A DNA stretch of 64,000 nucleotides from Sphingopyxis sp. BE259 (GTDB taxonomy: Bacteria > Pseudomonadota > Alphaproteobacteria > Sphingomonadales > Sphingomonadaceae): assembly GCF_031457495.1 (NCBI RefSeq), contig NZ_JAVDWM010000001.1, positions 1,662,001 to 1,726,000 of the forward strand, written 5' to 3'. The first letter of the stretch is position 1; each line of letters opens with the position of its first letter. The translations under genes and the position numbers were made by a program. The notes below the pieces were generated by a model. That model was given only the letters and a program-made list of their open reading frames with translations, did no database searches and was not told where the DNA came from. This document shows positions 1-64,000 of this stretch, piece after piece.

Positions 1-422
1 AGAAAGGCGTCGAGCGCCGACAAAGTGCGCGGCCCGATCTCGCGATCAACCGCGATGTCGGGATAGTCGCGCGCGGCGCGGTTGAGCGCGTTGAGCGCGC
101 GCTGCAGGAAGCCGGCGGCGGTGGCGGTGCCCATGTTGACCCCGGTGTCGAACAGTTCGGCGGCGATGTGCGGGGCGCGCAGCGCGACGGTATCGAACCC
201 AGGCCGCAGCCAATAGAGGCGGCGATAGATCGATGCGGCATCGGCGCGCGGCAGGTCGCGCATTGCGCCGACGTAGCCCTGCGCACGCGCGATCGCTTCG
301 GTAATGCCCCAGCAGGTCGGGCCGCCGCGGTCGGCAGGGTGGTTTACATATCGGCCTTCGCGGTCGATGACGGCATCGATCAGCGCGTCGGCATCGACGC
401 GCAGACGGTCAGATTTTGGCAT
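1..422 (-). CDS. GH108-type lysozyme (N-acetylmuramidase-like), partial, runs off left edge
   Basis: Translating the minus strand from the ATG at 422 gives an open frame of 140 codons to the window edge with no stop. The N-terminus carries REGRYVNHPADRGGPTCWGIT-like sequence at about residues 21-41, matching the glycosyl hydrolase 108 pattern E-G-x-Y-V-N-x-(P)-x-D-x-G-G-x-T-x-x-G-I, in which the Glu is the expected catalytic acid. It is followed by the conserved block FDTGVNMGT (about 101-109). This family cleaves peptidoglycan and serves as phage and gene transfer agent endolysin. A GGGAG ribosome site lies 6 bases before the start. No signal peptide is visible, as expected for a holin-dependent endolysin. 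It is divergent from the oxidoreductase at 494; their 71-bp spacer holds a motif shared with the XRE/DUF6456 spacer. The family call is by motif recall; the C-terminus is not in view. Confidence 0.8.
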   Translation of the reverse strand, partial: MPKSDRLRVDADALIDAVIDREGRYVNHPADRGGPTCWGITEAIARAQGYVGAMRDLPRADAASIYRRLYWLRPGFDTVALRAPHIAAELFDTGVNMGTATAAGFLQRALNALNRAARDYPDIAVDREIGPRTLSALDAF

Positions 423-435
423 GAGTCGCTCCCGT

Positions 436-461
436 GGTTCGTTGACCTGGTAAAACGAACC
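436..461 (-). promoter_or_regulatory. 8-bp perfect inverted repeat in the GH108 leader
   Basis: GGTTCGTT (436-443) and AACGAACC (454-461) form perfect 8-bp arms with a 10-base loop. In the minus-strand transcript the hairpin ends just upstream of the GGGAG ribosome site of the GH108 gene, so it could act as an operator or as an RNA hairpin affecting translation. Seen directly; the role is inference. Confidence 0.5.
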
Positions 462-463
462 AT

Positions 464-484
464 ATTGGAATATTGTAGGAAAGA
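464..484 (-). promoter_or_regulatory. Candidate operator, copy 1 of a motif shared with 7491-7513
   Basis: On the plus strand this reads ATTGGAATATTGTAGGAAAG followed by A. The copy between the XRE and DUF6456 genes is the same except for two extra T in the centre. In both places the same strand of the motif faces the same kind of neighbour: read as TCTTTCCTACAA..., it points into the GH108 gene here and into the DUF6456 gene there. It contains TACAAT, a possible -10 element for GH108. Likely a binding site for the XRE protein or the DUF6456 protein; untested. Confidence 0.5.
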
Positions 485-493
485 CTTTTCTCC

Positions 494-1471
494 ATGCGCG
501 CCTTGCAGGTCACCGAATTGTTGCCCGATCATGCCGGAGCCGGGCTGGCCGATGTGCCGGTGCCGGAGCCGGGGCCGGGGGAGGTGCGGGTGCGGGTGTG
601 CGCGGCGGCGGTGAATTTTCCCGATCTGTTGATGACGCGCGGCGATTATCAATTGAAGCCGCCATTGCCTTTTGTTTCGGGGCTCGAGTTTGCTGGTGAG
701 GTTGATGCGTTGGGCGAGGGGGTCTCCGATTGGCAAGTCGGCCACCCGGTGGTCGGCGGCAACCGGTTCGGCGCGATGGCCGAATATTGCGTCGCTCCCG
801 CCGCGGCGCTGCGCGCGAAGCCCGACCGGCTGACGTGGGAGGAGGCCGCGGCCTATCCGGTCGCGTACCTCACCGCCTATGTCGCGCTCGTCCGCTGCGC
901 GCGCGTTGTGCCGGACGAGTGGGTGCTGGTGCATGGCGCGGCGGGCGGCGTCGGGCTGGCGGCGATCGACCTCGCCAAGGCGCTGGGCGCGCGGGTGATC
1001 GCGGCGGCGAGTAGTGCCGATAAACGCGCGGCGATCGCGCGGCTTTATGCGCCCGATGCGGTGATCGATGGCGGGCCGGGGTTTCGCGAGCGCGTGAAAG
1101 CGCTGACCGGCGGGGCGGGGGCCGATGTGATCTACGATCCCGTTGGCGGCGACGTCTTTGACGAATCGACGCGCTGTATCGCGTTCGGTGGGCGTTTGCT
1201 GGTGATCGGTTTCGCGTCGGGGCGTATTTCCGAGGTGTCGGTGAATATGCCGCTGATCAAGGGCTTTTCGGTCGTCGGGGTGCGCGCGGGCGAATATGGC
1301 CGCCGCTTTCCCCAACGTGGGGTGGAGAATGTCGCGGCGATCGATGCGCTGGCGGCAGCGGGCAAAATCCGCCCGCAGGTCCATGCCGCGCTCGACCTAG
1401 CCGATTGGCGCACCGGCTTTGCGATGCTGGAGCGGCGCGAAGTGGTGGGCAAGGTCGTGCTGAAACCGTGA
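494..1471 (+). CDS. NADPH:quinone oxidoreductase family protein (MDR superfamily)
   Basis: 325-aa medium-chain dehydrogenase/reductase of the zinc-free quinone reductase (Qor) type, expected to pass electrons from NADPH to quinones or enones in the cytoplasm. The N-terminal GroES-like half contains VPEPGPGEVRVRV (about 23-35) and the D-Y-x-L-K-P-P-x-P loop. The Rossmann half has the dinucleotide site VHGAAGGVG (147-154). No structural zinc Cys cluster is visible. Length is normal for the family (320-330). The ATG at 494 gives the family-standard start MRALQV; the spacer to the divergent GH108 gene carries the shared operator-like motif only 10 bases before the start, so the gene may be co-regulated or may simply sit next to it. 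Substrate not predictable. Confidence 0.85.
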   Translation: MRALQVTELLPDHAGAGLADVPVPEPGPGEVRVRVCAAAVNFPDLLMTRGDYQLKPPLPFVSGLEFAGEVDALGEGVSDWQVGHPVVGGNRFGAMAEYCVAPAAALRAKPDRLTWEEAAAYPVAYLTAYVALVRCARVVPDEWVLVHGAAGGVGLAAIDLAKALGARVIAAASSADKRAAIARLYAPDAVIDGGPGFRERVKALTGGAGADVIYDPVGGDVFDESTRCIAFGGRLLVIGFASGRISEVSVNMPLIKGFSVVGVRAGEYGRRFPQRGVENVAAIDALAAAGKIRPQVHAALDLADWRTGFAMLERREVVGKVVLKP

Positions 1472-1570
1472 CGAGCCGAGTCCGCTTGCCATAGTTTTGC
1501 GACGCCTGACCTGTCATGTCCGGCGCGGGGTATTCCGGCGACTTTGCCGACCATGACCAAAGGACAGAAT

Positions 1571-1900
1571 ATGAAGACATTGACGATGATTGCCGCCACG
1601 TTCGGCCTGGCGATCCCGGTGATCGCTACCGCGCAGCCGAAGCCCGACGACGGGCGGCTGTTCGCGATGATCGACACCAATGGCGACGGCAAGCTCGACA
1701 AAGCCGAAGTCACCAAAATGGCCGAAATGCGCGCGCAGCGGCAGGGCGACCCGACGATGGCCTCGCCCGACAAGGTCGATGCCTTTATCAAGCATGTCGA
1801 TGCCAATGGCGACGGCGTGATCGACAAGGCCGAGATCGGCGCGATGCGCGATGCGCGCGCCGGGGCGCCGCCGGCAGAGGCGCCATCGAGCGCGAACTGA
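1571..1900 (+). CDS. Secreted EF-hand (calmodulin-like) protein
   Basis: 109-aa protein with a clear Sec signal peptide (MKTLTMIAATFGLAIPVIATA, cleavage predicted near residue 21) and two canonical EF-hand loops, DTNGDGKLDKAE (about 34-45) and DANGDGVIDKAE (about 77-88), each with Asp at loop positions 1 and 5-type ligands and Glu at 12. It should bind calcium in the periplasm. The chosen ATG follows AAAGGACAG at good spacing; upstream in-frame TTG 1544 and ATG 1553 would spoil the signal peptide. The tail is Ala/Pro rich. Small EF-hand exports like this are common in sphingomonads; no partner is apparent nearby. Confidence 0.85.
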   Translation: MKTLTMIAATFGLAIPVIATAQPKPDDGRLFAMIDTNGDGKLDKAEVTKMAEMRAQRQGDPTMASPDKVDAFIKHVDANGDGVIDKAEIGAMRDARAGAPPAEAPSSAN

Positions 1901-1998
1901 GTTGACCTGCGGGCGGCGGTCCCGGGCCGCCGCCCGCCGTTTGCGCGGCGGGTGTCTCGCATGGACGAGAGCGATCGTCCGCCGGACGTCCCGTTCCT

Positions 1999-2071
1999 CG
2001 TCACCCCGGACTTGATCCGGGGGCCATGACTTCAGCGCCGCTGTGGATCCCGGATCAAGTCCGGGGTGACG
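1999..2071. repeat. Intergenic palindrome, family A (CACCCCGGACTTGATCCGGG type)
   Basis: Inverted repeat of TCACCCCGGACTTGATCCGG and its complement, with an unrelated central spacer. The same sequence recurs at 17124, 30752, 38965 and, degenerate, at 20417. It lies between the EF-hand gene and tRNA-Pro. Likely a REP/BIME-like element. Confidence 0.85.
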
Positions 2072-2154
2072 AATGGTATAGATGCGGCTCCAAGAGCCGC
2101 GGCGCGCGTGGCGCGTCCGGCTTGTCCAGCAAATCGTCGACAATTTCGGAAAAT

Positions 2155-2231
2155 TGGTCGGGACGAGAGGATTCGAACCTCCGACCCCCACACCCCCAGT
2201 GTGATGCGCTACCAGGCTGCGCTACGTCCCG
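2155..2231 (-). tRNA. tRNA-Pro, anticodon GGG
   Basis: On the minus strand the sequence folds as a full cloverleaf of 77 nt: acceptor CGGGACG/CGTCCCG, D arm GCGCAGCCTGGTAGCGC, anticodon stem TCACA/TGTGG with loop CTGGGGG (anticodon GGG at 34-36), T arm GGAGG-TTCGAAT-CCTCT, discriminator A and an encoded CCA (complement at 2155-2157). The fold matches proline tRNAs. It is divergent from yajC. Confidence 0.95.
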
Positions 2232-2505
2232 ACCGGCCCGATTGGGCAGGCGTGGCCCCTAGCGCGGGTCGGCGGGGGATGCAAGGCTCTCCTGACGCGC
2301 GATCATCGTGAGGGTCGGTTTGGACCGGGATTGGCCGGGCGCCCTTGACCTCTTCGCCCGCCTCCCCATTTCGGCGGCGCCTGCCGGAGGGGGGGCGCAG
2401 CGACCGGTTGCGCGCACCGCCCCTGCGTGATAGGCGCCGCGCCATATATGCGCGCCGGTTCCGCGACGGAACGGGCTGCGTTTTCAAACGGAAAGTTTTT
2501 CATCC

Positions 2506-2835
2506 ATGTCGACGCAATTGCTTCTGACCCAGGCGGCCGGATCGGGCGGCGGGGCCGCCGGTTTCCTGATGCTGGTCCCTTATCTGCTGATCTTTGTCGT
2601 GTTCTGGTTCTTCCTGATCCGGCCGCAGCAGGTGCGCGCCAAGGAGCATCGCAACAAGATCGCGGCGGTCAAGCCGCGCGATCAGGTGGTGACCGGCGGC
2701 GGCATCGTCGGCAAGGTGACGCGCGTCGACGATGATTTCGCCGACGTCGAAATCGCCCAAGGCGTCAAGATCAAGGTCGTGAAATCGACCTTGGCCGACG
2801 TGATGCAGCCCGGCGCCAAGCCCGCCAACGACTGA
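2506..2835 (+). CDS. yajC: Preprotein translocase subunit YajC
   Basis: 109-aa single-pass membrane protein of the SecDF-YajC accessory complex, which associates with SecYEG and aids late steps of protein export. One transmembrane helix (about residues 19-39) is followed by the family signature FFLIRPQQVRAKEHRNKI and by VVTGGGIVGKV (about 62-72). Length is typical. It is the first gene of yajC-secD-secF, 55 bp before secD. The start ATG lies after an AAAG-rich stretch; the preceding region up to tRNA-Pro shows no other gene. Confidence 0.95.
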   Translation: MSTQLLLTQAAGSGGGAAGFLMLVPYLLIFVVFWFFLIRPQQVRAKEHRNKIAAVKPRDQVVTGGGIVGKVTRVDDDFADVEIAQGVKIKVVKSTLADVMQPGAKPAND

Positions 2836-2890
2836 CGCGGCGGGGCCGGCGCGGCGCGCCGTCCCGTCCTTGCTATCGGACCCAATCGCC

Positions 2891-4504
2891 ATGCTCGATT
2901 TCCCGCGCTGGAAAACCATCAGCATCAGCATCATCCTGTTGCTCGGTATCATCTTTTCCGTCCCCAGCTTTCTGCCCGAAAAGACGCTGAACAGCCTGCC
3001 GTCGTTTATGCAGGCCAAGGTCAATCTGGGGCTCGATCTGGCCGGGGGCAGCCATCTGCTGCTCGAGGCCGACATTGACGATCTGCGCAAGACGCAGCTG
3101 ACCAATATGGAAAAGACGGTGCGCAATGTGCTGCGCGGCGATCGTGGTCCCGATGACGACATCGCGATCGGCGAACTGACGACCGCGGGCGGCAAGATCA
3201 GCTTTCTGATCCGCGACCAGGCGCAGCTCGACGACGCGCGCGACCGGCTGTTCAGCCAGACGCAGGGCGCGGCGATGACCGGACAGCGCGACTGGAACAT
3301 CGACATCATCGATAACACGCGCATCGTGATGACCCCGACTGCCGCCGGACAGACGCAGGCGGTCGCCGACGCGATGGACTCGGCGCGCGACATCATTGAC
3401 AAGCGCGTCAACGACCTGGGCACCCGCGAACCGACGATCATCCGCGAAGGCAATGACCGCGTCGTCGTCCAGGTGCCGGGCTTGCAGGATCCGGCGGCGC
3501 TGAAGGAATTGATCGGCAAAACCGCGCGGCTGGAATTCCGCATGGTCGACCCCAATGCCGACCCCGCCGAAGCCGCCGCGGGCCGCGTGCCGGTGGGCAG
3601 CGAAATCGTCCCCTATGCCGAGGGCGAGGGCAGCGGGGCATCGTTCGAGGTGCTGCGCCGTCAGGTGATGATCAGCGGCGAGCAGCTGATCAACGCCAAG
3701 CAGGGCTTTGACCAGCAAAATGGTCAGGCGGTCGTCAACATCAGTTTCGATTCGGGCGGTTCGAACACCTTTGCCAAGGTGACCGCGCAGAATGTCGGCA
3801 AGCGGTTCGCGATGGTGCTGGACGGCAAAGTGCTGTCGGCGCCGTCGATCAACGAGCCGATTCTGGGCGGCAGCGCCCAGATTTCGGGCAGCTTTACCCC
3901 GGCGACCGCCAATGCGCTGGCGATCTCGCTGCGCTCGGGCGCGTTGCCGGTGAAGATGACGGTGGTCGAGGAACGCACGGTGACCCCCGAACTGGGCGCA
4001 GATTCGATCCGCAAGGGCGCGATCGCGGGGATCATCGCGACCGTCGCGGTGCTGACGCTGATGGTCCTCGTCTATGGCCGCTTTGGCGTTTATGCCAATA
4101 TCGCGCTATTCTTTAACGTGTTCCTGATCATCGCGATCATGGCGGCGTTCAACGCGACGCTGACGTTGCCGGGTATCGCCGGGTTCGTGCTGACGATCGG
4201 CGCCGCGGTCGATGCCAACGTGCTGATCAACGAGCGAATACGCGAAGAATTGAAGCGCGGGCGAAAAGTGTTTCAGGCGGTGGAGCTCGGCTATTCCGAA
4301 GCCAGCCGGGCGATTTTCGACGCCAACGTCACCAACGTGATCGCTGCGGCGCTGATGTTCTGGTTCGGCTCCGGCCCGATCAAGGGGTTTGCCGTGGTGT
4401 TGACCATCGGCATCGTCACCAGCGTTTTCACCGCCGTCACCGTCACGCGGATGTTCGTCGCCCATTGGCTGCGGACCAATCGTCCGACGTCGATCAACAT
4501 TTAA
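2891..4504 (+). CDS. secD: Protein translocase subunit SecD
   Basis: 537-aa inner-membrane protein with six predicted transmembrane helices (TM1 near the N-terminus, five in the C-terminal third) and a large periplasmic part. Visible landmarks are the SecD loop VNLGLDLAGGSHLLLE (about 44-59), RVNDLGTREPTI, and FVLTIGAAVDANVLINERI in the membrane part, the D-A-N-V-L-I segment including the Asp used for proton coupling in this RND-related family. With SecF it pulls exported proteins out of SecYEG using the proton gradient. ATG 2891 gives the usual MLDFPRWK start; an in-frame TTG 21 bp upstream is less likely. Spacing to secF is 12 bp. Confidence 0.96.
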   Translation: MLDFPRWKTISISIILLLGIIFSVPSFLPEKTLNSLPSFMQAKVNLGLDLAGGSHLLLEADIDDLRKTQLTNMEKTVRNVLRGDRGPDDDIAIGELTTAGGKISFLIRDQAQLDDARDRLFSQTQGAAMTGQRDWNIDIIDNTRIVMTPTAAGQTQAVADAMDSARDIIDKRVNDLGTREPTIIREGNDRVVVQVPGLQDPAALKELIGKTARLEFRMVDPNADPAEAAAGRVPVGSEIVPYAEGEGSGASFEVLRRQVMISGEQLINAKQGFDQQNGQAVVNISFDSGGSNTFAKVTAQNVGKRFAMVLDGKVLSAPSINEPILGGSAQISGSFTPATANALAISLRSGALPVKMTVVEERTVTPELGADSIRKGAIAGIIATVAVLTLMVLVYGRFGVYANIALFFNVFLIIAIMAAFNATLTLPGIAGFVLTIGAAVDANVLINERIREELKRGRKVFQAVELGYSEASRAIFDANVTNVIAAALMFWFGSGPIKGFAVVLTIGIVTSVFTAVTVTRMFVAHWLRTNRPTSINI

Positions 4505-4516
4505 GGGAGCGACACG

Positions 4517-5497
4517 ATGCGCTTGCTGAAACTCGTCCCCGACGACACCAATATCGACTTTCTGCGGTGGCGGAAATTTGCGTCCTTCATGAGCTTTTTC
4601 CTGGTCGTCGTCTCGATCGCGCTGGTCGCGACAAAAGGCCTGAACTTCGGGATCGATTTCGTCGGCGGCCAGTCGGTGCGGGTCGAATTCACCCAGGACA
4701 TGCCGCCGATCGATGAAATTCGCGAGAAGGTGAGTCAGATCGGGTTGGGCGAGCCGACGATCCAGCAATTCGGGTCCGACAAGGCGATCTCGATCCGCAC
4801 CGCGTTGCCCGATGGCGACAAGGCGGCGGCCGATCGGGCGGGCGCCCAGCTGGTGGCCGGGGTCGCAAAAGCCTTTCCCACCGCCAAGGCGGGCGCGGTC
4901 GAAACCGTGTCGGGCAAGGTATCGGGCGAATTGATCCGGACCGGGGCGATCAGCCTGGCGCTCGCGGTGCTCGGCATCTCGATCTATATCTGGATCCGGT
5001 TCGAATGGCAGTTCGGCGTCGGGGCGCTGGGCCGCCTGTTCCACGAGGTGTCGCTGACGTTCGGGCTGTTCGCGGTGACCCAGATGCAATTCGACCTGAA
5101 CAGCGTTGCGGCGTTGCTGACGATCGTCGGCTATTCGCTCAACGACACGATCGTGGTGTATGACCGCATCCGCGAAAATCTGAAAAAATATCGCAAGATG
5201 GAGATTGTGCCGCTGCTCAACCTCAGCATCAACGAAACGCTGTCGCGCACCGTGATGACCACTTTGGCGATGCTTCTCGCGCTGGGCGTGTTGCTGATCT
5301 TTGGCCCCGACGTCATTTTCGGCTTTACCGCCGCGATGCTGTTTGGCGTGTTCATCGGCGGCTATTCGTCGGTGCTGATGTCGACCCCGGTGCTGGTCTG
5401 GTTGAAGGTCGGCCCCGACAGCTTCATTCCGCGCACGAGCGCGGGCATGGACGGCGGCGAACGCGTCGAGCGCAAGGACGACGGCGCGGTCGTTTAA
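4517..5497 (+). CDS. secF: Protein translocase subunit SecF
   Basis: 326-aa partner of SecD with six predicted membrane helices. It shows the SecF signatures LNFGIDFVGGQSVRVEF (about 43-59) after TM1, and YSLNDTIVVYDRIREN (about 209-224) in TM4, the conserved Asp pair of proton-coupled SecDF. A good ribosome site (AAGGGAG) precedes the ATG, 12 bp after secD, so the three genes form one transcription unit. The C-terminal charged tail is short. The gene ends at a strong palindrome (5521-5589) that also faces the convergent glycosyltransferase gene. Confidence 0.96.
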   Translation: MRLLKLVPDDTNIDFLRWRKFASFMSFFLVVVSIALVATKGLNFGIDFVGGQSVRVEFTQDMPPIDEIREKVSQIGLGEPTIQQFGSDKAISIRTALPDGDKAAADRAGAQLVAGVAKAFPTAKAGAVETVSGKVSGELIRTGAISLALAVLGISIYIWIRFEWQFGVGALGRLFHEVSLTFGLFAVTQMQFDLNSVAALLTIVGYSLNDTIVVYDRIRENLKKYRKMEIVPLLNLSINETLSRTVMTTLAMLLALGVLLIFGPDVIFGFTAAMLFGVFIGGYSSVLMSTPVLVWLKVGPDSFIPRTSAGMDGGERVERKDDGAVV

Positions 5498-5520
5498 CAT
5501 AAGCCGAAGCATGGAAATTA

Positions 5521-5589
5521 CCGTAGCCCTGAGCCTGTCGAAGGGCGCCTCTCTCGGACAAGCGCCCTTCGACAGGCTCAGGGCTACGG
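5521..5589. repeat. Intergenic palindrome, family D (CCGTAGCCCTGAGCCTGTCGAAGGGCG type)
   Basis: Perfect 27-bp arms (5521-5547 and 5563-5589) around a 15-base loop, between convergent secF and the glycosyltransferase. The same arms recur at 27140-27257. It may serve as a bidirectional transcription end, though no T-run follows. Confidence 0.9.
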
Positions 5590-5608
5590 TCCCTTTGGCT
5601 TGGGCGAT

Positions 5609-6778
5609 TTACCGACCCGCGCAGCGGCGCAGATGATCGGCCAGTTCGCGGCCGTTGTGGTCCCAGTCGAAGCGGCCTGCGAGAGTCGCGGCGACGGCTG
5701 ACGGCGCGGGCGGCGCGGCGAGGATCGCTTGCACCGCCGCCGCAATCGCTTCGGGCGTGCGCGCCGCGATCCTCCCCGCGACGGGCGAGGTGACCAGTTC
5801 GGCGGCGCCGCCTGCATCGCTGATAACGATCGGGGTGCCGCAGGCGAGCGCCTCGACCCAGGCGTTGGCCAGCCCTTCGCTGACCGAGGGCATGACGACC
5901 ACATCGGCGGCGCGATAAAGCTGCGGTAAATCGGCGTTGGCGACCGGGCCCATGACATGGACGCGATCATCGACGCCGAACTGCCGGGCCAGCGCGCGGT
6001 AGCGACCCGCAGCCTCGCCCGCTCCGGCGAGGTGGTAATGGACGCCGGGAAGTGCAGCGAGCGCCTCGATCACCAGAGCCTGCCCCTTGCGCGGGATCAG
6101 CGCGCCGACAGTCAGGATCATCGGCGCATCGCCGATGCCGAGCGCGGCGCGGGCGGCGGCGCGGTCGCCGGGGTGGAAGCGCGCGGTGTCGATGCCGGTG
6201 TAATGAACCGCGACCTTGGCGGGATCGATGCCGATCGCGGCCATGTCGCGGCGCATCGCGTCGGACACCGCGAGCAAGCCCGCGGCCTGGGCTGCGGCCG
6301 CGATCAGTTGCGGCGCGGTCGCGGGATCATGGCCGAAATGGCTGATGTCGGCGCCGCGCGCCTTGACCGAGAAGGGAAGGCCGAGCGCGGCGGCGACGCG
6401 CATCGCGGCGGGGCCGTCGGGGTAGAAGAATTGCGCATCGACGACATCGAATGACTGGCCGCCCACCGCCGTCCGCACGGCGCGTGCGACCATCGCCGGG
6501 TTGAGCCGGGCGCCGAGGCGCGGGATCAGCGGGAAGCGCGGACGGTAGACGGTGAGGCCGTTCCAGCTTTCGGTGCGGGGCAGGTCACGTAGGGCGCGAT
6601 AGCGCGGGTGGAGCGACAGCGGGAAGGGCGGCAAGCCGATCGGGGCGACGATGGAGAGGTCGATGCCGGGCTGCGCGGCCAGCGCGCGCAGGCTGCGTTC
6701 GACGAACAACCCGAAGTTCGGGCGCGCGGCGTCGGGGAAGAGGGTGGCGATGGAGAGGATGCGGAGGGGAGTGGTCAT
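5609..6778 (-). CDS. Glycosyltransferase, GT4 family
   Basis: 389-aa GT-B glycosyltransferase. The N-terminal half has the acceptor-side loop FPDAARPNFGLFVERS (about 14-29); the C-terminal half has VGALIPRKGQ (about 230-239) for the sugar nucleotide and the family EX7E motif SEGLANAWVEALACGTP (about 308-324), in which the two Glu bind the donor. Members move hexoses from UDP- or GDP-sugars to glycan or lipid acceptors. No polysaccharide cluster is adjacent, so donor and acceptor cannot be predicted. It starts at the minus-strand ATG at 6778 and is convergent with secF. Confidence 0.85.
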   Translation of the reverse strand: MTTPLRILSIATLFPDAARPNFGLFVERSLRALAAQPGIDLSIVAPIGLPPFPLSLHPRYRALRDLPRTESWNGLTVYRPRFPLIPRLGARLNPAMVARAVRTAVGGQSFDVVDAQFFYPDGPAAMRVAAALGLPFSVKARGADISHFGHDPATAPQLIAAAAQAAGLLAVSDAMRRDMAAIGIDPAKVAVHYTGIDTARFHPGDRAAARAALGIGDAPMILTVGALIPRKGQALVIEALAALPGVHYHLAGAGEAAGRYRALARQFGVDDRVHVMGPVANADLPQLYRAADVVVMPSVSEGLANAWVEALACGTPIVISDAGGAAELVTSPVAGRIAARTPEAIAAAVQAILAAPPAPSAVAATLAGRFDWDHNGRELADHLRRCAGR

Positions 6779-6797
6779 GGGTCCGCCTCTATCCCCG

Positions 6798-6874
6798 CGT
6801 CATTGCGAGCGTAGCGAAGCAATCCAGAGCAGGCGTAAACCGCTCTGGATTGCTTCGCTACGCTCGCAATGACG
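6798..6874. repeat. Intergenic palindrome, family C (CGTCATTGCGAGCGTAGCGAAGC type)
   Basis: Perfect 33-bp arms 6798-6830 and 6842-6874. Further copies at 34855-34930 (near identical) and 21907-22001 (diverged). Lies between the glycosyltransferase start and the end of the XRE gene. Confidence 0.9.
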
Positions 6875-6897
6875 AAGTGAATGATCGTGAGCATGCC

Positions 6898-7458
6898 TTA
6901 CAGCGATCGGATCAGCCGCACCGCGACGGCCGCCCACGGCGGGTTGCTGACCACTTGTTGTCGTCCGCCGGCGCCTAGCGGCAGCAGGTGGAGCTTTTCG
7001 CCATCGACGTTGAGCAGGCGCGCGAAGAAGAAGCGCCCGGCCGGGCGGGGGACGAGCAGGTCGCGGTTGAGCGCGCTGGTCCAGTCGCTCTCGATCCGGC
7101 GGCACCAGATTTCGTCACCGGCGCGATAGTCGCCGATCGATGAGGTGACGCGGACGGCGACCATGTCTTCGCCGGGTCGCGCGGTGAGCGCCTGTTCGAC
7201 CCGCGTCGGCGCCTGTGCGCCCTCGGCGCCAAGATGTGCGGTGATGGTGAGCTGGGTGTCCTGCGGAAGCTGGACGAGCTCGGCGGCATCGACCCCGAGC
7301 GCCGCGGCGATGCGGTTCATCCAGCCCAGCGACAGGTTGCGGGTGCCGGTTTCGAGGCGGCCGATCGTCTGCGCGGTCGTCGGCGGATCGCAGCGCGCGC
7401 CGACCTCTTCCAGCGTCAGTCCCTTGGCGCGGCGCACCGTTCGGATGCTGTTGATCAT
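6898..7458 (-). CDS. XRE-family repressor-like regulator with LexA/CI-like C-terminal domain
   Basis: 186-aa protein starting at the ATG at 7458 (MINSIRTVRRAKGLTLEEVG), preceded by GAAGG at 7-base spacing. Residues 1-60 are a Cro/CI-type helix-turn-helix with TLEEVGARC, TTAQTIGRLE and a capping helix, followed by a linker and a region (about 95-186) that looks like the LexA/CI dimerisation fold (MVAVRVTSSIGDYRAGDEIW). I see no clear S24 Ser/Lys catalytic pair, so self-cleavage is not supported. It is divergent from the DUF6456 gene, the two starts 88 bp apart with a palindrome-like motif exactly midway. Such repressor/DUF6456 pairs resemble RogA-GafY control of gene transfer agents in Caulobacter; that link is inference. 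Confidence 0.8.
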   Translation of the reverse strand: MINSIRTVRRAKGLTLEEVGARCDPPTTAQTIGRLETGTRNLSLGWMNRIAAALGVDAAELVQLPQDTQLTITAHLGAEGAQAPTRVEQALTARPGEDMVAVRVTSSIGDYRAGDEIWCRRIESDWTSALNRDLLVPRPAGRFFFARLLNVDGEKLHLLPLGAGGRQQVVSNPPWAAVAVRLIRSL

Positions 7459-7490
7459 CGCAAAACCTTCAAATAACCAAATCGGTTTCT

Positions 7491-7513
7491 TCTTTCCTAC
7501 AAAATATTCCAAT
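7491..7513 (+). promoter_or_regulatory. Candidate operator, copy 2 of the motif at 464-484, with overlapping -35-like box
   Basis: The plus strand reads TCTTTCCTACAAAATATTCC followed by AAT; the copy at 464-484 differs only by lacking two central A/T. It is centred between the XRE and DUF6456 starts, about 33 bases from each. On the minus strand TTGACA (7511-7516) overlaps its edge and could be the -35 box of the XRE gene. An autoregulatory operator is the simplest reading. Confidence 0.5.
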
Positions 7514-7546
7514 GTCAAGGCCGGTCGCGACACAGAGGAGATTGGA

Positions 7547-8029
7547 ATGACCGCACGCCAGCTTGCCACGCGCCTGCATCCCGATGACCGCATCGACCCC
7601 GCCAAGCGCGGCCCCCAGGTCATGCGCCAAGTAACGATCAACATCGCCGAGAGCCCGATCGCCTGGCTGGCGGCGCGGGGTCACTTGACCGACGCGCAGT
7701 TAGGTGCGGGCGAACGGCTGCGCGCCGATTATGAGCGGGCGGGCCTGTCGGCGCGGGTGACGATGCGCTGGGACGCGGCGCCCCCGGCGAAAAGCCGCGG
7801 CGGCGCGCGGGCTTCGGATGCGTCGCTGGCGCGGATCGACGCGCATCGGCGGTTTCATGGCGCACTCGATGCGGTGGGGCCGGGGCTCGCGGACATTTGC
7901 TGGCGGGTGATTTGTGCGGGTGAGGGAATAAGCGGGGCGGAGAAGGCGCTGGGGTGGCCGACGCGGTCGGGGAAGCTGGTGCTGGGGCTGGCGCTGGATC
8001 GGTTGGCGCAGTTTTACGGAATGGCGTGA
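7547..8029 (+). CDS. DUF6456-domain protein (possible GafY/GafA-N-type GTA activator)
   Basis: 160-aa protein. After a 35-residue basic leader it shows the DUF6456 pattern: ESPIAWLAARG, LTDAQLGAGERLRADYE, SARVTMRWD (about 35-83), then a variable linker and ICWRVICAGEGISGAEKALG with a final helix (about 121-158). From memory, this domain forms GafY of Caulobacter and the N-terminal part of GafA of Rhodobacter, activators of gene transfer agent clusters. The ATG at 7547 follows GAGGAG at suitable spacing; longer upstream frames run through the divergent regulator and are not used. No GafZ-like sigma-related partner is seen downstream; a palindrome follows. Confidence 0.75.
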   Translation: MTARQLATRLHPDDRIDPAKRGPQVMRQVTINIAESPIAWLAARGHLTDAQLGAGERLRADYERAGLSARVTMRWDAAPPAKSRGGARASDASLARIDAHRRFHGALDAVGPGLADICWRVICAGEGISGAEKALGWPTRSGKLVLGLALDRLAQFYGMA

Positions 8030-8093
8030 GCATGTTGTTTCGCAACGACGGTATTTGTCGCCCACATATTGGGAAGTCGTGGATGGCCGCTTT

Positions 8094-8238
8094 CGACCGG
8101 AAGTAGACGTTCCGCATTTCTTGACTTCGTCATCCCCGCGAAAGCGGGGACCCAGAGCGTGCGTCGGCGGGCCTGTCCCTGGGTTCCCGCTTTCGCGGGA
8201 ATGACGAGGGTGGGGAATAGCCGCCCCCCACCCCAAAG
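8094..8238. repeat. Composite palindromic element, copy 1 (family B core 8128-8206)
   Basis: Core arms CGTCATCCCCGCGAAAGCGG... and its near complement ending at 8206, flanked by CGACCGGAAGTAGACGTTCC (8094-8113) on one side and CCACCCCAAAG (8228-8238) on the other. The same flank-core-flank order occurs at 33981-34123, 38811-38954 (reverse) and 55500-55632, and the flanks also surround a different core at 17095-17243. Confidence 0.8.
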
Positions 8239-8273
8239 CGGATATTCTGATCCCAACGCATCGCTCCGCCCCG

Positions 8274-8302
8274 TTGACACTCCGCTGCCCCAATCCTATA
8301 TC
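8274..8302 (+). promoter_or_regulatory. rpoBC promoter candidate (TTGACA-17-TATATC)
   Basis: TTGACA at 8274-8279 and TATATC at 8297-8302, 17-bp spacing, a near-consensus housekeeping promoter 179 bp upstream of rpoB. No ribosomal protein genes (rplKAJL) precede rpoB here; a palindromic element and the DUF6456 gene do, so a dedicated promoter is expected. Confidence 0.65.
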
Positions 8303-8391
8303 GCCCCCACACCCCATCGTTCGAGATAGAGTCCGCCTTGCGCAGCGGATTGTACGGATAGGTCGGTGGGGATTTCGACAGGCGTTGGAAA

Positions 8392-8429
8392 GCTGCGGTA
8401 AACCGGCAACGGTTGCCTGCGGCTTTTTT
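8392..8429 (+). terminator. Terminator-like hairpin in the rpoB leader (possible attenuator)
   Basis: GCTGC...AACCG-GCAA-CGGTT...GCGGC forms a two-part stem with a GNRA tetraloop (8392-8423), followed directly by TTTTTT (8424-8429). It lies about 85 bases downstream of the predicted start site and 51 bases before the rpoB ATG, so it would terminate some rpoBC transcripts early. A second T-rich run at 8450-8460 follows. Confidence 0.55.
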
Positions 8430-8480
8430 CGCGTCGATGCGTCCGCGATTTTGATTTTTTGACAGGCGAGACAATCACTT

Positions 8481-12659
<4,179 letters not shown>

Positions 12660-12714
12660 GATCTTATCCTCACCCCCTTCGCCCGGCGCGAAGGGGGAAG
12701 AGTGGAGCTAGAAT

Positions 12715-17001
<4,287 letters not shown>

Positions 17002-17032
17002 CCGCTTCGGTCCTTACGACCCGACAGAAACA

Positions 17033-17066
17033 AGCCCCGCCGGAGCGATCCGGCGGGGCTTTTTCT
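17033..17066 (+). terminator. Rho-independent terminator of rpoBC
   Basis: AGCCCCGCCGGA-GCGA-TCCGGCGGGGCT, a perfect 12-bp stem with a tetraloop, followed by TTTTCTTTG. It starts 31 bases after the rpoC stop. Confidence 0.95.
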
Positions 17067-17094
17067 TTGTTGAGAGAGACGCTTCGCCGTCAGA

Positions 17095-17243
17095 TTTGGG
17101 GTGGGAAGCTGCCCGCATGAACTCGTCACCCCGGACTTGATCCGGGGTCCAAGAGGCCTTGCGCCGCACTATACTGAGAAGGCGGATGGATCCCGGATCA
17201 AGTCCGGGATGACGAGAGTGTAGGTCCGTTTCCGGTCGATAGC
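17095..17243. repeat. Composite palindromic element with family A core (17124-17214)
   Basis: Flank TTTGGGGTGGGAAGCT (17095-17110), core of inverted CGTCACCCCGGACTTGATCC arms ending at 17214, then CCGTTTCCGGTCGATAGC (17226-17243). The flanks match those of the family B composites elsewhere although the core is different. No gene is visible in 17002-17356 apart from the terminators. Confidence 0.75.
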
Positions 17244-17256
17244 AGACGCCGATAAC

Positions 17257-17292
17257 AGAAAAGGGCCCACCGGGGTGGCCGGTGAGCCCTTG
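17257..17292 (-). terminator. Rho-independent terminator downstream of pspC
   Basis: On the minus strand AAGGGCTCACCGG and CCGGTGGGCCCTT pair around a five-base loop (one mismatch-type pair), followed by TTCTG. It lies 65 bases beyond the pspC stop. Confidence 0.8.
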
Positions 17293-17356
17293 GTTGCTTG
17301 GGAATGTGCGGGCCGGTGCGACTGTGCCTGAAAGGCATCCGGCCCGTGGCGCTGTC

Positions 17357-17536
17357 CTATGGCGCGAGGATCGCGACGGCGAGGTACAGCAGCAGTGGCA
17401 GGCCGAAGCCCAGAAGCGTCAGGGCGACAAAACCGACGCGCGCCCACAAGACGTCGAAGCCGAACTGGTCTGCCATCCCGGCGCAGACGCCAAAGATCAC
17501 ACCATCGCGACGATTCTTGCGAAAACCCTGTTTCAT
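17357..17536 (-). CDS. pspC: PspC-domain membrane protein
   Basis: 59-aa protein: a basic N-terminal segment MKQGFRKNRRDGVIFGVCAG, then DQFGFDVLWARVGFVALTL and one long hydrophobic helix. The pattern R-x-x-x-D-x-x-x-x-G-V-C-x-G ... D-x-x-x-x-R is the PspC domain signature (phage shock protein C, a membrane-stress protein). The start is set by GGAAAGGAAAGAA just before ATG 17536; an in-frame ATG at 17551 lies inside that ribosome site. No pspA or pspB is next to it; instead a 37-aa membrane protein gene lies 53 bp upstream, behind a sigma54-like site. E. coli psp genes use sigma54, which makes the context notable. Confidence 0.85.
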   Translation of the reverse strand: MKQGFRKNRRDGVIFGVCAGMADQFGFDVLWARVGFVALTLLGFGLPLLLYLAVAILAP

Positions 17537-17589
17537 TTCTTTCCTTTCCATCCCGGCCAGTGGCCGGCGTTGTTATGCACCGCAGCGGG

Positions 17590-17703
17590 TCAGGCGACCA
17601 GGTTGCTGGGGCCGACAGCGGCGAGGAACATGATCGAGCAGTACAGCGAAGCAACGGCGGCGATCGCATAGCTCTTGAACGAGTCGACATTGAAATGGGC
17701 CAT
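17590..17703 (-). CDS. 37-aa single-pass membrane protein upstream of pspC
   Basis: Short ORF from ATG 17703 to a TGA at 17590: it begins MAHFNVDSFKSYAIAAVASL, then has a hydrophobic helix with YCSIMFLAAVGPSN and ends LVA. A strong AAGGAAGG ribosome site precedes the start by 8 bases. It is co-oriented with pspC, 53 bp apart, and probably shares its transcript. No family recognised. The position (small membrane protein before PspC) recalls PspB, but there is no PspB-like coiled coil, so I do not claim that. Coding use of a good ribosome site plus a clean membrane helix supports it as a real small gene. Confidence 0.65.
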   Translation of the reverse strand: MAHFNVDSFKSYAIAAVASLYCSIMFLAAVGPSNLVA

Positions 17704-17759
17704 GATATTTTCCTTCCTTGAACCTTCCATCCGGGCCATCCGGTGGATGCCGACACTGT

Positions 17760-17776
17760 TGCAGGGACCGTGCCAA
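17760..17776 (-). promoter_or_regulatory. Sigma54-type promoter candidate for the 37-aa ORF and pspC
   Basis: The minus strand reads TTGGCACGGTCCCTGCA. Against the consensus YTGGCACGRNNNTTGCW only one position differs (C for T at the -12 box), with exact GG/GC spacing. A start about 12 bases downstream would leave a leader of about 45 bases before ATG 17703. The rest of 17704-18021 shows no gene. Confidence 0.6.
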
Positions 17777-18021
17777 ATTCGTTCATTGGCGGTTAAGCGC
17801 GGTTTTCAGGTTTACGACAGATTATTTCTGCGCAAAAGTTACGCGATGGTGGTGAAATTTCCCGCTAATCGAAAAAATGTCCATAGAGCATTGCAGTTTG
17901 GCGAGCACATGATCTCTCGGCCGCATTTGGATGCTACGGTGAGATCCCGGCCTTCGCCGCGATGACGGTCGATGGGAGTGGGGTGGCGCGGTTGGAGTAG
18001 CTGCGGTAGGCGGCATACAGG

Positions 18022-19131
18022 ATGACGCTGACCCGCCTTTCGCTGACCGATTTTCGCAATCATGCCGGTGCCGAATTGGTCGCGGAGCCGGGGCTGGTCG
18101 CGCTGCACGGCGACAATGGCGCGGGCAAGACCAATATATTGGAGGCAATTTCGCTGCTGGCGCCGGGACGCGGGCTACGCCGCGCCGCGCTGAGCGACAT
18201 GGTCCGCGACGGTGCGACCGGCGGCTTTGCGGTGTTCGCCGAGGTGCAGCCGGTCGCGGCGTTGGCGCCGGTGTCGTTGGGAACCGGGATCGAGCCCGCG
18301 CATCCGGGGCGGCGGATCGTGCGGATCAACGGTAGCGCCGCGGCGGCGGCGTCGCTGGGCGAATGGCTGGCGGTGCTGTGGCTGACCCCGGCGATGGACC
18401 GGCTGTTCGTCGAGACCGCGGGCAACCGGCGGCGTTTTCTCGACCGGCTGGTGCTCGCGCTCGACCCGCGGCACGCCCAGCACAGCAACCGCTACGACGC
18501 GGCGCTGCGCGCGCGCGGCAAACTGCTCGCCGACCTGTCCAGCGCCGACCCGCAATGGCTGGCCAGCCTGGAGGCGCAGCTCGCCGAACATGGCGCCGCG
18601 ATGGATGCGGCGCGACAACATATGCTGACCGCCCTGTCGGCCGAACTGGCCGAACAGCCCGAAGCCCCCTTTGCCCGCCCGCTGCTGACGCTGGTCGATA
18701 GCGACGGCGCGCCGCGCGGCGCGCCGCACGATGGCGCGGCGTTGCAGGGGCTGTTCCTGGCGCGGCGGCGGATCGATGCCGCAGCAGGACGGGCGACCGC
18801 CGGGCCGCATCGTGACGACCTGATCGCCGTTCATGCCGCGACCGGCCGCGCCGCAGCGCGTTGTTCGACCGGCGAGCAAAAGGCGATGCTGCTGTCGCTG
18901 GTGCTGGCGCACAGCGATTGCGTCGCGCGCGCGCGGGGACAGCGGCCGGTGTTGCTGCTCGACGAGGTCGCGGCGCACCTTGATCCCTTGCGGCGCGGCG
19001 CGCTCTATGAGCGGCTGGCGGGGCAAGGGGGGCAGGCGTGGCTGACGGGGACCGAAGCGGCGCTGTTCGACAACATGCCGGGTCCGGTCACGCGGTTCCG
19101 AATCAGCGGCGGGCGGATCGCCGCCGCTTAA
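18022..19131 (+). CDS. recF: DNA replication and repair protein RecF
   Basis: 369-aa SMC-like ATPase that, with RecO and RecR, loads RecA at single-strand gaps. Walker A GDNGAGKT is at 30-37, after the typical MTLTRLSLTDFRNH start; the ABC signature region is CSTGEQKAMLLSL (about 280-292) and Walker B is LLLDEVAAHLD (about 312-322). Length fits the family. It is not next to dnaN or gyrB as in gammaproteobacteria. A weak ribosome site (CATACAGG) precedes the ATG. Its 3' end overlaps the convergent arsC gene by 4 bp. Confidence 0.95.
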   Translation: MTLTRLSLTDFRNHAGAELVAEPGLVALHGDNGAGKTNILEAISLLAPGRGLRRAALSDMVRDGATGGFAVFAEVQPVAALAPVSLGTGIEPAHPGRRIVRINGSAAAAASLGEWLAVLWLTPAMDRLFVETAGNRRRFLDRLVLALDPRHAQHSNRYDAALRARGKLLADLSSADPQWLASLEAQLAEHGAAMDAARQHMLTALSAELAEQPEAPFARPLLTLVDSDGAPRGAPHDGAALQGLFLARRRIDAAAGRATAGPHRDDLIAVHAATGRAAARCSTGEQKAMLLSLVLAHSDCVARARGQRPVLLLDEVAAHLDPLRRGALYERLAGQGGQAWLTGTEAALFDNMPGPVTRFRISGGRIAAA

Positions 19132-19472
19132 AGAATCTCGCGCACCACATCCTGCGGACGGCAGAGGCGGGCGCCCTTGGCGGTTTCGACAAATGGGCGT
19201 TCGACATAGGCCGGGTTGGCGACCATCGCGGCGATGATCGCGTCCTCGCTGGCGTCCTTCAGACCGCGGTCCTCGGCGTCGGTGCCGCGCAGGCGCAGCG
19301 CGTCGCGCGCGGTCAGGCCCGCATCGGTGAACAGCTGGCGCAGCTTGTCCGCTGCATAGGGATGCTTCAGATATTCGACGACCGTCAGGTCGATATTTGG
19401 CGTTTCCTGAAGGATGGCCAACGTCTTGCGCGAGGTGCCGCAGGCGGGATTGTGCCAGATAGTTGCGTTCAT
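19128..19472 (-). CDS. arsC: Arsenate reductase (glutaredoxin-coupled), ArsC family
   Basis: 114-aa cytoplasmic protein with the active-site motif NPACGTSRKTL (8-18), whose Cys is the nucleophile in ArsC, and the conserved RPFVETAKGARLCRP (about 92-106) with the Arg that binds arsenate. Reduces arsenate to arsenite with glutathione and glutaredoxin; some relatives (YffB/Spx-like) have other roles. No ars operon genes (arsR, arsB) are nearby, so it may be a stand-alone housekeeping copy. Confidence 0.85.
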   Translation of the reverse strand: MNATIWHNPACGTSRKTLAILQETPNIDLTVVEYLKHPYAADKLRQLFTDAGLTARDALRLRGTDAEDRGLKDASEDAIIAAMVANPAYVERPFVETAKGARLCRPQDVVREIL

Positions 19473-19641
19473 GGACTGCGTCCTAACCGCGGCTTACCGC
19501 ACCGTAAACCCGCTATTCATAGCATATATGGCACATCTTCCCGCATGACAGGGAACCACGTGCTTGCCTTTCGCGGCCAAAACACGACTTATGCACAGTC
19601 GAAGGATCGCCAAAGGCGGCCAATGCGGGGTTGGGTTAAAC

Positions 19642-20373
19642 GTGACTGAAATCTTCGATCGCAGGGCGATGCTGGCGGGGCTCGCCGGGGCCGGGGCGTT
19701 GGCTGCCGCGCCGTTGCGCGCGCAACTGCCCGACTGGATCCAGCAACCGGTGGCGCCGTTGCCGCCGCCGGTCGATTATCTGGCCGTCGCGCGCAAACAG
19801 CTGGCGATGCAGAGCCGCAATATCCCCCAGACCGACCGCGTCGGCGTTGTCGATTTCGGCCTGCCATCGGCGCGGCCGCGCTTTGCGCTGGTCGATATGG
19901 TGGCGGGAAAGGTCGATATGTTCCCGGTCACCCACGGCCGCGGGTCGGACCCGCAGCATGATGGTTGGCTCAAGAGCTTCTCGAACCGCATGGGCAGTCT
20001 GGCGACGTCGCGCGGCGCGTATCGCACCGGCGATTATTATTGGGGCGCCAACGGATCGTCGATGCGGCTCGCGGGCCTGGAGCCGGATAATTACAGCGCC
20101 GATATGCGCGCGATCGTCGTCCATGGCGCGTGGTATGCCGACCCGGCGCTGATCGCGACGCAGGGCAAGCTGGGGCGCAGCGAAGGGTGCTTCGTCTTCG
20201 GCGAGGAACTGCTGCCGATGATCCTCTACAAATTGGGGCCGGGGCGGTTGTTGTTCGCCGACCGGCTGAGCGAGATGCCGCCGGTGCCCGCGCCATTCCA
20301 GCTGCCGCCAGTCGCGGACAATATCCGCCGCGCGGGCTCGGTCAGCGGGACGTTTCCGACGACCGCGGATTAG
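19642..20373 (+). CDS. Exported murein L,D-transpeptidase-like protein (YkuD_2 type)
   Basis: 243 aa from the GTG at 19642; this start gives a twin-arginine-like signal FDRRAMLAGLAGAGALAAAP ending in LRAQ, and GGGGTTGGG precedes it. The mature part matches the YkuD_2 pattern: ARPRFALVDMVAGKV, VTHGRGSD, FSNRMGSLATSRGAYRTG, MRLAGLEPDN, IVVHGAWYAD and GKLGRSEGCFVFG, whose Cys is the expected catalytic residue and His in VVHGA a partner. Likely acts on peptidoglycan in the periplasm. In-frame ATG 19591 is an alternative start. It is convergent with the second transpeptidase at 20490. Confidence 0.75.
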   Translation: MTEIFDRRAMLAGLAGAGALAAAPLRAQLPDWIQQPVAPLPPPVDYLAVARKQLAMQSRNIPQTDRVGVVDFGLPSARPRFALVDMVAGKVDMFPVTHGRGSDPQHDGWLKSFSNRMGSLATSRGAYRTGDYYWGANGSSMRLAGLEPDNYSADMRAIVVHGAWYADPALIATQGKLGRSEGCFVFGEELLPMILYKLGPGRLLFADRLSEMPPVPAPFQLPPVADNIRRAGSVSGTFPTTAD

Positions 20374-20416
20374 GCGGAGCGTCCGCTTTTGAGGTGGGGA
20401 ACTGCCGCCATGTTTT

Positions 20417-20453
20417 CGTCACCCCGGACCCAGTCGAAGGGTCCGGGACGACG
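20417..20453. repeat. Degenerate family A palindrome
   Basis: CGTCACCCCGGACCCAGTCG ... GGTCCGGGACGACG, a short imperfect copy between two convergent transpeptidase genes; preceded by a GAGGTGGGGAACTG flank like that of the composite elements. Confidence 0.6.
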
Positions 20454-20489
20454 ATTGTTTAGTTCGACAAATCCGCCGCCACCCGCCGC

Positions 20490-21848
20490 TCAATAAATTC
20501 CGCTTGTCCCCGGCGTCGTGACACGGGCGGTTGTTTCGACCGTCGGGACCACCGACGGTGCGACCGGTGCAATGATCGCGGCGGTCGGTCGGCCTGGCTT
20601 GGCAAAGCTGGCCACCACCGGCGCATCGCGGCCGTAGAGGTCGGCGAGTTTCCTGATCCCGCCCTTGCCGTCGGGAATGACGGTCCAATAGGCGACATAG
20701 ACGGGGAAGGGGTTTTCAAAGCCAAAGCGCGTCGTCTTGCCGCTCGCGATCGCTTCGCCGAACACTTCGGGGCTTTGGCCCGCGAACATAACCGCCATCA
20801 GGCCCGAGAAATGCAGCGCCTTTTCGGTGCGGATGCAGCCGTGGCTGAACGCGCGCGCCGCAGCGCCGAACGCGCCCTTTGACGGCGTGTCGTGAAGGTA
20901 GATGGCATGTTCGTTGAGCATCTCCATCTTCATCACACCCAGCGCGTTGTTCGGCCCCGCCTTTTGCACCACCGACAAGGTCTTGCCGCTGCCGGTCCAG
21001 GTATAGCCCTGCGCGCGCGCCGAGGCGGGGTTGCGCGCGATCGTCGCGCCGATGCCTTCGTTGATGATGCTGCGCGGCAGCGTCCAGGTCGGGTTGACGA
21101 TGATGCCGGTGGCCATCGGGTTCAGCTGCGGCGTTGCGGTCGAAGGTTTGCCGACGACGGCCTTGTGCGTCGCGATGATCGTGCCGCCGTGAACGACGCG
21201 GGTCAGATATTCGGGGACGTTGCTGACGACATAGCGGTCGCCGAGCGCGCGCGGCATCCAGCGCCAGCGTTCCATGTTGACGCGGATCGCGTTGGCGTCG
21301 GCGGCCGCCTTGGTCTTGGCCAGCGACGCCTTGAGCGCCGCAAAATCGGGATGCACGGGGTTGAGCGCCATCAGCGTTTCGCGGATCAATCCCGCGTTCA
21401 GCGCGGTGCCGAGCAGCGAAAGCAACGGTTCGCTGTCGGCGTCGCTGTCGACCATGAACCATTGTTTGCGCGCCGCATTGGGGGTGCGGCCATCGCGCAG
21501 ATGGGTCGCAAGGAGCAGGAAGGTGTCAGTCGCGGTCTTGTCGAGCCGCGCCTGATCGCCCGCCAGGATCGCGGCGGCGAGGGCGTCGGGGCTATAATCC
21601 TTGGCAAACAGGCCTTCGGCGCCGATTTTCTCGATGACGCTGAGCAGCGCGGTGGCATTTTCCTCCGACCAGCTCGGCAATTCCATCTGCGCCGCGATCA
21701 CCGGCGCATCGTCGGCGACCTTGTCGGGTTGCAGGACGACCGAATCCTCCTTCACCCCGGTTTGGGCGAGCACGGGCGCGGCCAGCAGGCTGAGCGGGAG
21801 GAGAAAAATCGCGGCAGGGCGCGCTGAAAAAGAGCAGTTTTTGACCAT
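20490..21848 (-). CDS. L,D-transpeptidase, YcbB/LdtD-like
   Basis: 452-aa exported protein: signal peptide at 1-28 (PLSLLAAPVLAQ), a helical region with a scaffold domain (about 45-190), the linker motif RVNMERWRWMPRALGDRYVV (about 203-222) that precedes the catalytic domain in LdtD proteins, and the YkuD domain ending in HGCIRTEKALHFSGL (His and Cys catalytic). It makes 3-3 cross-links in peptidoglycan. The domain order is that of YcbB but shorter (YcbB is about 615 aa), with no clear peptidoglycan-binding domain. The C-terminal 50 residues are Pro/Thr/Val rich. Confidence 0.85.
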   Translation of the reverse strand: MVKNCSFSARPAAIFLLPLSLLAAPVLAQTGVKEDSVVLQPDKVADDAPVIAAQMELPSWSEENATALLSVIEKIGAEGLFAKDYSPDALAAAILAGDQARLDKTATDTFLLLATHLRDGRTPNAARKQWFMVDSDADSEPLLSLLGTALNAGLIRETLMALNPVHPDFAALKASLAKTKAAADANAIRVNMERWRWMPRALGDRYVVSNVPEYLTRVVHGGTIIATHKAVVGKPSTATPQLNPMATGIIVNPTWTLPRSIINEGIGATIARNPASARAQGYTWTGSGKTLSVVQKAGPNNALGVMKMEMLNEHAIYLHDTPSKGAFGAAARAFSHGCIRTEKALHFSGLMAVMFAGQSPEVFGEAIASGKTTRFGFENPFPVYVAYWTVIPDGKGGIRKLADLYGRDAPVVASFAKPGRPTAAIIAPVAPSVVPTVETTARVTTPGTSGIY

Positions 21849-21906
21849 GGTTAAAGCCCATAGCCAAAAATTGGCGGTAGTGAAAGTGAGCTAAGCCACA
21901 GCTCAT

Positions 21907-22001
21907 CGTCATTGCGAGGAGCGAAGCGACGCGGCAATCTCCAGCCCTCGGTCTGGCGAAGGTCGGGTGCTGGAGATTGCTTCGCTGCGCTCGCAATGCC
22001 G
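21907..22001. repeat. Family C palindrome, diverged copy
   Basis: CGTCATTGCGAGGAGCGAAG ... GCTTCGCTGCGCTCGCAATG, imperfect arms with a 40-base centre, between the LdtD-like gene and accC. Confidence 0.75.
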
Positions 22002-22014
22002 AAGATAAGATGGA

Positions 22015-23376
22015 TCAGGCTTTCGCGTCTTCATCCTGCCGCGCCAGCCATTCCTCCAACCATTTGATTGTATAATCGCCGTGGATCACATCGGGGTCGG
22101 CGAGCAAAGCCTGATGCAGCGGGATGTTCGTCTTGACCCCGGCGATCACCATTTCCTCGAGTGCGCGGCGCATCCGCATCATGCAGCTTTCGCGGCTGCG
22201 GCCATACACGATCAGCTTGCCGATCATGCTGTCGTAATAGGGCGGGATCGAATAGCCGGCATACAGCCCGCTATCGACGCGGACATGCATGCCGCCCGCG
22301 GCGTGATAATTGGTGACCTTGCCGGGTGAGGGCAGGAAGGTGCGCGGGTCTTCGGCATTGATCCGGCATTCCATCGCATGGCCGCGGAACTCCAGATCTT
22401 CCTGCTTGACCGAAAGGTCCGAACCGCCCGCGATGCGGATCTGTTCGCGGACCAGATCAAAGCCGGTTATCATTTCGGTCACCGGATGCTCGACCTGAAT
22501 GCGGGTGTTCATTTCGATGAAGAAAAATTCTCCATTTTCCCACAGGAACTCGATCGTCCCGGCGCCGCGATACTGCATTTTCGCCATGGCATCGGCGCAA
22601 ATGCCGCCCATGCGAGCGCGTTCCTCGGCCGAGATGATCGGCGAGGGGGCTTCTTCGAGTACTTTCTGGTGGCGACGCTGGAGCGAACAATCGCGCTCGC
22701 CGAGATGGATCGCCGTCCCGCGGCCGTCACCGAATATCTGAAATTCGATATGGCGCGGGTTGCCGAGATATTTTTCCATATAGACGGTCGGATCGCCGAA
22801 TGCTGCTGCCGCCTCGCTCGACGCCTGACCCATCAGGCTTTCCAGGCTGCCTTCATCGGGAACAACCTTCATGCCGCGGCCGCCGCCGCCCGACGCCGCC
22901 TTGATCAGCACCGGATAGCCGATATCCTCGGCCATTTTGCGGCATTCGTCGCCATAGGTGACCGCGCCGGGCGAACCCGGAACGACCGGCAAGCCGAGCG
23001 CAACCGCGGTGCGTTTGGCCTCGACCTTGTCGCCCATGGTGCGGATATGCTCGGGCTTCGGCCCGACGAAGATCATGTCGTGCGCTTCGATGATCTCGGC
23101 AAAACGCTCATTTTCCGACAGAAAGCCGTAACCGGGATGGATCGCGTCGGCGCCGGTGATCTCGGCCGCCGAGATGATCGCCGGGATGTTGAGATAGCTG
23201 TCCTTGGCCGCCGGCGGGCCGATGCACACCGCCTCGTCGGCGAGCCGAACGTGCATCGCGTCGGCGTCGGCAGTCGAATGGACCGCAACCGTCTTGATAC
23301 CCATTTCGTGGCAGGCGCGATGGATGCGTAGCGCGATCTCGCCGCGGTTGGCGATCAGGAGCTTTTCGATGGCCAT
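22015..23376 (-). CDS. accC: Acetyl-CoA carboxylase, biotin carboxylase subunit
   Basis: 453-aa ATP-grasp enzyme that carboxylates the biotin of AccB with bicarbonate and ATP, the first half of malonyl-CoA synthesis. Start [17 protein letters not shown] at 23376 fits the family exactly. Visible: [12 protein letters not shown] nucleotide loop (about 160-171), [35 protein letters not shown] with the catalytic Glu/Asn and Arg, and [13 protein letters not shown]. It lies 7 bp after accB; the two are co-transcribed. Confidence 0.97.
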
Positions 23377-23383
23377 GTTTTGA

Positions 23384-23863
23384 TCAGCCGATGGTGAACA
23401 GCGGCTGGTCGAATTCGACCGGCTGGCTGTTCTCGACATGCACGGCCTTCAGCGTGCCCGATGTCGGCGCGACAATCGGGTTCATCACCTTCATCGCCTC
23501 GATGATCAGGACGGTGTCGCCTTCCTTGACCGCCGAACCGATGGCGGCGAAATTGGGGGCGCCGGGTTCGGGCGACAGATAGACGGTGCCGACCATCGGC
23601 GATTTCACTGCGCCCGCAAAGCTGTCGGCGGCGGGGGCGGCCACGGCGGGCGCTGCGGCCGGAGTGACTGCGACCGGCGGCGCTGCTGGAGCAGGCGCAT
23701 AAGCCACGGGCGGTGCGGCAACCGCGGCTTTGCGTGCGACGCGGACCTTGCGGTCGCCGTCCTCGACTTCGATTTCGGTCAGGCTGGTGTCGTCGAGCAG
23801 CTCGGCGAGCGCGCGCACATAGGCCGGATCGATATTGATGCCATCGTCTTTATGGTCACCCAT
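23384..23863 (-). CDS. accB: Acetyl-CoA carboxylase, biotin carboxyl carrier protein
   Basis: 159 aa. An N-terminal helical part (about 1-48), an Ala/Pro-rich flexible linker (49-80) and a C-terminal biotinyl domain with the attachment motif EAMKVMN, Lys at 125. The thumb-type insert between SPEPGAPNF and VKEGD is that of bacterial BCCP. It shuttles carboxybiotin between AccC and the AccAD transferase. Ribosome site AGGA precedes the ATG. First gene of accB-accC; aroQ lies 69 bp upstream on the same strand and may join the unit, an order common in bacteria. Confidence 0.97.
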
Positions 23864-23932
23864 GAGAATTTTCCTGTTGTTGCGGCGTCCTTTCGCAGGA
23901 CGCTCGGACCCCGTTTTTGATGCGCCCTCTTG

Positions 23933-24397
23933 TCAGAGACGCGCGGCGGCGTCCAGCGCCAGCGTATAGCTGTTCGCGCCATGGCCCGCAAAATGTGCCA
24001 CGGCGGCCATCCCGACATAGCTGATGTGGCGAAACGCTTCGCGGCTCATCGGGTCCGACAGATGGACCTCGATCACCGGGACCTTGATCGACTTGATCGC
24101 GTCATGGAGCGCGATCGAGGTGTGGGTATAGCCACCCGCGTTCAGCAGCACCGCCTTGGCGCCCGCGATATAGGCTTCGTGCAGCCAGTCGATCAGCACA
24201 CCTTCGTGGTTGGTCTGGCGGCACTCGATCCGCAGGCCCAGCGTGGTGGCCTGCGCTTCGAGCCGGGCGTGGATGTCGTTCAGCGTATCATGCCCGTAAA
24301 TCTCCGGCTCGCGGGTGCCGAGCAGGTTGAGGTTGGGGCCGGAAAAGACAAAAACGGTCGGCTTGTCGGTCAATGCTGGGGCTTTCGGTTGCGGCAA
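23933..24397 (-). CDS. aroQ: 3-dehydroquinate dehydratase, type II
   Basis: 154-aa dodecameric shikimate-pathway enzyme, converting 3-dehydroquinate to 3-dehydroshikimate. Signatures: [16 protein letters not shown] (about 20-35, with the catalytic Tyr), [34 protein letters not shown] (Asn and His of the active site) and [19 protein letters not shown]. No ATG is available; the TTG at 24397 has a strong GGGGGAG ribosome site at 6-base spacing, and a second TTG at 24373 is the alternative. Divergent from thiS. Confidence 0.93.
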
Positions 24398-24453
24398 GGG
24401 GCGCTCCCCCTATATGGGCTGCTCGGCAAAAGGCAAAGCAAGGCGGGTACACG

Positions 24454-24657
24454 GTGATTTCTGTCATCCTCAACGGCGATCCAAGGCAGGTGCGCGAAGG
24501 CAGCATTGCCGATCTCGTCGCCTCGCTCGGCCTCGACGTCAAAAAGGTCGCGGTCGAGCGCAACCGCGAGATCGTGCCGCGCTCGACGCTGGCCGATGTA
24601 GCGCTGGCCGAAGGCGATGCGCTGGAAATTGTGCATTTTGTGGGAGGCGGTTGTTGA
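24454..24657 (+). CDS. thiS: Sulfur carrier protein ThiS
   Basis: 67-aa ubiquitin-fold protein that carries sulfur as a C-terminal thiocarboxylate for thiazole synthesis. GTG start at 24454 after AAGGCGGG. Contains LNGDPRQV near the N-terminus, [12 protein letters not shown] in the middle and [15 protein letters not shown] at the end. ThiS normally ends in Gly-Gly; here a Cys codon follows three Gly before the stop, which overlaps the thiG start. Either this lineage trims or tolerates the extra residue, or it is a variant worth checking. Confidence 0.88.
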
Positions 24658-25424
24658 CCGACACTTGGAGCGTTGCCGGGCGGACATTCACGTCGCGGCT
24701 GATTGTCGGGACCGGCAAATACAAGGATTTCGAGCAGAATGCGGCGGCGGTCGCGGCGTCGGGGGCGGAGATCGTCACCGTCGCGGTGCGGCGTGTCAAT
24801 GTATCGGACCCGAGCGCGCCGATGCTGACCGATTATATCGATCCGAAAAAGATCACCTATTTGCCGAACACCGCGGGCTGTTTTAACGCCGACGACGCGA
24901 TCCGCACCTTGCGGTTGGCGCGCGAGGCGGGCGGCTGGGATCTGGTGAAGCTGGAGGTGTTGGGCGAGGCGAAGACGCTCTATCCGAACATGCGCGAGAC
25001 GCTGGAGGCGACCGAGGTACTGGCCAAGGAAGGCTTCCTGCCGATGGTCTATTGCGTCGACGATCCGATCGCCGCGAAGCAGCTTGAAGATGCGGGCGCG
25101 GTTGCGGTGATGCCGCTGGGCGCGCCGATCGGGTCGGGGCTTGGCATCCAGAACCGGGTGACGATCCGCCTGATCGTCGAGGGGGCGTCGGTGCCGGTGC
25201 TGGTCGATGCCGGGGTCGGCACCGCGAGCGATGCCGCGGTTGCGATGGAACTTGGCTGCGACGGGGTGCTGATGAATACCGCGATCGCCGAGGCGAAAGA
25301 CCCGATCCGCATGGCGCGCGCGATGAAGCTGGCCGTCGAGGCGGGGCGGGACTCCTATTTGGCCGGGCGCATGGGCGTACGTCGTTATGCCGACCCGTCG
25401 AGCCCGCTGGCGGGGCTGATCTAG
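24654..25424 (+). CDS. thiG: Thiazole synthase ThiG
   Basis: 256-aa TIM-barrel enzyme that builds the thiazole phosphate of thiamine from deoxyxylulose phosphate, dehydroglycine and ThiS thiocarboxylate. Start TTG 24654 overlaps the thiS stop (TTGA) and lies 6 bases after GGGAGG; TTG 24651 is too close. Landmarks: [12 protein letters not shown] (about 13-24), the Schiff-base lysine region [11 protein letters not shown] (about 99-109), [13 protein letters not shown] (about 155-167), [12 protein letters not shown] and [14 protein letters not shown]. No other thi gene is in the window. Confidence 0.94.
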
Positions 25425-25432
25425 CTCATCTG

Positions 25433-26311
25433 ATGCGGCATCTGCTTTTTCTGGTCGGCGCTCTCGTTTTGGCTCCGCAAGGGGCCGACGCGCAGCCGGC
25501 ATTCGACAGTCATGTCCACCTATGGAACGGCGGAACGTCGATTGCCGAATATGAATCGCAGGCGAAAGCCGCCGGGCTGACGATCAGCGGTTTTGGCGGG
25601 ATGTGGTTCGGCGGCCCGAACCAAGCGCGTGAAGGCAATCCTGACGATATTGCTGTCCGCAACGAGGCGCTAATCGCGCTCGCGAAAAAACATCCGGCCA
25701 TGATGCCGATCGCGACCGTCCATCCCTATGACGGCGCCGCTGCGCGCGACGAGTTACAGCGCGTTGCGGGGCTGGGCGTGAAGATGCTCAAAATCCATCC
25801 GCACACCCAGCGTTTCGATCCGGCCGATCCGCGGGTATTGGCGCTGGTGCGGCGGGCGGGCGAACTGGGCGTCATTGTCGTGATGGACAATGCGAACATC
25901 GTGCCGGGCGGGGACAGTGAGAAATTGTTCAACCTGGCGCTGGCGGCGCCAAAGACCAAATTCGTGTTTGCGCATATGGGCGGATTGAATTTCCGGTTCT
26001 GGAACATCCTGAAAATGGCGCGCACCGCCGAGGGGCTGTTCGGCGACAATATCTATTTCGACATTTCGGCGATGGTGACGCTGGCTGCCGATGCGCCGAT
26101 CGAGGAAGAATTCATCTGGACGATGCGCAACGTCGGCATCGATCATGTCCTGATCGGATCGGACTATCCGCAATTCTCGCTGGCGCAGACGCTCGACGCT
26201 CTGGACAAGCTGGACATCACGCCTGCGGAAAAGGCGAAAATTCGCCATGAGAATGCGCGCGATCTGTTCGGGTTGCCGCGTCAGGGTCAGAAGGGCGCGG
26301 GCGGGCGGTAG
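25433..26311 (+). CDS. Exported amidohydrolase (amidohydrolase 2 family)
   Basis: 292-aa protein with a signal peptide (residues 1-21, ending GADAQ) and a TIM-barrel hydrolase fold: metal motif DSHVHLW (25-31), KMLKIHPHTQRFDP (about 118-131), FAHMGGLNF (about 182-190) and a late HVLIGSDYPQ (about 234-243) with the catalytic Asp. This is the amidohydrolase 2 (PF04909-like) pattern, which covers decarboxylases and lactone hydrolases; the substrate cannot be named. The secretion signal is unusual for this mostly cytoplasmic family. Its end overlaps the convergent gene at 26287 by 25 bp. Confidence 0.8.
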   Translation: MRHLLFLVGALVLAPQGADAQPAFDSHVHLWNGGTSIAEYESQAKAAGLTISGFGGMWFGGPNQAREGNPDDIAVRNEALIALAKKHPAMMPIATVHPYDGAAARDELQRVAGLGVKMLKIHPHTQRFDPADPRVLALVRRAGELGVIVVMDNANIVPGGDSEKLFNLALAAPKTKFVFAHMGGLNFRFWNILKMARTAEGLFGDNIYFDISAMVTLAADAPIEEEFIWTMRNVGIDHVLIGSDYPQFSLAQTLDALDKLDITPAEKAKIRHENARDLFGLPRQGQKGAGGR

Positions 26312-26736
26312 AGCATTTCGATCCGCTCGATCTGGCCGTTGAAGCCGAGCACGACTTCGACGTCCCACAGCAATTTTCCAGGTCCGTCGGGCACCACGAT
26401 GATCCGATACGGCTGCCACAGCTTGTTATCGGTCGCTTTGCGCTCGACGCTGAATATCTTTGCAAGCGGCAGGCGGAGAAAGGCGTCGCGCGGCGCGACC
26501 CGCGTCATCGGATATAGGGCGGGCGCGCCCGACAGCAGTTCGAAGGTGACCGGATCTTTCCTCTTCACTTTGGCTTGCGCGTCGGCGACTTTCGCGATCA
26601 GCACCTTGGCCTCGTCATCGGTCAGGCCGCGCAATTGGATTTGGGGTGCGGCCTGTGATGCCGCGGGCTGGGCGAGTGCGGTGGGGGCAAGCAGCAGCGC
26701 GGCTGCGGCGATCAGGATCGGGCGTGAAAATGCCAT
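26287..26736 (-). CDS. Secreted protein of unknown function
   Basis: 149 aa from ATG 26736, with a clear signal peptide MAFSRPILIAAAALLLAP..ALAQ. The mature part begins with a helical segment (GLTDDEAKVLIAKVADAQAKVKR) and goes on to FELLSGAPALYP, LPLAKIFSVER and YRIIVVPDGPGKLLWDVEVV. I recognise no domain. A longer start at 26754 adds MGLNVG and is possible. Overlaps the end of the amidohydrolase gene tail-to-tail. Confidence 0.65.
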   Translation of the reverse strand: MAFSRPILIAAAALLLAPTALAQPAASQAAPQIQLRGLTDDEAKVLIAKVADAQAKVKRKDPVTFELLSGAPALYPMTRVAPRDAFLRLPLAKIFSVERKATDNKLWQPYRIIVVPDGPGKLLWDVEVVLGFNGQIERIEMLYRPPAPF

Positions 26737-26804
26737 GCCGACATTCAATCCCATTTGCGCTGCACGTCAATTGCCGTTTTTTCAGAACAGTTTGTCGGTG
26801 GGAG

Positions 26805-26829
26805 GGAACATTGGCGATAACGGCTCGTT
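26805..26829 (+). promoter_or_regulatory. EcfG (general stress sigma factor) promoter for csbD-like gene
   Basis: GGAAC at 26805-26809 and CGTT at 26826-26829, exactly 16 bp apart, match the alphaproteobacterial EcfG/SigT consensus GGAAC-N16/17-CGTT. The predicted start lies about 40 bases before the csbD-like ATG. I found no other full match in the window's intergenic regions. Confidence 0.8.
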
Positions 26830-26878
26830 GGTGGGGCAAGAGGCAGCGTCGCCTCGGCCATAGCTAAGGAGAATTTTC

Positions 26879-27061
26879 ATGGGTGAACTCACCGACAAAG
26901 CCAAAGGTCTCGCCAATGAAGCCATCGGCAACACCAAGCAGGCTATTGGCAAGGCAACGAACAACGACAAGCTGACCGGCGAAGGCATCGCGCAGGAACG
27001 CAAGGGCGAAGCGCAGAACTTGCAGGGCAAGGTCAAGGGCGCGCTCGGTGATAAGGTCTGA
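26879..27061 (+). CDS. CsbD-family stress protein
   Basis: 60-aa hydrophilic, Lys/Gly/Ala-rich protein: GELTDKAKGLANEAIGNTKQ, then GEGIAQERKGEAQNLQGKVKGALGDK. This is the CsbD repeat pattern (K-G-x-x-x-E-x-x-G); CsbD is a sigma-B stress protein of Bacillus, and alphaproteobacterial homologues are among the strongest general-stress genes. AAGGAGAA precedes the ATG. Monocistronic: EcfG-type promoter upstream and a perfect terminator 21 bases downstream. Biochemical function unknown. Confidence 0.9.
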   Translation: MGELTDKAKGLANEAIGNTKQAIGKATNNDKLTGEGIAQERKGEAQNLQGKVKGALGDKV

Positions 27062-27081
27062 CGAACTTTTCGTCCGATAAG

Positions 27082-27112
27082 AAAAAGGCTCCGGGAAACC
27101 GGAGCCTTTTTT
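27082..27112 (+). terminator. Terminator of the csbD-like gene
   Basis: AAAAAGGCTCCGG-GAAA-CCGGAGCCTTTTTT, a perfect stem with a GAAA tetraloop and T-run. Confidence 0.95.
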
Positions 27113-27139
27113 GTCGGGTGGTGGATTGTTCATATTCCA

Positions 27140-27257
27140 CCGTAGCCCGGAGCCTGTCGAAGGGCGCTTATCGGCGATAGGCGCGCCCTTCGACTGCCTT
27201 GCAAGCGCTCAGGCTTGCAGGCGCTCAGGACAGGCTTCGACAGGCTCAGGGCTACGG
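27140..27257. repeat. Family D palindrome, expanded copy
   Basis: Arms as at 5521 (CCGTAGCCC.GAGCCTGTCGAAGGGCG and complement), with the centre enlarged to include inner CGCCCTTCGACTGCC and a duplicated GCTTGCAGGCGCTCAGG, suggesting local expansion. Confidence 0.8.
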
Positions 27258-27264
27258 TCTTTGT

Positions 27265-28014
27265 TTATTTGCCGCCCGAAGCCACCAAGTCGACATCGGT
27301 CATGCCGCCGTCGCGGCGCGCCATGATGACATAGGCGAGGTCGCCCTTGGTGCCGCCCAGCATATGTTCGGCGCCGTTGACGCGGTGATCGCTGGTGTAG
27401 CCGGCGCGCACCGCCATCGTGTGGTAATAGTCGAGCACGCCCTGGATCGACGCCGCGGTCTGGAAATTGATGACGCGGATGTTGCACTTGCCCCCCGCGA
27501 TCCCCGCCGCCTCGCGCAGCGTCGCGCGCGGATAGAGTTTGAACGCGGCGGGCAGGCGGTCGGCCCATTGATTGCCATAGGTCAGCTTGGCATCGCAGGC
27601 GCCCTTTGACTGGTCGCGGGCCAGCGCGCCGATGGTGACCGGGCGCTGTTTCGTGTCGCAACCATCGCAGCCCGCCTCGAACGGCAGCGCCTTGGGCGCG
27701 GTCAGCAATTTGCCTGCGGCCTGCGCCGCGGCGGCTTCGGCGGCGGTCGCGGCCTTGCCGCCCGCCACGCCGGGCACCCCGCCATCGACGGGCTTGTTGC
27801 CCGGGCCGACGGCATTCTGGTTCGACTGACCGGCGAGCTTGGGATCGACCATGATCTTGTCTTCGAGCGAGCCCTTGACCGCCGGATCGGCGCTGGTCAG
27901 GCCGTCGTCGAGCGGCGCGAGTTCTGACTTCGCTTCGGGGTTGTCCCGGCACCCGGCGAGCGGCGCCGCCGCCATCAGCAGGCCGGTTACCAGCCATTTT
28001 CCGCGCAAGATCAT
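27265..28014 (-). CDS. Lipoprotein of unknown function
   Basis: 249 aa from ATG 28014 (AAGGGAG ribosome site). Residues 1-24 are a lipoprotein signal with lipobox LAGC, so it is anchored to a membrane by its N-terminal Cys. The mature part starts with an acidic low-complexity stretch, an Ala-rich helix, a CDGCDT pair of cysteines (about 130-135), then a compact C-terminal domain with GKCNIRVINFQTAASIQGVL and DYYHTMAVRAGYTSDHRV ending at VASGGK. I recognise no named family. Confidence 0.7.
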   Translation of the reverse strand: MILRGKWLVTGLLMAAAPLAGCRDNPEAKSELAPLDDGLTSADPAVKGSLEDKIMVDPKLAGQSNQNAVGPGNKPVDGGVPGVAGGKAATAAEAAAAQAAGKLLTAPKALPFEAGCDGCDTKQRPVTIGALARDQSKGACDAKLTYGNQWADRLPAAFKLYPRATLREAAGIAGGKCNIRVINFQTAASIQGVLDYYHTMAVRAGYTSDHRVNGAEHMLGGTKGDLAYVIMARRDGGMTDVDLVASGGK

Positions 28015-28100
28015 CGCTAACACTCCCTTAATCTTTGACCCGGATTGCCCGATCCTGGTTAAAAAGACGCGAACAAAATGCGTTAACGGGTAACACTTTA

Positions 28101-28256
28101 TTAGCCGAAAACTGTCTCGGAGCGAGACGCTTTCGGGTCGCAGCGGATCAGGCGCGAGGTCGCGACCGCGGCCTGACGGTGCACGATCACATCGCGCCGC
28201 AGCGCCTTGCACGCGTCGAGTTGCGCGCGTTCAGAGACGACATGCCGGTCGATCAT
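28101..28256 (-). CDS. 51-aa ORF translationally coupled to the GNAT gene (hypothetical)
   Basis: ATG 28256-28254 overlaps the GNAT stop TGA 28255-28253 as ATGA, and the frame runs 51 codons to TAA at 28101. The peptide begins MIDRHVVSERAQLDACKALR and is Arg/Ala rich without a membrane helix. No family recognised. The ATGA junction and the lack of another gene in 28015-28252 support it; composition alone does not prove coding. Confidence 0.35.
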   Translation of the reverse strand: MIDRHVVSERAQLDACKALRRDVIVHRQAAVATSRLIRCDPKASRSETVFG

Positions 28257-28804
28257 GGCAGGAATTCCTTGCGTTTGACCCGCCAGGCGTCGGCGCTCTG
28301 CGTCCAGGCATCGACGGGGGCGTCCTCAAACGGCGCGGGCAGGCGCGTCGGGCCGCTGTTTGTCGCGCCGAGGCGGACCGCCAGTGCTTGCGAGCGGGTG
28401 TTGGCGGGGTCGATGCTGTGCATCAGCTCAGGCCATTTCAGGAATTCGACGGCAAAGTCGCACGCGGCGACGGCGCCCTCGAACGCATAGCCCTTGCCCG
28501 CAAATTTGGCGCGCACGCCATAACCGATTTCAGGAGCAGGCCAGCCATCGGGTTCCCATGGGCCAAGCCGCCCGACCCATTCGCCGCTATCGCGCTCGAT
28601 CACCGAAAACATCGAAAAACCGCGGATATGCCACGCGCCGGCCAGCGTACACCAGATCCGCCACGCCGCGGCGCGCGGGCAGGTGCCGCCGATGAATTGC
28701 ATGGTATCGGGTTCGGCGCACATTTCGGCGAAGGCGTCGAAATCCTCCGTCGCAGGTGGACGCAGGATGAGCCGCGGGGTGACGAGCAGGGGGCCGTTGA
28801 GCAT
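28253..28804 (-). CDS. GNAT family N-acetyltransferase (RimJ-like)
   Basis: 183 aa from ATG 28804, set by GGGAGAGG 6 bases upstream. Begins LLVTPRLILRPPATEDFDAF, the typical RimJ/RimL opening; RDSGEWVGRLGPW (about 80-92) and EIGYGVRAKFAGKGYAFEGA (about 100-119) form the acetyl-CoA binding part (x-x-x-G-K-G-x-A), then SIDPANTRSQALAVRLGA, the usual Asn-x-x-S motif. Acetylates an amine substrate, possibly a protein N-terminus or a small molecule. A 51-aa ORF is coupled downstream. Confidence 0.85.
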   Translation of the reverse strand: MLNGPLLVTPRLILRPPATEDFDAFAEMCAEPDTMQFIGGTCPRAAAWRIWCTLAGAWHIRGFSMFSVIERDSGEWVGRLGPWEPDGWPAPEIGYGVRAKFAGKGYAFEGAVAACDFAVEFLKWPELMHSIDPANTRSQALAVRLGATNSGPTRLPAPFEDAPVDAWTQSADAWRVKRKEFLP

Positions 28805-28890
28805 GATGATCCTCTCCCGGGGTCCGGGGGATCGCTTGTGCGGCAAGATGGTCAGGGGGACAAGAGGGCGAAGCGACCCCGCACGCGGTC

Positions 28891-28920
28891 GAGGGCGCCA
28901 ACGACCAGGTTGGCGCCCTC
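28891..28920. repeat. 12-bp stem hairpin between glycine-zipper and GNAT genes
   Basis: GAGGGCGCCAAC-GACCAG-GTTGGCGCCCTC, perfect arms. It has no T-run on either strand, so it may slow or end transcription only weakly. Confidence 0.6.
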
Positions 28921-28980
28921 TCCATCACGTGTGCGGGCGGAGGGGTCTCGGACCCACACCCGTAACGGGGTCTCTATCGC

Positions 28981-29370
28981 TTAGCGGCAGCGATATTTGT
29001 CGCGGTCAATCTCGCGGCCGATCAGGGCGCCACCTGCGGCGCCGATGACGGTGCCGAGCAGCTTGTCACCGCGACCGGCAATTTCGTTACCGGCGAGGCC
29101 GCCGACGGCACCGCCGATGAGCAGGCCGGTGGTGCCATTGTCGCGCTTGCAGCGATAACGACCATCATCGCCGCGCCACACGCGGGTGTTCGCATTCACG
29201 CGCTGGTCATGATAATGGCGCTTTTTGCGCTTGTGGAAGTCGCTCGACTGGTCAAGCTGATGAAAGCCCTCGGCCTTTGCCGGTGCCATCATCCCGGCAT
29301 AGGCCGGCGCGGTGAGGGCGACGCTGGCCGCAGCGATGGCGCCAATCAGGCCCTTGTTCAAATTACGCAT
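28981..29370 (-). CDS. Glycine-zipper 2TM-domain envelope protein
   Basis: 129 aa. Signal peptide MRNLNKGLIGAIAAASVALT..AYA, a His/Lys/Arg-rich segment (FHKRKKRHYHDQRV), then a glycine-zipper region GTTGLLIGGAVGGLAGNEIA ... LLGTVIGAAGGALIGREID (about 79-121) typical of 2TM glycine-zipper proteins such as the SlyB/17-kDa antigen group. It lacks a lipobox. Likely inserts in or lines the outer membrane. Close sphingomonad homologues are common; role unproven. Confidence 0.8.
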   Translation of the reverse strand: MRNLNKGLIGAIAAASVALTAPAYAGMMAPAKAEGFHQLDQSSDFHKRKKRHYHDQRVNANTRVWRGDDGRYRCKRDNGTTGLLIGGAVGGLAGNEIAGRGDKLLGTVIGAAGGALIGREIDRDKYRCR

Positions 29371-29564
29371 TTTGTAATCCTTTCCTGGTGTCGCGCCCCG
29401 TGCCGCCGGGTTTGTGCCACTGAACGGCTCTGGGCGCTTCGGTGAGAAAACGACCCGCGCCCCAATCGCGTTGCATGAACGCGGGGCAACGAGACGAAGC
29501 GAGTGATATCATCGACGAACCGAAAGCCCTTGCCGCGGTGCAAAGGGCGTGCGACACTCTATAA

Positions 29565-29786
29565 ATGCTCAATATCGCTTCGCTCGTCATCGGTGCCATC
29601 GCTTTGGTTTTGGCCGTTTTTGCTTTTATCCCGCTGCTTGGCTGGGCGAATTGGGTGATCGTTCCCTTTGCCGTCGTCGGGCTGGCGCTGGGCGCGATGT
29701 CGAGCAGCACCAGTGGGCGCAATCTGAACATCGTCGTCATCGTCATCGGCGTGATCCGCCTGATGCTGGGCGGCGGCATCATCTGA
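29565..29786 (+). CDS. Small membrane protein (73 aa)
   Basis: 73-aa very hydrophobic protein with two to three membrane helices: MLNIASLVIGAIALVLAVFA, VIVPFAVVGLALGAM and IVVIVIGVIRLMLGGGII, separated by a short SSSTSGRN loop. No named family. It ends 28 bp before rarD on the same strand, so they may be co-transcribed. There is no strong ribosome site before the ATG. Confidence 0.65.
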   Translation: MLNIASLVIGAIALVLAVFAFIPLLGWANWVIVPFAVVGLALGAMSSSTSGRNLNIVVIVIGVIRLMLGGGII

Positions 29787-29814
29787 ATTTCGGCCGAAAG
29801 GCAGGTTTCGTCTT

Positions 29815-30732
29815 ATGAGCCAGCCGACCGCTTCCGCGGCGACGCCGCAGCGCGGCTTGCCCTATGCGCTGGGCGCTTATGCGATTTGGGGCTTTGTCCC
29901 GCTGTTCTTCAAATTGCTGGCGGATGTGCCGCCGATCGAGGTGCTGGCGCAGCGTATCGTCTGGTCGCTGCCGCTGTGCTTCGTCATCATGGCGTTCCGG
30001 CGTCAGATCGGCGACTATCTGGCGGCGCTGAAGGATTGGCGGGTGCTGCGCCTGCTGCTGATCAGTTCGGTGCTGATCGCACTCAACTGGCTGGTCTATA
30101 TTCATGCGGTGTTTACCGACCATCTGCTGGCGGCGAGCCTGGGTTATTATCTCAATCCGCTGATCAATGTGCTGCTGGGTATGATCTTCCTCGGCGAACG
30201 ATTGAGCCGGTTGCAAGCGCTCGCGGTGGTCATTGCGGCGATTGGCGTCGCGATTCTGCTCGCGGGCGCGCTGGATACGCTGTGGATCAGCCTGACGCTG
30301 GCGCTCAGTTTCGGCACCTATGGGTTGATCCGCAAGGTCGTGCCGGTCGGATCACTGCCGGGGCTGGCGATCGAGACGACCCTGTTGTTGCCGCTGTCGG
30401 CCGCCACGGCCGCCTATTATCTATGGATCGGCGACGGGCGCGGTTTCGGCGCCAGCGGGGACATCAGCCTGTTGTTGGCGGCGGCGGGCGTGGTCACCGC
30501 GGTGCCGTTGCTGCTGTTCGCGACCGCGGCGCGGCGAATGAGCTATGCGGCGCTTGGTTTCGTTCAATATCTGGCGCCAAGCATTGTTTTTTTGCTGGGG
30601 CTTTTCGTGTTCGACGAGCCGCTGATGCCGGCGCAGCTGTTCTGCTTCCTGCTGATCTGGACCAGCATTGCGGTGTTCAGTTTCGATATGTGGCGCAAAA
30701 TGCGCGCGGAACGGATGGTGGCGGTGGGATAG
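29815..30732 (+). CDS. rarD: EamA-family transporter RarD
   Basis: 305-aa inner-membrane protein with ten predicted helices in two EamA halves. GLPYALGAYAIWGFVPLFFK (about 14-33) and EVLAQRIVWSLPLC (about 43-56) are RarD signatures, as is FVQYLAPSIVFLLGLFVFDE near the C-terminus. RarD proteins belong to the drug/metabolite transporter superfamily; E. coli RarD was linked to chloramphenicol sensitivity, and the substrate is unsettled. AAAGGCAGG precedes the ATG. Confidence 0.9.
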   Translation: MSQPTASAATPQRGLPYALGAYAIWGFVPLFFKLLADVPPIEVLAQRIVWSLPLCFVIMAFRRQIGDYLAALKDWRVLRLLLISSVLIALNWLVYIHAVFTDHLLAASLGYYLNPLINVLLGMIFLGERLSRLQALAVVIAAIGVAILLAGALDTLWISLTLALSFGTYGLIRKVVPVGSLPGLAIETTLLLPLSAATAAYYLWIGDGRGFGASGDISLLLAAAGVVTAVPLLLFATAARRMSYAALGFVQYLAPSIVFLLGLFVFDEPLMPAQLFCFLLIWTSIAVFSFDMWRKMRAERMVAVG

Positions 30733-30751
30733 GATCGCCTGCTTTTCGGCT

Positions 30752-30824
30752 CGTCATGCCGGACTTGATCCGGCATCCATGACCAAGGTGGTTGCGTGGA
30801 CCCGGGATCAAGTCCGGGGTGACG
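30752..30824. repeat. Family A palindrome
   Basis: CGTCATGCCGGACTTGATCC ... GGATCAAGTCCGGGGTGACG between convergent rarD and pyrC; one arm has TGCC in place of ACCCC. Confidence 0.85.
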
Positions 30825-30852
30825 AAGGAAGAAGGGGTGCCGCCAGCGTAGG

Positions 30853-31875
30853 TCAGATCAGCCGCCAGCCCAGCGTTTCGCCTGCGTGAAACGGGACGAC
30901 CTCGCCGACCTTGTCCGGCACAACGACGTCGCTGCGTTCCAGCGTGACCGTGCCGTCATTGAGCGGCAGGCCGTAGAAGTGCGGGCCATGTTCGCTCGCG
31001 AAGCCTTCGAATTTGTCCAGCGCGCCGTCTTCATCGAAGGCGGTGATGTAGCTTTCCAGCGCGAAAGGCGCATTGAAGATGCCCGCGCAGCCGCACGACG
31101 CCTCCTTGGTGTGGACCGCATGCGGGGCGCTGTCGGTGCCGAGGAAGAATTTGGGCGAGCCAGAGGTCGCGGCGGCGCGCACCGCCAGGCGGTGATGCTC
31201 GCGCTTGGCGACCGGCAGGCAATAGGCGTGGGGCCGGATGCCGCCGACGAGCATCGCGTTCCGGTTGATATGCAGATGCTGCGGCGTGATCGTCGCCGCT
31301 ACATTATCTGGGGCGCCCGCGACGAACTGCGCTGCCTCCGCGGTCGTGATATGTTCGAACACGATCTTGAGGTCGGGCAGGGCGCGGACGAGCGGTTCCA
31401 GAGTGCGTTCGATAAACACCGCCTCGCGGTCGAAGATGTCGACGTCATGGTCGGTAACCTCGCCGTGGATCAGCAGCGGCATGCCGATGGCCTGCATCCG
31501 TTCGAGCACGCCCATGATGTTGGCGACGTCGGTGACACCGTGCGCGCTGCCGGTGGTGGCGTGGGCGGGATAGAGTTTGGCGGCGGTGAACACCCCCTCG
31601 GCATGGCCGCGCGCGATCTCTTCGGGGTCGGAGGCGTCGGTCAGATAGGCGACGATCAGCGGCGTGAAGTCGAGATCGGCGGGGGCTGCGGCGTTGATCC
31701 GGTCGCGATACGCGCGGCCTTCCTCGGCGGTCGTCACCGGCGGCGACAGGTTCGGCATGACAATCGCGCGGGCGAATTGCCGCGCGGTAAAGCGCGCGAC
31801 ATGGGTCAGCATCGCGCCGTCGCGCAGATGGACGTGCCAGTCGTCGGGGCGGCGGATCGTCAGGCGGTCGGTCAT
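30853..31875 (-). CDS. pyrC: Dihydroorotase (class II, PyrC)
   Basis: 340-aa zinc hydrolase closing carbamoyl-aspartate to dihydroorotate in pyrimidine synthesis. Metal motif [10 protein letters not shown] (11-20), [10 protein letters not shown] (about 40-49), [18 protein letters not shown] with the lysine that is carbamylated (about 98-115), LIHGEVTD (about 135-142), FEHITT (about 173-178) and [13 protein letters not shown] (about 248-260). Length and motifs are those of E. coli-type PyrC. The start is followed upstream by the 31886 palindrome. Confidence 0.96.
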
Positions 31876-31885
31876 CTCTGTCTCC

Positions 31886-31982
31886 CCCCTCCCGCTTGCG
31901 GGAGGGGTCGGGGGTGGGCGAGTCCGTTGCGCGCTTAGCGGATGTAGCTGCCCACCCCAACCCCTCCCGCAAGCGGGAGGGG
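31886..31982. repeat. Palindrome of palindromes (family F, CCCCTCCCGCTTGCGGGAGGGG)
   Basis: Left arm (31886-31919) and right arm (31950-31982) are inverted copies, and each arm holds its own perfect self-palindrome CCCTCCCGC-TT/AA-GCGGGAGGG. Lies between divergent pyrC and the YgfZ-like gene. Only copy of this type in the window. Confidence 0.85.
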
Positions 31983-32018
31983 CTTTAAGTCATCGACCGA
32001 CGGCCCTATTGTCGGGCC

Positions 32019-32747
32019 ATGGCCAATACCACTCTCATCAACCGCGCCCTCATTCGCTTGTCGGGGGACGATGTCCGCGGCTTTCTGCAAGGGCTGGTCA
32101 CCAACGACACGTCCGGGGATCTGCCGGTGTGGGCGGCGCTGCTCAGCGCGCAGGGCAAGGCGCTGTTCGATTTCCTGCTTTGGGCTGATGGCAATGATGT
32201 GTTGATCGATTGCGAGCGCGATGCCGCAGGCGATCTGGCCAAACGGCTGACGCTGTATCGATTGCGCCGAGCGATCGCGATCGAGCATGAGCCCGATCTG
32301 TGCGTCCATTGGGCCAAGGATGGCGATGCTGGCGTCGCTGACCCGCGCCTGTCCGACCTTGGTCGACGCTGGCTGGCACCTGCAGAGGGCGACGCGGGCG
32401 CCGATGATGCGTGGCGCGCGCACCGGCTGGCGCTCGGCGTCACCGAGGGCCGCGCCGAACTCGGCGACGGCACGACCTTGTGGCTCGAATGCAATGCCGC
32501 CGAACTCAATGGGGTCAGCTTCACCAAGGGTTGCTATGTCGGGCAGGAAAACACCGCGCGGATGAACTGGCGGCAAAAGGTCAACCGGCGGCTGGTCGTC
32601 GTCCCCATCATTGATGCCGACGACAAGCGGCAGGTGATCGCCTATCCGGACCTCGGCTGTTCGGTCGAGCATCGCCGCGTCGAGAGCCTAGACCCCGCCG
32701 CCGCGCCGCCGTGGATGCGCGGCGCACTGGTGCCGACCGACGCCTGA
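32019..32747 (+). CDS. YgfZ/GcvT-like folate-binding protein (IBA57/CAF17 family)
   Basis: 242-aa protein with the family hallmark KGCYVGQENTARM (about 170-182), whose Cys is required in YgfZ; the N-terminus has RLSGDDVRGFLQGLVTNDT and LLSAQGKALFDFLLW, typical of this GcvT-fold family. It helps maturation or repair of certain Fe-S enzymes with tetrahydrofolate, as E. coli YgfZ and mitochondrial Iba57 do. Shorter than E. coli YgfZ (326 aa) but normal for alphaproteobacteria. Divergent from pyrC. Confidence 0.88.
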   Translation: MANTTLINRALIRLSGDDVRGFLQGLVTNDTSGDLPVWAALLSAQGKALFDFLLWADGNDVLIDCERDAAGDLAKRLTLYRLRRAIAIEHEPDLCVHWAKDGDAGVADPRLSDLGRRWLAPAEGDAGADDAWRAHRLALGVTEGRAELGDGTTLWLECNAAELNGVSFTKGCYVGQENTARMNWRQKVNRRLVVVPIIDADDKRQVIAYPDLGCSVEHRRVESLDPAAAPPWMRGALVPTDA

Positions 32748-32778
32748 CAGCCACGGCGTTTCCTGCTATGATCCGCTG

Positions 32779-33369
32779 ATGCGTAGGTTTCTGATTTCGT
32801 CGGCGCTGGTCGCCGCACTCGCCGCACCAGCTTTCGGGGCCGAAAGTGGCGCGCCCACGCCGCTGCTGACCGCCGAAGATGAGGCGCCCGTCCGGCTCGC
32901 GCGGCTCGTGCCTCTGGCGTCCGATTCGGCGTGGACGCCGCGTTTTGCCGCTGCCGCGGACGAATTGGCCGCCGCGCTACGCTCGGGCGATGAAGCCCGC
33001 TGGGCGCCGTTGCTGGGCGGGCGATGGCTGGCCGCCGCCGACCGCGCGCGCGTCGCCGCACTGCTGGGTGACGACAAAGGGTCATTTCGCAATATATTGT
33101 TTTCCAAAGACGTGATGCATCGTTCGATCCTGGGCTGGAGCGCGCCTTCGTCGCTGAGCATCGACGAACGCGCCGCGATCGAAGCTGGGCAGGAGGCCGA
33201 GGCGCTGGTCTGTTGGGCGGCAGGCGGCAACGGCAGCGGGCCGTGGCCGGTCACTATGGCCGAGGCCGACAATGGTGTCGGGCGGCCCTACGCCTGCGCG
33301 CGGATCACCTATAGCATTCGCGGCGAGGCGCCGACGTGGCGGGCGTTTATCGAGCCGCCGCCCGCTTAA
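32779..33369 (+). CDS. Secreted protein of unknown function
   Basis: 196 aa with a Sec signal peptide (MRRFLISSALVAALAAPAFG, cleavage near 20). The mature part is Ala-rich and helical (FAAAADELAAALRSGDEARW) followed by LLGGRWLAAADRARVAALLGD, a segment with FRNILFSKDVMHRSILGW and a C-terminal EALVCWAAGG ... RPYACARITYSIRG with two Cys. No named domain recognised. It follows the YgfZ-like gene by 31 bp, so the two may be one unit, and precedes the aspartic protease gene by 35 bp. Confidence 0.65.
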   Translation: MRRFLISSALVAALAAPAFGAESGAPTPLLTAEDEAPVRLARLVPLASDSAWTPRFAAAADELAAALRSGDEARWAPLLGGRWLAAADRARVAALLGDDKGSFRNILFSKDVMHRSILGWSAPSSLSIDERAAIEAGQEAEALVCWAAGGNGSGPWPVTMAEADNGVGRPYACARITYSIRGEAPTWRAFIEPPPA

Positions 33370-33404
33370 CCAATCCCCAACTCTATGCTGCGAAAAGACG
33401 CAGC

Positions 33405-33971
33405 ATGTTCGGGCGTTTCCTTGGCTTGGCCGCGGTCATCGCGGTCGCATCGATCGGCATGGCGGGGCTCGCCAGCCGGTCCGCGCCGAGCGATGCCGTT
33501 GAAACAAGCGCCGCCATTTCAGGCAATCACGACAATTGGACGACGCACAAGCTGCGTAAGGACCGGTCTTTGGCCGCGGCCGAAGTAGCGGGAAATTCGG
33601 GCTCGCCGGGTGAGGCGCTGCTCGCCCGATCGAGCGATTCGCATTTCTACGCCGATGCCGACATCGACGGCACCAACATTCGCGTGATGGTCGATAGCGG
33701 CGCGTCGATCGTCGCGCTGACCCGGCGCGATGCCGAAGCCATTGGTATCGACGTCGATCGCCTGCCGGTCACCGGCACCGCCCGCACCGCAGGAGGCGAC
33801 GTCCCGACGCGCATGGTCATGCTCGACAGCATCGACATCGAGGGGATCGAAGTGCGCGGGGTCGAGGCCGCGGTGATCGACGCCGACATGGGGGTGTCGC
33901 TGCTCGGGCAAAGCTATTTGTCGCGGCTGGCGGCTGTGAATGTCGAAGGCGACACGATGACGCTGCGCTGA
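33405..33971 (+). CDS. Membrane-anchored retropepsin-like aspartic protease (TIGR02281 type)
   Basis: 188 aa from ATG 33405. An N-terminal membrane helix or signal (FLGLAAVIAVASIGMAGLA), a linker, then a clan AA single-domain protease: the active-site motif VMVDSGASIVALTRRDAEAI (about 101-120) with Asp-Ser-Gly, and the conserved SLLGQSYLSRL (about 165-175). Such proteins act as homodimers in the periplasm; substrates unknown. Sits downstream of two same-strand genes. Confidence 0.85.
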   Translation: MFGRFLGLAAVIAVASIGMAGLASRSAPSDAVETSAAISGNHDNWTTHKLRKDRSLAAAEVAGNSGSPGEALLARSSDSHFYADADIDGTNIRVMVDSGASIVALTRRDAEAIGIDVDRLPVTGTARTAGGDVPTRMVMLDSIDIEGIEVRGVEAAVIDADMGVSLLGQSYLSRLAAVNVEGDTMTLR

Positions 33972-33980
33972 TCCGCGGCT

Positions 33981-34123
33981 TTGGGGTGGGAAGCAGACGT
34001 TTCCCACTCTCGTCATTCCCGCGAAAGCGGGAACCCAGTGTGGGATCAGCCGACGCACGCCCTGGGTTCCCGCTTTCGCGGGAATGACGAAGTGAAAAAA
34101 CGGCGCACGTCCGCTACTGGTCG
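33981..34123. repeat. Composite palindromic element, copy 2 (family B core 34011-34089)
   Basis: Flank TTGGGGTGGGAAGC, core CGTCATTCCCGCGAAAGCGG ... GGGAATGACG, and terminal flank CACGTCCGCTACTGGTCG (34106-34123), the same order as in the other composites. Confidence 0.8.
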
Positions 34124-34175
34124 TTAGCTGCTCCGACGCTTGCCATTTGCGCCGCTTTTCCCCACATCACCGGGC

Positions 34176-34847
34176 ATGAACGCTCCCAACCCTCCGATGC
34201 GCGCAGCGATCGTGCCGGTCACCGCTTTCCAGCAGAATTGCACGCTTTTGTGGTGCACCGCGACCAATAAGGCGGCGCTGGTCGATCCCGGCGGCGACCT
34301 GCCCAAGCTGAAGGACGCGGTGCGTCAGACCGGGGTCGAGGTTGAAAAGATCCTCGTCACCCACGGCCATATGGACCATTGCGGGCAGGCGGGGATGCTG
34401 GCGAAAGAACTGGGCGTGCCGATCGAGGGGCCGCACGAGGACGACCGGTTCTGGATCGAACAATTCGCCGAGGACGGCGCGCGGTTCGGCATGGTCGGCG
34501 AGGTGTTCGAGCCCGATCGCTGGCTGGTCGATGGCGACACGGTGACCGTCGGCAACCTGACCATCGATGTCATCCATTGTCCCGGCCACACGCCGGGGCA
34601 TGTCGTGTTCCACCACGCGCCGTCGAAACTGGCGATCGTCGGCGACGTGATTTTCCAGGGATCGATCGGCCGCACTGACTTTCCGCGCGGCAATCATCAG
34701 CAATTGCTCGATTCGATCACGCAGAAACTGTGGCCGCTGGGCGGCGATACGACGTTCTTGCCTGGCCACGGCGCCCACAGCAATTTCGCGCATGAGCGGC
34801 GGACCAACCCGTTTGTCGGGGATGTTGCGTTGGGGGTGGCGGGCTAA
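34176..34847 (+). CDS. MBL-fold metallo-hydrolase (glyoxalase II-like)
   Basis: 223 aa from ATG 34176 (MNAPNPPMRAAIVPVTAFQQN); TTG 34140 and ATG 34197 are other options. Metal ligands are visible: THGHMDHCGQ (about 62-71), CPGHTPGHVVFHH (about 135-147), VGDVIFQGSIGRTDFPRG (about 156-173) with the bridging Asp, and LPGHGAHSNFAHE (about 200-212). This is the YcbL/glyoxalase II-like group of thioester hydrolases; relatives act on S-lactoylglutathione or related thioesters. No strong ribosome site settles the start. Confidence 0.85.
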   Translation: MNAPNPPMRAAIVPVTAFQQNCTLLWCTATNKAALVDPGGDLPKLKDAVRQTGVEVEKILVTHGHMDHCGQAGMLAKELGVPIEGPHEDDRFWIEQFAEDGARFGMVGEVFEPDRWLVDGDTVTVGNLTIDVIHCPGHTPGHVVFHHAPSKLAIVGDVIFQGSIGRTDFPRGNHQQLLDSITQKLWPLGGDTTFLPGHGAHSNFAHERRTNPFVGDVALGVAG

Positions 34848-34854
34848 ACTCCGT

Positions 34855-34930
34855 CGTCATTGCGAGCGTAGCGAAGCAATCCAGAGCGGCTTGTCACGCC
34901 CTGGATTGCTTCGCTACGCTCGCAATGACG
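34855..34930. repeat. Family C palindrome
   Basis: CGTCATTGCGAGCGTAGCGA ... TCGCTACGCTCGCAATGACG, nearly identical to 6798-6874; between the MBL and MAPEG genes (convergent). Confidence 0.9.
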
Positions 34931-34941
34931 ATGTGCAGGAG

Positions 34942-35382
34942 TTACTTCGGCGCCACCACCGTCGTTTCCTCGATCGCAGTCGTCGTGACACTCACCGGCG
35001 TCAGATAGACGATCGCCAGCGCGCCAAGCGCCAGACCAAGTTGGGTCAGCATGGTGATGATCGTGCCGGCCATGCGCCCCCACATCATGCCGTCCATGCC
35101 GATCGCGTGCAGGATACGCCCGACCAGATACAGCGCGCCAATCCCCCACAGCCACATCGACGACCCCAGGCCAAGCTCGACGAGCGCAAGCAGGATCAGG
35201 ACAAACGCGGTGTTTTCAACGAAATTGCTGTGCGCGCGCATGCGGCGGGTCACCAACTCGCTGCCGCCGTCGCCGACGAAGATCTTTTCCTTGGTGCGGA
35301 CGCGGCCGACGCGGATCGACAGCCACAGGTTGAGCAGCGCCGCTCCGGCGGCAATCGTCAGGCTGATCGGCAAGATTATCAT
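34942..35382 (-). CDS. MAPEG-family membrane protein
   Basis: 146-aa integral membrane protein with four predicted helices. The segment RVRTKEKIFVGDGG followed by MRAHSNFVENTAFVLILLALVEL matches the MAPEG pattern (R-x-H-x-N-x-x-E-N), known from microsomal glutathione transferases and related eicosanoid enzymes. Bacterial members are mostly uncharacterised; glutathione transferase or peroxidase activity is possible. Tail is Thr/Val rich. Confidence 0.85.
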   Translation of the reverse strand: MIILPISLTIAAGAALLNLWLSIRVGRVRTKEKIFVGDGGSELVTRRMRAHSNFVENTAFVLILLALVELGLGSSMWLWGIGALYLVGRILHAIGMDGMMWGRMAGTIITMLTQLGLALGALAIVYLTPVSVTTTAIEETTVVAPK

Positions 35383-35498
35383 TATGCGTCCCCCTATTCG
35401 GCCATGGCTGCTGTCGCCCGGCGCCGACCATTGTGTGACATCGCGCTACGCGATCGGCAAGGGCGGCGCTTTTGCTTGGCCATTGTCATCCACAGGGC

Positions 35499-35526
35499 TT
35501 GCCTTTGCGGGCAAAAACGCTATAGC
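35499..35526 (+). promoter_or_regulatory. Weak promoter candidate for rpmF-plsX-fabH
   Basis: TTGCCT (35499-35504), 16-bp spacer, TATAGC (35521-35526), about 180 bp upstream of rpmF. The rest of the 35383-35707 gap shows no gene or repeat. Confidence 0.3.
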
Positions 35527-35707
35527 CCCGCCCGATCCGGCACCCGACACCTTCTGGCGTTGAGGCACCCTTCGGCGGACGATTTTCCTGTCATGACTGG
35601 ACAGGGACAGAGTATCGCGCGGCGGGCGGGCCAGCCATTCCCGGCAACGGGGGTGGCAAATCCGGGTAGCCGATTCGTGACACACTATTGAGAATGCAGG
35701 ATATAAA

Positions 35708-35887
35708 ATGGCCGTTCCCAAGCGAAAAACCTCGCCCTCGAAGCGCGGCATGCGCCGTAGCCACGACAGCCTGAAGGTCGAAGCCTTTCAGGAATGTCCG
35801 AACTGTGGCGAGCTGAAGCGCCCGCACAACCTTTGCAACGCCTGTGGCCATTACAATGGCCGCGAAGTGCTGTCGGTCGGCGCCTGA
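35708..35887 (+). CDS. rpmF: 50S ribosomal protein L32
   Basis: 59-aa ribosomal protein starting [20 protein letters not shown], the L32 opening, and containing the zinc-ribbon [20 protein letters not shown] with four Cys (about 32-51). Ends with [17 protein letters not shown] ribosome site lies 6 bases before ATG 35708. The gene heads rpmF-plsX-fabH (22 bp to plsX), a conserved bacterial order that links ribosome and fatty acid synthesis. Confidence 0.97.
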
Positions 35888-35909
35888 CCCCTAGCCGGAG
35901 CGCAAACCC

Positions 35910-36944
35910 ATGGCACTGACACCGCGAATCGCGATTGATGCGATGGGCGGTGACGTCGGCGTGCGGATGATGCTCGCCGGCGCCGCTATGGCGCGCCACA
36001 AGCACGATGGCCTGCGTTTTATCCTTGTCGGGGATGAAGTGCAGATCAAGGCGGCGCTCGAAAACCACCCGAATCTGCGCGCGGCGTCGGACATCATCCA
36101 CACCGATGGCGTGGTGTCGGGGTCCGACAAGCCGAGCCAAGCGATCCGCAAGGCAAAAAGCACCTCGATGGGGCTGGCGATCGACGCGGTGAAGCGCGGC
36201 GATGCCGGCGGCGCCGTGTCGGCGGGCAACACCGGCGCGCTGATGGCGATGGCCAAGCTGGCGCTGCGCACGATGCCGGGAATCGACCGGCCCGCGCTCG
36301 CGGCACTGCTGCCGACGCTGGGCGACAATGACGTCGTCATGCTCGATCTGGGCGCCAACACCGAATGCGATGCCACCAACCTGACCCAGTTTGCGGTGAT
36401 GGGCGCAGCCTATGCGCGCACCGCGATGGGGCTGCAGCGCCCACGCGTCGCGCTGCTCAACATCGGCACCGAAGAGATGAAGGGCACCGACGAAATTCGC
36501 GATGCGGCTGCGATGCTGCGCGAGGCCAAGGGGTTGCCGATGGAGTTTACGGGCTTTATCGAAGGCGACAAATTGTCGCGCGGCGAGGTCGATGTGATCG
36601 TCCACGACGGTTTTTCGGGTAATATCGCGCTGAAGACGATCGAGGGAACCGCGCGGTTCGTCACCGACCTGCTGCGCCGGGCGTTTACCAGCTCGACCCG
36701 CTCGAAGATCGGCTTCCTGATCTCGCGCCCCGCGACCGAGTTGCTCCGCCATCATCTCGACCCCAATAATCACAATGGCGCGGTGTTCCTCGGCCTGAAT
36801 GGCGTCGTGCTCAAAAGTCATGGCAGCGCCGATGCGAAGGGGGTCGCGAATTGCGTCCACCTGTGTGCCGAGCTGATCGAAAAGGACATTACGCGGCAGG
36901 TGACCGACGATCTGGCGAATTTCCGCCGCGGCGACGCGGCATGA
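35910..36944 (+). CDS. plsX: Phosphate acyltransferase PlsX
   Basis: 344-aa enzyme making acyl-phosphate from acyl-ACP, the first step of phospholipid synthesis with PlsY. N-terminal [14 protein letters not shown] (about 7-20), [13 protein letters not shown] (about 99-111), [16 protein letters not shown] and [15 protein letters not shown] (about 229-243) are signatures of the family. Ends at 36944 in an ATGA overlap with fabH. Right length and context; no oddities. Confidence 0.97.
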
Positions 36945-37906
36945 CCTTGCGCGCGATTCTGGCTGGGACCGGATCGGCGCTGCCGCGCACCCGGGTGTCG
37001 AACGCCGAACTCGCGGAACGCGTCGACACCAGCGACGAATGGATCGTCGAGCGCACCGGCATCCGCTTTCGCCATATTGCCGAGCCTGATGAGACGACCG
37101 CGACGCTGGGCGCTGACGCCGCGAAGCAGGCGCTGGCGGCGGCCGGGCTGGAACCGTCGGACATCGGACTGATCATCGTCGCCACCGCGACACCCGACAA
37201 TACGTTTCCGGCCAGTGCCACCAAAGTGCAGGCGATCCTTGGTGCGCCCGACTGCATCGCGTTCGACGTCGCCGCGGTCTGCTCGGGCTTTCTTTATGCG
37301 GTGTCGGTTGCCGACGCGATGCTGCGCACCGGCGCAGCCAAGCACGCGCTGGTGATCGGGTCCGAAACCTTCAGCCGCATCCTCGACTGGGAAGATCGCA
37401 CGACCTGTGTCCTGTTCGGCGACGGGGCGGGGGCCATCGTGTTGTCCGCCAAGGATGTCGATGACGATCAAGGTATCTTGGCGACGCGCCTCCATGCCGA
37501 GGGCAAATATTGCGATATGCTGTATGTCGACGGCGGGCCGTCGACGACCGGCACCGTCGGCCATGTTCGCATGCAGGGCCGCGAAGTATTCCGCCATGCG
37601 GTCACCAACCTGGCGTCGGTGCTGGGCGAAGTGATGGCCGACGTTGGGCTGTCGCCCGACCAGATCGACTGGGTGGTGCCGCATCAGGCGAACAAACGGA
37701 TCATCGATGCGACCGCGAAAAAGCTGGGCCTGCCCGCCGAGCGTGTCGTGCTGACCGTCGATCAGCACGCCAACACGTCGGCGGCATCGGTGCCGCTGGC
37801 GCTCGACCTCGCGGTCCGCGATGGGCGGATCAAGCGCGGCGATCTGGTCGTGCTGGAGGCGATGGGCGGCGGCTTTACCTGGGGCGCGGCGGTGCTGCGG
37901 GTGTAA
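36941..37906 (+). CDS. fabH: 3-oxoacyl-ACP synthase III (FabH)
   Basis: 321-aa thiolase-fold enzyme starting fatty acid chains by condensing acetyl-CoA with malonyl-ACP. The catalytic triad is complete: Cys114 in [10 protein letters not shown], His248 in [10 protein letters not shown] and Asn278 in [17 protein letters not shown] 36941 overlaps the plsX stop by four bases (ATGA), so translation is coupled. Usual length. Ends 150 bp before ihfA, the same order (plsX-fabH-ihfA-merR) seen in many alphaproteobacteria. Confidence 0.97.
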
Positions 37907-37948
37907 TATCGCCCCGGCGCATGAACTTCTCGCTCCATCCGTTTCAGT

Positions 37949-37977
37949 TTGGCGGATTAATTCGCTTTTGTTACATA
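37949..37977 (+). promoter_or_regulatory. Weak promoter candidate for ihfA
   Basis: TTGGCG (37949-37954), 17-bp spacer with AT-rich ATTAATTC, TACATA (37972-37977), 80 bp before the ihfA ATG. Confidence 0.3.
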
Positions 37978-38056
37978 GGGGCACGGGACTCGTGACGGTG
38001 GGGGCTGTCCGGGACCGGTTCGAACATTTTCGCTTCACGAGGGGGAAGGGACCATC

Positions 38057-38347
38057 ATGACCGCAGGAACGCTTACGCGAGCCGATATCGCGACGCAGAT
38101 CAACCAGCAGATCGGCTTGTCGCGCAACGAATCGGCGACGATCGTCGAATCGATTCTGGACCATATGTCCGACGCGCTTGCGGGCGGGCAGAATGTCAAA
38201 ATCTCGGGCTTTGGCACTTTTGTCCTGCGCGACAAGGCGCAGCGGGTCGGGCGCAATCCCAAGACCGGCATCGAAGTGCCGATCCTGCCGCGCCGCGTGA
38301 TGACCTTTCGTGCCAGCCAGACGATGCGTGCGCGCGTTGCCGGTTAA
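38057..38347 (+). CDS. ihfA: Integration host factor subunit alpha
   Basis: 96-aa DNA-bending protein of the HU/IHF family: [20 protein letters not shown] (6-25), [20 protein letters not shown] (about 47-66), then [18 protein letters not shown] with the conserved proline that intercalates into DNA and F-R-A-S at the end. Heterodimer with IhfB. AGGGGGAAGGGA precedes the ATG. Followed 17 bp later by the MerR gene. Confidence 0.95.
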
Positions 38348-38364
38348 CCCGCCGGACGCCTGCC

Positions 38365-38769
38365 ATGGCAGGGTCTGACATGCCCGGGGACGGCGGCAAG
38401 GCGCCGGCGGCGATGCTCGCGATCGGTGAGCTGGCAGAGCGGATTGGTGTTCCGACGCACGTCCTGCGCTATTGGGAAACCCGGTTTCCGCAGTTGAAGC
38501 CGCTGCAGCGGTCGGGACGGCGGCGCTATTACCGTGCCGAGGATGTCGCGCTGGCCGAGCGGATTCATCATCTGCTGCATGTCCAGGGGTTCACCGTCGA
38601 TGGCGCACGCAAGGCGTTGTCGGAGACGGGAGCGAAGGGTGTTGAAACACCAGCCATTGAGGCCCGCGCCCAGCGCGCTACCGGGAATGGGGCGATGGGG
38701 CAGGCGCACGGGGTGCCGGTCGCGGCGCTCGTCGCGCTACGCCAGCGATTGGCGGCGGCGCTCGATTGA
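38365..38769 (+). CDS. MerR-family transcriptional regulator
   Basis: 134 aa. After a short Gly/Ala leader it has a MerR-type winged helix: LAIGELAERIGVPTHVLRYW (18-37), ETRFPQLKPLQRSGRRRYYR (38-57), AEDVALAERIHHLLHVQG (58-75). It lacks the long coiled coil and metal-binding Cys of metal-sensing MerR proteins; the C-terminus is a short Ala-rich helix. The ihfA-merR pair is conserved across alphaproteobacteria, where the target is unknown. Confidence 0.88.
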   Translation: MAGSDMPGDGGKAPAAMLAIGELAERIGVPTHVLRYWETRFPQLKPLQRSGRRRYYRAEDVALAERIHHLLHVQGFTVDGARKALSETGAKGVETPAIEARAQRATGNGAMGQAHGVPVAALVALRQRLAAALD

Positions 38770-38810
38770 AGCGACTGGCATCGCGTAACCATAAGTTCGA
38801 GAATGTCTTC

Positions 38811-38954
38811 TTTGGGGTGGAGAGCTGCTATTCCCCAAATTCGTCATCCCCGCGAAAGCGGGGACCCAGAGCGTGCGTAGGCTAACCCCACCCTAGGTTC
38901 CCGCTTTCGCGGGAATGACGAAGTTGTAGAAACCGGAACGTCTACTTCTGGTCA
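38811..38954. repeat. Composite palindromic element, copy 3 (family B core 38841-38920)
   Basis: Flank TTTGGGGTGGAGAGCTGCTA, core CGTCATCCCCGCGAAAGCGG ... GGGAATGACG, flank AACGTCTACTTCTGGTCA (38937-38954). The last flank is the reverse complement of that at 8094. Confidence 0.85.
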
Positions 38955-38964
38955 TTTCCAGCCT

Positions 38965-39037
38965 CGTCATCCCGGACTTGATCCGGGATCCATGACGACG
39001 GTGCAGCTATGGATCCCGGATCACATCCGGGATGACG
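38965..39037. repeat. Family A palindrome, adjacent to copy 3
   Basis: CGTCATCCCGGACTTGATCC ... GGATCACATCCGGGATGACG starts 10 bp after the composite element ends. Confidence 0.85.
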
Positions 39038-39048
39038 ATGAGAGATGG

Positions 39049-39182
39049 TCCTCCCTGTCGCGAAGCGATGGGGAGGGGGACCGTTTGCGAAGCAAATGGT
39101 GGAGGGGCCGCGACGTGAGCGTTATGGCCCCTCCGTCAGCGCTTCGCGCTGCCACCTCCCCATCGCTGCGCGACAGGGAGGA
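39049..39182. repeat. Palindrome family G (TCCTCCCTGTCGCGAAGCGATGGGGAGG)
   Basis: Long imperfect inverted repeat with arms TCCTCCCTGTCGCGAAGCGA and TCGCTGCGCGACAGGGAGGA, inner arms GGTGGAGGGGCC / GGCCCCTCC. It fills the rest of the gap before the phosphatase gene, so 38770-39189 consists almost wholly of three stacked palindromes. Confidence 0.8.
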
Positions 39183-39189
39183 TGACCTG

Positions 39190-39741
39190 TCAGTCGTGAT
39201 CCATCGCGGGCGCCAGCGTCGGGTCGAGGTCGCGGGGGCGGATGAAGGCGGCGAAGCGGGCCATGCCGGTGTCGAGGTCGTGCCAGTCGGCGATGTCGAG
39301 CTCGAGCCGGGCCAACGCCGACGTCGGCAGTTTTTCCTCAACCTCGCCGCGCAATTCGTCGCCGCTCGTGTCGGGCACGAGCATCAGAATCAGATCTTCC
39401 AGCCCCGGATTATGCCCCGAAATCAGCAGATGTTCTGCATCACGGCCAGTGTCGCGGATGACGTCGATCAGCGTCGCGGCGGACGCGAGATAGATGCGGC
39501 GGTCCCAATGCGGTTCGATGGTGTCGAGATCCGCGGCGGGCTGGAAGATGTCGAGCGTTTCGGTCACGCGCACCGCGGGCGAGGCGATGATGCGGTCGAT
39601 GGGCAGCTTCTGACGCTTCAGCCATTGTCCGATGATTTCGGCGCCGCGCGCGCCGCGCTTGTTGATCGGGCGGTCGAAATCGCGCTCGACCTGGACATCC
39701 CAACCCGATTTGGCGTGGCGCAGGATCGTCAAAGTCTTCAA
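39190..39741 (-). CDS. SixA-like histidine phosphatase
   Basis: 183-aa protein of the histidine phosphatase superfamily. N-terminal LTILRHAKSGWD (4-15) has the Arg-His phosphohistidine pair; DFDRPINKRG (about 21-30) and IASPAVRVTETLD (about 52-64) match SixA, and ISGHNPGLEDL (about 107-117) carries the second catalytic His. SixA removes phosphate from histidine phosphotransfer proteins; others of this subgroup have unknown substrates. Reads away from the DinG-like gene end at 39799 on the same strand. Confidence 0.85.
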   Translation of the reverse strand: MKTLTILRHAKSGWDVQVERDFDRPINKRGARGAEIIGQWLKRQKLPIDRIIASPAVRVTETLDIFQPAADLDTIEPHWDRRIYLASAATLIDVIRDTGRDAEHLLISGHNPGLEDLILMLVPDTSGDELRGEVEEKLPTSALARLELDIADWHDLDTGMARFAAFIRPRDLDPTLAPAMDHD

Positions 39742-39798
39742 AATCTTCCCCCGCGCGTTCGCGCTTATGCCGTCGTTCGGCAGCCTTGTGCCGCAAAC

Positions 39799-42531
39799 TT
39801 ATGACGGTGAAAAGGCTGGAAAGGCGGTTTTTCGCCTTTCGACATTGGCCGCTGCGACATGATTCACCGCTTCGTCGAGCGGCAGGCGGCGGATCGGGGT
39901 GCCTTCGGGAAAGGCGCTGAGCAGGCGCGACGGGAAGCTGGGCGAGAGCATGACGAACTGGCCGAAATCGTCGGCGCGGCGGATCAGGCGGCCGAACGCC
40001 TGCCCGATGCGGCCGCGAATGACCATGTCGTCATAAGCGCTGCCGCCCTGCGCCGCGCGCCGCGCCGCGTGCAATATCGTCGGGCGCGGCCAAGGCACCC
40101 CCTCCATGATCACCTGCCGCAGCGATTCGCCCGGGACATCGACTCCGTCGCGCAAGGCATCGGTGCCGAGCAGCGAGGCGTGCGGATCGGCGCGGAAGAT
40201 GTCGACGAGGGTGCCGGTGTCGAGCGGGTCGACATGCTGGGCGTAGAGCGGGAGGCCCGCGCGCGCGAGGCGATCGGCGATGCGGGCGTGGACGATGCGT
40301 AAGCGCCGGATCGCGCTGAACAGCCCGAGCGCGCCGCCGCCCGATGCTTCGATCAACCGGCTATACGCCCCGGCAAGCGCGGGCAGGTCGCCGCGCGCGA
40401 TGTCGGTGACGATCAGCACCTCCGACTGGCGGGCATAGTCGAACGGGCTGGGGACGGCGAAATGCTGAACGCCGCCGTCCATGTGGCGCGCGCCGGTGCG
40501 GATGTCGGCCTCGCTCCAGCCGTTCGCACCATGCCCGCTGCGCAAGGTCGCCGAGGTCACCAGCACGCCCTGCGCCGGGCGATAGACGATCTCAGCGATC
40601 GGGCGCGCGGGGTCGAGCCAGTGGCGGTGCAACCCGGTGTCGAACTCGCGCCCGTCGTAGCGGTCGATCGCGAGCCAGTCGACAAAATCGGGGTTGGCGG
40701 GGCCGCCAACGCGCCCGAGCAGCGACAGCCAGCCGCCCAGCGTGTCGATGCGTGTGCCGAGGCTGTGCCGCGCCCCGTCGACGCGCGCCCGCGCTTGTCC
40801 ATCGAGCCAGTCGGGCGGATCGTCGACCAGCGCGTCGAGCCGCTTGCCCAGCGCCAGCAGCGGGCGCAGCAGCGCCTCGACCGCGTCGCTCGCCGCCGCC
40901 GCGGCGGTGACCAGCGCCGCGTCGGGATCGGCCAGCTCGGTTTCGAGGCCATAGCCCGCATCGGCGGTGCGGGTGTCGACCGCGCGCGCATACACCTGTC
41001 CACGCACCGCGGCGAGCAAGCGTTCGATCGCGCCCCATGGATCATTCTCGGACAAACGGCCGAGCCAGCCGTCGCCGGGCAATTCGGCGGCGGCGGTGAT
41101 CGCCGCCTGAATCGCGCGCTCGCCCGCCTCGTCATAGCTGGCGACGTCGGCGAGCCTTGCGGCGAGTCCGCGCCGCCGCCCGCGCGACTTGCCCTCGGGC
41201 CCCAGCACCCAGCGGCGGATTTCCACCGCTTCTTGGCCCGTCAACGCAGCCGCGAACATCGAGTCGGCGGCGTCCCACAGATGATGACCCTCGTCGAAGA
41301 TCAGCCGTGTCGCGGGGGCTCCGCCGTCACGCGGGCGCGCCGCCTGCACCATCGTCAAGGCATGGTTGGCGATGATGATGTCGGCCTGTGTCGCGGCGCG
41401 CGCCGAGCGTTCGATGAAGCATTTGCGGAAGTGCGGGCACCCGGCATAGATGCACTCGCCGCGCCGGTCGGTCAGCGCGGTGGTGCCGTTGCGGCGGAAC
41501 AGCGCGGGCAGCCAGCCGGGCAGGTCGCCGCCGATCATGTCGCCGTCGCGCGTGTAGGCGGCCCAGCGGGCGACCAGCTGCGCCAGGATTGCGGCGCGGC
41601 CCGAGAAACCGCCCTGCAGCGCGTCTTCCAGATTGAGCAGGCAGAGGTAGTTTTCGCGGCCCTTGCGCACGACGACCTTTTCGCGATGCGTCGCGGCGTC
41701 GGGGTACAGCCGCTCGGTCTCGCGCGACAGCTGGCGTTGCAGCGCCTTGGTGAAGGTCGAAATGCAGACGCTGCCCGCCGACTGGTCGATCCATTGTTTG
41801 GCGGGGGCGAGATAGCCGAGCGTCTTGCCAATCCCGGTTCCCGCTTCGGCGACCAGCATCCGCGGCGCGTCCTTGCGCTCGCGCGGTTCGAAAATCGCGG
41901 CGGTGGCGCGGGCATAATCCTGCTGCCCCGGGCGGCGTTCGGCGCCGTCGCCGGTCAGCCGGTCGAGACGCGCGGTGACGTCCTCGGGGTTGATGCGAAC
42001 CTGCCGCGGCGCGGCGCGCGGCGGCGCCTCTTCCCATTCGGGCAGGCGCGCGAACAGCCAGCGTTCATTGGCGTCGGGGGTCGTCAGCCGTGGTTGGACG
42101 AGGGGCGCCCACGGCCAGCGCTGGCGCGCCAGTGCTTGCAGTCCGTGCCACGCGCCCTCGCGTTCGGGCCACGCCGGATTGTCGATTCCGGCGAGCATCG
42201 CGGCGGTCGCTTGCGGCAGAAAAGCGGCGATGTCTGCTTCGGCTTTGGGCGGGGCGAGGCCGGTCGCGGCGGCGATCCCGGCGGGAGTCGGCACCGCAAA
42301 GCGCGCCGGGCAGAGGAAAGCGAAAAGTTCGAGCAGGTCGAGCCCCGACAGTTCGGGATAGCCGAGCCGATCGCCGGTCAGCGTCGCATTGAGCAGCAAA
42401 TGCGGGGTCGCTGCAACCGCCGCAATTGCCTCACCGCGCCCGACCCGCTGGACCCGTCCGTACGCGTCGGCGATCCAGATGCCGACATGGCTGGCGTGGA
42501 TCGCGGGCAGGGGAAGGGGGACCGGAGGCAT
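39799..42531 (-). CDS. ATP-dependent DNA helicase, DinG/XPD-like
   Basis: 910-aa superfamily 2 helicase. Walker A is LVAEAGTGIGKTLGYLAPAK (about 225-244), DEAH-type box LIFDEGHHLWD (about 396-406). Between them four Cys in the order C-x(many)-C..GCPHFRKC (about 292-370) suggest the Fe-S cluster of XPD/DinG helicases: CLLN, GECIYAGC, KCFIE. C-terminal motifs include GVLVTSATLRSGHG, GTDALRDGVDVPG, and GRIGQAFGRLIRR (motif VI). The first 180 residues form an extra N-terminal region (SHVGIWIADAYGRVQ) seen in alphaproteobacterial members. Role in DNA repair or replication-transcription conflicts likely. Confidence 0.87.
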   Translation of the reverse strand: MPPVPLPLPAIHASHVGIWIADAYGRVQRVGRGEAIAAVAATPHLLLNATLTGDRLGYPELSGLDLLELFAFLCPARFAVPTPAGIAAATGLAPPKAEADIAAFLPQATAAMLAGIDNPAWPEREGAWHGLQALARQRWPWAPLVQPRLTTPDANERWLFARLPEWEEAPPRAAPRQVRINPEDVTARLDRLTGDGAERRPGQQDYARATAAIFEPRERKDAPRMLVAEAGTGIGKTLGYLAPAKQWIDQSAGSVCISTFTKALQRQLSRETERLYPDAATHREKVVVRKGRENYLCLLNLEDALQGGFSGRAAILAQLVARWAAYTRDGDMIGGDLPGWLPALFRRNGTTALTDRRGECIYAGCPHFRKCFIERSARAATQADIIIANHALTMVQAARPRDGGAPATRLIFDEGHHLWDAADSMFAAALTGQEAVEIRRWVLGPEGKSRGRRRGLAARLADVASYDEAGERAIQAAITAAAELPGDGWLGRLSENDPWGAIERLLAAVRGQVYARAVDTRTADAGYGLETELADPDAALVTAAAAASDAVEALLRPLLALGKRLDALVDDPPDWLDGQARARVDGARHSLGTRIDTLGGWLSLLGRVGGPANPDFVDWLAIDRYDGREFDTGLHRHWLDPARPIAEIVYRPAQGVLVTSATLRSGHGANGWSEADIRTGARHMDGGVQHFAVPSPFDYARQSEVLIVTDIARGDLPALAGAYSRLIEASGGGALGLFSAIRRLRIVHARIADRLARAGLPLYAQHVDPLDTGTLVDIFRADPHASLLGTDALRDGVDVPGESLRQVIMEGVPWPRPTILHAARRAAQGGSAYDDMVIRGRIGQAFGRLIRRADDFGQFVMLSPSFPSRLLSAFPEGTPIRRLPLDEAVNHVAAANVERRKTAFPAFSPS

Positions 42532-42633
42532 CGCCCCAAACTAAGGACAAAAGGCGAACGCGGCAAGCGCGCGCATTCCGGCGGCAAGATCAGTCAACGT
42601 GACTATCTTCCAAGCCGATGATAGTCAGCGGTG

Positions 42634-43383
42634 ATGGCAAAATTTCTGCTCTGGATTGTTCGGGCTGCCTTGGGCCTAATTGCCTTTTTCGCATCAGTTG
42701 GACCTGAAGGTGCTAAATCGAACATTAGCGAATGGCTGACACTTGCTGGCCTCGACGAGCTTCCCCCCCATATTCGGAACCATAACGTCGATCAGCCTAT
42801 CGCATTTGCTGCGATAATCCTGATTTTCGTATCCATGATTCCTTGGCGTCGATTTTGGACGCAGATTCTTGCGCAATTTCACCAAAGCGCGCGCCATTCC
42901 GATCCGGAAACGCTGGAGTGGTTTTGGGAGATGGAAGGATTTCCGGTCTATTGGCTGGGTATGATGCGCTCCGGTTTCGATCCAGTTCGGGTGACGGGTT
43001 TCCAACTGCAAGGGCGTAATCATGGCGCTTTGATCGACAATATGTCCGGCTTTGTTCGTTCCGATATGACGGGGCAGAGTTTGCCGATATTCCTTAACGT
43101 CGAGGGCGACCCTGTGCTGCCCGAAGAGACGTACGGCATACCGGCAGGTGCAGATTTTGGTGTGTGCGCGTTTTTTGGCGAGCGAAATTCCACGCGTCCG
43201 GGCATAAATTCTGAGCAGTTTATCGGGGAATTTGGCGCTTTCACTGTTGTAATCGAATACGATGGCAAAAGATGGCAAAGATCGTTTGGCGAGGAAGAAA
43301 TTGAAGCTCAAATGTCGCGCTTCGTTCGCGAAAGTCGACGTGGAACGGCGCAGCCACGGGTTACCAGAAAGGCGACGGGATAG
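42634..43383 (+). CDS. Membrane protein of unknown function, low GC
   Basis: 249 aa from ATG 42634 (in-frame GTG 42631 is the alternative). Two hydrophobic segments near the N-terminus, FLLWIVRAALGLIAFFASVG (about 3-22) and IAFAAIILIFVSMI (about 56-69), and the rest soluble: PETLEWFWEMEGFPVYWLG, then a long beta-like region with VTGFQLQGRNHGALIDNMSG, and a basic C-terminus. No family recognised. The base composition is visibly AT-richer than its neighbours, with poor codon match (many ATT, TTT, GAA), pointing to recent transfer. No ribosome site stands out. Confidence 0.6.
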   Translation: MAKFLLWIVRAALGLIAFFASVGPEGAKSNISEWLTLAGLDELPPHIRNHNVDQPIAFAAIILIFVSMIPWRRFWTQILAQFHQSARHSDPETLEWFWEMEGFPVYWLGMMRSGFDPVRVTGFQLQGRNHGALIDNMSGFVRSDMTGQSLPIFLNVEGDPVLPEETYGIPAGADFGVCAFFGERNSTRPGINSEQFIGEFGAFTVVIEYDGKRWQRSFGEEEIEAQMSRFVRESRRGTAQPRVTRKATG

Positions 43384-43405
43384 TGAGCCAGCCGGAGTGG
43401 ATGAT

Positions 43406-43774
43406 TCAGCTCAACCCGCGGCGGCCAAATACCGGAGTGCGATTGTTCAGGAAAATCTGGGCCGGGTTGATCGCCACCGCATTTCGGGCGCGATTCAAGG
43501 CGTTATAGAGCGGGCCGTGGGTCAGTTCATAAGGGAATCGTACCCCCATGCGGTCCACCTCGGACCACATGACGACGGCATAAGTGACCTGACCGCCATA
43601 ATGGATTTCGCAGCGCGAGCGCGCCGGCATGCTGGCGCCGTCGATCCGCGCGCCGCCTTCGGACAGGTCGGTAATCTGGCCCTCGACAAAGTTCAGCACG
43701 CCGTTGACCGTCACCTCGATCGCGACGGGGGTGCGGGGCTGGCGGCGTGGCTGCGGGATGCGGGGTGTGTTCAT
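43406..43774 (-). CDS. PilZ-domain protein
   Basis: 122-aa protein with a PilZ domain: the N-terminal basic RRQPRTP (about 10-16) supplies the R-x-x-x-R c-di-GMP motif only loosely (RRQPR), and DLSEGGARIDG (about 37-47) is the D/N-x-S-x-x-G motif of PilZ domains. Binds c-di-GMP to affect motility, cellulose or other targets. The domain makes up almost the whole protein; a basic C-terminal tail follows. Convergent with the low-GC gene and divergent from the reductase at 43920. Confidence 0.82.
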   Translation of the reverse strand: MNTPRIPQPRRQPRTPVAIEVTVNGVLNFVEGQITDLSEGGARIDGASMPARSRCEIHYGGQVTYAVVMWSEVDRMGVRFPYELTHGPLYNALNRARNAVAINPAQIFLNNRTPVFGRRGLS

Positions 43775-43919
43775 GGCGTGATGCTAAGCCCTGGATGGTA
43801 AATTTTCCGGTAACGATAATCGGCGCAGCCGTGATGCCCCGGTACATGGCAGTGGGTGGCGACTCGCGCCGAAACGTGCAGAAAAGCGCCGCCCCCTCTC
43901 CAAAGGTCAGGATTTGTCG

Positions 43920-44906
43920 ATGCAAGCCGTTGTCTGCCGCCGCTACGGCGGGCCCGAGGTGCTGGAATTTCGCGAGGTGCCGATGCCTGAACCTGCCGCA
44001 AACGAGGTACGGGTGAAAGTTGTGGCCACATCGGTGACCTCAGGCGATAGCCGCCTGCGCGCCGCCCGTTTTCCGCCCGGCATGGGATTGATCGCGCGAT
44101 TGTTGTTTGGTTGGCGCGGGCCACGCCAGCCCATTCTGGGGACCGAGCTTGCCGGAATCGTCGATGCCGTGGGGGCTGGCGTCACCCGTTACCGACCCGG
44201 CGACGCGGTGATGGCGTTTCCGGGCGGGGCAATGGGCTGCCACGCCGAATATCGCTGTGTTGCCGAGACGGGGCCGATTGCGCGCAAGCCCGATGGCCTC
44301 AGCTTTGCCAAGGCGGCGACGCTGTGTTTCGGCGGCAGCACCGCGCTGCATTTTCTGGAGGTCGCGGCGGTGGCGCCGGGCGACCGGGTGCTGGTGGTCG
44401 GGGCGTCGGGCGCGGTGGGGTCAGCGCTGGTCCAACTCGCGCGCCACCGCGGCGCCGCGGTCACCGCAGTGTGCAGTGCGCGCAATGCCGATCTGGTCCG
44501 CGATCTGGGAGCGGCGGCAGTGATCGACTATGCGACCATTGATTTCCGCGGCCAGCCGGGCGCCTATGACGTCGTGTTTGAAACCACGGGCGGCATGACG
44601 ACCGGCGAGGCGCTGCCTTTGCTGCGTCGCAAGGGGCGTTTTGTGGCGATCGCCGCAGGGGTGCCCGATATGCTGGCGACGATCGGAGCGCCGGGGCGCG
44701 GCGGGCGCCGGGTCATTGCCGGTCCCGCAAGCGAAAAGCCCGAGCATGTCCGGCAGCTCGCCGACCTGGCGGCCTCGGGCGTGCTGCGCCCGGTGGTCGA
44801 CGGCACATTTAGCTTCGACGCCATTGCGGCGGCGCATGCCTATGTCGATACCGGGCGGAAACGCGGGTCGGTTGCCGTGCTGCTTGACCCCGCAGCGCAC
44901 GAATAG
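43920..44906 (+). CDS. NAD(P)-dependent alcohol/quinone reductase (MDR, zinc-free)
   Basis: 328 aa from ATG 43920, with AAAGGTCAGG upstream; TTG 43914 adds two residues. GroES-like N-terminus with EVRVKVVATSVTSGDSRLR (about 29-47) and GTELAGIVDAVGAGV (about 72-86). Rossmann site is VLVVGASGAVGSALVQLARH (about 158-177). The Cys and His zinc ligands of alcohol dehydrogenases are missing. It belongs to the quinone reductase/zeta-crystallin-like group. Substrate unknown. Followed by lysS 86 bp downstream. Confidence 0.85.
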   Translation: MQAVVCRRYGGPEVLEFREVPMPEPAANEVRVKVVATSVTSGDSRLRAARFPPGMGLIARLLFGWRGPRQPILGTELAGIVDAVGAGVTRYRPGDAVMAFPGGAMGCHAEYRCVAETGPIARKPDGLSFAKAATLCFGGSTALHFLEVAAVAPGDRVLVVGASGAVGSALVQLARHRGAAVTAVCSARNADLVRDLGAAAVIDYATIDFRGQPGAYDVVFETTGGMTTGEALPLLRRKGRFVAIAAGVPDMLATIGAPGRGGRRVIAGPASEKPEHVRQLADLAASGVLRPVVDGTFSFDAIAAAHAYVDTGRKRGSVAVLLDPAAHE

Positions 44907-44992
44907 GGGCCGGTTCAGCCACCGTGCGCTTGCAAAAGCGCGCGAAAGCGGGAAAGGGCGGTTCCCCACTGCTTGCATATCGGAAGATTGTC

Positions 44993-46573
44993 GTGACCGA
45001 ATTTCGTGCCGCCGCCCTCACGTCCAAGGCCTGGCCGTTCGAGGAAGCGCGCAAGCTGGTCAAACGCTATCCGGACGGCAAGCCCGGCGGCGCGCCGATG
45101 CTGTTCGAAACCGGCTATGGTCCGTCGGGGCTGCCGCATATCGGCACCTTCAACGAAGTGCTGCGCACGACGATGGTTCGCCGCGCCTATGAGGAAATGA
45201 CCGGCGCGCCGACGCGGCTGGTGGCGTTCAGCGACGACATGGACGGGCTGCGCAAGGTGCCCGACAATGTTCCGAACCATGCGATGCTCACCGAATATCT
45301 CGGCAAGCCGCTGACCGACGTCCCCGATCCGTTCGAGAAGTTTGAAAGTTTCGCGCATCATAACAATGCGATGCTGCGCGAGTTTCTCGATCGTTTTGGC
45401 TTTGACTATGAATTCGTCAGTTCGACCGAGCGGTACAAGAACGGCGCGTTCGATGAGGCGCTGAAAAATGTCCTGCGCCACAATCAGGACATTCTCGACA
45501 TCATGTTGCCGACGCTGCGCGCCGAGCGTGCCGCGACCTATTCGCCGATCCTGCCCGTCAGCCCGACATCGGGCGTAGTGTTGCAGGTGCCGGTGACCGT
45601 CGTCGATGCCGATGCAGGGCTGGTATCGTTCGACGACGACGGCCAGATGATCACGCACAGCGTTCTGGGCGGCGGCGCGAAGCTGCAATGGAAGGTCGAT
45701 TGGGCGATGCGCTGGGTCGCGCTCGGCGTCGATTACGAGATGTATGGCAAAGACTTGACCGACAGCGGCGTCCAGTCGGGCAAGATCGCCAAGGCGCTCG
45801 GCGGACGCAAGCCCGAGGGACTGATTTACGAGATGTTCCTCGACGAAAAGGGCGAGAAGATCTCGAAGTCGAAGGGCAATGGTCTGAGCCTCGAGCAATG
45901 GCTGGACTATGGCAGCGAAGAGAGCCTGGCGTTCTTTGCCTATCGCGAACCCAAGGCCGCGAAGCAGCTGCATATCGGGGTGATCCCCAAGGCGGTCGAT
46001 GAATATCTGCAGATGCGCGGCAATTATCCGGCGCAGGATGCCGACAAGCAGCTCGGCAATCCGGTGCATCATGTCCATGTCGCGCGCGGGCAGGCGGTTC
46101 CCACGGCCGAATTGCCGGTGACGTTCGGGCTGCTGCTCAATCTGGTGGGGGTGATGGGCGCCGATGCGTCGAAGGACCAGATCTGGCGCTATCTTGGCCA
46201 ATATGTCGAGGGTGCCGATGCCGCGACTTACCCTGAACTCGACCGGCTGATCGACAATGCGATGGCGTATAACCGCGACTATGTCGCGCCGACGCTGAGC
46301 CGCCGCAAGCCGGTGGGCGGCGAAGGGGCGGCGCTGGCCGAGCTCGATGCCAAGCTGGCGGCGCTATCCGCCGACGCGGGCGCCGATGACATTCAGAACA
46401 TTGTGTATGAGATCGGCAAGAACGAGGCCTATGGCTTTGAAAATCTGCGCGATTGGTTCAAGGCGCTCTACGAAACGCTGCTCGGATCGAGCGCCGGGCC
46501 GCGGATGGGCAGCTTTATCGCGCTGTTCGGGATCGATAATACGCGGCGGTTGATTGCGGAAGCGTTGGCGTGA
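44993..46573 (+). CDS. lysS: Lysyl-tRNA synthetase, class I
   Basis: 526-aa class I LysRS, the type found in archaea and alphaproteobacteria and unlike the class II enzyme of E. coli. HIGH motif in YGPSGLPHIGTFNE (about 43-56); KMSKS-like KISKSKGN at about 285-292. GTG start 44993 is set by CGGAAGA 6 bases upstream; a longer frame from 44924 has no good ribosome site. Charges tRNA-Lys. Ends in a GTGA overlap with the asparaginase-like gene. Confidence 0.95.
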   Translation: MTEFRAAALTSKAWPFEEARKLVKRYPDGKPGGAPMLFETGYGPSGLPHIGTFNEVLRTTMVRRAYEEMTGAPTRLVAFSDDMDGLRKVPDNVPNHAMLTEYLGKPLTDVPDPFEKFESFAHHNNAMLREFLDRFGFDYEFVSSTERYKNGAFDEALKNVLRHNQDILDIMLPTLRAERAATYSPILPVSPTSGVVLQVPVTVVDADAGLVSFDDDGQMITHSVLGGGAKLQWKVDWAMRWVALGVDYEMYGKDLTDSGVQSGKIAKALGGRKPEGLIYEMFLDEKGEKISKSKGNGLSLEQWLDYGSEESLAFFAYREPKAAKQLHIGVIPKAVDEYLQMRGNYPAQDADKQLGNPVHHVHVARGQAVPTAELPVTFGLLLNLVGVMGADASKDQIWRYLGQYVEGADAATYPELDRLIDNAMAYNRDYVAPTLSRRKPVGGEGAALAELDAKLAALSADAGADDIQNIVYEIGKNEAYGFENLRDWFKALYETLLGSSAGPRMGSFIALFGIDNTRRLIAEALA

Positions 46574-47058
46574 TTGAAATATTCACCACTGGCGGCACGA
46601 TCGACAAAGTCTATTTCGACGCGCTGTCCGAATTTCAGATCGGCCCGGCGGCGATCCCCGACTTGCTGCGCGAAAACAATGTCCATGTCCCGCACCGGGT
46701 GACGCAGTTGATGCGCAAGGACAGCCTGGAACTGGATGATGTCGATCGCGCCGCGATCCGCGCAGCGGTGGCGGCGAGCGATGCAGCGCATATTCTGGTG
46801 ACGCACGGCACCGACACGATGGTCCTCACCGGCCGGGCGCTGGCGGGGATTGCGGGAAAGACGATCGTGATGACCGGCGCGATGCAACCGGCGTCGGTGC
46901 GCGCCAGCGACGCCGAATTCAACGTCGGCTTTGCACTGGCGGCGGCACAGACGCTGCCGTCGGGGGTCTATATCGCGATGAACGGGATGATCTTTGACCC
47001 CGCAACGACCGAGAAGGATCGCGCCCGGGCGCGCTTCGTTGCGCAGGACCGCGGCTAA
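46570..47058 (+). CDS. Single-domain asparaginase-like protein
   Basis: 162-aa protein corresponding only to the N-terminal domain of L-asparaginase I/II (usual length about 330). IFTTGGTIDKVYF (4-16) holds the first catalytic Thr, and VTHGTDTMVLTGRAL (about 77-91) the second Thr-Asp pair; VMTGAMQPAS (about 100-109) follows. Both active-site motifs are intact but the second domain that helps form the active site is missing, so activity is uncertain. GTG start overlaps the lysS stop; translation is coupled to lysS. Single-domain forms are known in alphaproteobacteria. Its end overlaps the convergent desaturase gene by 4 bp. Confidence 0.8.
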   Translation: MIEIFTTGGTIDKVYFDALSEFQIGPAAIPDLLRENNVHVPHRVTQLMRKDSLELDDVDRAAIRAAVAASDAAHILVTHGTDTMVLTGRALAGIAGKTIVMTGAMQPASVRASDAEFNVGFALAAAQTLPSGVYIAMNGMIFDPATTEKDRARARFVAQDRG

Positions 47059-48086
47059 CCCTTGGCGGTCACCTGCCGCAGCACCGCGGCGTAGCCCGGC
47101 GCGATGGTCATCGATTCATGCCGGCCGGCGCGGCCGAGCATCGCATGCACTTCGGCCAGCCGGTAGCACGGCACTCCCATGAACAGATGGTGCTCCGAAT
47201 GATAATTCACCCAATATGGCGCTACCGTTGCGCGGGCCAGCCAGCCCGCGTGGGTGGTGCGAGCGTGGGTGAAGGGATCGTCGCTGCCGGTCGTCGTGCA
47301 GGCATGTTCGGCAATGTTGCGGATGCGGAGGTATAGCTGAAAGGTCGTGGCCAGTCCGGCGAGCCAGAGCAAATAGGGCGTCCAGCCATAGAGCGCGAGA
47401 GAGGCGGCGAGGAGCACCGCCTGGACAAGCAGGAACCGGCCGACCGCGCGCGCCACCGTGATGGCGCCCGCAAGATCGACCGTCGGTGACGTCATGCCGT
47501 CGTCGGACTGCTTGTTAAATGGCGTTCCGGCGGTGGTGCTCGCGCGGCCCTTGTCAGCCATTTCGCCGCGCAGCATTGCCTTCAGCCCGACGATCGCGAA
47601 GCCGAATTGCGCGATGCGCTGTTTGAAAAAGGTCTGGCCGGTCAGGTCGCGTAGTATCTTGCGGCCGAGGCTGGCGCGCGTGGTCGGAAAGGGCTTCGAC
47701 AGCGAAAGATCGGGATCCTCGGCCTGCTGGGTGAATTTGTGGTGCTGAAGATGATAGGTGCGATAGGCGATCAGGTCGGACCCGACCGCGGCGCCGGTCA
47801 GCCATTGGCCGAGGAAATTGTTGGTCTTGCGCACCGGATGCAGCAGCCCGTGCGCGGCGTCGTGCATCAGGATCGCGAGGCCGAGCTGGCGACCACCGAC
47901 AAAGACGACGGCGACGGCCCAAGCTGCGGGGTTTTGCGACCATGCCGCGATCCCGACCAGCGCGATGCTGACGATCCACGCATGGGCGACCAGCCAGATG
48001 CCGCGCCAGCGCGATGCGGCGGTGATCGCCGCCCATTGGCTGCGGTCGAAAAAGCGGTCGGGCGGGAGCAGGCGGACGGCGGGCAT
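47055..48086 (-). CDS. Fatty acid desaturase family protein
   Basis: 343-aa membrane desaturase/hydroxylase with the three His boxes HDAAHG (75-80), HLQHHK (112-117) and HSEHHLF (about 294-300), which bind the di-iron centre, and four membrane helices in two pairs. The second box follows YRTYH; the hydrophobic helices lie at about 25-70 and 215-250. Acts on acyl or carotenoid-type chains; the spacing fits acyl-lipid desaturases. No electron-transfer partner gene is adjacent. Confidence 0.88.
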   Translation of the reverse strand: MPAVRLLPPDRFFDRSQWAAITAASRWRGIWLVAHAWIVSIALVGIAAWSQNPAAWAVAVVFVGGRQLGLAILMHDAAHGLLHPVRKTNNFLGQWLTGAAVGSDLIAYRTYHLQHHKFTQQAEDPDLSLSKPFPTTRASLGRKILRDLTGQTFFKQRIAQFGFAIVGLKAMLRGEMADKGRASTTAGTPFNKQSDDGMTSPTVDLAGAITVARAVGRFLLVQAVLLAASLALYGWTPYLLWLAGLATTFQLYLRIRNIAEHACTTTGSDDPFTHARTTHAGWLARATVAPYWVNYHSEHHLFMGVPCYRLAEVHAMLGRAGRHESMTIAPGYAAVLRQVTAKG

Positions 48087-48293
48087 AAGCGGCTATAACA
48101 AGTTGCGATGCGAAACGGAATAGCGTCCATAATGGCACAAGAACGGGGTTAACGACTGCGCCGCGGTAAGGATTTGGCAACCTCTATTTGGCCACTGAAC
48201 CGGGTGGATCAGGCGAGCAGGACAAGCGGGAAATTGGGGGTTCGGCGTAGCATCATTCGGCCGACGGTCGGCGAGTCTGTGACCGGTGAATCG

Positions 48294-50873
48294 ATGTTCG
48301 ATTCGCCCGAATTCGTGACGCGTTTGCTGCGCGTGACACAGCTATGGCATTACGTGCTGATCAGCCGCTTTCTGGCATTTGTCGCCTTTGCGTTCGCGCC
48401 CGGAGTTGCCGGTTTCATGACCCATCCGTCGCAATGGCTGGTGATGGCGGCGGGCCTGTGCTGTGACGTGGCACTGACAGTCATGGGCCAGGCGATGCGC
48501 CGACCGCGGCGCTGGATGCAGCAACGGCTGCGGTCGCTGGTGATGATCGGTACGGGGCTGATCGCGCTGGGTAGTCTGCTCAACGCCGCGGCGATGTTTG
48601 CCGTAATCGCGATTCCCGACCGCACCGGTTATTTTGACGCCTTTACCGCGATCCAGGTCGGGTCGCTGCTGGTCGCAGCGTCGGCGGTCGCGATCGTAAG
48701 GCCCGCCTTTTTCGCCTTTGCTGGAGCAACGGCGCTGGGCGGCGCGATCGGTATCGGGTCGTGGCCGTTTGGGGTGGCAGGGTTCATATTCCTTGGCCTG
48801 CTCATTGTGATGATGCGCGAAGACATTCGCCACCAGCGCCGCGCGACGCGGGCACGGCGGCTGTCGGTCAGCGACCAGCAGCGCGCGCTCAACCTGATGC
48901 GCGATTTCGAGCGCGCGGGGCGCGGCTGGTTCTGGGAAACCGATCGCCACGGTCAGCTGGTCTATATTTCGCCGACCGTCGCCGCGCGGCTGGGGCAGAC
49001 GCCGTCCGATCTGGTTGGACGACCGTTCACCGACATCATCCGCAAACGCATTGGCAACGACGAGAATGAAGAACGAACGCTGGGGTTCAGCCTGTCGTCG
49101 CGCACCCCGTTCAAGGAGCTGACGGTTCAGGCTGCGGTCGCGGGCGAGGAGCGCTGGTGGTCGATCTCAGGGCAGCCGATCAGCAACGAACTCGGCAATT
49201 TTCAGGGGTTTCGCGGCAGCGGCACCGACCTGACCGAAAAGAAACGCTCGGAGCGTGAGATCAACCAGCTCGCGCGCTACGACACGCTCACCGGGCTAGC
49301 GAACCGGCCGCACATCACCGACCTGCTCGAGCGCGCGCTGAAAAGCCATATCGGGCAGCCGCAGCCGTGCGCGCTGCTGTTGATGGACCTCGACCGCTTC
49401 AAGGCGGTCAATGACACGCTGGGGCATCCGGTCGGCGACCAGCTGTTGCAGCAGGTCGCCGGAAGGCTGACCCAGATCGTCGGCGACAAGGGCCAGGTCG
49501 GGCGACTCGGCGGCGACGAATTCCAGATCGTCGTGCCGCAGCTCAGCCAGCCAGAAAAGCTGGCGGGCATTGCCAATGCGATCATCCTCAGCCTGGCCAA
49601 GCCCTTTTCGATCGAGGGCGAGCAGGTCCGGATCGGCTGTTCGGTCGGGATCGCGGTGTCGGAGGGGCAAGGGGTGTCTGCGTCGGCGCTGGTCCGCAAC
49701 GCCGATCTGGCGCTCTATGCCGCCAAGGATGCGGGGCGCGGCGTCTATCGTTTCTATGCCGACGCGATGCACAATCAGGCGAGCGAGCGAAAGGCGATCG
49801 AGGATGCGCTGCGCGACGCGCTGGTCAAGGACGAGCTGCGGCTGCTCTATCAGCCGATCGTCGATGTCCAGAGCGAACGGATCGCGGGGTTCGAGGCGCT
49901 GATCCGCTGGCATCACGCGACCGAGGGGATGATCAGCCCGGCGAAATTCATCCCGATCGCCGAGGAATCGAACCTGATCGTGCCGATCGGCGAATGGATC
50001 ATCCGCACCGCCTGTGCGAGCATCGCCTTGCTTGGCCCCGGCTACCGCGTCGCGGTCAATGTTTCGCCGCGCCAGTTCGCCAACGAAAAGCTGCCATCGA
50101 CGATCCTGAGCGCGGTGTCGGCGGCGGGGATCCGTCCCGAACAGCTTGAGCTGGAGATCACCGAGGGGGTGTTCCTCGACGAAAGTCCCGAAAATCTGGC
50201 GATGTTCCAAAAGCTGAAGCGCACCGGCATCCGGCTGGCGCTCGACGATTTCGGCACCGGCTATTCGGCACTCGGCTATCTGAAAAAGGCGCCGTTCGAC
50301 AAGATCAAGATCGACCAGAGCTTTGTTCTGGGTGCTGCCGATCCCAGCAGCATGAACGCCGCGATCATCTCGTCGATCGTCGGGCTGGCCAGCGCGCTCA
50401 AGATGGAGACGACGGCGGAAGGGGTCGAGACGCACGACGATCTGGCGCTGATCCGCGGGCTGGGGTGCAGCCATGTCCAAGGCTTTATCTATGGGCGCCC
50501 GATGGAGCTGGCCGAGGTGCTGACGCTGCTGCGCGAGGGCGGCGGGCGGGCCGAAGCGTGCGGTTACAAAAGCACGCGCGAACCGCGGCTGACCATTTTT
50601 CGGACGATCCAGGTGGCGAGCGGCGGCTATCATTATGAAGCGATCGTCCGCAATATGTCGCCGCGCGGGGCGCTGGTCGAGGGGTTGTGGAATGTGCCCC
50701 CGGGAACGGCGTTGACGCTGGATTTCGGCGCCGATCAGTCGTTCAGCGCCGAGGCCCGCTGGTCGGCGGGCAACCGCGTCGGGGTGAAATTTGCCGAGGT
50801 GGTCGATATGGAAGCGTTGCTTGGGACGAAGGCGGTGTTGCCGGCGACAGGGCGGGTACGGCGCGCGGCTTAG
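48294..50873 (+). CDS. Membrane GGDEF-EAL protein with PAS and C-terminal PilZ
   Basis: 859 aa from ATG 48294 (a TTG at 48174 would add 40 residues without a better ribosome site). About five membrane helices (17-190), a PAS domain (about 200-320, GWFWETDRHGQLVYISP), GGDEF domain with intact GGDEF at about 406-410, EAL domain with FEALIRW (about 533), LEITEG, DDFGTGYSAL, KIDQSF, AEGVETHDD, all phosphodiesterase residues present, and a PilZ domain at about 770-850. It could both make and degrade c-di-GMP. The RxxD inhibitory site before GGDEF is not visible. Domain order PAS-GGDEF-EAL-PilZ is notable. Confidence 0.88.
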   Translation: MFDSPEFVTRLLRVTQLWHYVLISRFLAFVAFAFAPGVAGFMTHPSQWLVMAAGLCCDVALTVMGQAMRRPRRWMQQRLRSLVMIGTGLIALGSLLNAAAMFAVIAIPDRTGYFDAFTAIQVGSLLVAASAVAIVRPAFFAFAGATALGGAIGIGSWPFGVAGFIFLGLLIVMMREDIRHQRRATRARRLSVSDQQRALNLMRDFERAGRGWFWETDRHGQLVYISPTVAARLGQTPSDLVGRPFTDIIRKRIGNDENEERTLGFSLSSRTPFKELTVQAAVAGEERWWSISGQPISNELGNFQGFRGSGTDLTEKKRSEREINQLARYDTLTGLANRPHITDLLERALKSHIGQPQPCALLLMDLDRFKAVNDTLGHPVGDQLLQQVAGRLTQIVGDKGQVGRLGGDEFQIVVPQLSQPEKLAGIANAIILSLAKPFSIEGEQVRIGCSVGIAVSEGQGVSASALVRNADLALYAAKDAGRGVYRFYADAMHNQASERKAIEDALRDALVKDELRLLYQPIVDVQSERIAGFEALIRWHHATEGMISPAKFIPIAEESNLIVPIGEWIIRTACASIALLGPGYRVAVNVSPRQFANEKLPSTILSAVSAAGIRPEQLELEITEGVFLDESPENLAMFQKLKRTGIRLALDDFGTGYSALGYLKKAPFDKIKIDQSFVLGAADPSSMNAAIISSIVGLASALKMETTAEGVETHDDLALIRGLGCSHVQGFIYGRPMELAEVLTLLREGGGRAEACGYKSTREPRLTIFRTIQVASGGYHYEAIVRNMSPRGALVEGLWNVPPGTALTLDFGADQSFSAEARWSAGNRVGVKFAEVVDMEALLGTKAVLPATGRVRRAA

Positions 50874-50897
50874 ACTTGATAAGGTGGTAGCAAGGTC

Positions 50898-51014
50898 CGT
50901 TTGTCCTGAGGAGGGGCTGAGCTTCGGCGAAGACCCGTCTCGAAGGATCAAGCGCGGCGCCAGCGTCCTTCGAGACGCCATTTCGCCAAGCTCAATGGCT
51001 CCTCAGGACGAACG
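50898..51014. repeat. Palindrome family E (CGTTTGTCCTGAGGAG type)
   Basis: Outer arms CGTTTGTCCTGAGGAG and CTCCTCAGGACGAACG, inner arms TCTCGAAGGA / TCCTTCGAGA. A second copy is at 56307-56420. Lies between the GGDEF-EAL gene and the amidohydrolase. Confidence 0.8.
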
Positions 51015-51033
51015 AAAGGTTGGAGGTCGGCGG

Positions 51034-52308
51034 TCAATCCGCCACCCGCCCGCGAACCATCACCCAATCGATCCTTTCCAGCACAGCCACGTCCTTGAGC
51101 GGATCACCCGAAACCGCGATCATGTCCGCCGACATGCCGGGCGCGATGCGGCCGATCTCCCCTTCCATCGACAGCGCCTTGGCGGCGACGGTGGTCGCGC
51201 TGGCCAATGCCTCGCGCGGGGTCAGTCCGGCCTTGACCAGCAGCGCGAACTCGCCGCCGTTGCGGCCATGTTCGAACACCCCAGCGTCGGTGCCAAAGGC
51301 GACGGGCACGCCGAGCGCCTTGGCGCGGGTCACCGCTTTGCCGACGCTGCCCAGCGTCATGCGGACCTTTTCTTCGACCGTCGGGGTATAGATGCCTTTG
51401 CCCAGCCGTTCGCGGATGCCTTCGAACGCCATCAGCGTCGGGACCAGATAGGTGCCCTTGGCCTTCATTACCTTCAGTGCTGCGTCGTCGGCAAAGGTGC
51501 CATGATCGATGGTGTCGATCCCCGCCGCCGCCGATGCTTCGATACCGCGCGCGCCATGGGCGTGCGCCATGACCTTCAGCCCCAGCGAATGGGCAGTGTC
51601 GGCGATGCTTTGCAGTTCGGGGCTGGTGAAATGCCCCTCCAGCCCGCGGCCTTGCTGTGACAAGACGCCGCCGGTTGCGGTGATCTTGATGATGTCGGCC
51701 CCGGCGCGCGACGCCTTGCGGACCTTTTCGGCGCATTCGAGCGCGCCGGTGCAGGTGTAACCCTGATCGAGCACGTCATGGACGTCCTCGCGAAAGCCGG
51801 TGACGTCGCCATGCCCGCCGATGATCGACAGCGCCGGACCGGCGGCGATGATCCGCGGGCCCGTGATGAACCCCGCGGCGGTGCCGCGGCGCAGCGAAAA
51901 GGCGCTATATTGCGCCGACCCCGCCTCACGCACCGTGGTGAAACCGGCGCGCAGCGTGATCCCGGCATTTTTGACACCGACGACGACGCCCCATTCGTCA
52001 GGATCGACCGCCTCGCTGCGGAAATCGCCGCCGGGATCGCCGGTCAGGTGGACGTGCAGATCGATCAGGCCGGGGAGCAAAGTCCTGTCGCCCAGGTCGA
52101 CGATTTCTGCATCGGCGGGCGCGGCGGCGCGGCCCGCGGTGATCGAGGTGATGCGATCGTCGGTGATGACGATCGTCGACGGTCCTTGCGCGGGTTTGTC
52201 GGCGTCGGTGATGACGCTTCCGGCGTAGATGACGGTGGTTTTGGCGTTGGCGGTGGCGGCCCCCAAAAGTGCGAGCGTTGCCGCGGCGGCGAGTCCGATT
52301 TTGCGCAT
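51034..52308 (-). CDS. Exported amidohydrolase (imidazolonepropionase/prolidase-like)
   Basis: 424 aa from ATG 52308, preceded by AGGGGAAACAGG. Signal peptide (MRKIGLAAAATLALLGAATANA). Metal-dependent TIM-barrel hydrolase: LPGLIDLHVHLTGD (about 68-81), the carbamylated-lysine motif ADIIKITATGG (about 202-212), MAHAHGARGIEASAAAGIDT and FGTDAGVFEHGRN with the catalytic Asp. The order resembles secreted Xaa-Pro dipeptidase-like amidohydrolases and imidazolonepropionase relatives. Probably periplasmic; substrate not predictable. Confidence 0.83.
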   Translation of the reverse strand: MRKIGLAAAATLALLGAATANAKTTVIYAGSVITDADKPAQGPSTIVITDDRITSITAGRAAAPADAEIVDLGDRTLLPGLIDLHVHLTGDPGGDFRSEAVDPDEWGVVVGVKNAGITLRAGFTTVREAGSAQYSAFSLRRGTAAGFITGPRIIAAGPALSIIGGHGDVTGFREDVHDVLDQGYTCTGALECAEKVRKASRAGADIIKITATGGVLSQQGRGLEGHFTSPELQSIADTAHSLGLKVMAHAHGARGIEASAAAGIDTIDHGTFADDAALKVMKAKGTYLVPTLMAFEGIRERLGKGIYTPTVEEKVRMTLGSVGKAVTRAKALGVPVAFGTDAGVFEHGRNGGEFALLVKAGLTPREALASATTVAAKALSMEGEIGRIAPGMSADMIAVSGDPLKDVAVLERIDWVMVRGRVAD

Positions 52309-52425
52309 CCTGTTTCCCCTGACTGATACGCTACCGTGCCGGGCCGGATAGGGGAGGGCAAGCCCATAAAAAGAGGGGCCGGACAAGCCGACCCCTCGAG
52401 TTTGTCTTCGGGTAATCGAAAGGAC

Positions 52426-53415
52426 TTACCAGAAGAAATCGTGAATCACGTCGACCACTTCGCCGCTGTAGGTATCGACCAGGATCGCGTCGTTGTAATA
52501 GCGGACCCAGCGATAGCCGTCATAGGCGGGCGGCAGGCGATACTGCCACGGATCGTTGATCCAGTAGCGGCTGCTGTAGAACAGCGATCCCAGGCTGAAC
52601 CCGATGCTAAACCGCGTGTAGCGGTGGTTGCGGTACGGCGAATAATAGGCGCCGAGGCGGTAGCGGCTGCCGTATTGCTGGCGGTAATCGCGCCAGTTGT
52701 AGCGGCGGTCGTCGCGCCACGAGCGGTTCCAGTTGCCGCGGCGGTCGCTGTAGCGGCGATCGACGCGGTCATTGTTGTTGCGGTCGTAACGCCGATCGAT
52801 CTGGCCGTCGCGGTTGCGGTCATAGCGCCGGTCGCGCTGGTCGATGCGGTTGTTGTTATTGCGATCCCAGCGGCGATCGAGGTCGCCGTTGCGATTGCGG
52901 TCATAGCGACGGTCGACACGATTGTTGTCGTTGCGGTCGTAACGCTGGTCGACCTGACCGTTGCGGTTGCGGTCCCAGCGACGATCGATCTGGCCGTCGT
53001 TGTTGCGGTCATAGGCGCCGCCCTGACGGACTTCGCGCTGCTGTGCCGCGCGTTGCTGTTCGCTACGCTGCTGCCACTGTTGGCGTGGGGCCTGGCGCTG
53101 TTGATCGTTGCCGCGCTGCTGTTGCCACTGCTGGCGCTGGGCCTGCCGTTGCGGGTTGTCGCTGCGCTGCTGCTGGCGGGCTTCGCGGCGCTGTTGGCGC
53201 TGGGCCGAAGGCTGCTGCGTCTGCTGGCGCTGGACGCGCGCTTCACCGCCGTTATTACCGCGGCGCGCTTCGGGGCCGCGGGGGCCGCGGTTGCCGCGAT
53301 CACCGTCGCCGCGCTGCGCCAGCTGGATACGCTCGCCCGACGCTTGCGCAGCGGCCGGGGCAATGGGGGTCAGGATCGTCGCAGCGATCAGCAACCCTCC
53401 GAACATCTTTTTCAT
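52426..53415 (-). CDS. RcnB-like periplasmic protein with seven EF-hand-like repeats
   Basis: 329 aa from ATG 53415 (GGAGAATGGCGAG upstream). Signal peptide at 1-24 (ending PAAAQ), a Gln/Arg-rich low-complexity region (about 60-130), seven tandem 12-residue repeats of the type DRNNDGQIDRRW at 136-222 (one of 15 residues), then a C-terminal RcnB-like domain (about 250-329: YRLGAYYSPYRNHRYTRF ... DPWQYRLPP ... YDGYRWVRYYNDAILV). RcnB controls periplasmic nickel/cobalt in E. coli. The repeats keep the D-x-N-x-D/N-G-x-I/V-D calcium-loop shape without helices. The combination is unusual. Confidence 0.8.
   Translation of the reverse strand: MKKMFGGLLIAATILTPIAPAAAQASGERIQLAQRGDGDRGNRGPRGPEARRGNNGGEARVQRQQTQQPSAQRQQRREARQQQRSDNPQRQAQRQQWQQQRGNDQQRQAPRQQWQQRSEQQRAAQQREVRQGGAYDRNNDGQIDRRWDRNRNGQVDQRYDRNDNNRVDRRYDRNRNGDLDRRWDRNNNNRIDQRDRRYDRNRDGQIDRRYDRNNNDRVDRRYSDRRGNWNRSWRDDRRYNWRDYRQQYGSRYRLGAYYSPYRNHRYTRFSIGFSLGSLFYSSRYWINDPWQYRLPPAYDGYRWVRYYNDAILVDTYSGEVVDVIHDFFW
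52750..53010 (-). repeat. Seven tandem 36-bp repeats coding DRNxxGxxDRRY units
   Basis: Codes residues 136-222 of the RcnB-like protein. The units share TATGACCGCAAC-type blocks and GACCGCCGC ends but differ in the middle codons, so it is an old expansion, not a recent slip. Confidence 0.8.
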
Positions 53416-53566
53416 CTCGCCATTCTCCAACTCATGTCCCGTGTGCTGGAGAGGCCAGCCGGGATGATGAATCATGTGTTACCGGCGGCAAGATGATCGG
53501 CGGCTGAACCGCGCTGTTGCCTGCGGTTCAGCTACATGAACAGTTCAGTTACAGGAACGAACGGGC

Positions 53567-54112
53567 TCAGGTGCCGGGGGGCAGGCGCAGCGCGGGGACG
53601 GCGCGCGCCGCATCTTCGGGGCGGATGCCGGGCGGCGGCGCGGCGGCGATGCGTTCCTCACCGCGCACGACCCGCCCCGCGCGGCGGATCGCGGTGCGGA
53701 TACGCGGGTAAGTGCCGCAGCGGCAGATATTTGTGATCGCCGCGTCGATGTCGGCATCGCTGGGGTTGCTGTTCGTGCGCAGCAGCGCCGCGGCGGCCAT
53801 GATCATCCCCGACTGGCAGAAACCGCATTGCGGCACCTGTTCGGCGACCCACGCCTGTTGCACCGGGTGGCTGCGGTCGCGCGACAGGCCTTCGATCGTG
53901 GTGACGAAACGGCCCTCGCACTCCGCGATCGTGACCATGCAGCTGCGGATCGATTCGCCATCGATATCGACGGTGCACGCCCCGCACTCGCCGGTGCCGC
54001 AACCATATTTGGTGCCGGTCAGGTTCGACGCATCGCGCAGCGCCCACAGCAGGGGCGTTTCGGGTTCCATCCGATATTCCACCGGACGGTCGTTGACTGA
54101 GAATCGCGTCAT
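53567..54112 (-). CDS. 2Fe-2S subunit of a molybdenum hydroxylase (xanthine dehydrogenase / IorA type)
   Basis: 181 aa. N-terminal plant-type 2Fe-2S motif GCGTGECGACTVDIDG (about 38-53), later Cys (SCMVT) and C-terminal helical 2Fe-2S motif QCGFCQSGMIMAAAALL (about 94-110) with ICRCGTYPRIR (about 130-140). These clusters carry electrons from a molybdopterin subunit to an acceptor. A usual large (Mo) subunit gene is not next to it: neighbours are an RcnB-like gene and a class II aldolase. The C-terminal 40 residues extend beyond the usual small-subunit length (about 150-160). Probably joins a partner coded elsewhere. Confidence 0.88.
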   Translation of the reverse strand: MTRFSVNDRPVEYRMEPETPLLWALRDASNLTGTKYGCGTGECGACTVDIDGESIRSCMVTIAECEGRFVTTIEGLSRDRSHPVQQAWVAEQVPQCGFCQSGMIMAAAALLRTNSNPSDADIDAAITNICRCGTYPRIRTAIRRAGRVVRGEERIAAAPPPGIRPEDAARAVPALRLPPGT

Positions 54113-54139
54113 CGGCGAAGGTTTAACGTCGCCGCGGGA

Positions 54140-54904
54140 TTAGTCACGCCAGCTCGTGTCGATCTTGTCGACCTTGCGCACCATTGCGTCGAATTCGGCC
54201 TTGCCCGACTGGCCGGGGATCGCCGCCATATACAGATCGCGCTGATGGACTTTGATGACGTCCTCGCCGACCAGAATTGGCTTGCCCATGCTCATCGTCG
54301 CGAGCTGGATTTCGCAGGCGCGCTGCAGCGCCCAATATTTGATGAAGGCATCGGACAGCGATTTTCCCATCACGACGGGGCCGTGGTTGCGCAGCATCAG
54401 GATCCGCTTGTCGCCCAGATGTTCGACCAGCCGCGCGCCTTCTTCCTCGCGCACCGTCACCCCCTCGAAATCATGATAGGCGAGCTGGCCCATGAAGTTG
54501 CAGGCATAAAAATTGACCGGTTGCAGGCCGCCTTCCAGCCCGCACACCGCGACCGTCGCGGTGGTGTGGGTGTGGATGATCGCATGGGCGTCGGGCAGGA
54601 CGCGGTGGAACAGGCTGTGCTGGACGAACCCGGCCTTGTTGACGTGCCACGGATTATCGTCGTCCAGCTTGTTGCCGTCGATGTCGATCTTGATCAGGCT
54701 GGAGGCGGTGACCTCGCTGAAATGCATGCCATAGGGATTGATCAGAAAGGCGCCTTCCTGATCGTCCAGCTTTACGGTGATATGGTTGAAGATCATCTCG
54801 TCCCAGCCCATCATCGCGAAGATGCGGTAGCAAGCGGCCAGTTCCTGCCGCGCCGTCCATTCGGCTTCGCTATATTTGCTGTTGCGCTTGAGCTGGGTCG
54901 CCAT
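54140..54904 (-). CDS. Class II aldolase/adducin family protein
   Basis: 254-aa zinc-type aldolase-fold protein. GWDEMIFNHITVKLDD (about 33-48), AHAIIHTHTTATVAVCGLEG (about 106-125) with the two zinc His, NHGPVVMGKSLSDAF (about 173-187) with the third, as in fuculose-phosphate aldolase and related proteins. The catalytic Glu is in the N-terminal part. Cytoplasmic; substrate unknown. It ends 27 bp before the 2Fe-2S gene on the same strand, so they may be one transcript. Confidence 0.85.
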   Translation of the reverse strand: MATQLKRNSKYSEAEWTARQELAACYRIFAMMGWDEMIFNHITVKLDDQEGAFLINPYGMHFSEVTASSLIKIDIDGNKLDDDNPWHVNKAGFVQHSLFHRVLPDAHAIIHTHTTATVAVCGLEGGLQPVNFYACNFMGQLAYHDFEGVTVREEEGARLVEHLGDKRILMLRNHGPVVMGKSLSDAFIKYWALQRACEIQLATMSMGKPILVGEDVIKVHQRDLYMAAIPGQSGKAEFDAMVRKVDKIDTSWRD

Positions 54905-55192
54905 CGCCTGTCCCTTTATGATGTTAGTTTTGTCCTGCTACCTATGCCATAAGGCACGGGGGCGGCACAATCCCACAGGCGGGGCGGACGGTTCATCAGC
55001 GGGTTCATCCGCGGCGCAGGGGCATTTCGCCGCGCGGGGGCTTGCATTTCGCCGCGAATCCTCTTATCGGCCCAGCCATCGGAACGTCGCGGGTTCGCGG
55101 CGCTTCTTTTATTGCCCTTATATCGGCGATTTATGGCGGACCGGATATCCGGTTGCCGTTCATCGTTGGACGAACCGGAGACGACACGGCAC

Positions 55193-55399
55193 ATGCAGAT
55201 CATCGTTCGCGACAATAATGTCGACCAGGCCCTTCGCGCGCTCAAGAAGAAGTTGCAGCGCGAGGGCGTGTATCGCGAAATGAAGCTGCGCCGTCATTAC
55301 GAGAAGCCCAGCGAAAAGCGCGCGCGTGAACACGCCGCCGCCGTCCGCCGCGCCCGCAAGATGGAGCGCAAGCGGATGGAACGCGACGGGATCAAGTAA
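55193..55399 (+). CDS. rpsU: 30S ribosomal protein S21
   Basis: 68-aa basic protein: [20 protein letters not shown], then [17 protein letters not shown] and a Lys/Arg-rich helix to DGIK. Exact S21 family start and length for alphaproteobacteria. Assists translation initiation. CACATG start is preceded by ACGGCAC, a modest ribosome site. A strong terminator follows, so it is monocistronic. The gap 54905-55192 shows no other gene. Confidence 0.96.
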
Positions 55400-55436
55400 G
55401 ACCCGTCCTTCCTGCAAGGATTCGGATCGTGAAACA

Positions 55437-55465
55437 GGCGCTGCGGGCAACCGCGGCGCCTTTTT
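55437..55465 (+). terminator. rpsU terminator
   Basis: GGCGCTGCGG-GCAA-CCGCGGCGCC with one T·G pair, followed by TTTTT. Confidence 0.9.
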
Positions 55466-55499
55466 CGTTGCGCGGCGTTGACGGCCGGTAGCGGCCAAG

Positions 55500-55632
55500 A
55501 GACGACGTTCGGCTTTTTTACTTCGTCATTCCCGCGAAAGCGGGAATCCAAGGCGCGCGTCGGCTTCCCCACCCTGGGTTCCCGCCTTCGCGGGAATGAC
55601 GAGGGTGGGGAGTGTCAGCAATTCACCCCAGA
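55500..55632. repeat. Composite palindromic element, copy 4 (family B core 55524-55601)
   Basis: Flank GACGACGTTCGG, core CGTCATTCCCGCGAAAGCGG ... GGGAATGACG, flank CAATTCACCCCAGA. The flanks are more diverged than in the other copies. Confidence 0.7.
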
Positions 55633-55749
55633 ACCGACATCGCCGCTAACGCTCGCTTGCATAATTGCCTCTGGACCGCCGCGCGCCGCACCGCCTATAG
55701 GCCTCGCCAACATTTGCGCCCATGGGCGCTTGCGGAAGGATCAGCAGAC

Positions 55750-56298
55750 ATGAGCGTGACGACGGTTCCCTTGCGCCCGGTGAGCAAAAGCGGCCTGTGG
55801 CTGATGTGGTTCGGCCTGCTGGCGCTGCTGGCGCTCGGCGCCGCCTTTGCCTGGCATATGACTCCGCGCATCGGGTTCGAAGTCGTCAAGGAAGGGACCG
55901 GCAACAGCCCGACCAAGGCCGACGTCGTGCTGGTGAAATATGAGGGCAAGCTGGATGACGGCACCGTGTTCGACGCCAATGAACAGGCGCCGATGCAGGT
56001 GGCGGGGGTCGTTCCGGGCTTTTCGGAAGCGCTGACCCGGATGAAGAAGGGCGGCGAGTACAAGATCACCATTCCGCCGCAGCTCGGCTATGGCGACCGC
56101 GCGACCGGCCCGATCCCGGCCGGCAGCACGTTGCACTTCACCGTGACCTTGCTCGATTACCGGTCGGAAGCCGAGGTGCGCGCGATGCAGCAGCAGATGC
56201 AGCAACAGCAGCAGATGATGCAGCAGCAACAGATGATGCAGGGCGCGCCGGGCGGCGCTGCTCCGGGCGGACCGCCGCCGGGTGCGCCGCAGCCATGA
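55750..56298 (+). CDS. Membrane-anchored FKBP-type peptidyl-prolyl isomerase
   Basis: 182 aa from ATG 55750 (GGAAGGATC upstream). One N-terminal membrane helix (about 15-35, LWLMWFGLLALLALGAAFAW), then an FKBP domain: VLVKYEGKLDDGTVFD (about 60-75), VVPGFSEALTRMKKGGEYKI (about 86-105) and IPPQLGYGDR (about 106-115), the usual active-site loop. Folds proteins in the periplasm. The C-terminus (about 140-182) is a Gln/Met run, then Gly/Pro-rich, unusual for the family. Confidence 0.88.
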   Translation: MSVTTVPLRPVSKSGLWLMWFGLLALLALGAAFAWHMTPRIGFEVVKEGTGNSPTKADVVLVKYEGKLDDGTVFDANEQAPMQVAGVVPGFSEALTRMKKGGEYKITIPPQLGYGDRATGPIPAGSTLHFTVTLLDYRSEAEVRAMQQQMQQQQQMMQQQQMMQGAPGGAAPGGPPPGAPQP

Positions 56299-56306
56299 CT
56301 ATATCT

Positions 56307-56420
56307 TCCGTTTGTCTTGAGGAGCCATTGAGCTTGCCGAAACGGCTTCTCGAAGGACGCTGACGCGGTAACCCCTTCGAGACGAGGCTTCGACAGGCTC
56401 AGCCTCTCCTCAGGGCTAAC
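56307..56420. repeat. Palindrome family E, second copy
   Basis: Arms CGTTTGTCTTGAGGAG ... CTCCTCAGGGCTAACG and inner CTTCTCGAAGGA / CCTTCGAGACG, as at 50898. Between the FKBP and AI-2E family genes, which are convergent. Confidence 0.75.
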
Positions 56421-57513
56421 GGATTTGGTTGGCCGCCCCCGCATTGCGCTCGGCCTCGCGTTCCAGCGCGACCTTGATCATCGCGACAATCGGGTCGGCG
56501 AGGAACAGCCCCATGATGCCGAGCAGCGCGCCGAGCAGGATCTGCGCGCCCAGCACCAGCGCCGGGGCCAGATCGACGGTCTTTTTGGCGACCATCGGGA
56601 CGATCAGATAGCCATCGACGGTCTGCACGACCAGGTAGATGACGATTGCCCATAGCCCGGCGTCAGTGCCTGCCGAAAAACCGACCAGTACAAGCAGGAT
56701 GCCCGACACGATCGCGCCGATGTTGGGGATGAAGGCGAGCAGACCGGTGAGCAGCCCCATCAGCGCCGCCATCGGGATACCGACCGCCATGCACGCCAGC
56801 CACGTCCCGATGCCTTCGACCAGCATACCGAGCAGGCGGCCTGCCATCAGTCGCCGCAGCGTGAAGCCCATGCGCGCGGTGGTGATGTAGAAATTCTCGC
56901 GATGCTTCATCGGCAGCATCCACGCCACCCCGCGTTCGTAGAGCCGCGGCTCGATGGCGATGAATATCCCCAGCACGATGATCATCACCAGGCTGGTCAA
57001 CCCGCCCAGCACCGTGCCGACCGCGGCGGTGACGCGGCCGACGGTGCCCGCGATATTATCGGCGATCGTTTTGGTATCGATCTGGAAATTGCCCATGCCG
57101 TGTTCGGCGGCCCAAGCCGCGATGCGTTCGACCTGAAACATGATCACCTGTTGCAGGGTTGCCGCCTGACTGGCGATCTGAGAGCCCGCGAACATCGCGG
57201 TCCACGCCAGAAAGGCGAGCAGCGACAGGCAGACGATCAGAAGCCGCCAACCGCGCGCAATTGGCAGGATGCGGCCAAGCAACCGGGTGCCACCGTCGAG
57301 CATCGACGCCATGACGATCGCGGCAAAGATCAACAGGATCGGCTGGATCAACACGATGCACGCGCCGATCAGCAGCGCGAGGCCGAGCCAGACGCTGGCC
57401 TTGAGCAATTCGGTGCGGACGAGGTGGCTGCGGATTTCGGTCGGGCCGGGCGCGTCGGCGGTGGCCTTGGCGCGCGCCTGAGCGCGCTCTTTTCGCTCGA
57501 CCCGCTCCACCAT
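56416..57513 (-). CDS. AI-2E family transporter (PerM/YdiK-like)
   Basis: 365-aa membrane protein with seven to eight predicted helices in the PF01594 pattern: a charged N-terminus, LLIGACIVLIQPILLIFAAI (about 47-66), a long amphipathic segment in the middle, and the late segment IPMAALMGLLTGLLAFIPNI (about 250-269) followed by GAIVSGILLVLVGF. Members move AI-2, Na+/H+ or unknown solutes. It lies 11 bp from the lepB stop on the same strand and closes the pyrE-pdxJ-acpS-lepB run. Confidence 0.85.
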   Translation of the reverse strand: MVERVERKERAQARAKATADAPGPTEIRSHLVRTELLKASVWLGLALLIGACIVLIQPILLIFAAIVMASMLDGGTRLLGRILPIARGWRLLIVCLSLLAFLAWTAMFAGSQIASQAATLQQVIMFQVERIAAWAAEHGMGNFQIDTKTIADNIAGTVGRVTAAVGTVLGGLTSLVMIIVLGIFIAIEPRLYERGVAWMLPMKHRENFYITTARMGFTLRRLMAGRLLGMLVEGIGTWLACMAVGIPMAALMGLLTGLLAFIPNIGAIVSGILLVLVGFSAGTDAGLWAIVIYLVVQTVDGYLIVPMVAKKTVDLAPALVLGAQILLGALLGIMGLFLADPIVAMIKVALEREAERNAGAANQIR

Positions 57514-57524
57514 GCCCGCGCTCC

Positions 57525-58367
57525 CTATTTTGCTGTGCTGCTACGTTCGGGGCGCAAGTCGGTTCCCGCGCGGCCCGATCGCAGCGCATTGAACCAGCTT
57601 ATCGGGTTGTACCACGTCGCGGTGCCGTCGGTCGAAAAGCTGATGATTTCGGCGCGCCCGGCGATGGCGTCAAACGGGACAGGACCGCCCAGACCTTTCT
57701 GGCTGGTGTCGACCCGGCTGTCGGCGCTGCCGTCGCGGTTATCGCCCATCAGGAAGACGTGATCGGTGGGGACGGTGATCGGTCCATAATCGTCGGTGGT
57801 GTAGCCTGGCCCCATGTCGATCGTGTCAAAGGTCGCGCCGTTCGGCAGCGTCTCGCGCACGATCGGCAGTTCGAGCATCTCGCGCCCGCCCGCGCCGCGG
57901 GTGATAAAGCGATCGAGGCTGCTGTCGCCGCTGGGCAGGTTGGGATCGACCGGGATTGCCAGCAGCGGCTGCACCTCGCGCTTCACCGGCTTGCCGTTGA
58001 TGCTGAGTTCGCCATTGGTCAGCTGGATCGTGTCGCCGGGCAGCCCGATGACGCGCTTGATATAATCGATCCGCGTCACCGGATGTTCGAGCACTACGAT
58101 GTCGCCGCGCTCGGGCAGGTTGGCGAACCAGCGGCCCGCGACCTTGGGCGCCAGATGAAAGCTGACCGACGAATAGGACCAGCCATAGGGATATTTGCTG
58201 ACGATCAGCCGGTCGCCGTTGCGCAGGATCGGCATCATTGAATCGGACGGAATGTAGAAAGGCTTGGCGATGCAGCTGTGGATGCCGAGCACGAGCAGCA
58301 AGATCACGACAATGTCGCGGATCAGCTTGCCCCAGCTGCCGTCATCCTTCGTTTTGTTGTTCGCCAT
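57525..58367 (-). CDS. lepB: Signal peptidase I
   Basis: 280-aa membrane serine protease removing signal peptides from exported proteins. One N-terminal helix (about 17-34) then the active-site Ser43 in YIPSDSMMPIL and Lys104 in DYIKRVIGLPGD; the conserved VFLMGDNRDGSADSR box (about 212-226) is present. Here only one membrane helix is visible, as in many alphaproteobacteria (E. coli LepB has two). Follows acpS by 7 bp. Confidence 0.96.
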   Translation of the reverse strand: MANNKTKDDGSWGKLIRDIVVILLLVLGIHSCIAKPFYIPSDSMMPILRNGDRLIVSKYPYGWSYSSVSFHLAPKVAGRWFANLPERGDIVVLEHPVTRIDYIKRVIGLPGDTIQLTNGELSINGKPVKREVQPLLAIPVDPNLPSGDSSLDRFITRGAGGREMLELPIVRETLPNGATFDTIDMGPGYTTDDYGPITVPTDHVFLMGDNRDGSADSRVDTSQKGLGGPVPFDAIAGRAEIISFSTDGTATWYNPISWFNALRSGRAGTDLRPERSSTAK

Positions 58368-58374
58368 TATCGGG

Positions 58375-58776
58375 TCAGTCCTTGATTGCTTCGATGATGA
58401 CGAACGCCTGCGCCCAGGGATGGTCGTCGGTCAGTGTCAGGTGGATATGCGCGGTGTGACCAGCCGGGATCATCGCCGCGAGGCGTTCGGCCGCACCGCC
58501 GGTGAGCGCGAGGGTGGGTGCGCCCGAGGGGGCGTTGACGACGCCGATGTCCTTCATGAACACGCCGCGCTTGAACCCGGTGCCGACGGCTTTCGAGAAA
58601 GCCTCCTTGGCGGCGAAGCGTTTGGCGTAGGTGCCGGCGCGGGTGAACGGCCGCCGCGCCGCCTTGGCGCGCTCGATGTCGGTGAAGACGCGGTTTTCGA
58701 ACCGCTCGCCGAAGCGGTCGAGCGAATTCTGGACGCGCTCGATGTTGCAAAGGTCGGAGCCGAGACCGATGATCAT
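58375..58776 (-). CDS. acpS: Holo-ACP synthase
   Basis: 133-aa phosphopantetheinyl transferase that activates acyl carrier protein. Signature [12 protein letters not shown] (4-15, with catalytic Asp8) and [16 protein letters not shown] (about 53-68) with the metal-binding Glu. Preceded by a palindrome at 58793 rather than directly by pdxJ. Fits the conserved pdxJ-acpS-lepB order of alphaproteobacteria. Confidence 0.96.
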
Positions 58777-58792
58777 GACGGCCCCAACAGGC

Positions 58793-58883
58793 CGTCACCC
58801 CCGCGAAGGCGGGGGTCGCCGTAGGCCTTAAGCAAAATCGCCGGTGTAAACCTCTTGCGGCCCCCGCCTTCGCGGGGGCGACG
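58793..58883. repeat. Family B-like palindrome between pdxJ and acpS
   Basis: CGTCACCCCCGCGAAGGCGG ... CCGCCTTCGCGGGGGCGACG, a variant of the family B core without the composite flanks. It interrupts an otherwise tight gene run. Confidence 0.85.
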
Positions 58884-58897
58884 TTCTTCTTCTGACA

Positions 58898-59644
58898 TCA
58901 CCCTCTCGCCTCGTCCATCAGCGCCCGCATCCGCCGCACCGCATCTTCCAGCCCGGTGAAGATCGCCTCGCCGATCAGATAATGACCGATGTTGAGTTCG
59001 GCGAGCTGCGGGATCGCGGCGACGGGGACGACGTTTTCATAGGTCAGGCCATGCCCGGCATGCGGTTCGATGCCGTTCTTCCACGCCAGCGCCGCAGCGT
59101 CGGCGATGCGGCGGAGTTCCGCCGCGCGTTGCTCGCCTTCGCAATGGGCATAACGGCCGGTGTGAAATTCGACGACGGGTGCGCGCAGCATCATCGCGGC
59201 TTCGATCTGTCGCGGGTCGGGTTCGATGAACAGGCTGACGCGGATGCCCGCATCGTTCAGCCGGGCGACGATGGGGGCGAGATGATTGTGCTGCCCCGCG
59301 GCGTCCAGACCGCCCTCGGTCGTGCGTTCCTCGCGCTTTTCGGGGACGATGCACGCGGCGTGCGGGTTGTGGCGCAGCGCGATTTCGACCATCTCGTCGG
59401 TCGCCGCCATTTCCAGGTTCAGCGGCAGGTCGGTCGCGGCCTGGATACGCGCCAGATCGTCGTCGCGGATATGCCGCCGGTCCTCGCGCAGATGTGCGGT
59501 GATGCCGTCGCCGCCGACCGCCGCGACGATTTCGGCGGCGCGAACTGGATCGGGATGCTCACCGCCGCGCGCGTTACGGATCGTCGCGACATGGTCGATG
59601 TTGACGCCAAGGCGCAGGCGTCCAAAGGACGGACTGGCGTTCAA
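58898..59644 (-). CDS. pdxJ: Pyridoxine 5'-phosphate synthase
   Basis: 248-aa TIM-barrel enzyme making pyridoxine 5'-phosphate in the DXP-dependent vitamin B6 route. [19 protein letters not shown] (about 10-28), [15 protein letters not shown] (about 52-66), [20 protein letters not shown] (about 84-103) and GHGLTYENV (about 197-205) are family landmarks. The start ATG overlaps the pyrE stop as ATGA. Confidence 0.96.
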
Positions 59645-60225
59645 TTCGCACGGCTCCCGGGTTTGATCGCTTCGGTTGCGGCCAGCTCGGGCGGCAGCGC
59701 GTCGGCGGCATAGGTCGGGAAGTTGATCGCGACGAGGGGATAGAAGGGGACGCCGAGGTCGACATTACTGCCCGCCGAGCGATCGACGAGCGCCGCCTCG
59801 GCAATCACTTCGCCGCCCGCTGCCGCGACGCAGGCCATCGCTTCGCGCGAGGACAGGCCGGTGGTCACGACATCCTCAACCATCAACACTTTGGCGCCGG
59901 GTTCGATGGTAAAGCCGCGGCGCAGTTCGAAGGTGCCGGTCGGGCGCTCGACGAAGATCGCGGGCTTGCCGAGCGCGCGGCCCATTTCATGGCCGATGAT
60001 GACGCCGCCCATCGCGGGAGACACCACGACGTCGATCGCCTGTTTCAGCTCACGCGGCAGCTTGGCGGCGAGCGCTACGGCGAGCCGCCCGGCGCGTTCC
60101 GTATCCATCAGCACGCGCGCGCATTGCAGATAATATTCGCTGTGACGCCCCGACGACAACAGGAAATGGCCCTGGAGCAGGGCGTCGGCGGCGCGGAATT
60201 CGGCCAGGATTTCGTCATCGGTCAT
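59641..60225 (-). CDS. pyrE: Orotate phosphoribosyltransferase
   Basis: 194-aa enzyme that adds ribose phosphate to orotate, the fifth step of UMP synthesis. [15 protein letters not shown] (about 21-35), [20 protein letters not shown] (about 67-86) and the PRPP loop [18 protein letters not shown] (about 113-130) identify it. Translationally coupled to pdxJ (ATGA). Head of a five-gene minus-strand run ending with the AI-2E family gene. Confidence 0.96.
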
Positions 60226-60276
60226 GGGAGAATTGTTCTTTTATCCAGTGCGTCGCCCTGTGCGGGCGACCGGGTT

Positions 60277-60306
60277 TTGGCGGCGAAGATTATCCAGCCG
60301 TAAAAT
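60277..60306 (+). promoter_or_regulatory. Promoter candidate for ctaC-ctaD-ctaB
   Basis: TTGGCG (60277-60282), 18-bp spacer, TAAAAT (60301-60306), 151 bp before the ctaC ATG. The leader between holds no convincing gene. Confidence 0.4.
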
Positions 60307-60457
60307 AGTGTTAGAGATGCTTGAGGCAAGCGGCAAGCGGGTCTATAGCGCCCGCGAGATTCAGCCTATCCTCCGGCTGTCGCGACGCTTGTCCGATGGT
60401 CGCCGAAGAGGGTCTGAAACGCGATAAGAACAACAGGCAACGGGCGGCACCAGTCTT

Positions 60458-61549
60458 ATGAAGAGCTTGAAAACCCTTGTAATTGCGGCAGCTTTGTCGC
60501 TCGGCGCGGTAAGCGCCGGTCATGCGCAGGCACCTGCGGCGGCGCCCGCCGAGGCACCGGCTGCGACGACTGTCGCGAATCCGGCGCCGGTCGCCGCGCC
60601 GACCGCCGCACCCGCCGCGACACCGGCGACGAGCGAAGCTGCCGTCCCCGCAGGCGATGCCACCTATGTGCCGATGAAGCCGACCCCCGGGATTGGCCAG
60701 CCGATCGACGCAGGGATCGATTTCCAGCCGCAGGTCAGCCCCGTCGGCGAACAGGCCTATTGGTTCAACCACGTCATTCTGCTGCCGGTGATCACGATCA
60801 TCACGCTGATCGTCCTGGGCCTGATGCTGTGGGCGATGTTCCGCTACCGCGCGAAGGCGAACCCGGTGCCGTCGAAAACGACGCACAACACCTTCATCGA
60901 AATCATCTGGACCGCCATTCCGGTGCTGATCCTCGCGGTGATCGCGGTGCCTTCGATCCGTCTGCTGGCGCAGCAATATGAGCCGCCGAAGAAGGAAGCA
61001 TTGACGATCAAGGTCACCGGATACCAATGGTATTGGGGTTACGCCTATCCCGATCAGGGCATTGGCGAATATGTGTCGAAAATGCTGACCAAGGAACAGG
61101 CCGACGCCGCGGGCGAGCCGCACCAGCTGGGCGTTGACAACCGCATGGTCGTCCCCGTCGGCCGTCAGGTCAAGCTGATCATCACCGGCGCCGACGTGAT
61201 CCACAGCTTTGCCGTCCCGGCGTTCTGGACCAAGATGGATGCGGTCCCCGGCCGTGCCAACGAAACCACGTTCACCGCGAACAAGGTCGGCGTCTATTAC
61301 GGCCAATGTTCGGAACTGTGCGGCGTCGATCACGGCTATATGCCGATCGCGGTCGAAGTGCTGCCGGTCGACAAATGGGAAGCCTGGGTCCGCTCGAAGG
61401 GCGGCAATCCGGCCGGTCCGGTTGCTGCGGCACCCGTCGCTGCGGCCCCGACGCCTGCTGCTGCGGCTCCGGCTGCCACCCCCGCCGCTACCACGACCGA
61501 AGCTGCTCCGGCAGCGGCGCCCGCCGCCGCCCCGGTCGCCAAAAATTAA
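60458..61549 (+). CDS. ctaC: Cytochrome c oxidase subunit II
   Basis: 363 aa. Signal peptide (to AQA, about 23), an Ala/Pro-rich linker (24-70), two membrane helices (about 100-125 and 145-165), and the periplasmic CuA domain: GYQWYWGYAYPDQG, then IHSFAVPAFWTKMDAVPGR (about 248-266) and CSELCGVDHGYM (about 287-298) with both CuA Cys, His and Met. Accepts electrons from cytochrome c for subunit I. The last 60 residues are again Ala/Pro-rich. Starts the cta operon; ctaD follows 15 bp later. Confidence 0.97.
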   Translation: MKSLKTLVIAAALSLGAVSAGHAQAPAAAPAEAPAATTVANPAPVAAPTAAPAATPATSEAAVPAGDATYVPMKPTPGIGQPIDAGIDFQPQVSPVGEQAYWFNHVILLPVITIITLIVLGLMLWAMFRYRAKANPVPSKTTHNTFIEIIWTAIPVLILAVIAVPSIRLLAQQYEPPKKEALTIKVTGYQWYWGYAYPDQGIGEYVSKMLTKEQADAAGEPHQLGVDNRMVVPVGRQVKLIITGADVIHSFAVPAFWTKMDAVPGRANETTFTANKVGVYYGQCSELCGVDHGYMPIAVEVLPVDKWEAWVRSKGGNPAGPVAAAPVAAAPTPAAAAPAATPAATTTEAAPAAAPAAAPVAKN

Positions 61550-61564
61550 TAAGGGGTCCGACAG

Positions 61565-63238
61565 ATGACCGATATTGCTGCAACTGCACCCGCCCATGGT
61601 CACGCTGACCACGCGCATGACGACCATGATCACGACACCCCGGGCTTTTTCGTCCGCTGGTTCATGTCGACGAACCACAAGGACATCGGCACCCTCTATC
61701 TGATCTTTGCGATCATCGCCGGCATCGTCGGCGGGGTGATTTCGGGCATGATGCGCTGGGAACTGGCCGAGCCGGGCATCCAGTATCTGACCGGCTGGGC
61801 GCAATTTTTCGATCCTGCCGCGGGTGAAGTCCAGGGCAAGCATTTCTGGAACGTGATGATCACCGCGCACGGTCTGATCATGGTGTTCTTCATGGTCATG
61901 CCCGCGATGATCGGCGGTTTCGGCAACTGGTTCGTGCCGCTGATGATCGGCGCGCCCGACATGGCGTTCCCGCGCATGAACAATGTCAGCTTCTGGCTCA
62001 CCGCCGTTGCTTTCATCATGCTGGTCGGATCGATGTTCGTTCCGGGCGGCAGCGGGCTTGGCGCTGGCACCGGCTGGACCGTTTACGCGCCGCTGTCGAC
62101 CAGCGGGTCGGTCGGTCCGGCGGTGGACATGGCCATCTTCTCGCTCCACCTTGCGGGTGCGGCGTCGATTTTGGGCGCGATCAACTTCATCACCACCATC
62201 TTCAACATGCGCGCACCGGGGATGACGATCCACAAGATGCCGCTGTTCGTGTGGTCGGTGCTGGTCACCGCCTTCCTGTTGCTGCTGGCGCTGCCGGTGC
62301 TCGCCGCGGCGATTACCATGCTGCTGACCGACCGTAATTTCGGCACGACCTTTTACGATGCGGCAGGCGGCGGCGATCCCGTCCTCTACCAGCATCTGTT
62401 CTGGTTCTTCGGCCACCCCGAAGTGTATATCATGATCCTGCCGGGCTTCGGCATCGTCAGCCAGATCATCTCGACCTTCAGCCGCAAGCCGGTGTTTGGC
62501 TATCTCGGCATGGCCTATGCCATGGTCGCGATCGGCGTCGTCGGCTTTATCGTGTGGGCGCACCATATGTTCACCGTCGGTATGTCGGTGAACCTGAAGA
62601 TGTACTTCACCGCGGCGACGATGGTCATCGCGGTTCCCACGGGCATCAAGATTTTCAGCTGGATCGCGACGATGTGGGGTGGGTCGATGAGCTTCAAGAC
62701 CCCGATGGTCTGGTCGCTCGGCTTCATCTTCATGTTCACCGTCGGCGGCGTGACCGGCGTCGTGCTGGCCAATGGCGGCGTCGATACCAACCTGCACGAC
62801 ACCTATTATGTCGTCGCCCACTTCCACTATGTGTTGTCGCTGGGCGCGGTGTTCTCGCTGTTCGCCGGGTTCTATTACTGGTTCCCGAAGATGTCGGGGC
62901 GGATGTACAACGAGGTCCTGGGCCAGCTGCACTTCTGGATCTTCTTCATCGGCGTGAACGTCCTGTTCTTCCCGCAGCACTTCCTGGGTCAGCAGGGCAT
63001 GCCACGCCGTTATCCGGATTATCCCGATGCCTATGCGTTCTGGCACCTGATCTCCTCCTATGGCTATGTCATCATGGCGGTCGGCGTCCTGATCTTCTTC
63101 GTGAATATCCTGTGGTCGCTGGTCGCTGGCAAGAAAGCCGCCGACAATCCGTGGGGCGAAGGCGCGACGACGCTCGAATGGACACTGTCGAGCCCGCCGC
63201 CGTTCCACCAGTTCAACGAACTGCCGCGTATCGCCTGA
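61565..63238 (+). CDS. ctaD: Cytochrome c oxidase subunit I
   Basis: 557-aa core of the aa3-type oxidase with about twelve membrane helices. A His-rich N-terminus ([14 protein letters not shown]), then [14 protein letters not shown], a region binding heme a ([13 protein letters not shown]), the CuB/cross-linked-Tyr helix [19 protein letters not shown] (about 280-298), and [13 protein letters not shown] (about 417-429) with the heme a and a3 ligands. Reduces O2 to water and pumps protons. The His-rich start is unusual and may bind copper during assembly. Confidence 0.97.
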
Positions 63239-63248
63239 TCGACGGTTT

Positions 63249-63271
63249 CCCCCGCTGCGGTGCAGCGGGGG
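63249..63271. repeat. 10-bp stem hairpin between ctaD and ctaB
   Basis: CCCCCGCTGC-GGT-GCAGCGGGGG with no T-run; it may slow the transcript or protect the ctaCD message end. Confidence 0.6.
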
Positions 63272-63295
63272 GCCGCGTGACGGTCCGGAGTAAAC

Positions 63296-64000
63296 ATGGC
63301 GCAAAGCCTGACCCACGCTGACACGGCCCTGCCGGCCGACTGGCGCGACCTGTTTGCGCTGACCAAGCCGCGCGTCATGTCGCTGGTGGTGTTTACGGCG
63401 CTGTGCGGGTTGCTCGCGGCGCCGGTTCATGTTCCGCCCGTCCTTGCCTTTTCCTCGATCCTCGCGATCGCGCTGGGGGCCGGGGCATCGGGCGCGCTCA
63501 ACCAATGGTATGAGGCGGGGCTCGACGCAAAGATGAAGCGCACCGCCGGGCGCCCGCTGCCCGCGGGACGTCTCGACCCGCAGACGGCGCTGCAATTCGG
63601 CATCGGTCTTGCCGCCTTTTCGCTGTTCCTGATGCTGTTCGCGTCGAACTGGCAGGCGACGCTGCTGCTGGCGGTGTCAATCCTTTTCTATGTCTTTATC
63701 TACACAATGTGGCTGAAGCCGCGGACGCCGCAGAATATCGTCATTGGCGGCGCCGCAGGCGCGTTTCCGCCGCTGATCGGCTGGGTGGCGGCGACGGGCA
63801 GCATTGCACCGCTGCCGGTCATGCTGTTCCTGCTGATTTTCCTCTGGACCCCGCCGCATTTCTGGGCGCTCGCGCTGTTCGTGCGCTCGGACTATGCCGC
63901 CGCGGGCATCCCGATGATGCCAGTGGTCGCGGGCGAGAAATCGACGCGGCGCCAGATCCTGTTCTATGCGGTGATCATGGCGGCGGCGGCGATCGCGCCT
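63296..64000 (+). CDS. ctaB: Protoheme IX farnesyltransferase, partial (runs off right edge)
   Basis: 235 codons from ATG 63296 (GGTCCGGAG upstream) with no stop. Reads [20 protein letters not shown] (about 19-38), [20 protein letters not shown] (about 66-85), the prenyltransferase Asp-rich motif N-x-x-x-D-x-x-x-D ([15 protein letters not shown]), [10 protein letters not shown], and [20 protein letters not shown] and [12 protein letters not shown]. Makes heme O from heme B on the way to heme A for ctaD. The C-terminal part lies outside the window. Confidence 0.95.

Follow-up and report, generated by a model that had tools for sequence, protein, structure and literature searches.

The window (the whole stretch of 64,000 nt that was analysed) contains two near-identical copies of a short motif, one in front of a GH108 endolysin gene and one between divergent genes for an XRE regulator and a DUF6456 protein. 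The relevant features, the last two given in the coordinates of locus L087, are as follows.

3..422, minus strand: GH108 endolysin gene, first 140 codons, running off the window (PF05838, E 1.9e-25; PG_binding_3, E 5.2e-19)
458..468, no strand: AACC-N5-GG palindrome-type element of the GH108 promoter, CC-N5-GGTT when read toward GH108
464-484, plus strand: motif copy 1, ATTGGAATATTGTAGGAAAGA (read from the sequence; core scans)
474..483, minus strand: CTTTCCTACA element facing GH108 (sequence, locus comparison)
494..1471, plus strand: NAD(P)H quinone oxidoreductase (PIG3-like), divergent neighbour of GH108
6898..7458, minus strand: XRE regulator, 186 aa, modelled as a LexA/cI-like two-domain repressor
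7475..7487, no strand: palindrome AACCAAATCGGTT, proposed XRE operator, 16 bp upstream of the XRE start codon
7491-7513, minus strand: motif copy 2, ATTGGAATATTTTGTAGGAAAGA (read from the sequence; core scans)
7492..7501, plus strand: CTTTCCTACA element facing DUF6456 (sequence, locus comparison)
7513..7519, plus strand: TGTCAAG, in other genera TGGCAAG (spacer comparison)
7547..8029, plus strand: DUF6456 protein, 160 aa (PF20057, E 1.1e-41), homologue of the C-terminal part of GafZ/GafA
L087:5853-6422, minus strand: full GH108 gene, 189 aa (profile matches)
L087:5379-5792, minus strand: GTA_holin_3TM gene, after GH108 (E 4.3e-33)

The two copies differ by two T alone; as the sequence-only reading had described, each sits in a divergent spacer, and they are oriented alike with respect to GH108 and DUF6456. 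Each core, with up to 3 mismatches, has one match in the window, and none in 100 dinucleotide shuffles. The copies are real: the genome-wide search which that reading had proposed, performed with the strict pattern GGAATATT-N0..6-TAGGAAA, returned exactly these two in 3,673,724 bases (reversed control: 0). The statement that no third copy exists thus holds for the full strict motif, but not for its half CTKTCCTACA, near-copies of which are found: 24 matches in the genome (reversed control: 17). Fourteen of these 24 are parts of a dispersed repeat with the sequence ...GGCTGGCACAGCGGAATAATGTAGGAAAGG... (9 assigned by script, 5 by eye). The dispersed GGAATAATGTAGGAAAG family was considered as a regulon and discarded, its position relative to genes being inconsistent; among six loci searched, none matched Rfam. 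Across 298 genomes of the family, the strict pattern is matched 5 times, in 4 genomes: by the two copies described here, by one in an XRE/DUF6456 spacer (G042), one in a GH108 spacer (G293) and one (G011) with no recognised gene beside it.

A palindrome, AACC-N5-GG(TT), adjoins both copies, at 458-468 and 7475-7487: the unit is longer than the original motif string, and is made of two adjoining elements, CTKTCCTACA and the palindrome. The elements, their genomic distribution, their spacing and their gene context were all observed directly. The composite, searched as TCCTACANNNNNCCNNNNNGGTT (TCCTACA-N5-CC-N5-GGTT), has 165 matches (summed) in 102 of the 298 genomes, while the reversed pattern has 11 (hand count). 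In the genome under study its single match is the GH108 promoter, and the terminase-like genes feature a degenerate palindrome only. Of 51 sites inspected, in a sample where 20 of the 50 loci were hand-picked as non-GH108 sites, 30 lie upstream of GH108 (8), GTA-type holin (3) or terminase-small-subunit-like genes (19); one composite site precedes a GTA spike base protein of the RCAP_Rcc01079 family. For the other 21 no gene was recognised in that test. Some of these later appeared spike-like or terminase-like, and several resemble coding background. Presence of the composite is associated with that of DUF6456 (98 genomes with both, 4 with the composite only, 162 with DUF6456 only, 34 with neither; p 0.0008, relatedness ignored) and not with that of g13 (73, 29, 125 and 71, in the same order; p 0.20, relatedness ignored). 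One genome (G224) keeps the switch and has no g13 match. Literature searches, with most subscription papers outside their reach, returned no report of such an element.

Gene transfer agents (GTAs) are virus-like particles that ship bacterial DNA. The GH108 muramidase and the GTA_holin_3TM holin form a lysis cassette of the RcGTA type. Among the best 30 GH108 loci (own included), CTKTCCTACA is found in 26, CC-N5-GGTT in 23 and the holin in 28. Among the matches listed, 36 of 69 GH108 rows with at least 60% identity carry the composite within 200 bp, and none of 31 rows below 60%; a row of 58% (G025), cut by a contig end and left out of the 31, does carry it. Within Sphingopyxis, AACCATATNGG is present in 30 of 31 GH108 spacer rows (own sequence counted twice); in Sphingobium loci, the NAD(P)H quinone oxidoreductase gene does not adjoin GH108. 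A LexA box (consensus GAAC-N7-GAAC) was also tried in this spacer and rejected: by eye it fits three Sphingopyxis rows (L037, L044, L052), in which conservation extends to the bases in the middle, and is absent from the others.

Modelling of the XRE protein gives a repressor of the LexA/cI-like type, with an N-terminal HTH and a C-terminal domain devoid of the conserved Ser/Lys, the architecture by which RogA is recognised. Searched as single sequences against solved structures, neither XRE nor DUF6456 gave a match. Apart from ribosomal rows that look like chance, everything the XRE profile found was an HTH domain (best E 4.5e-4); its structure listing consists mostly of HTH-domain rows, some from unrelated enzymes carrying an HTH. 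For DUF6456 the fold search returned nothing at E <1. The protein is a homologue of the published gafA product, going by the accessible parts of the sources (PMC9765227, PMC9638019), and the PF20057 profile also matches in Caulobacter vibrioides. Its 160 aa include no N-terminal DnaA-like domain, and no separate GafY partner (DnaA domain IV-like) was detected in the genome, where the one Bac_DnaA_C match falls in a 510-aa frame, taken to be DnaA itself. In 29 of 30 loci XRE and DUF6456 are arranged divergently; the remaining locus begins near a contig end. Both the GH108 and the XRE/DUF6456 spacers are conserved across Sphingopyxis, the latter also in Sphingomonas and Sphingobium; TGTCAAG is placed 11 bp past CTTTCCTACA here, and 12 in the other-genus consensus. 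Read as an ordinary XRE promoter, TTGMCA plus TGTAGGAMAG, inspected by eye, lacks a convincing -10 at a spacing of 16-18 bp.

The genome also carries an RcGTA-like head-tail cluster (TIGR02218, E 1.8e-58; terminases, major head protein, DUF2460), in which terminase, capsid and g12/g13-type genes lie together with a portal gene, the last assigned by reading of an ORF. The motif string, expected upstream of the terminase/capsid cluster, is absent there, both in this genome and in the upstreams scanned: only the palindrome is present, without the TCCTACA element, and its copy here is imperfect (GTGCCATATCGGTTA). In 15 of 18 cluster upstreams CC-N5-GG is followed, after 8-10 bp, by TTGAC (17 of 3600 shuffles). 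GTA_TIM (PF13547) was rejected as a GTA marker, because none of the 298 genomes has a match above cut-off (one weak match, E 0.001) though 198 have g13. DUF6456 is found in 182 of the 198 g13-bearing genomes vs 78 of the 100 others (p 0.0014; relatedness ignored). Among the matches listed, DUF6456 lies at most 50 kb from g13 in 25 genomes, picked by eye and then checked, and in every one of them it shares the strand of g13 and lies upstream of it; GTA gp1/gp2 fall inside the same 3-kb XRE/DUF6456 locus in 5 of 30 cases. In this genome DUF6456 and the GTA cluster are 0.53 Mb apart.

Of 22 genomes that match neither DUF6456 nor g13, 15 still have XRE (partial in two of them), so the protein is not restricted to GTAs. 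Where XRE is present and a DUF6456 match absent (15 genomes), the palindrome is kept in 10 and the TCCTACA element (TGTAGGAMAG) in one; accordingly, the palindrome was assigned to XRE, and TCCTACA to DUF6456. Loci with DUF6456 carry CTKTCCTACA in 22 of 30 cases vs that 1 of 15 (Fisher p 2e-5, ignoring relatedness, the two groups being scanned in windows of different size). The earlier proposal that one regulator binds both sites should thus probably be replaced by two elements and two proteins. The tie between the endolysin and the XRE/DUF6456 pair is supported, since the signal is common to many genera, in different neighbourhoods, and the genome has its own GTA cluster.

The same split bears on the idea of a single activator, the GafZ-like DUF6456, that reads the entire composite, with XRE being incidental. 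DUF6456 does belong to a published GTA activator family, its model shows weak matches (E >1) to sigma -35-binding domains (3hug, 3vep, 3vfz), and the GTA palindrome occupies an activator-like place just upstream of the -35; yet the palindrome before XRE persists in two thirds of genomes (10/15) without a DUF6456 match, and we regard this explanation as unlikely. Somewhat less probable still is that the elements belong to ordinary promoters, as a variant of the housekeeping -35/-10 boxes recurring by chance, the apparent regulon being a promoter-type effect. In the consensus, CTKTCC is 16 bases from GGTTAT (GH108 type) or TGGCAAG (DUF6456), much like -35/-10 boxes, and CTKTCCTACA occurs in dispersed repeats too, but the composite is strongly over-represented, is concentrated upstream of GTA-type genes, and is absent from the 31 less similar GH108 rows, the truncated G025 row excepted. 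Finally, two nearly identical copies 7 kb apart might stem from a local duplication, with no shared regulation; the same elements precede GH108 in other genera, among other neighbours, which makes this very improbable.

The composite, therefore, is rather likely to be the control element of a GTA regulon, with AACC-N5-GG(TT) as the putative XRE operator and CTKTCCTACA tied to the GafZ-like activator DUF6456. Its recurrence at GTA-type genes points to a single dedicated switch governing the production of particles, packaging and the bursting of the cell. We infer the pairing of protein and element, the sign of regulation at the individual promoters and what triggers induction. In ordinary cells, XRE would be bound at its own promoter, and would also keep quiet the GH108-holin, terminase-small-subunit and spike promoters and, from its site just upstream of the -35 box, the head-tail cluster. 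Its release would allow DUF6456 to be made, in a self-reinforcing manner; lysis, packaging and particle genes would then come on together, and the cell would burst, letting the particles out.

Comparisons with known systems are limited to the accessible parts of the papers cited. In Caulobacter, the GTA is governed by the RogA-GafYZ switch: RogA, a repressor of the LexA/cI-like kind that reportedly has no catalytic residues, regulates a GafZ-type activator. GafYZ in turn target the GTA cluster as well as accessory loci, and the reported sites of RogA are gafYZ and a single further promoter, the repeats being GGAA-N4-TTCC (PMC9632790, PMC11150451). Here, too, such a repressor stands beside a GafZ-type gene, but no GafY protein was detected, and the palindrome is AACC-N5-GGTT, found at many GTA promoters. 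Since this palindrome is conserved, and none of 53 XRE/DUF6456 spacers has a GGAA-N4-TTCC operator, the protein is RogA-like in working, and was not classed as RogA. CdxB of Caulobacter (132 aa, 115 ChIP peaks) represses both gafYZ and lypABC (PMC13236601): as predicted here, one XRE-type repressor joins GTA activation and lysis, though lysis there is by LypABC, not by holin-endolysin. In Rhodobacter capsulatus, whose GTA endolysin is rcc00555 (PMC6363796), overexpression of gafA raises endolysin and capsid transcripts (PMC9638019). GafA shares the DUF6456 part, but is one 382-residue protein with an extra N-terminal domain; the accessible account mentions neither an XRE operator nor a composite element (PMC9638019).

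A tentative scenario is that sphingomonads lost the GafY half, XRE took over promoter choice, and CTKTCCTACA serves a sigma-4-like DUF6456 as a -35 box of its own. If so, the genes for GTA lysis, packaging and spikes would make up a promoter class to themselves, in which the repressor operator fills the gap between box and -10, and overlaps the -10.

To our knowledge, no GTA producer has been studied among sphingomonads. GTA release kills the producing cell, and the coupling of production to lysis is therefore the key decision, worked out, as far as the partly accessible sources go, in Rhodobacter and Caulobacter. The proposed switch would be testable in sphingomonads. The element may list the GTA regulon of this group, so that scattered accessory genes (lysis, terminase small subunit, spikes) could be found by a scan, and it would indicate that orphan terminase-small-subunit-like genes are GTA parts.

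The two motif copies noticed by the sequence-only reading, at 464–484 on the plus strand and 7491–7513 on the minus strand, are found in the window sequence as claimed, including their difference of two T, and both exceed chance expectation within the window. They lie in the spacers among the following genes:

3–422, minus strand: start of the GH108 endolysin gene; a GTA_holin_3TM holin gene comes next, just beyond the window
494–1471, plus strand: quinone oxidoreductase
6898–7458, minus strand: XRE regulator
7547–8029, plus strand: DUF6456 protein

When searched genome-wide, GGAATATT-N0..6-TAGGAAA matches exactly twice in the 3.67-Mb genome, at both sites; CTKTCCTACA alone is unspecific (24 own-genome matches vs 17 for the reversed pattern). 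Among named relatives, those closest to the locus belong to Sphingopyxis, taken here as its genus. Each aligned Sphingopyxis spacer features two prominent elements, CTTTCCTACA, which is the same motif on the reverse strand, and a palindrome, AACC-N5-GG(TT). The composite is defined as CTKTCCTACA (TGTAGGAMAG on the other strand) and the palindrome, side by side. In the 200 bp before XRE, counted for 79 of 80 named loci (one is cut), AACC-N5-GGTT is present in 49/49 Sphingopyxis-like and 27/30 other-genus loci, TGTAGGAMAG in 37/49 and 26/30; on the GH108 side, AACCATATNGG is found in 30 of 31 rows and TGTAGGAAAG in 26.

Inverted repeats were also seen by eye in the intergenic segments 5521–5590, 6797–6875 and 8125–8210 of the window. 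A separate repeat is dispersed in intergenic positions of the genome (L088, L089, L092, L093, L098, L100, L102, L104, L106 and other loci): its core is GATGAAGGCTGGCACAGCGGAATAATGTAGGAAAGG, after which GCTTTGGGGTGGGGAGC and a stretch of CGTCATTCCCGCGAAAGCGGG commonly come. This core is similar to the GH108 promoter motif minus the palindrome half; searches of Rfam with some of the loci gave no match.

The family, a 298-genome group taken as Sphingomonadaceae, was scanned with TCCTACANNNNNCCNNNNNGGTT, whose sole own-genome match is the GH108 promoter: 165 matches were obtained in 102 genomes, the reversed pattern giving 11. CTKTCCTACA is present in 26 of the best 30 GH108 loci sampled from the family, CC-N5-GGTT in 23 and a holin in 28. 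The composite lies within 200 bp of GH108 in at least 36 of the 69 rows with 60% identity or more and, among the matches listed, in none of the 31 less similar ones; of 19 rows outside the GH108 count, one (G025, 58%, at a contig end) has it 22 bp upstream. In two Sphingobium loci GH108 is found away from the oxidoreductase, in L066 after a tRNA-Pro gene; both have CTGTCCTACA and CC-N5-GGTT upstream.

The composite also precedes other genes. A survey covered 50 loci (30 tool-picked, 20 author-picked) with 51 composite sites between them: 8 are upstream of GH108, 3 of a holin and 19 of a terminase-small-subunit-like gene; for 21 no gene match was found in that survey. Like GTA gp1, two own-genome terminase-like members match phrog_4044 "terminase small subunit"; they have CTKTCCTACA upstream and a degenerate palindrome. 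Among the unmatched sites, that of L197 lies upstream of an RCAP_Rcc01079-family spike base protein, which scores over the cut-off; the ORF behind the composite in L212 scores under it, and L213 has a look-alike of this family. The gene in L226 appears terminase-like by eye. In four loci (L185, L186, L195, L196) the composite is directly upstream of an unnamed family of about 145 aa, two members of which gave no PHROGs or NCBIfam match; these are candidate GTA surface proteins. Several remaining unmatched sites look like coding background.

The GTA head-tail cluster is present in the genome (g13, TIGR02218, E 1.8e-58; small and large terminase, capsid), and of the two elements one precedes it: the promoter, which has GTGCCATATCGGTTA, 7 bases and TTGACATCGTCACGCTGATATGGCACAAG, is devoid of TCCTACA, while a palindrome-type CC-N5-GG precedes TTGAC. 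Of 20 relatives fetched, three were dropped, no gp1/gp2 being found; in the resulting set of 18 upstreams (17 plus own), CC-N5-GG lies 8–10 bases ahead of TTGAC in 15, vs 17 of 3600 shuffled sequences; of the three without it, two had a start position guessed on the basis of gp2. A TCGTCACGCT stretch after TTGACA is conserved too. The proposed binding element of Caulobacter GafZ sits between the -35 and -10 boxes (PMC11150451); here, we infer that the TCGTCACGCT stretch is a putative DUF6456 site. Within the cluster, a single ORF (L133:15609–18239) fuses non-contractile tail sheath TIM-barrel and N-terminal domains to DUF2460; GTA_TIM had no match in the genome.

DUF6456, reported as a gafA homologue in 196/208 alphaproteobacterial genomes (PMC9765227), is found in 260 and g13 in 198 of the 298 family genomes: both in 182, g13 only in 16, DUF6456 only in 78, neither in 22 (p 0.0014). 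By eye, among the matches listed, at least 25 genomes have the two within 50 kb, DUF6456 being upstream on the same strand in 25/25; gp1 or gp2 falls inside the same 3 kb as DUF6456 in 5 of 30 loci, and 29/30 show the divergent XRE-DUF6456 arrangement. The predicted XRE structure (mean pLDDT 85, pTM 0.60) matches the lambda/186 hybrid repressor and LexA, its C-terminal domain being without conserved Ser or Lys; RogA is described as without key catalytic residues (PMC9632790). For DUF6456 (mean pLDDT 76) the matches, to sigma -35-binding domains, are weak, with E above 1. No GafY-like protein was detected in the genome, which has a single Bac_DnaA_C match. Of the 22 genomes in which neither DUF6456 nor g13 is matched, 15 have XRE (in two of these as a partial match), so that XRE has some other use; G011, G046, G110, G114, G174, G220, G253, G257 and G289 are such genomes.

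The sequence-only reading had proposed one regulator for both sites. In four loci (L037, L038, L047, L053), as read from the alignment, TTTAGG replaces TGTAGG on the XRE side and the same G is also gone on the GH108 side, a paired loss that fits one reader of both sites; however, in L020 only the GH108 side lacks it, and the four loci may be a single clade. The proposal is modified by a probable division of the two elements: the palindrome is tentatively assigned to XRE and CTKTCCTACA to DUF6456, mainly because of the elements retained in DUF6456-less genomes and in G293. Of 43 genomes searched for XRE, 38 had no DUF6456 match; XRE was found in 24 of these, partly as partial matches, and 15 loci were retrieved. 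Within 160 bp before XRE, these contain AACC-N5-GGTT in 10/15 and TGTAGGAMAG in 1/15, vs 19/30 and 22/30 (strict counts, within 240 bp) where DUF6456 is present: the contrast is confined to TGTAGGAMAG (p 2e-5, vs 1.0), several of the 15 loci being from the same genus and the windows unequal. G293, a Sphingopyxis with the element sequence TGCAGGAAAG, has no g13 match, DUF6456 as two partial matches, GH108 split over two frames beside an intact holin, and an intact XRE. Four genomes have the composite without a DUF6456 match. The presence of the composite is not associated with that of g13 (p 0.20), which speaks against a GTA-only role. G224, with no g13 match, has kept XRE, DUF6456 and composite sites.

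In the available text of the literature searched, including PMC9836097 and PMC11409702, nothing was found on the composite or how widely it occurs, on terminase-small-subunit-like genes being included, or on the proposed XRE/DUF6456 division of elements. In the GH108-type consensus, 16 bases separate CTKTCC from GGTTAT, the palindrome occupying the gap and overlapping GGTTAT with its right half; if these were -35 and -10 boxes, XRE on the palindrome would block RNA polymerase. Before XRE itself the palindrome is 16 bp from the start codon, a position fitting autorepression, and at the GTA promoter its centre is about 15 bases upstream of TTGACA, which could suit activation or repression. In Rhodobacter, transcripts for endolysin and capsid go up when gafA is overexpressed (PMC9638019); in Caulobacter, gafYZ and lypABC are both repressed by CdxB (PMC13236601), and several XRE proteins repress gafYZ (PMC10688885). 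Because of these reports, a repressor coupling of GTA production to lysis is known in kind.
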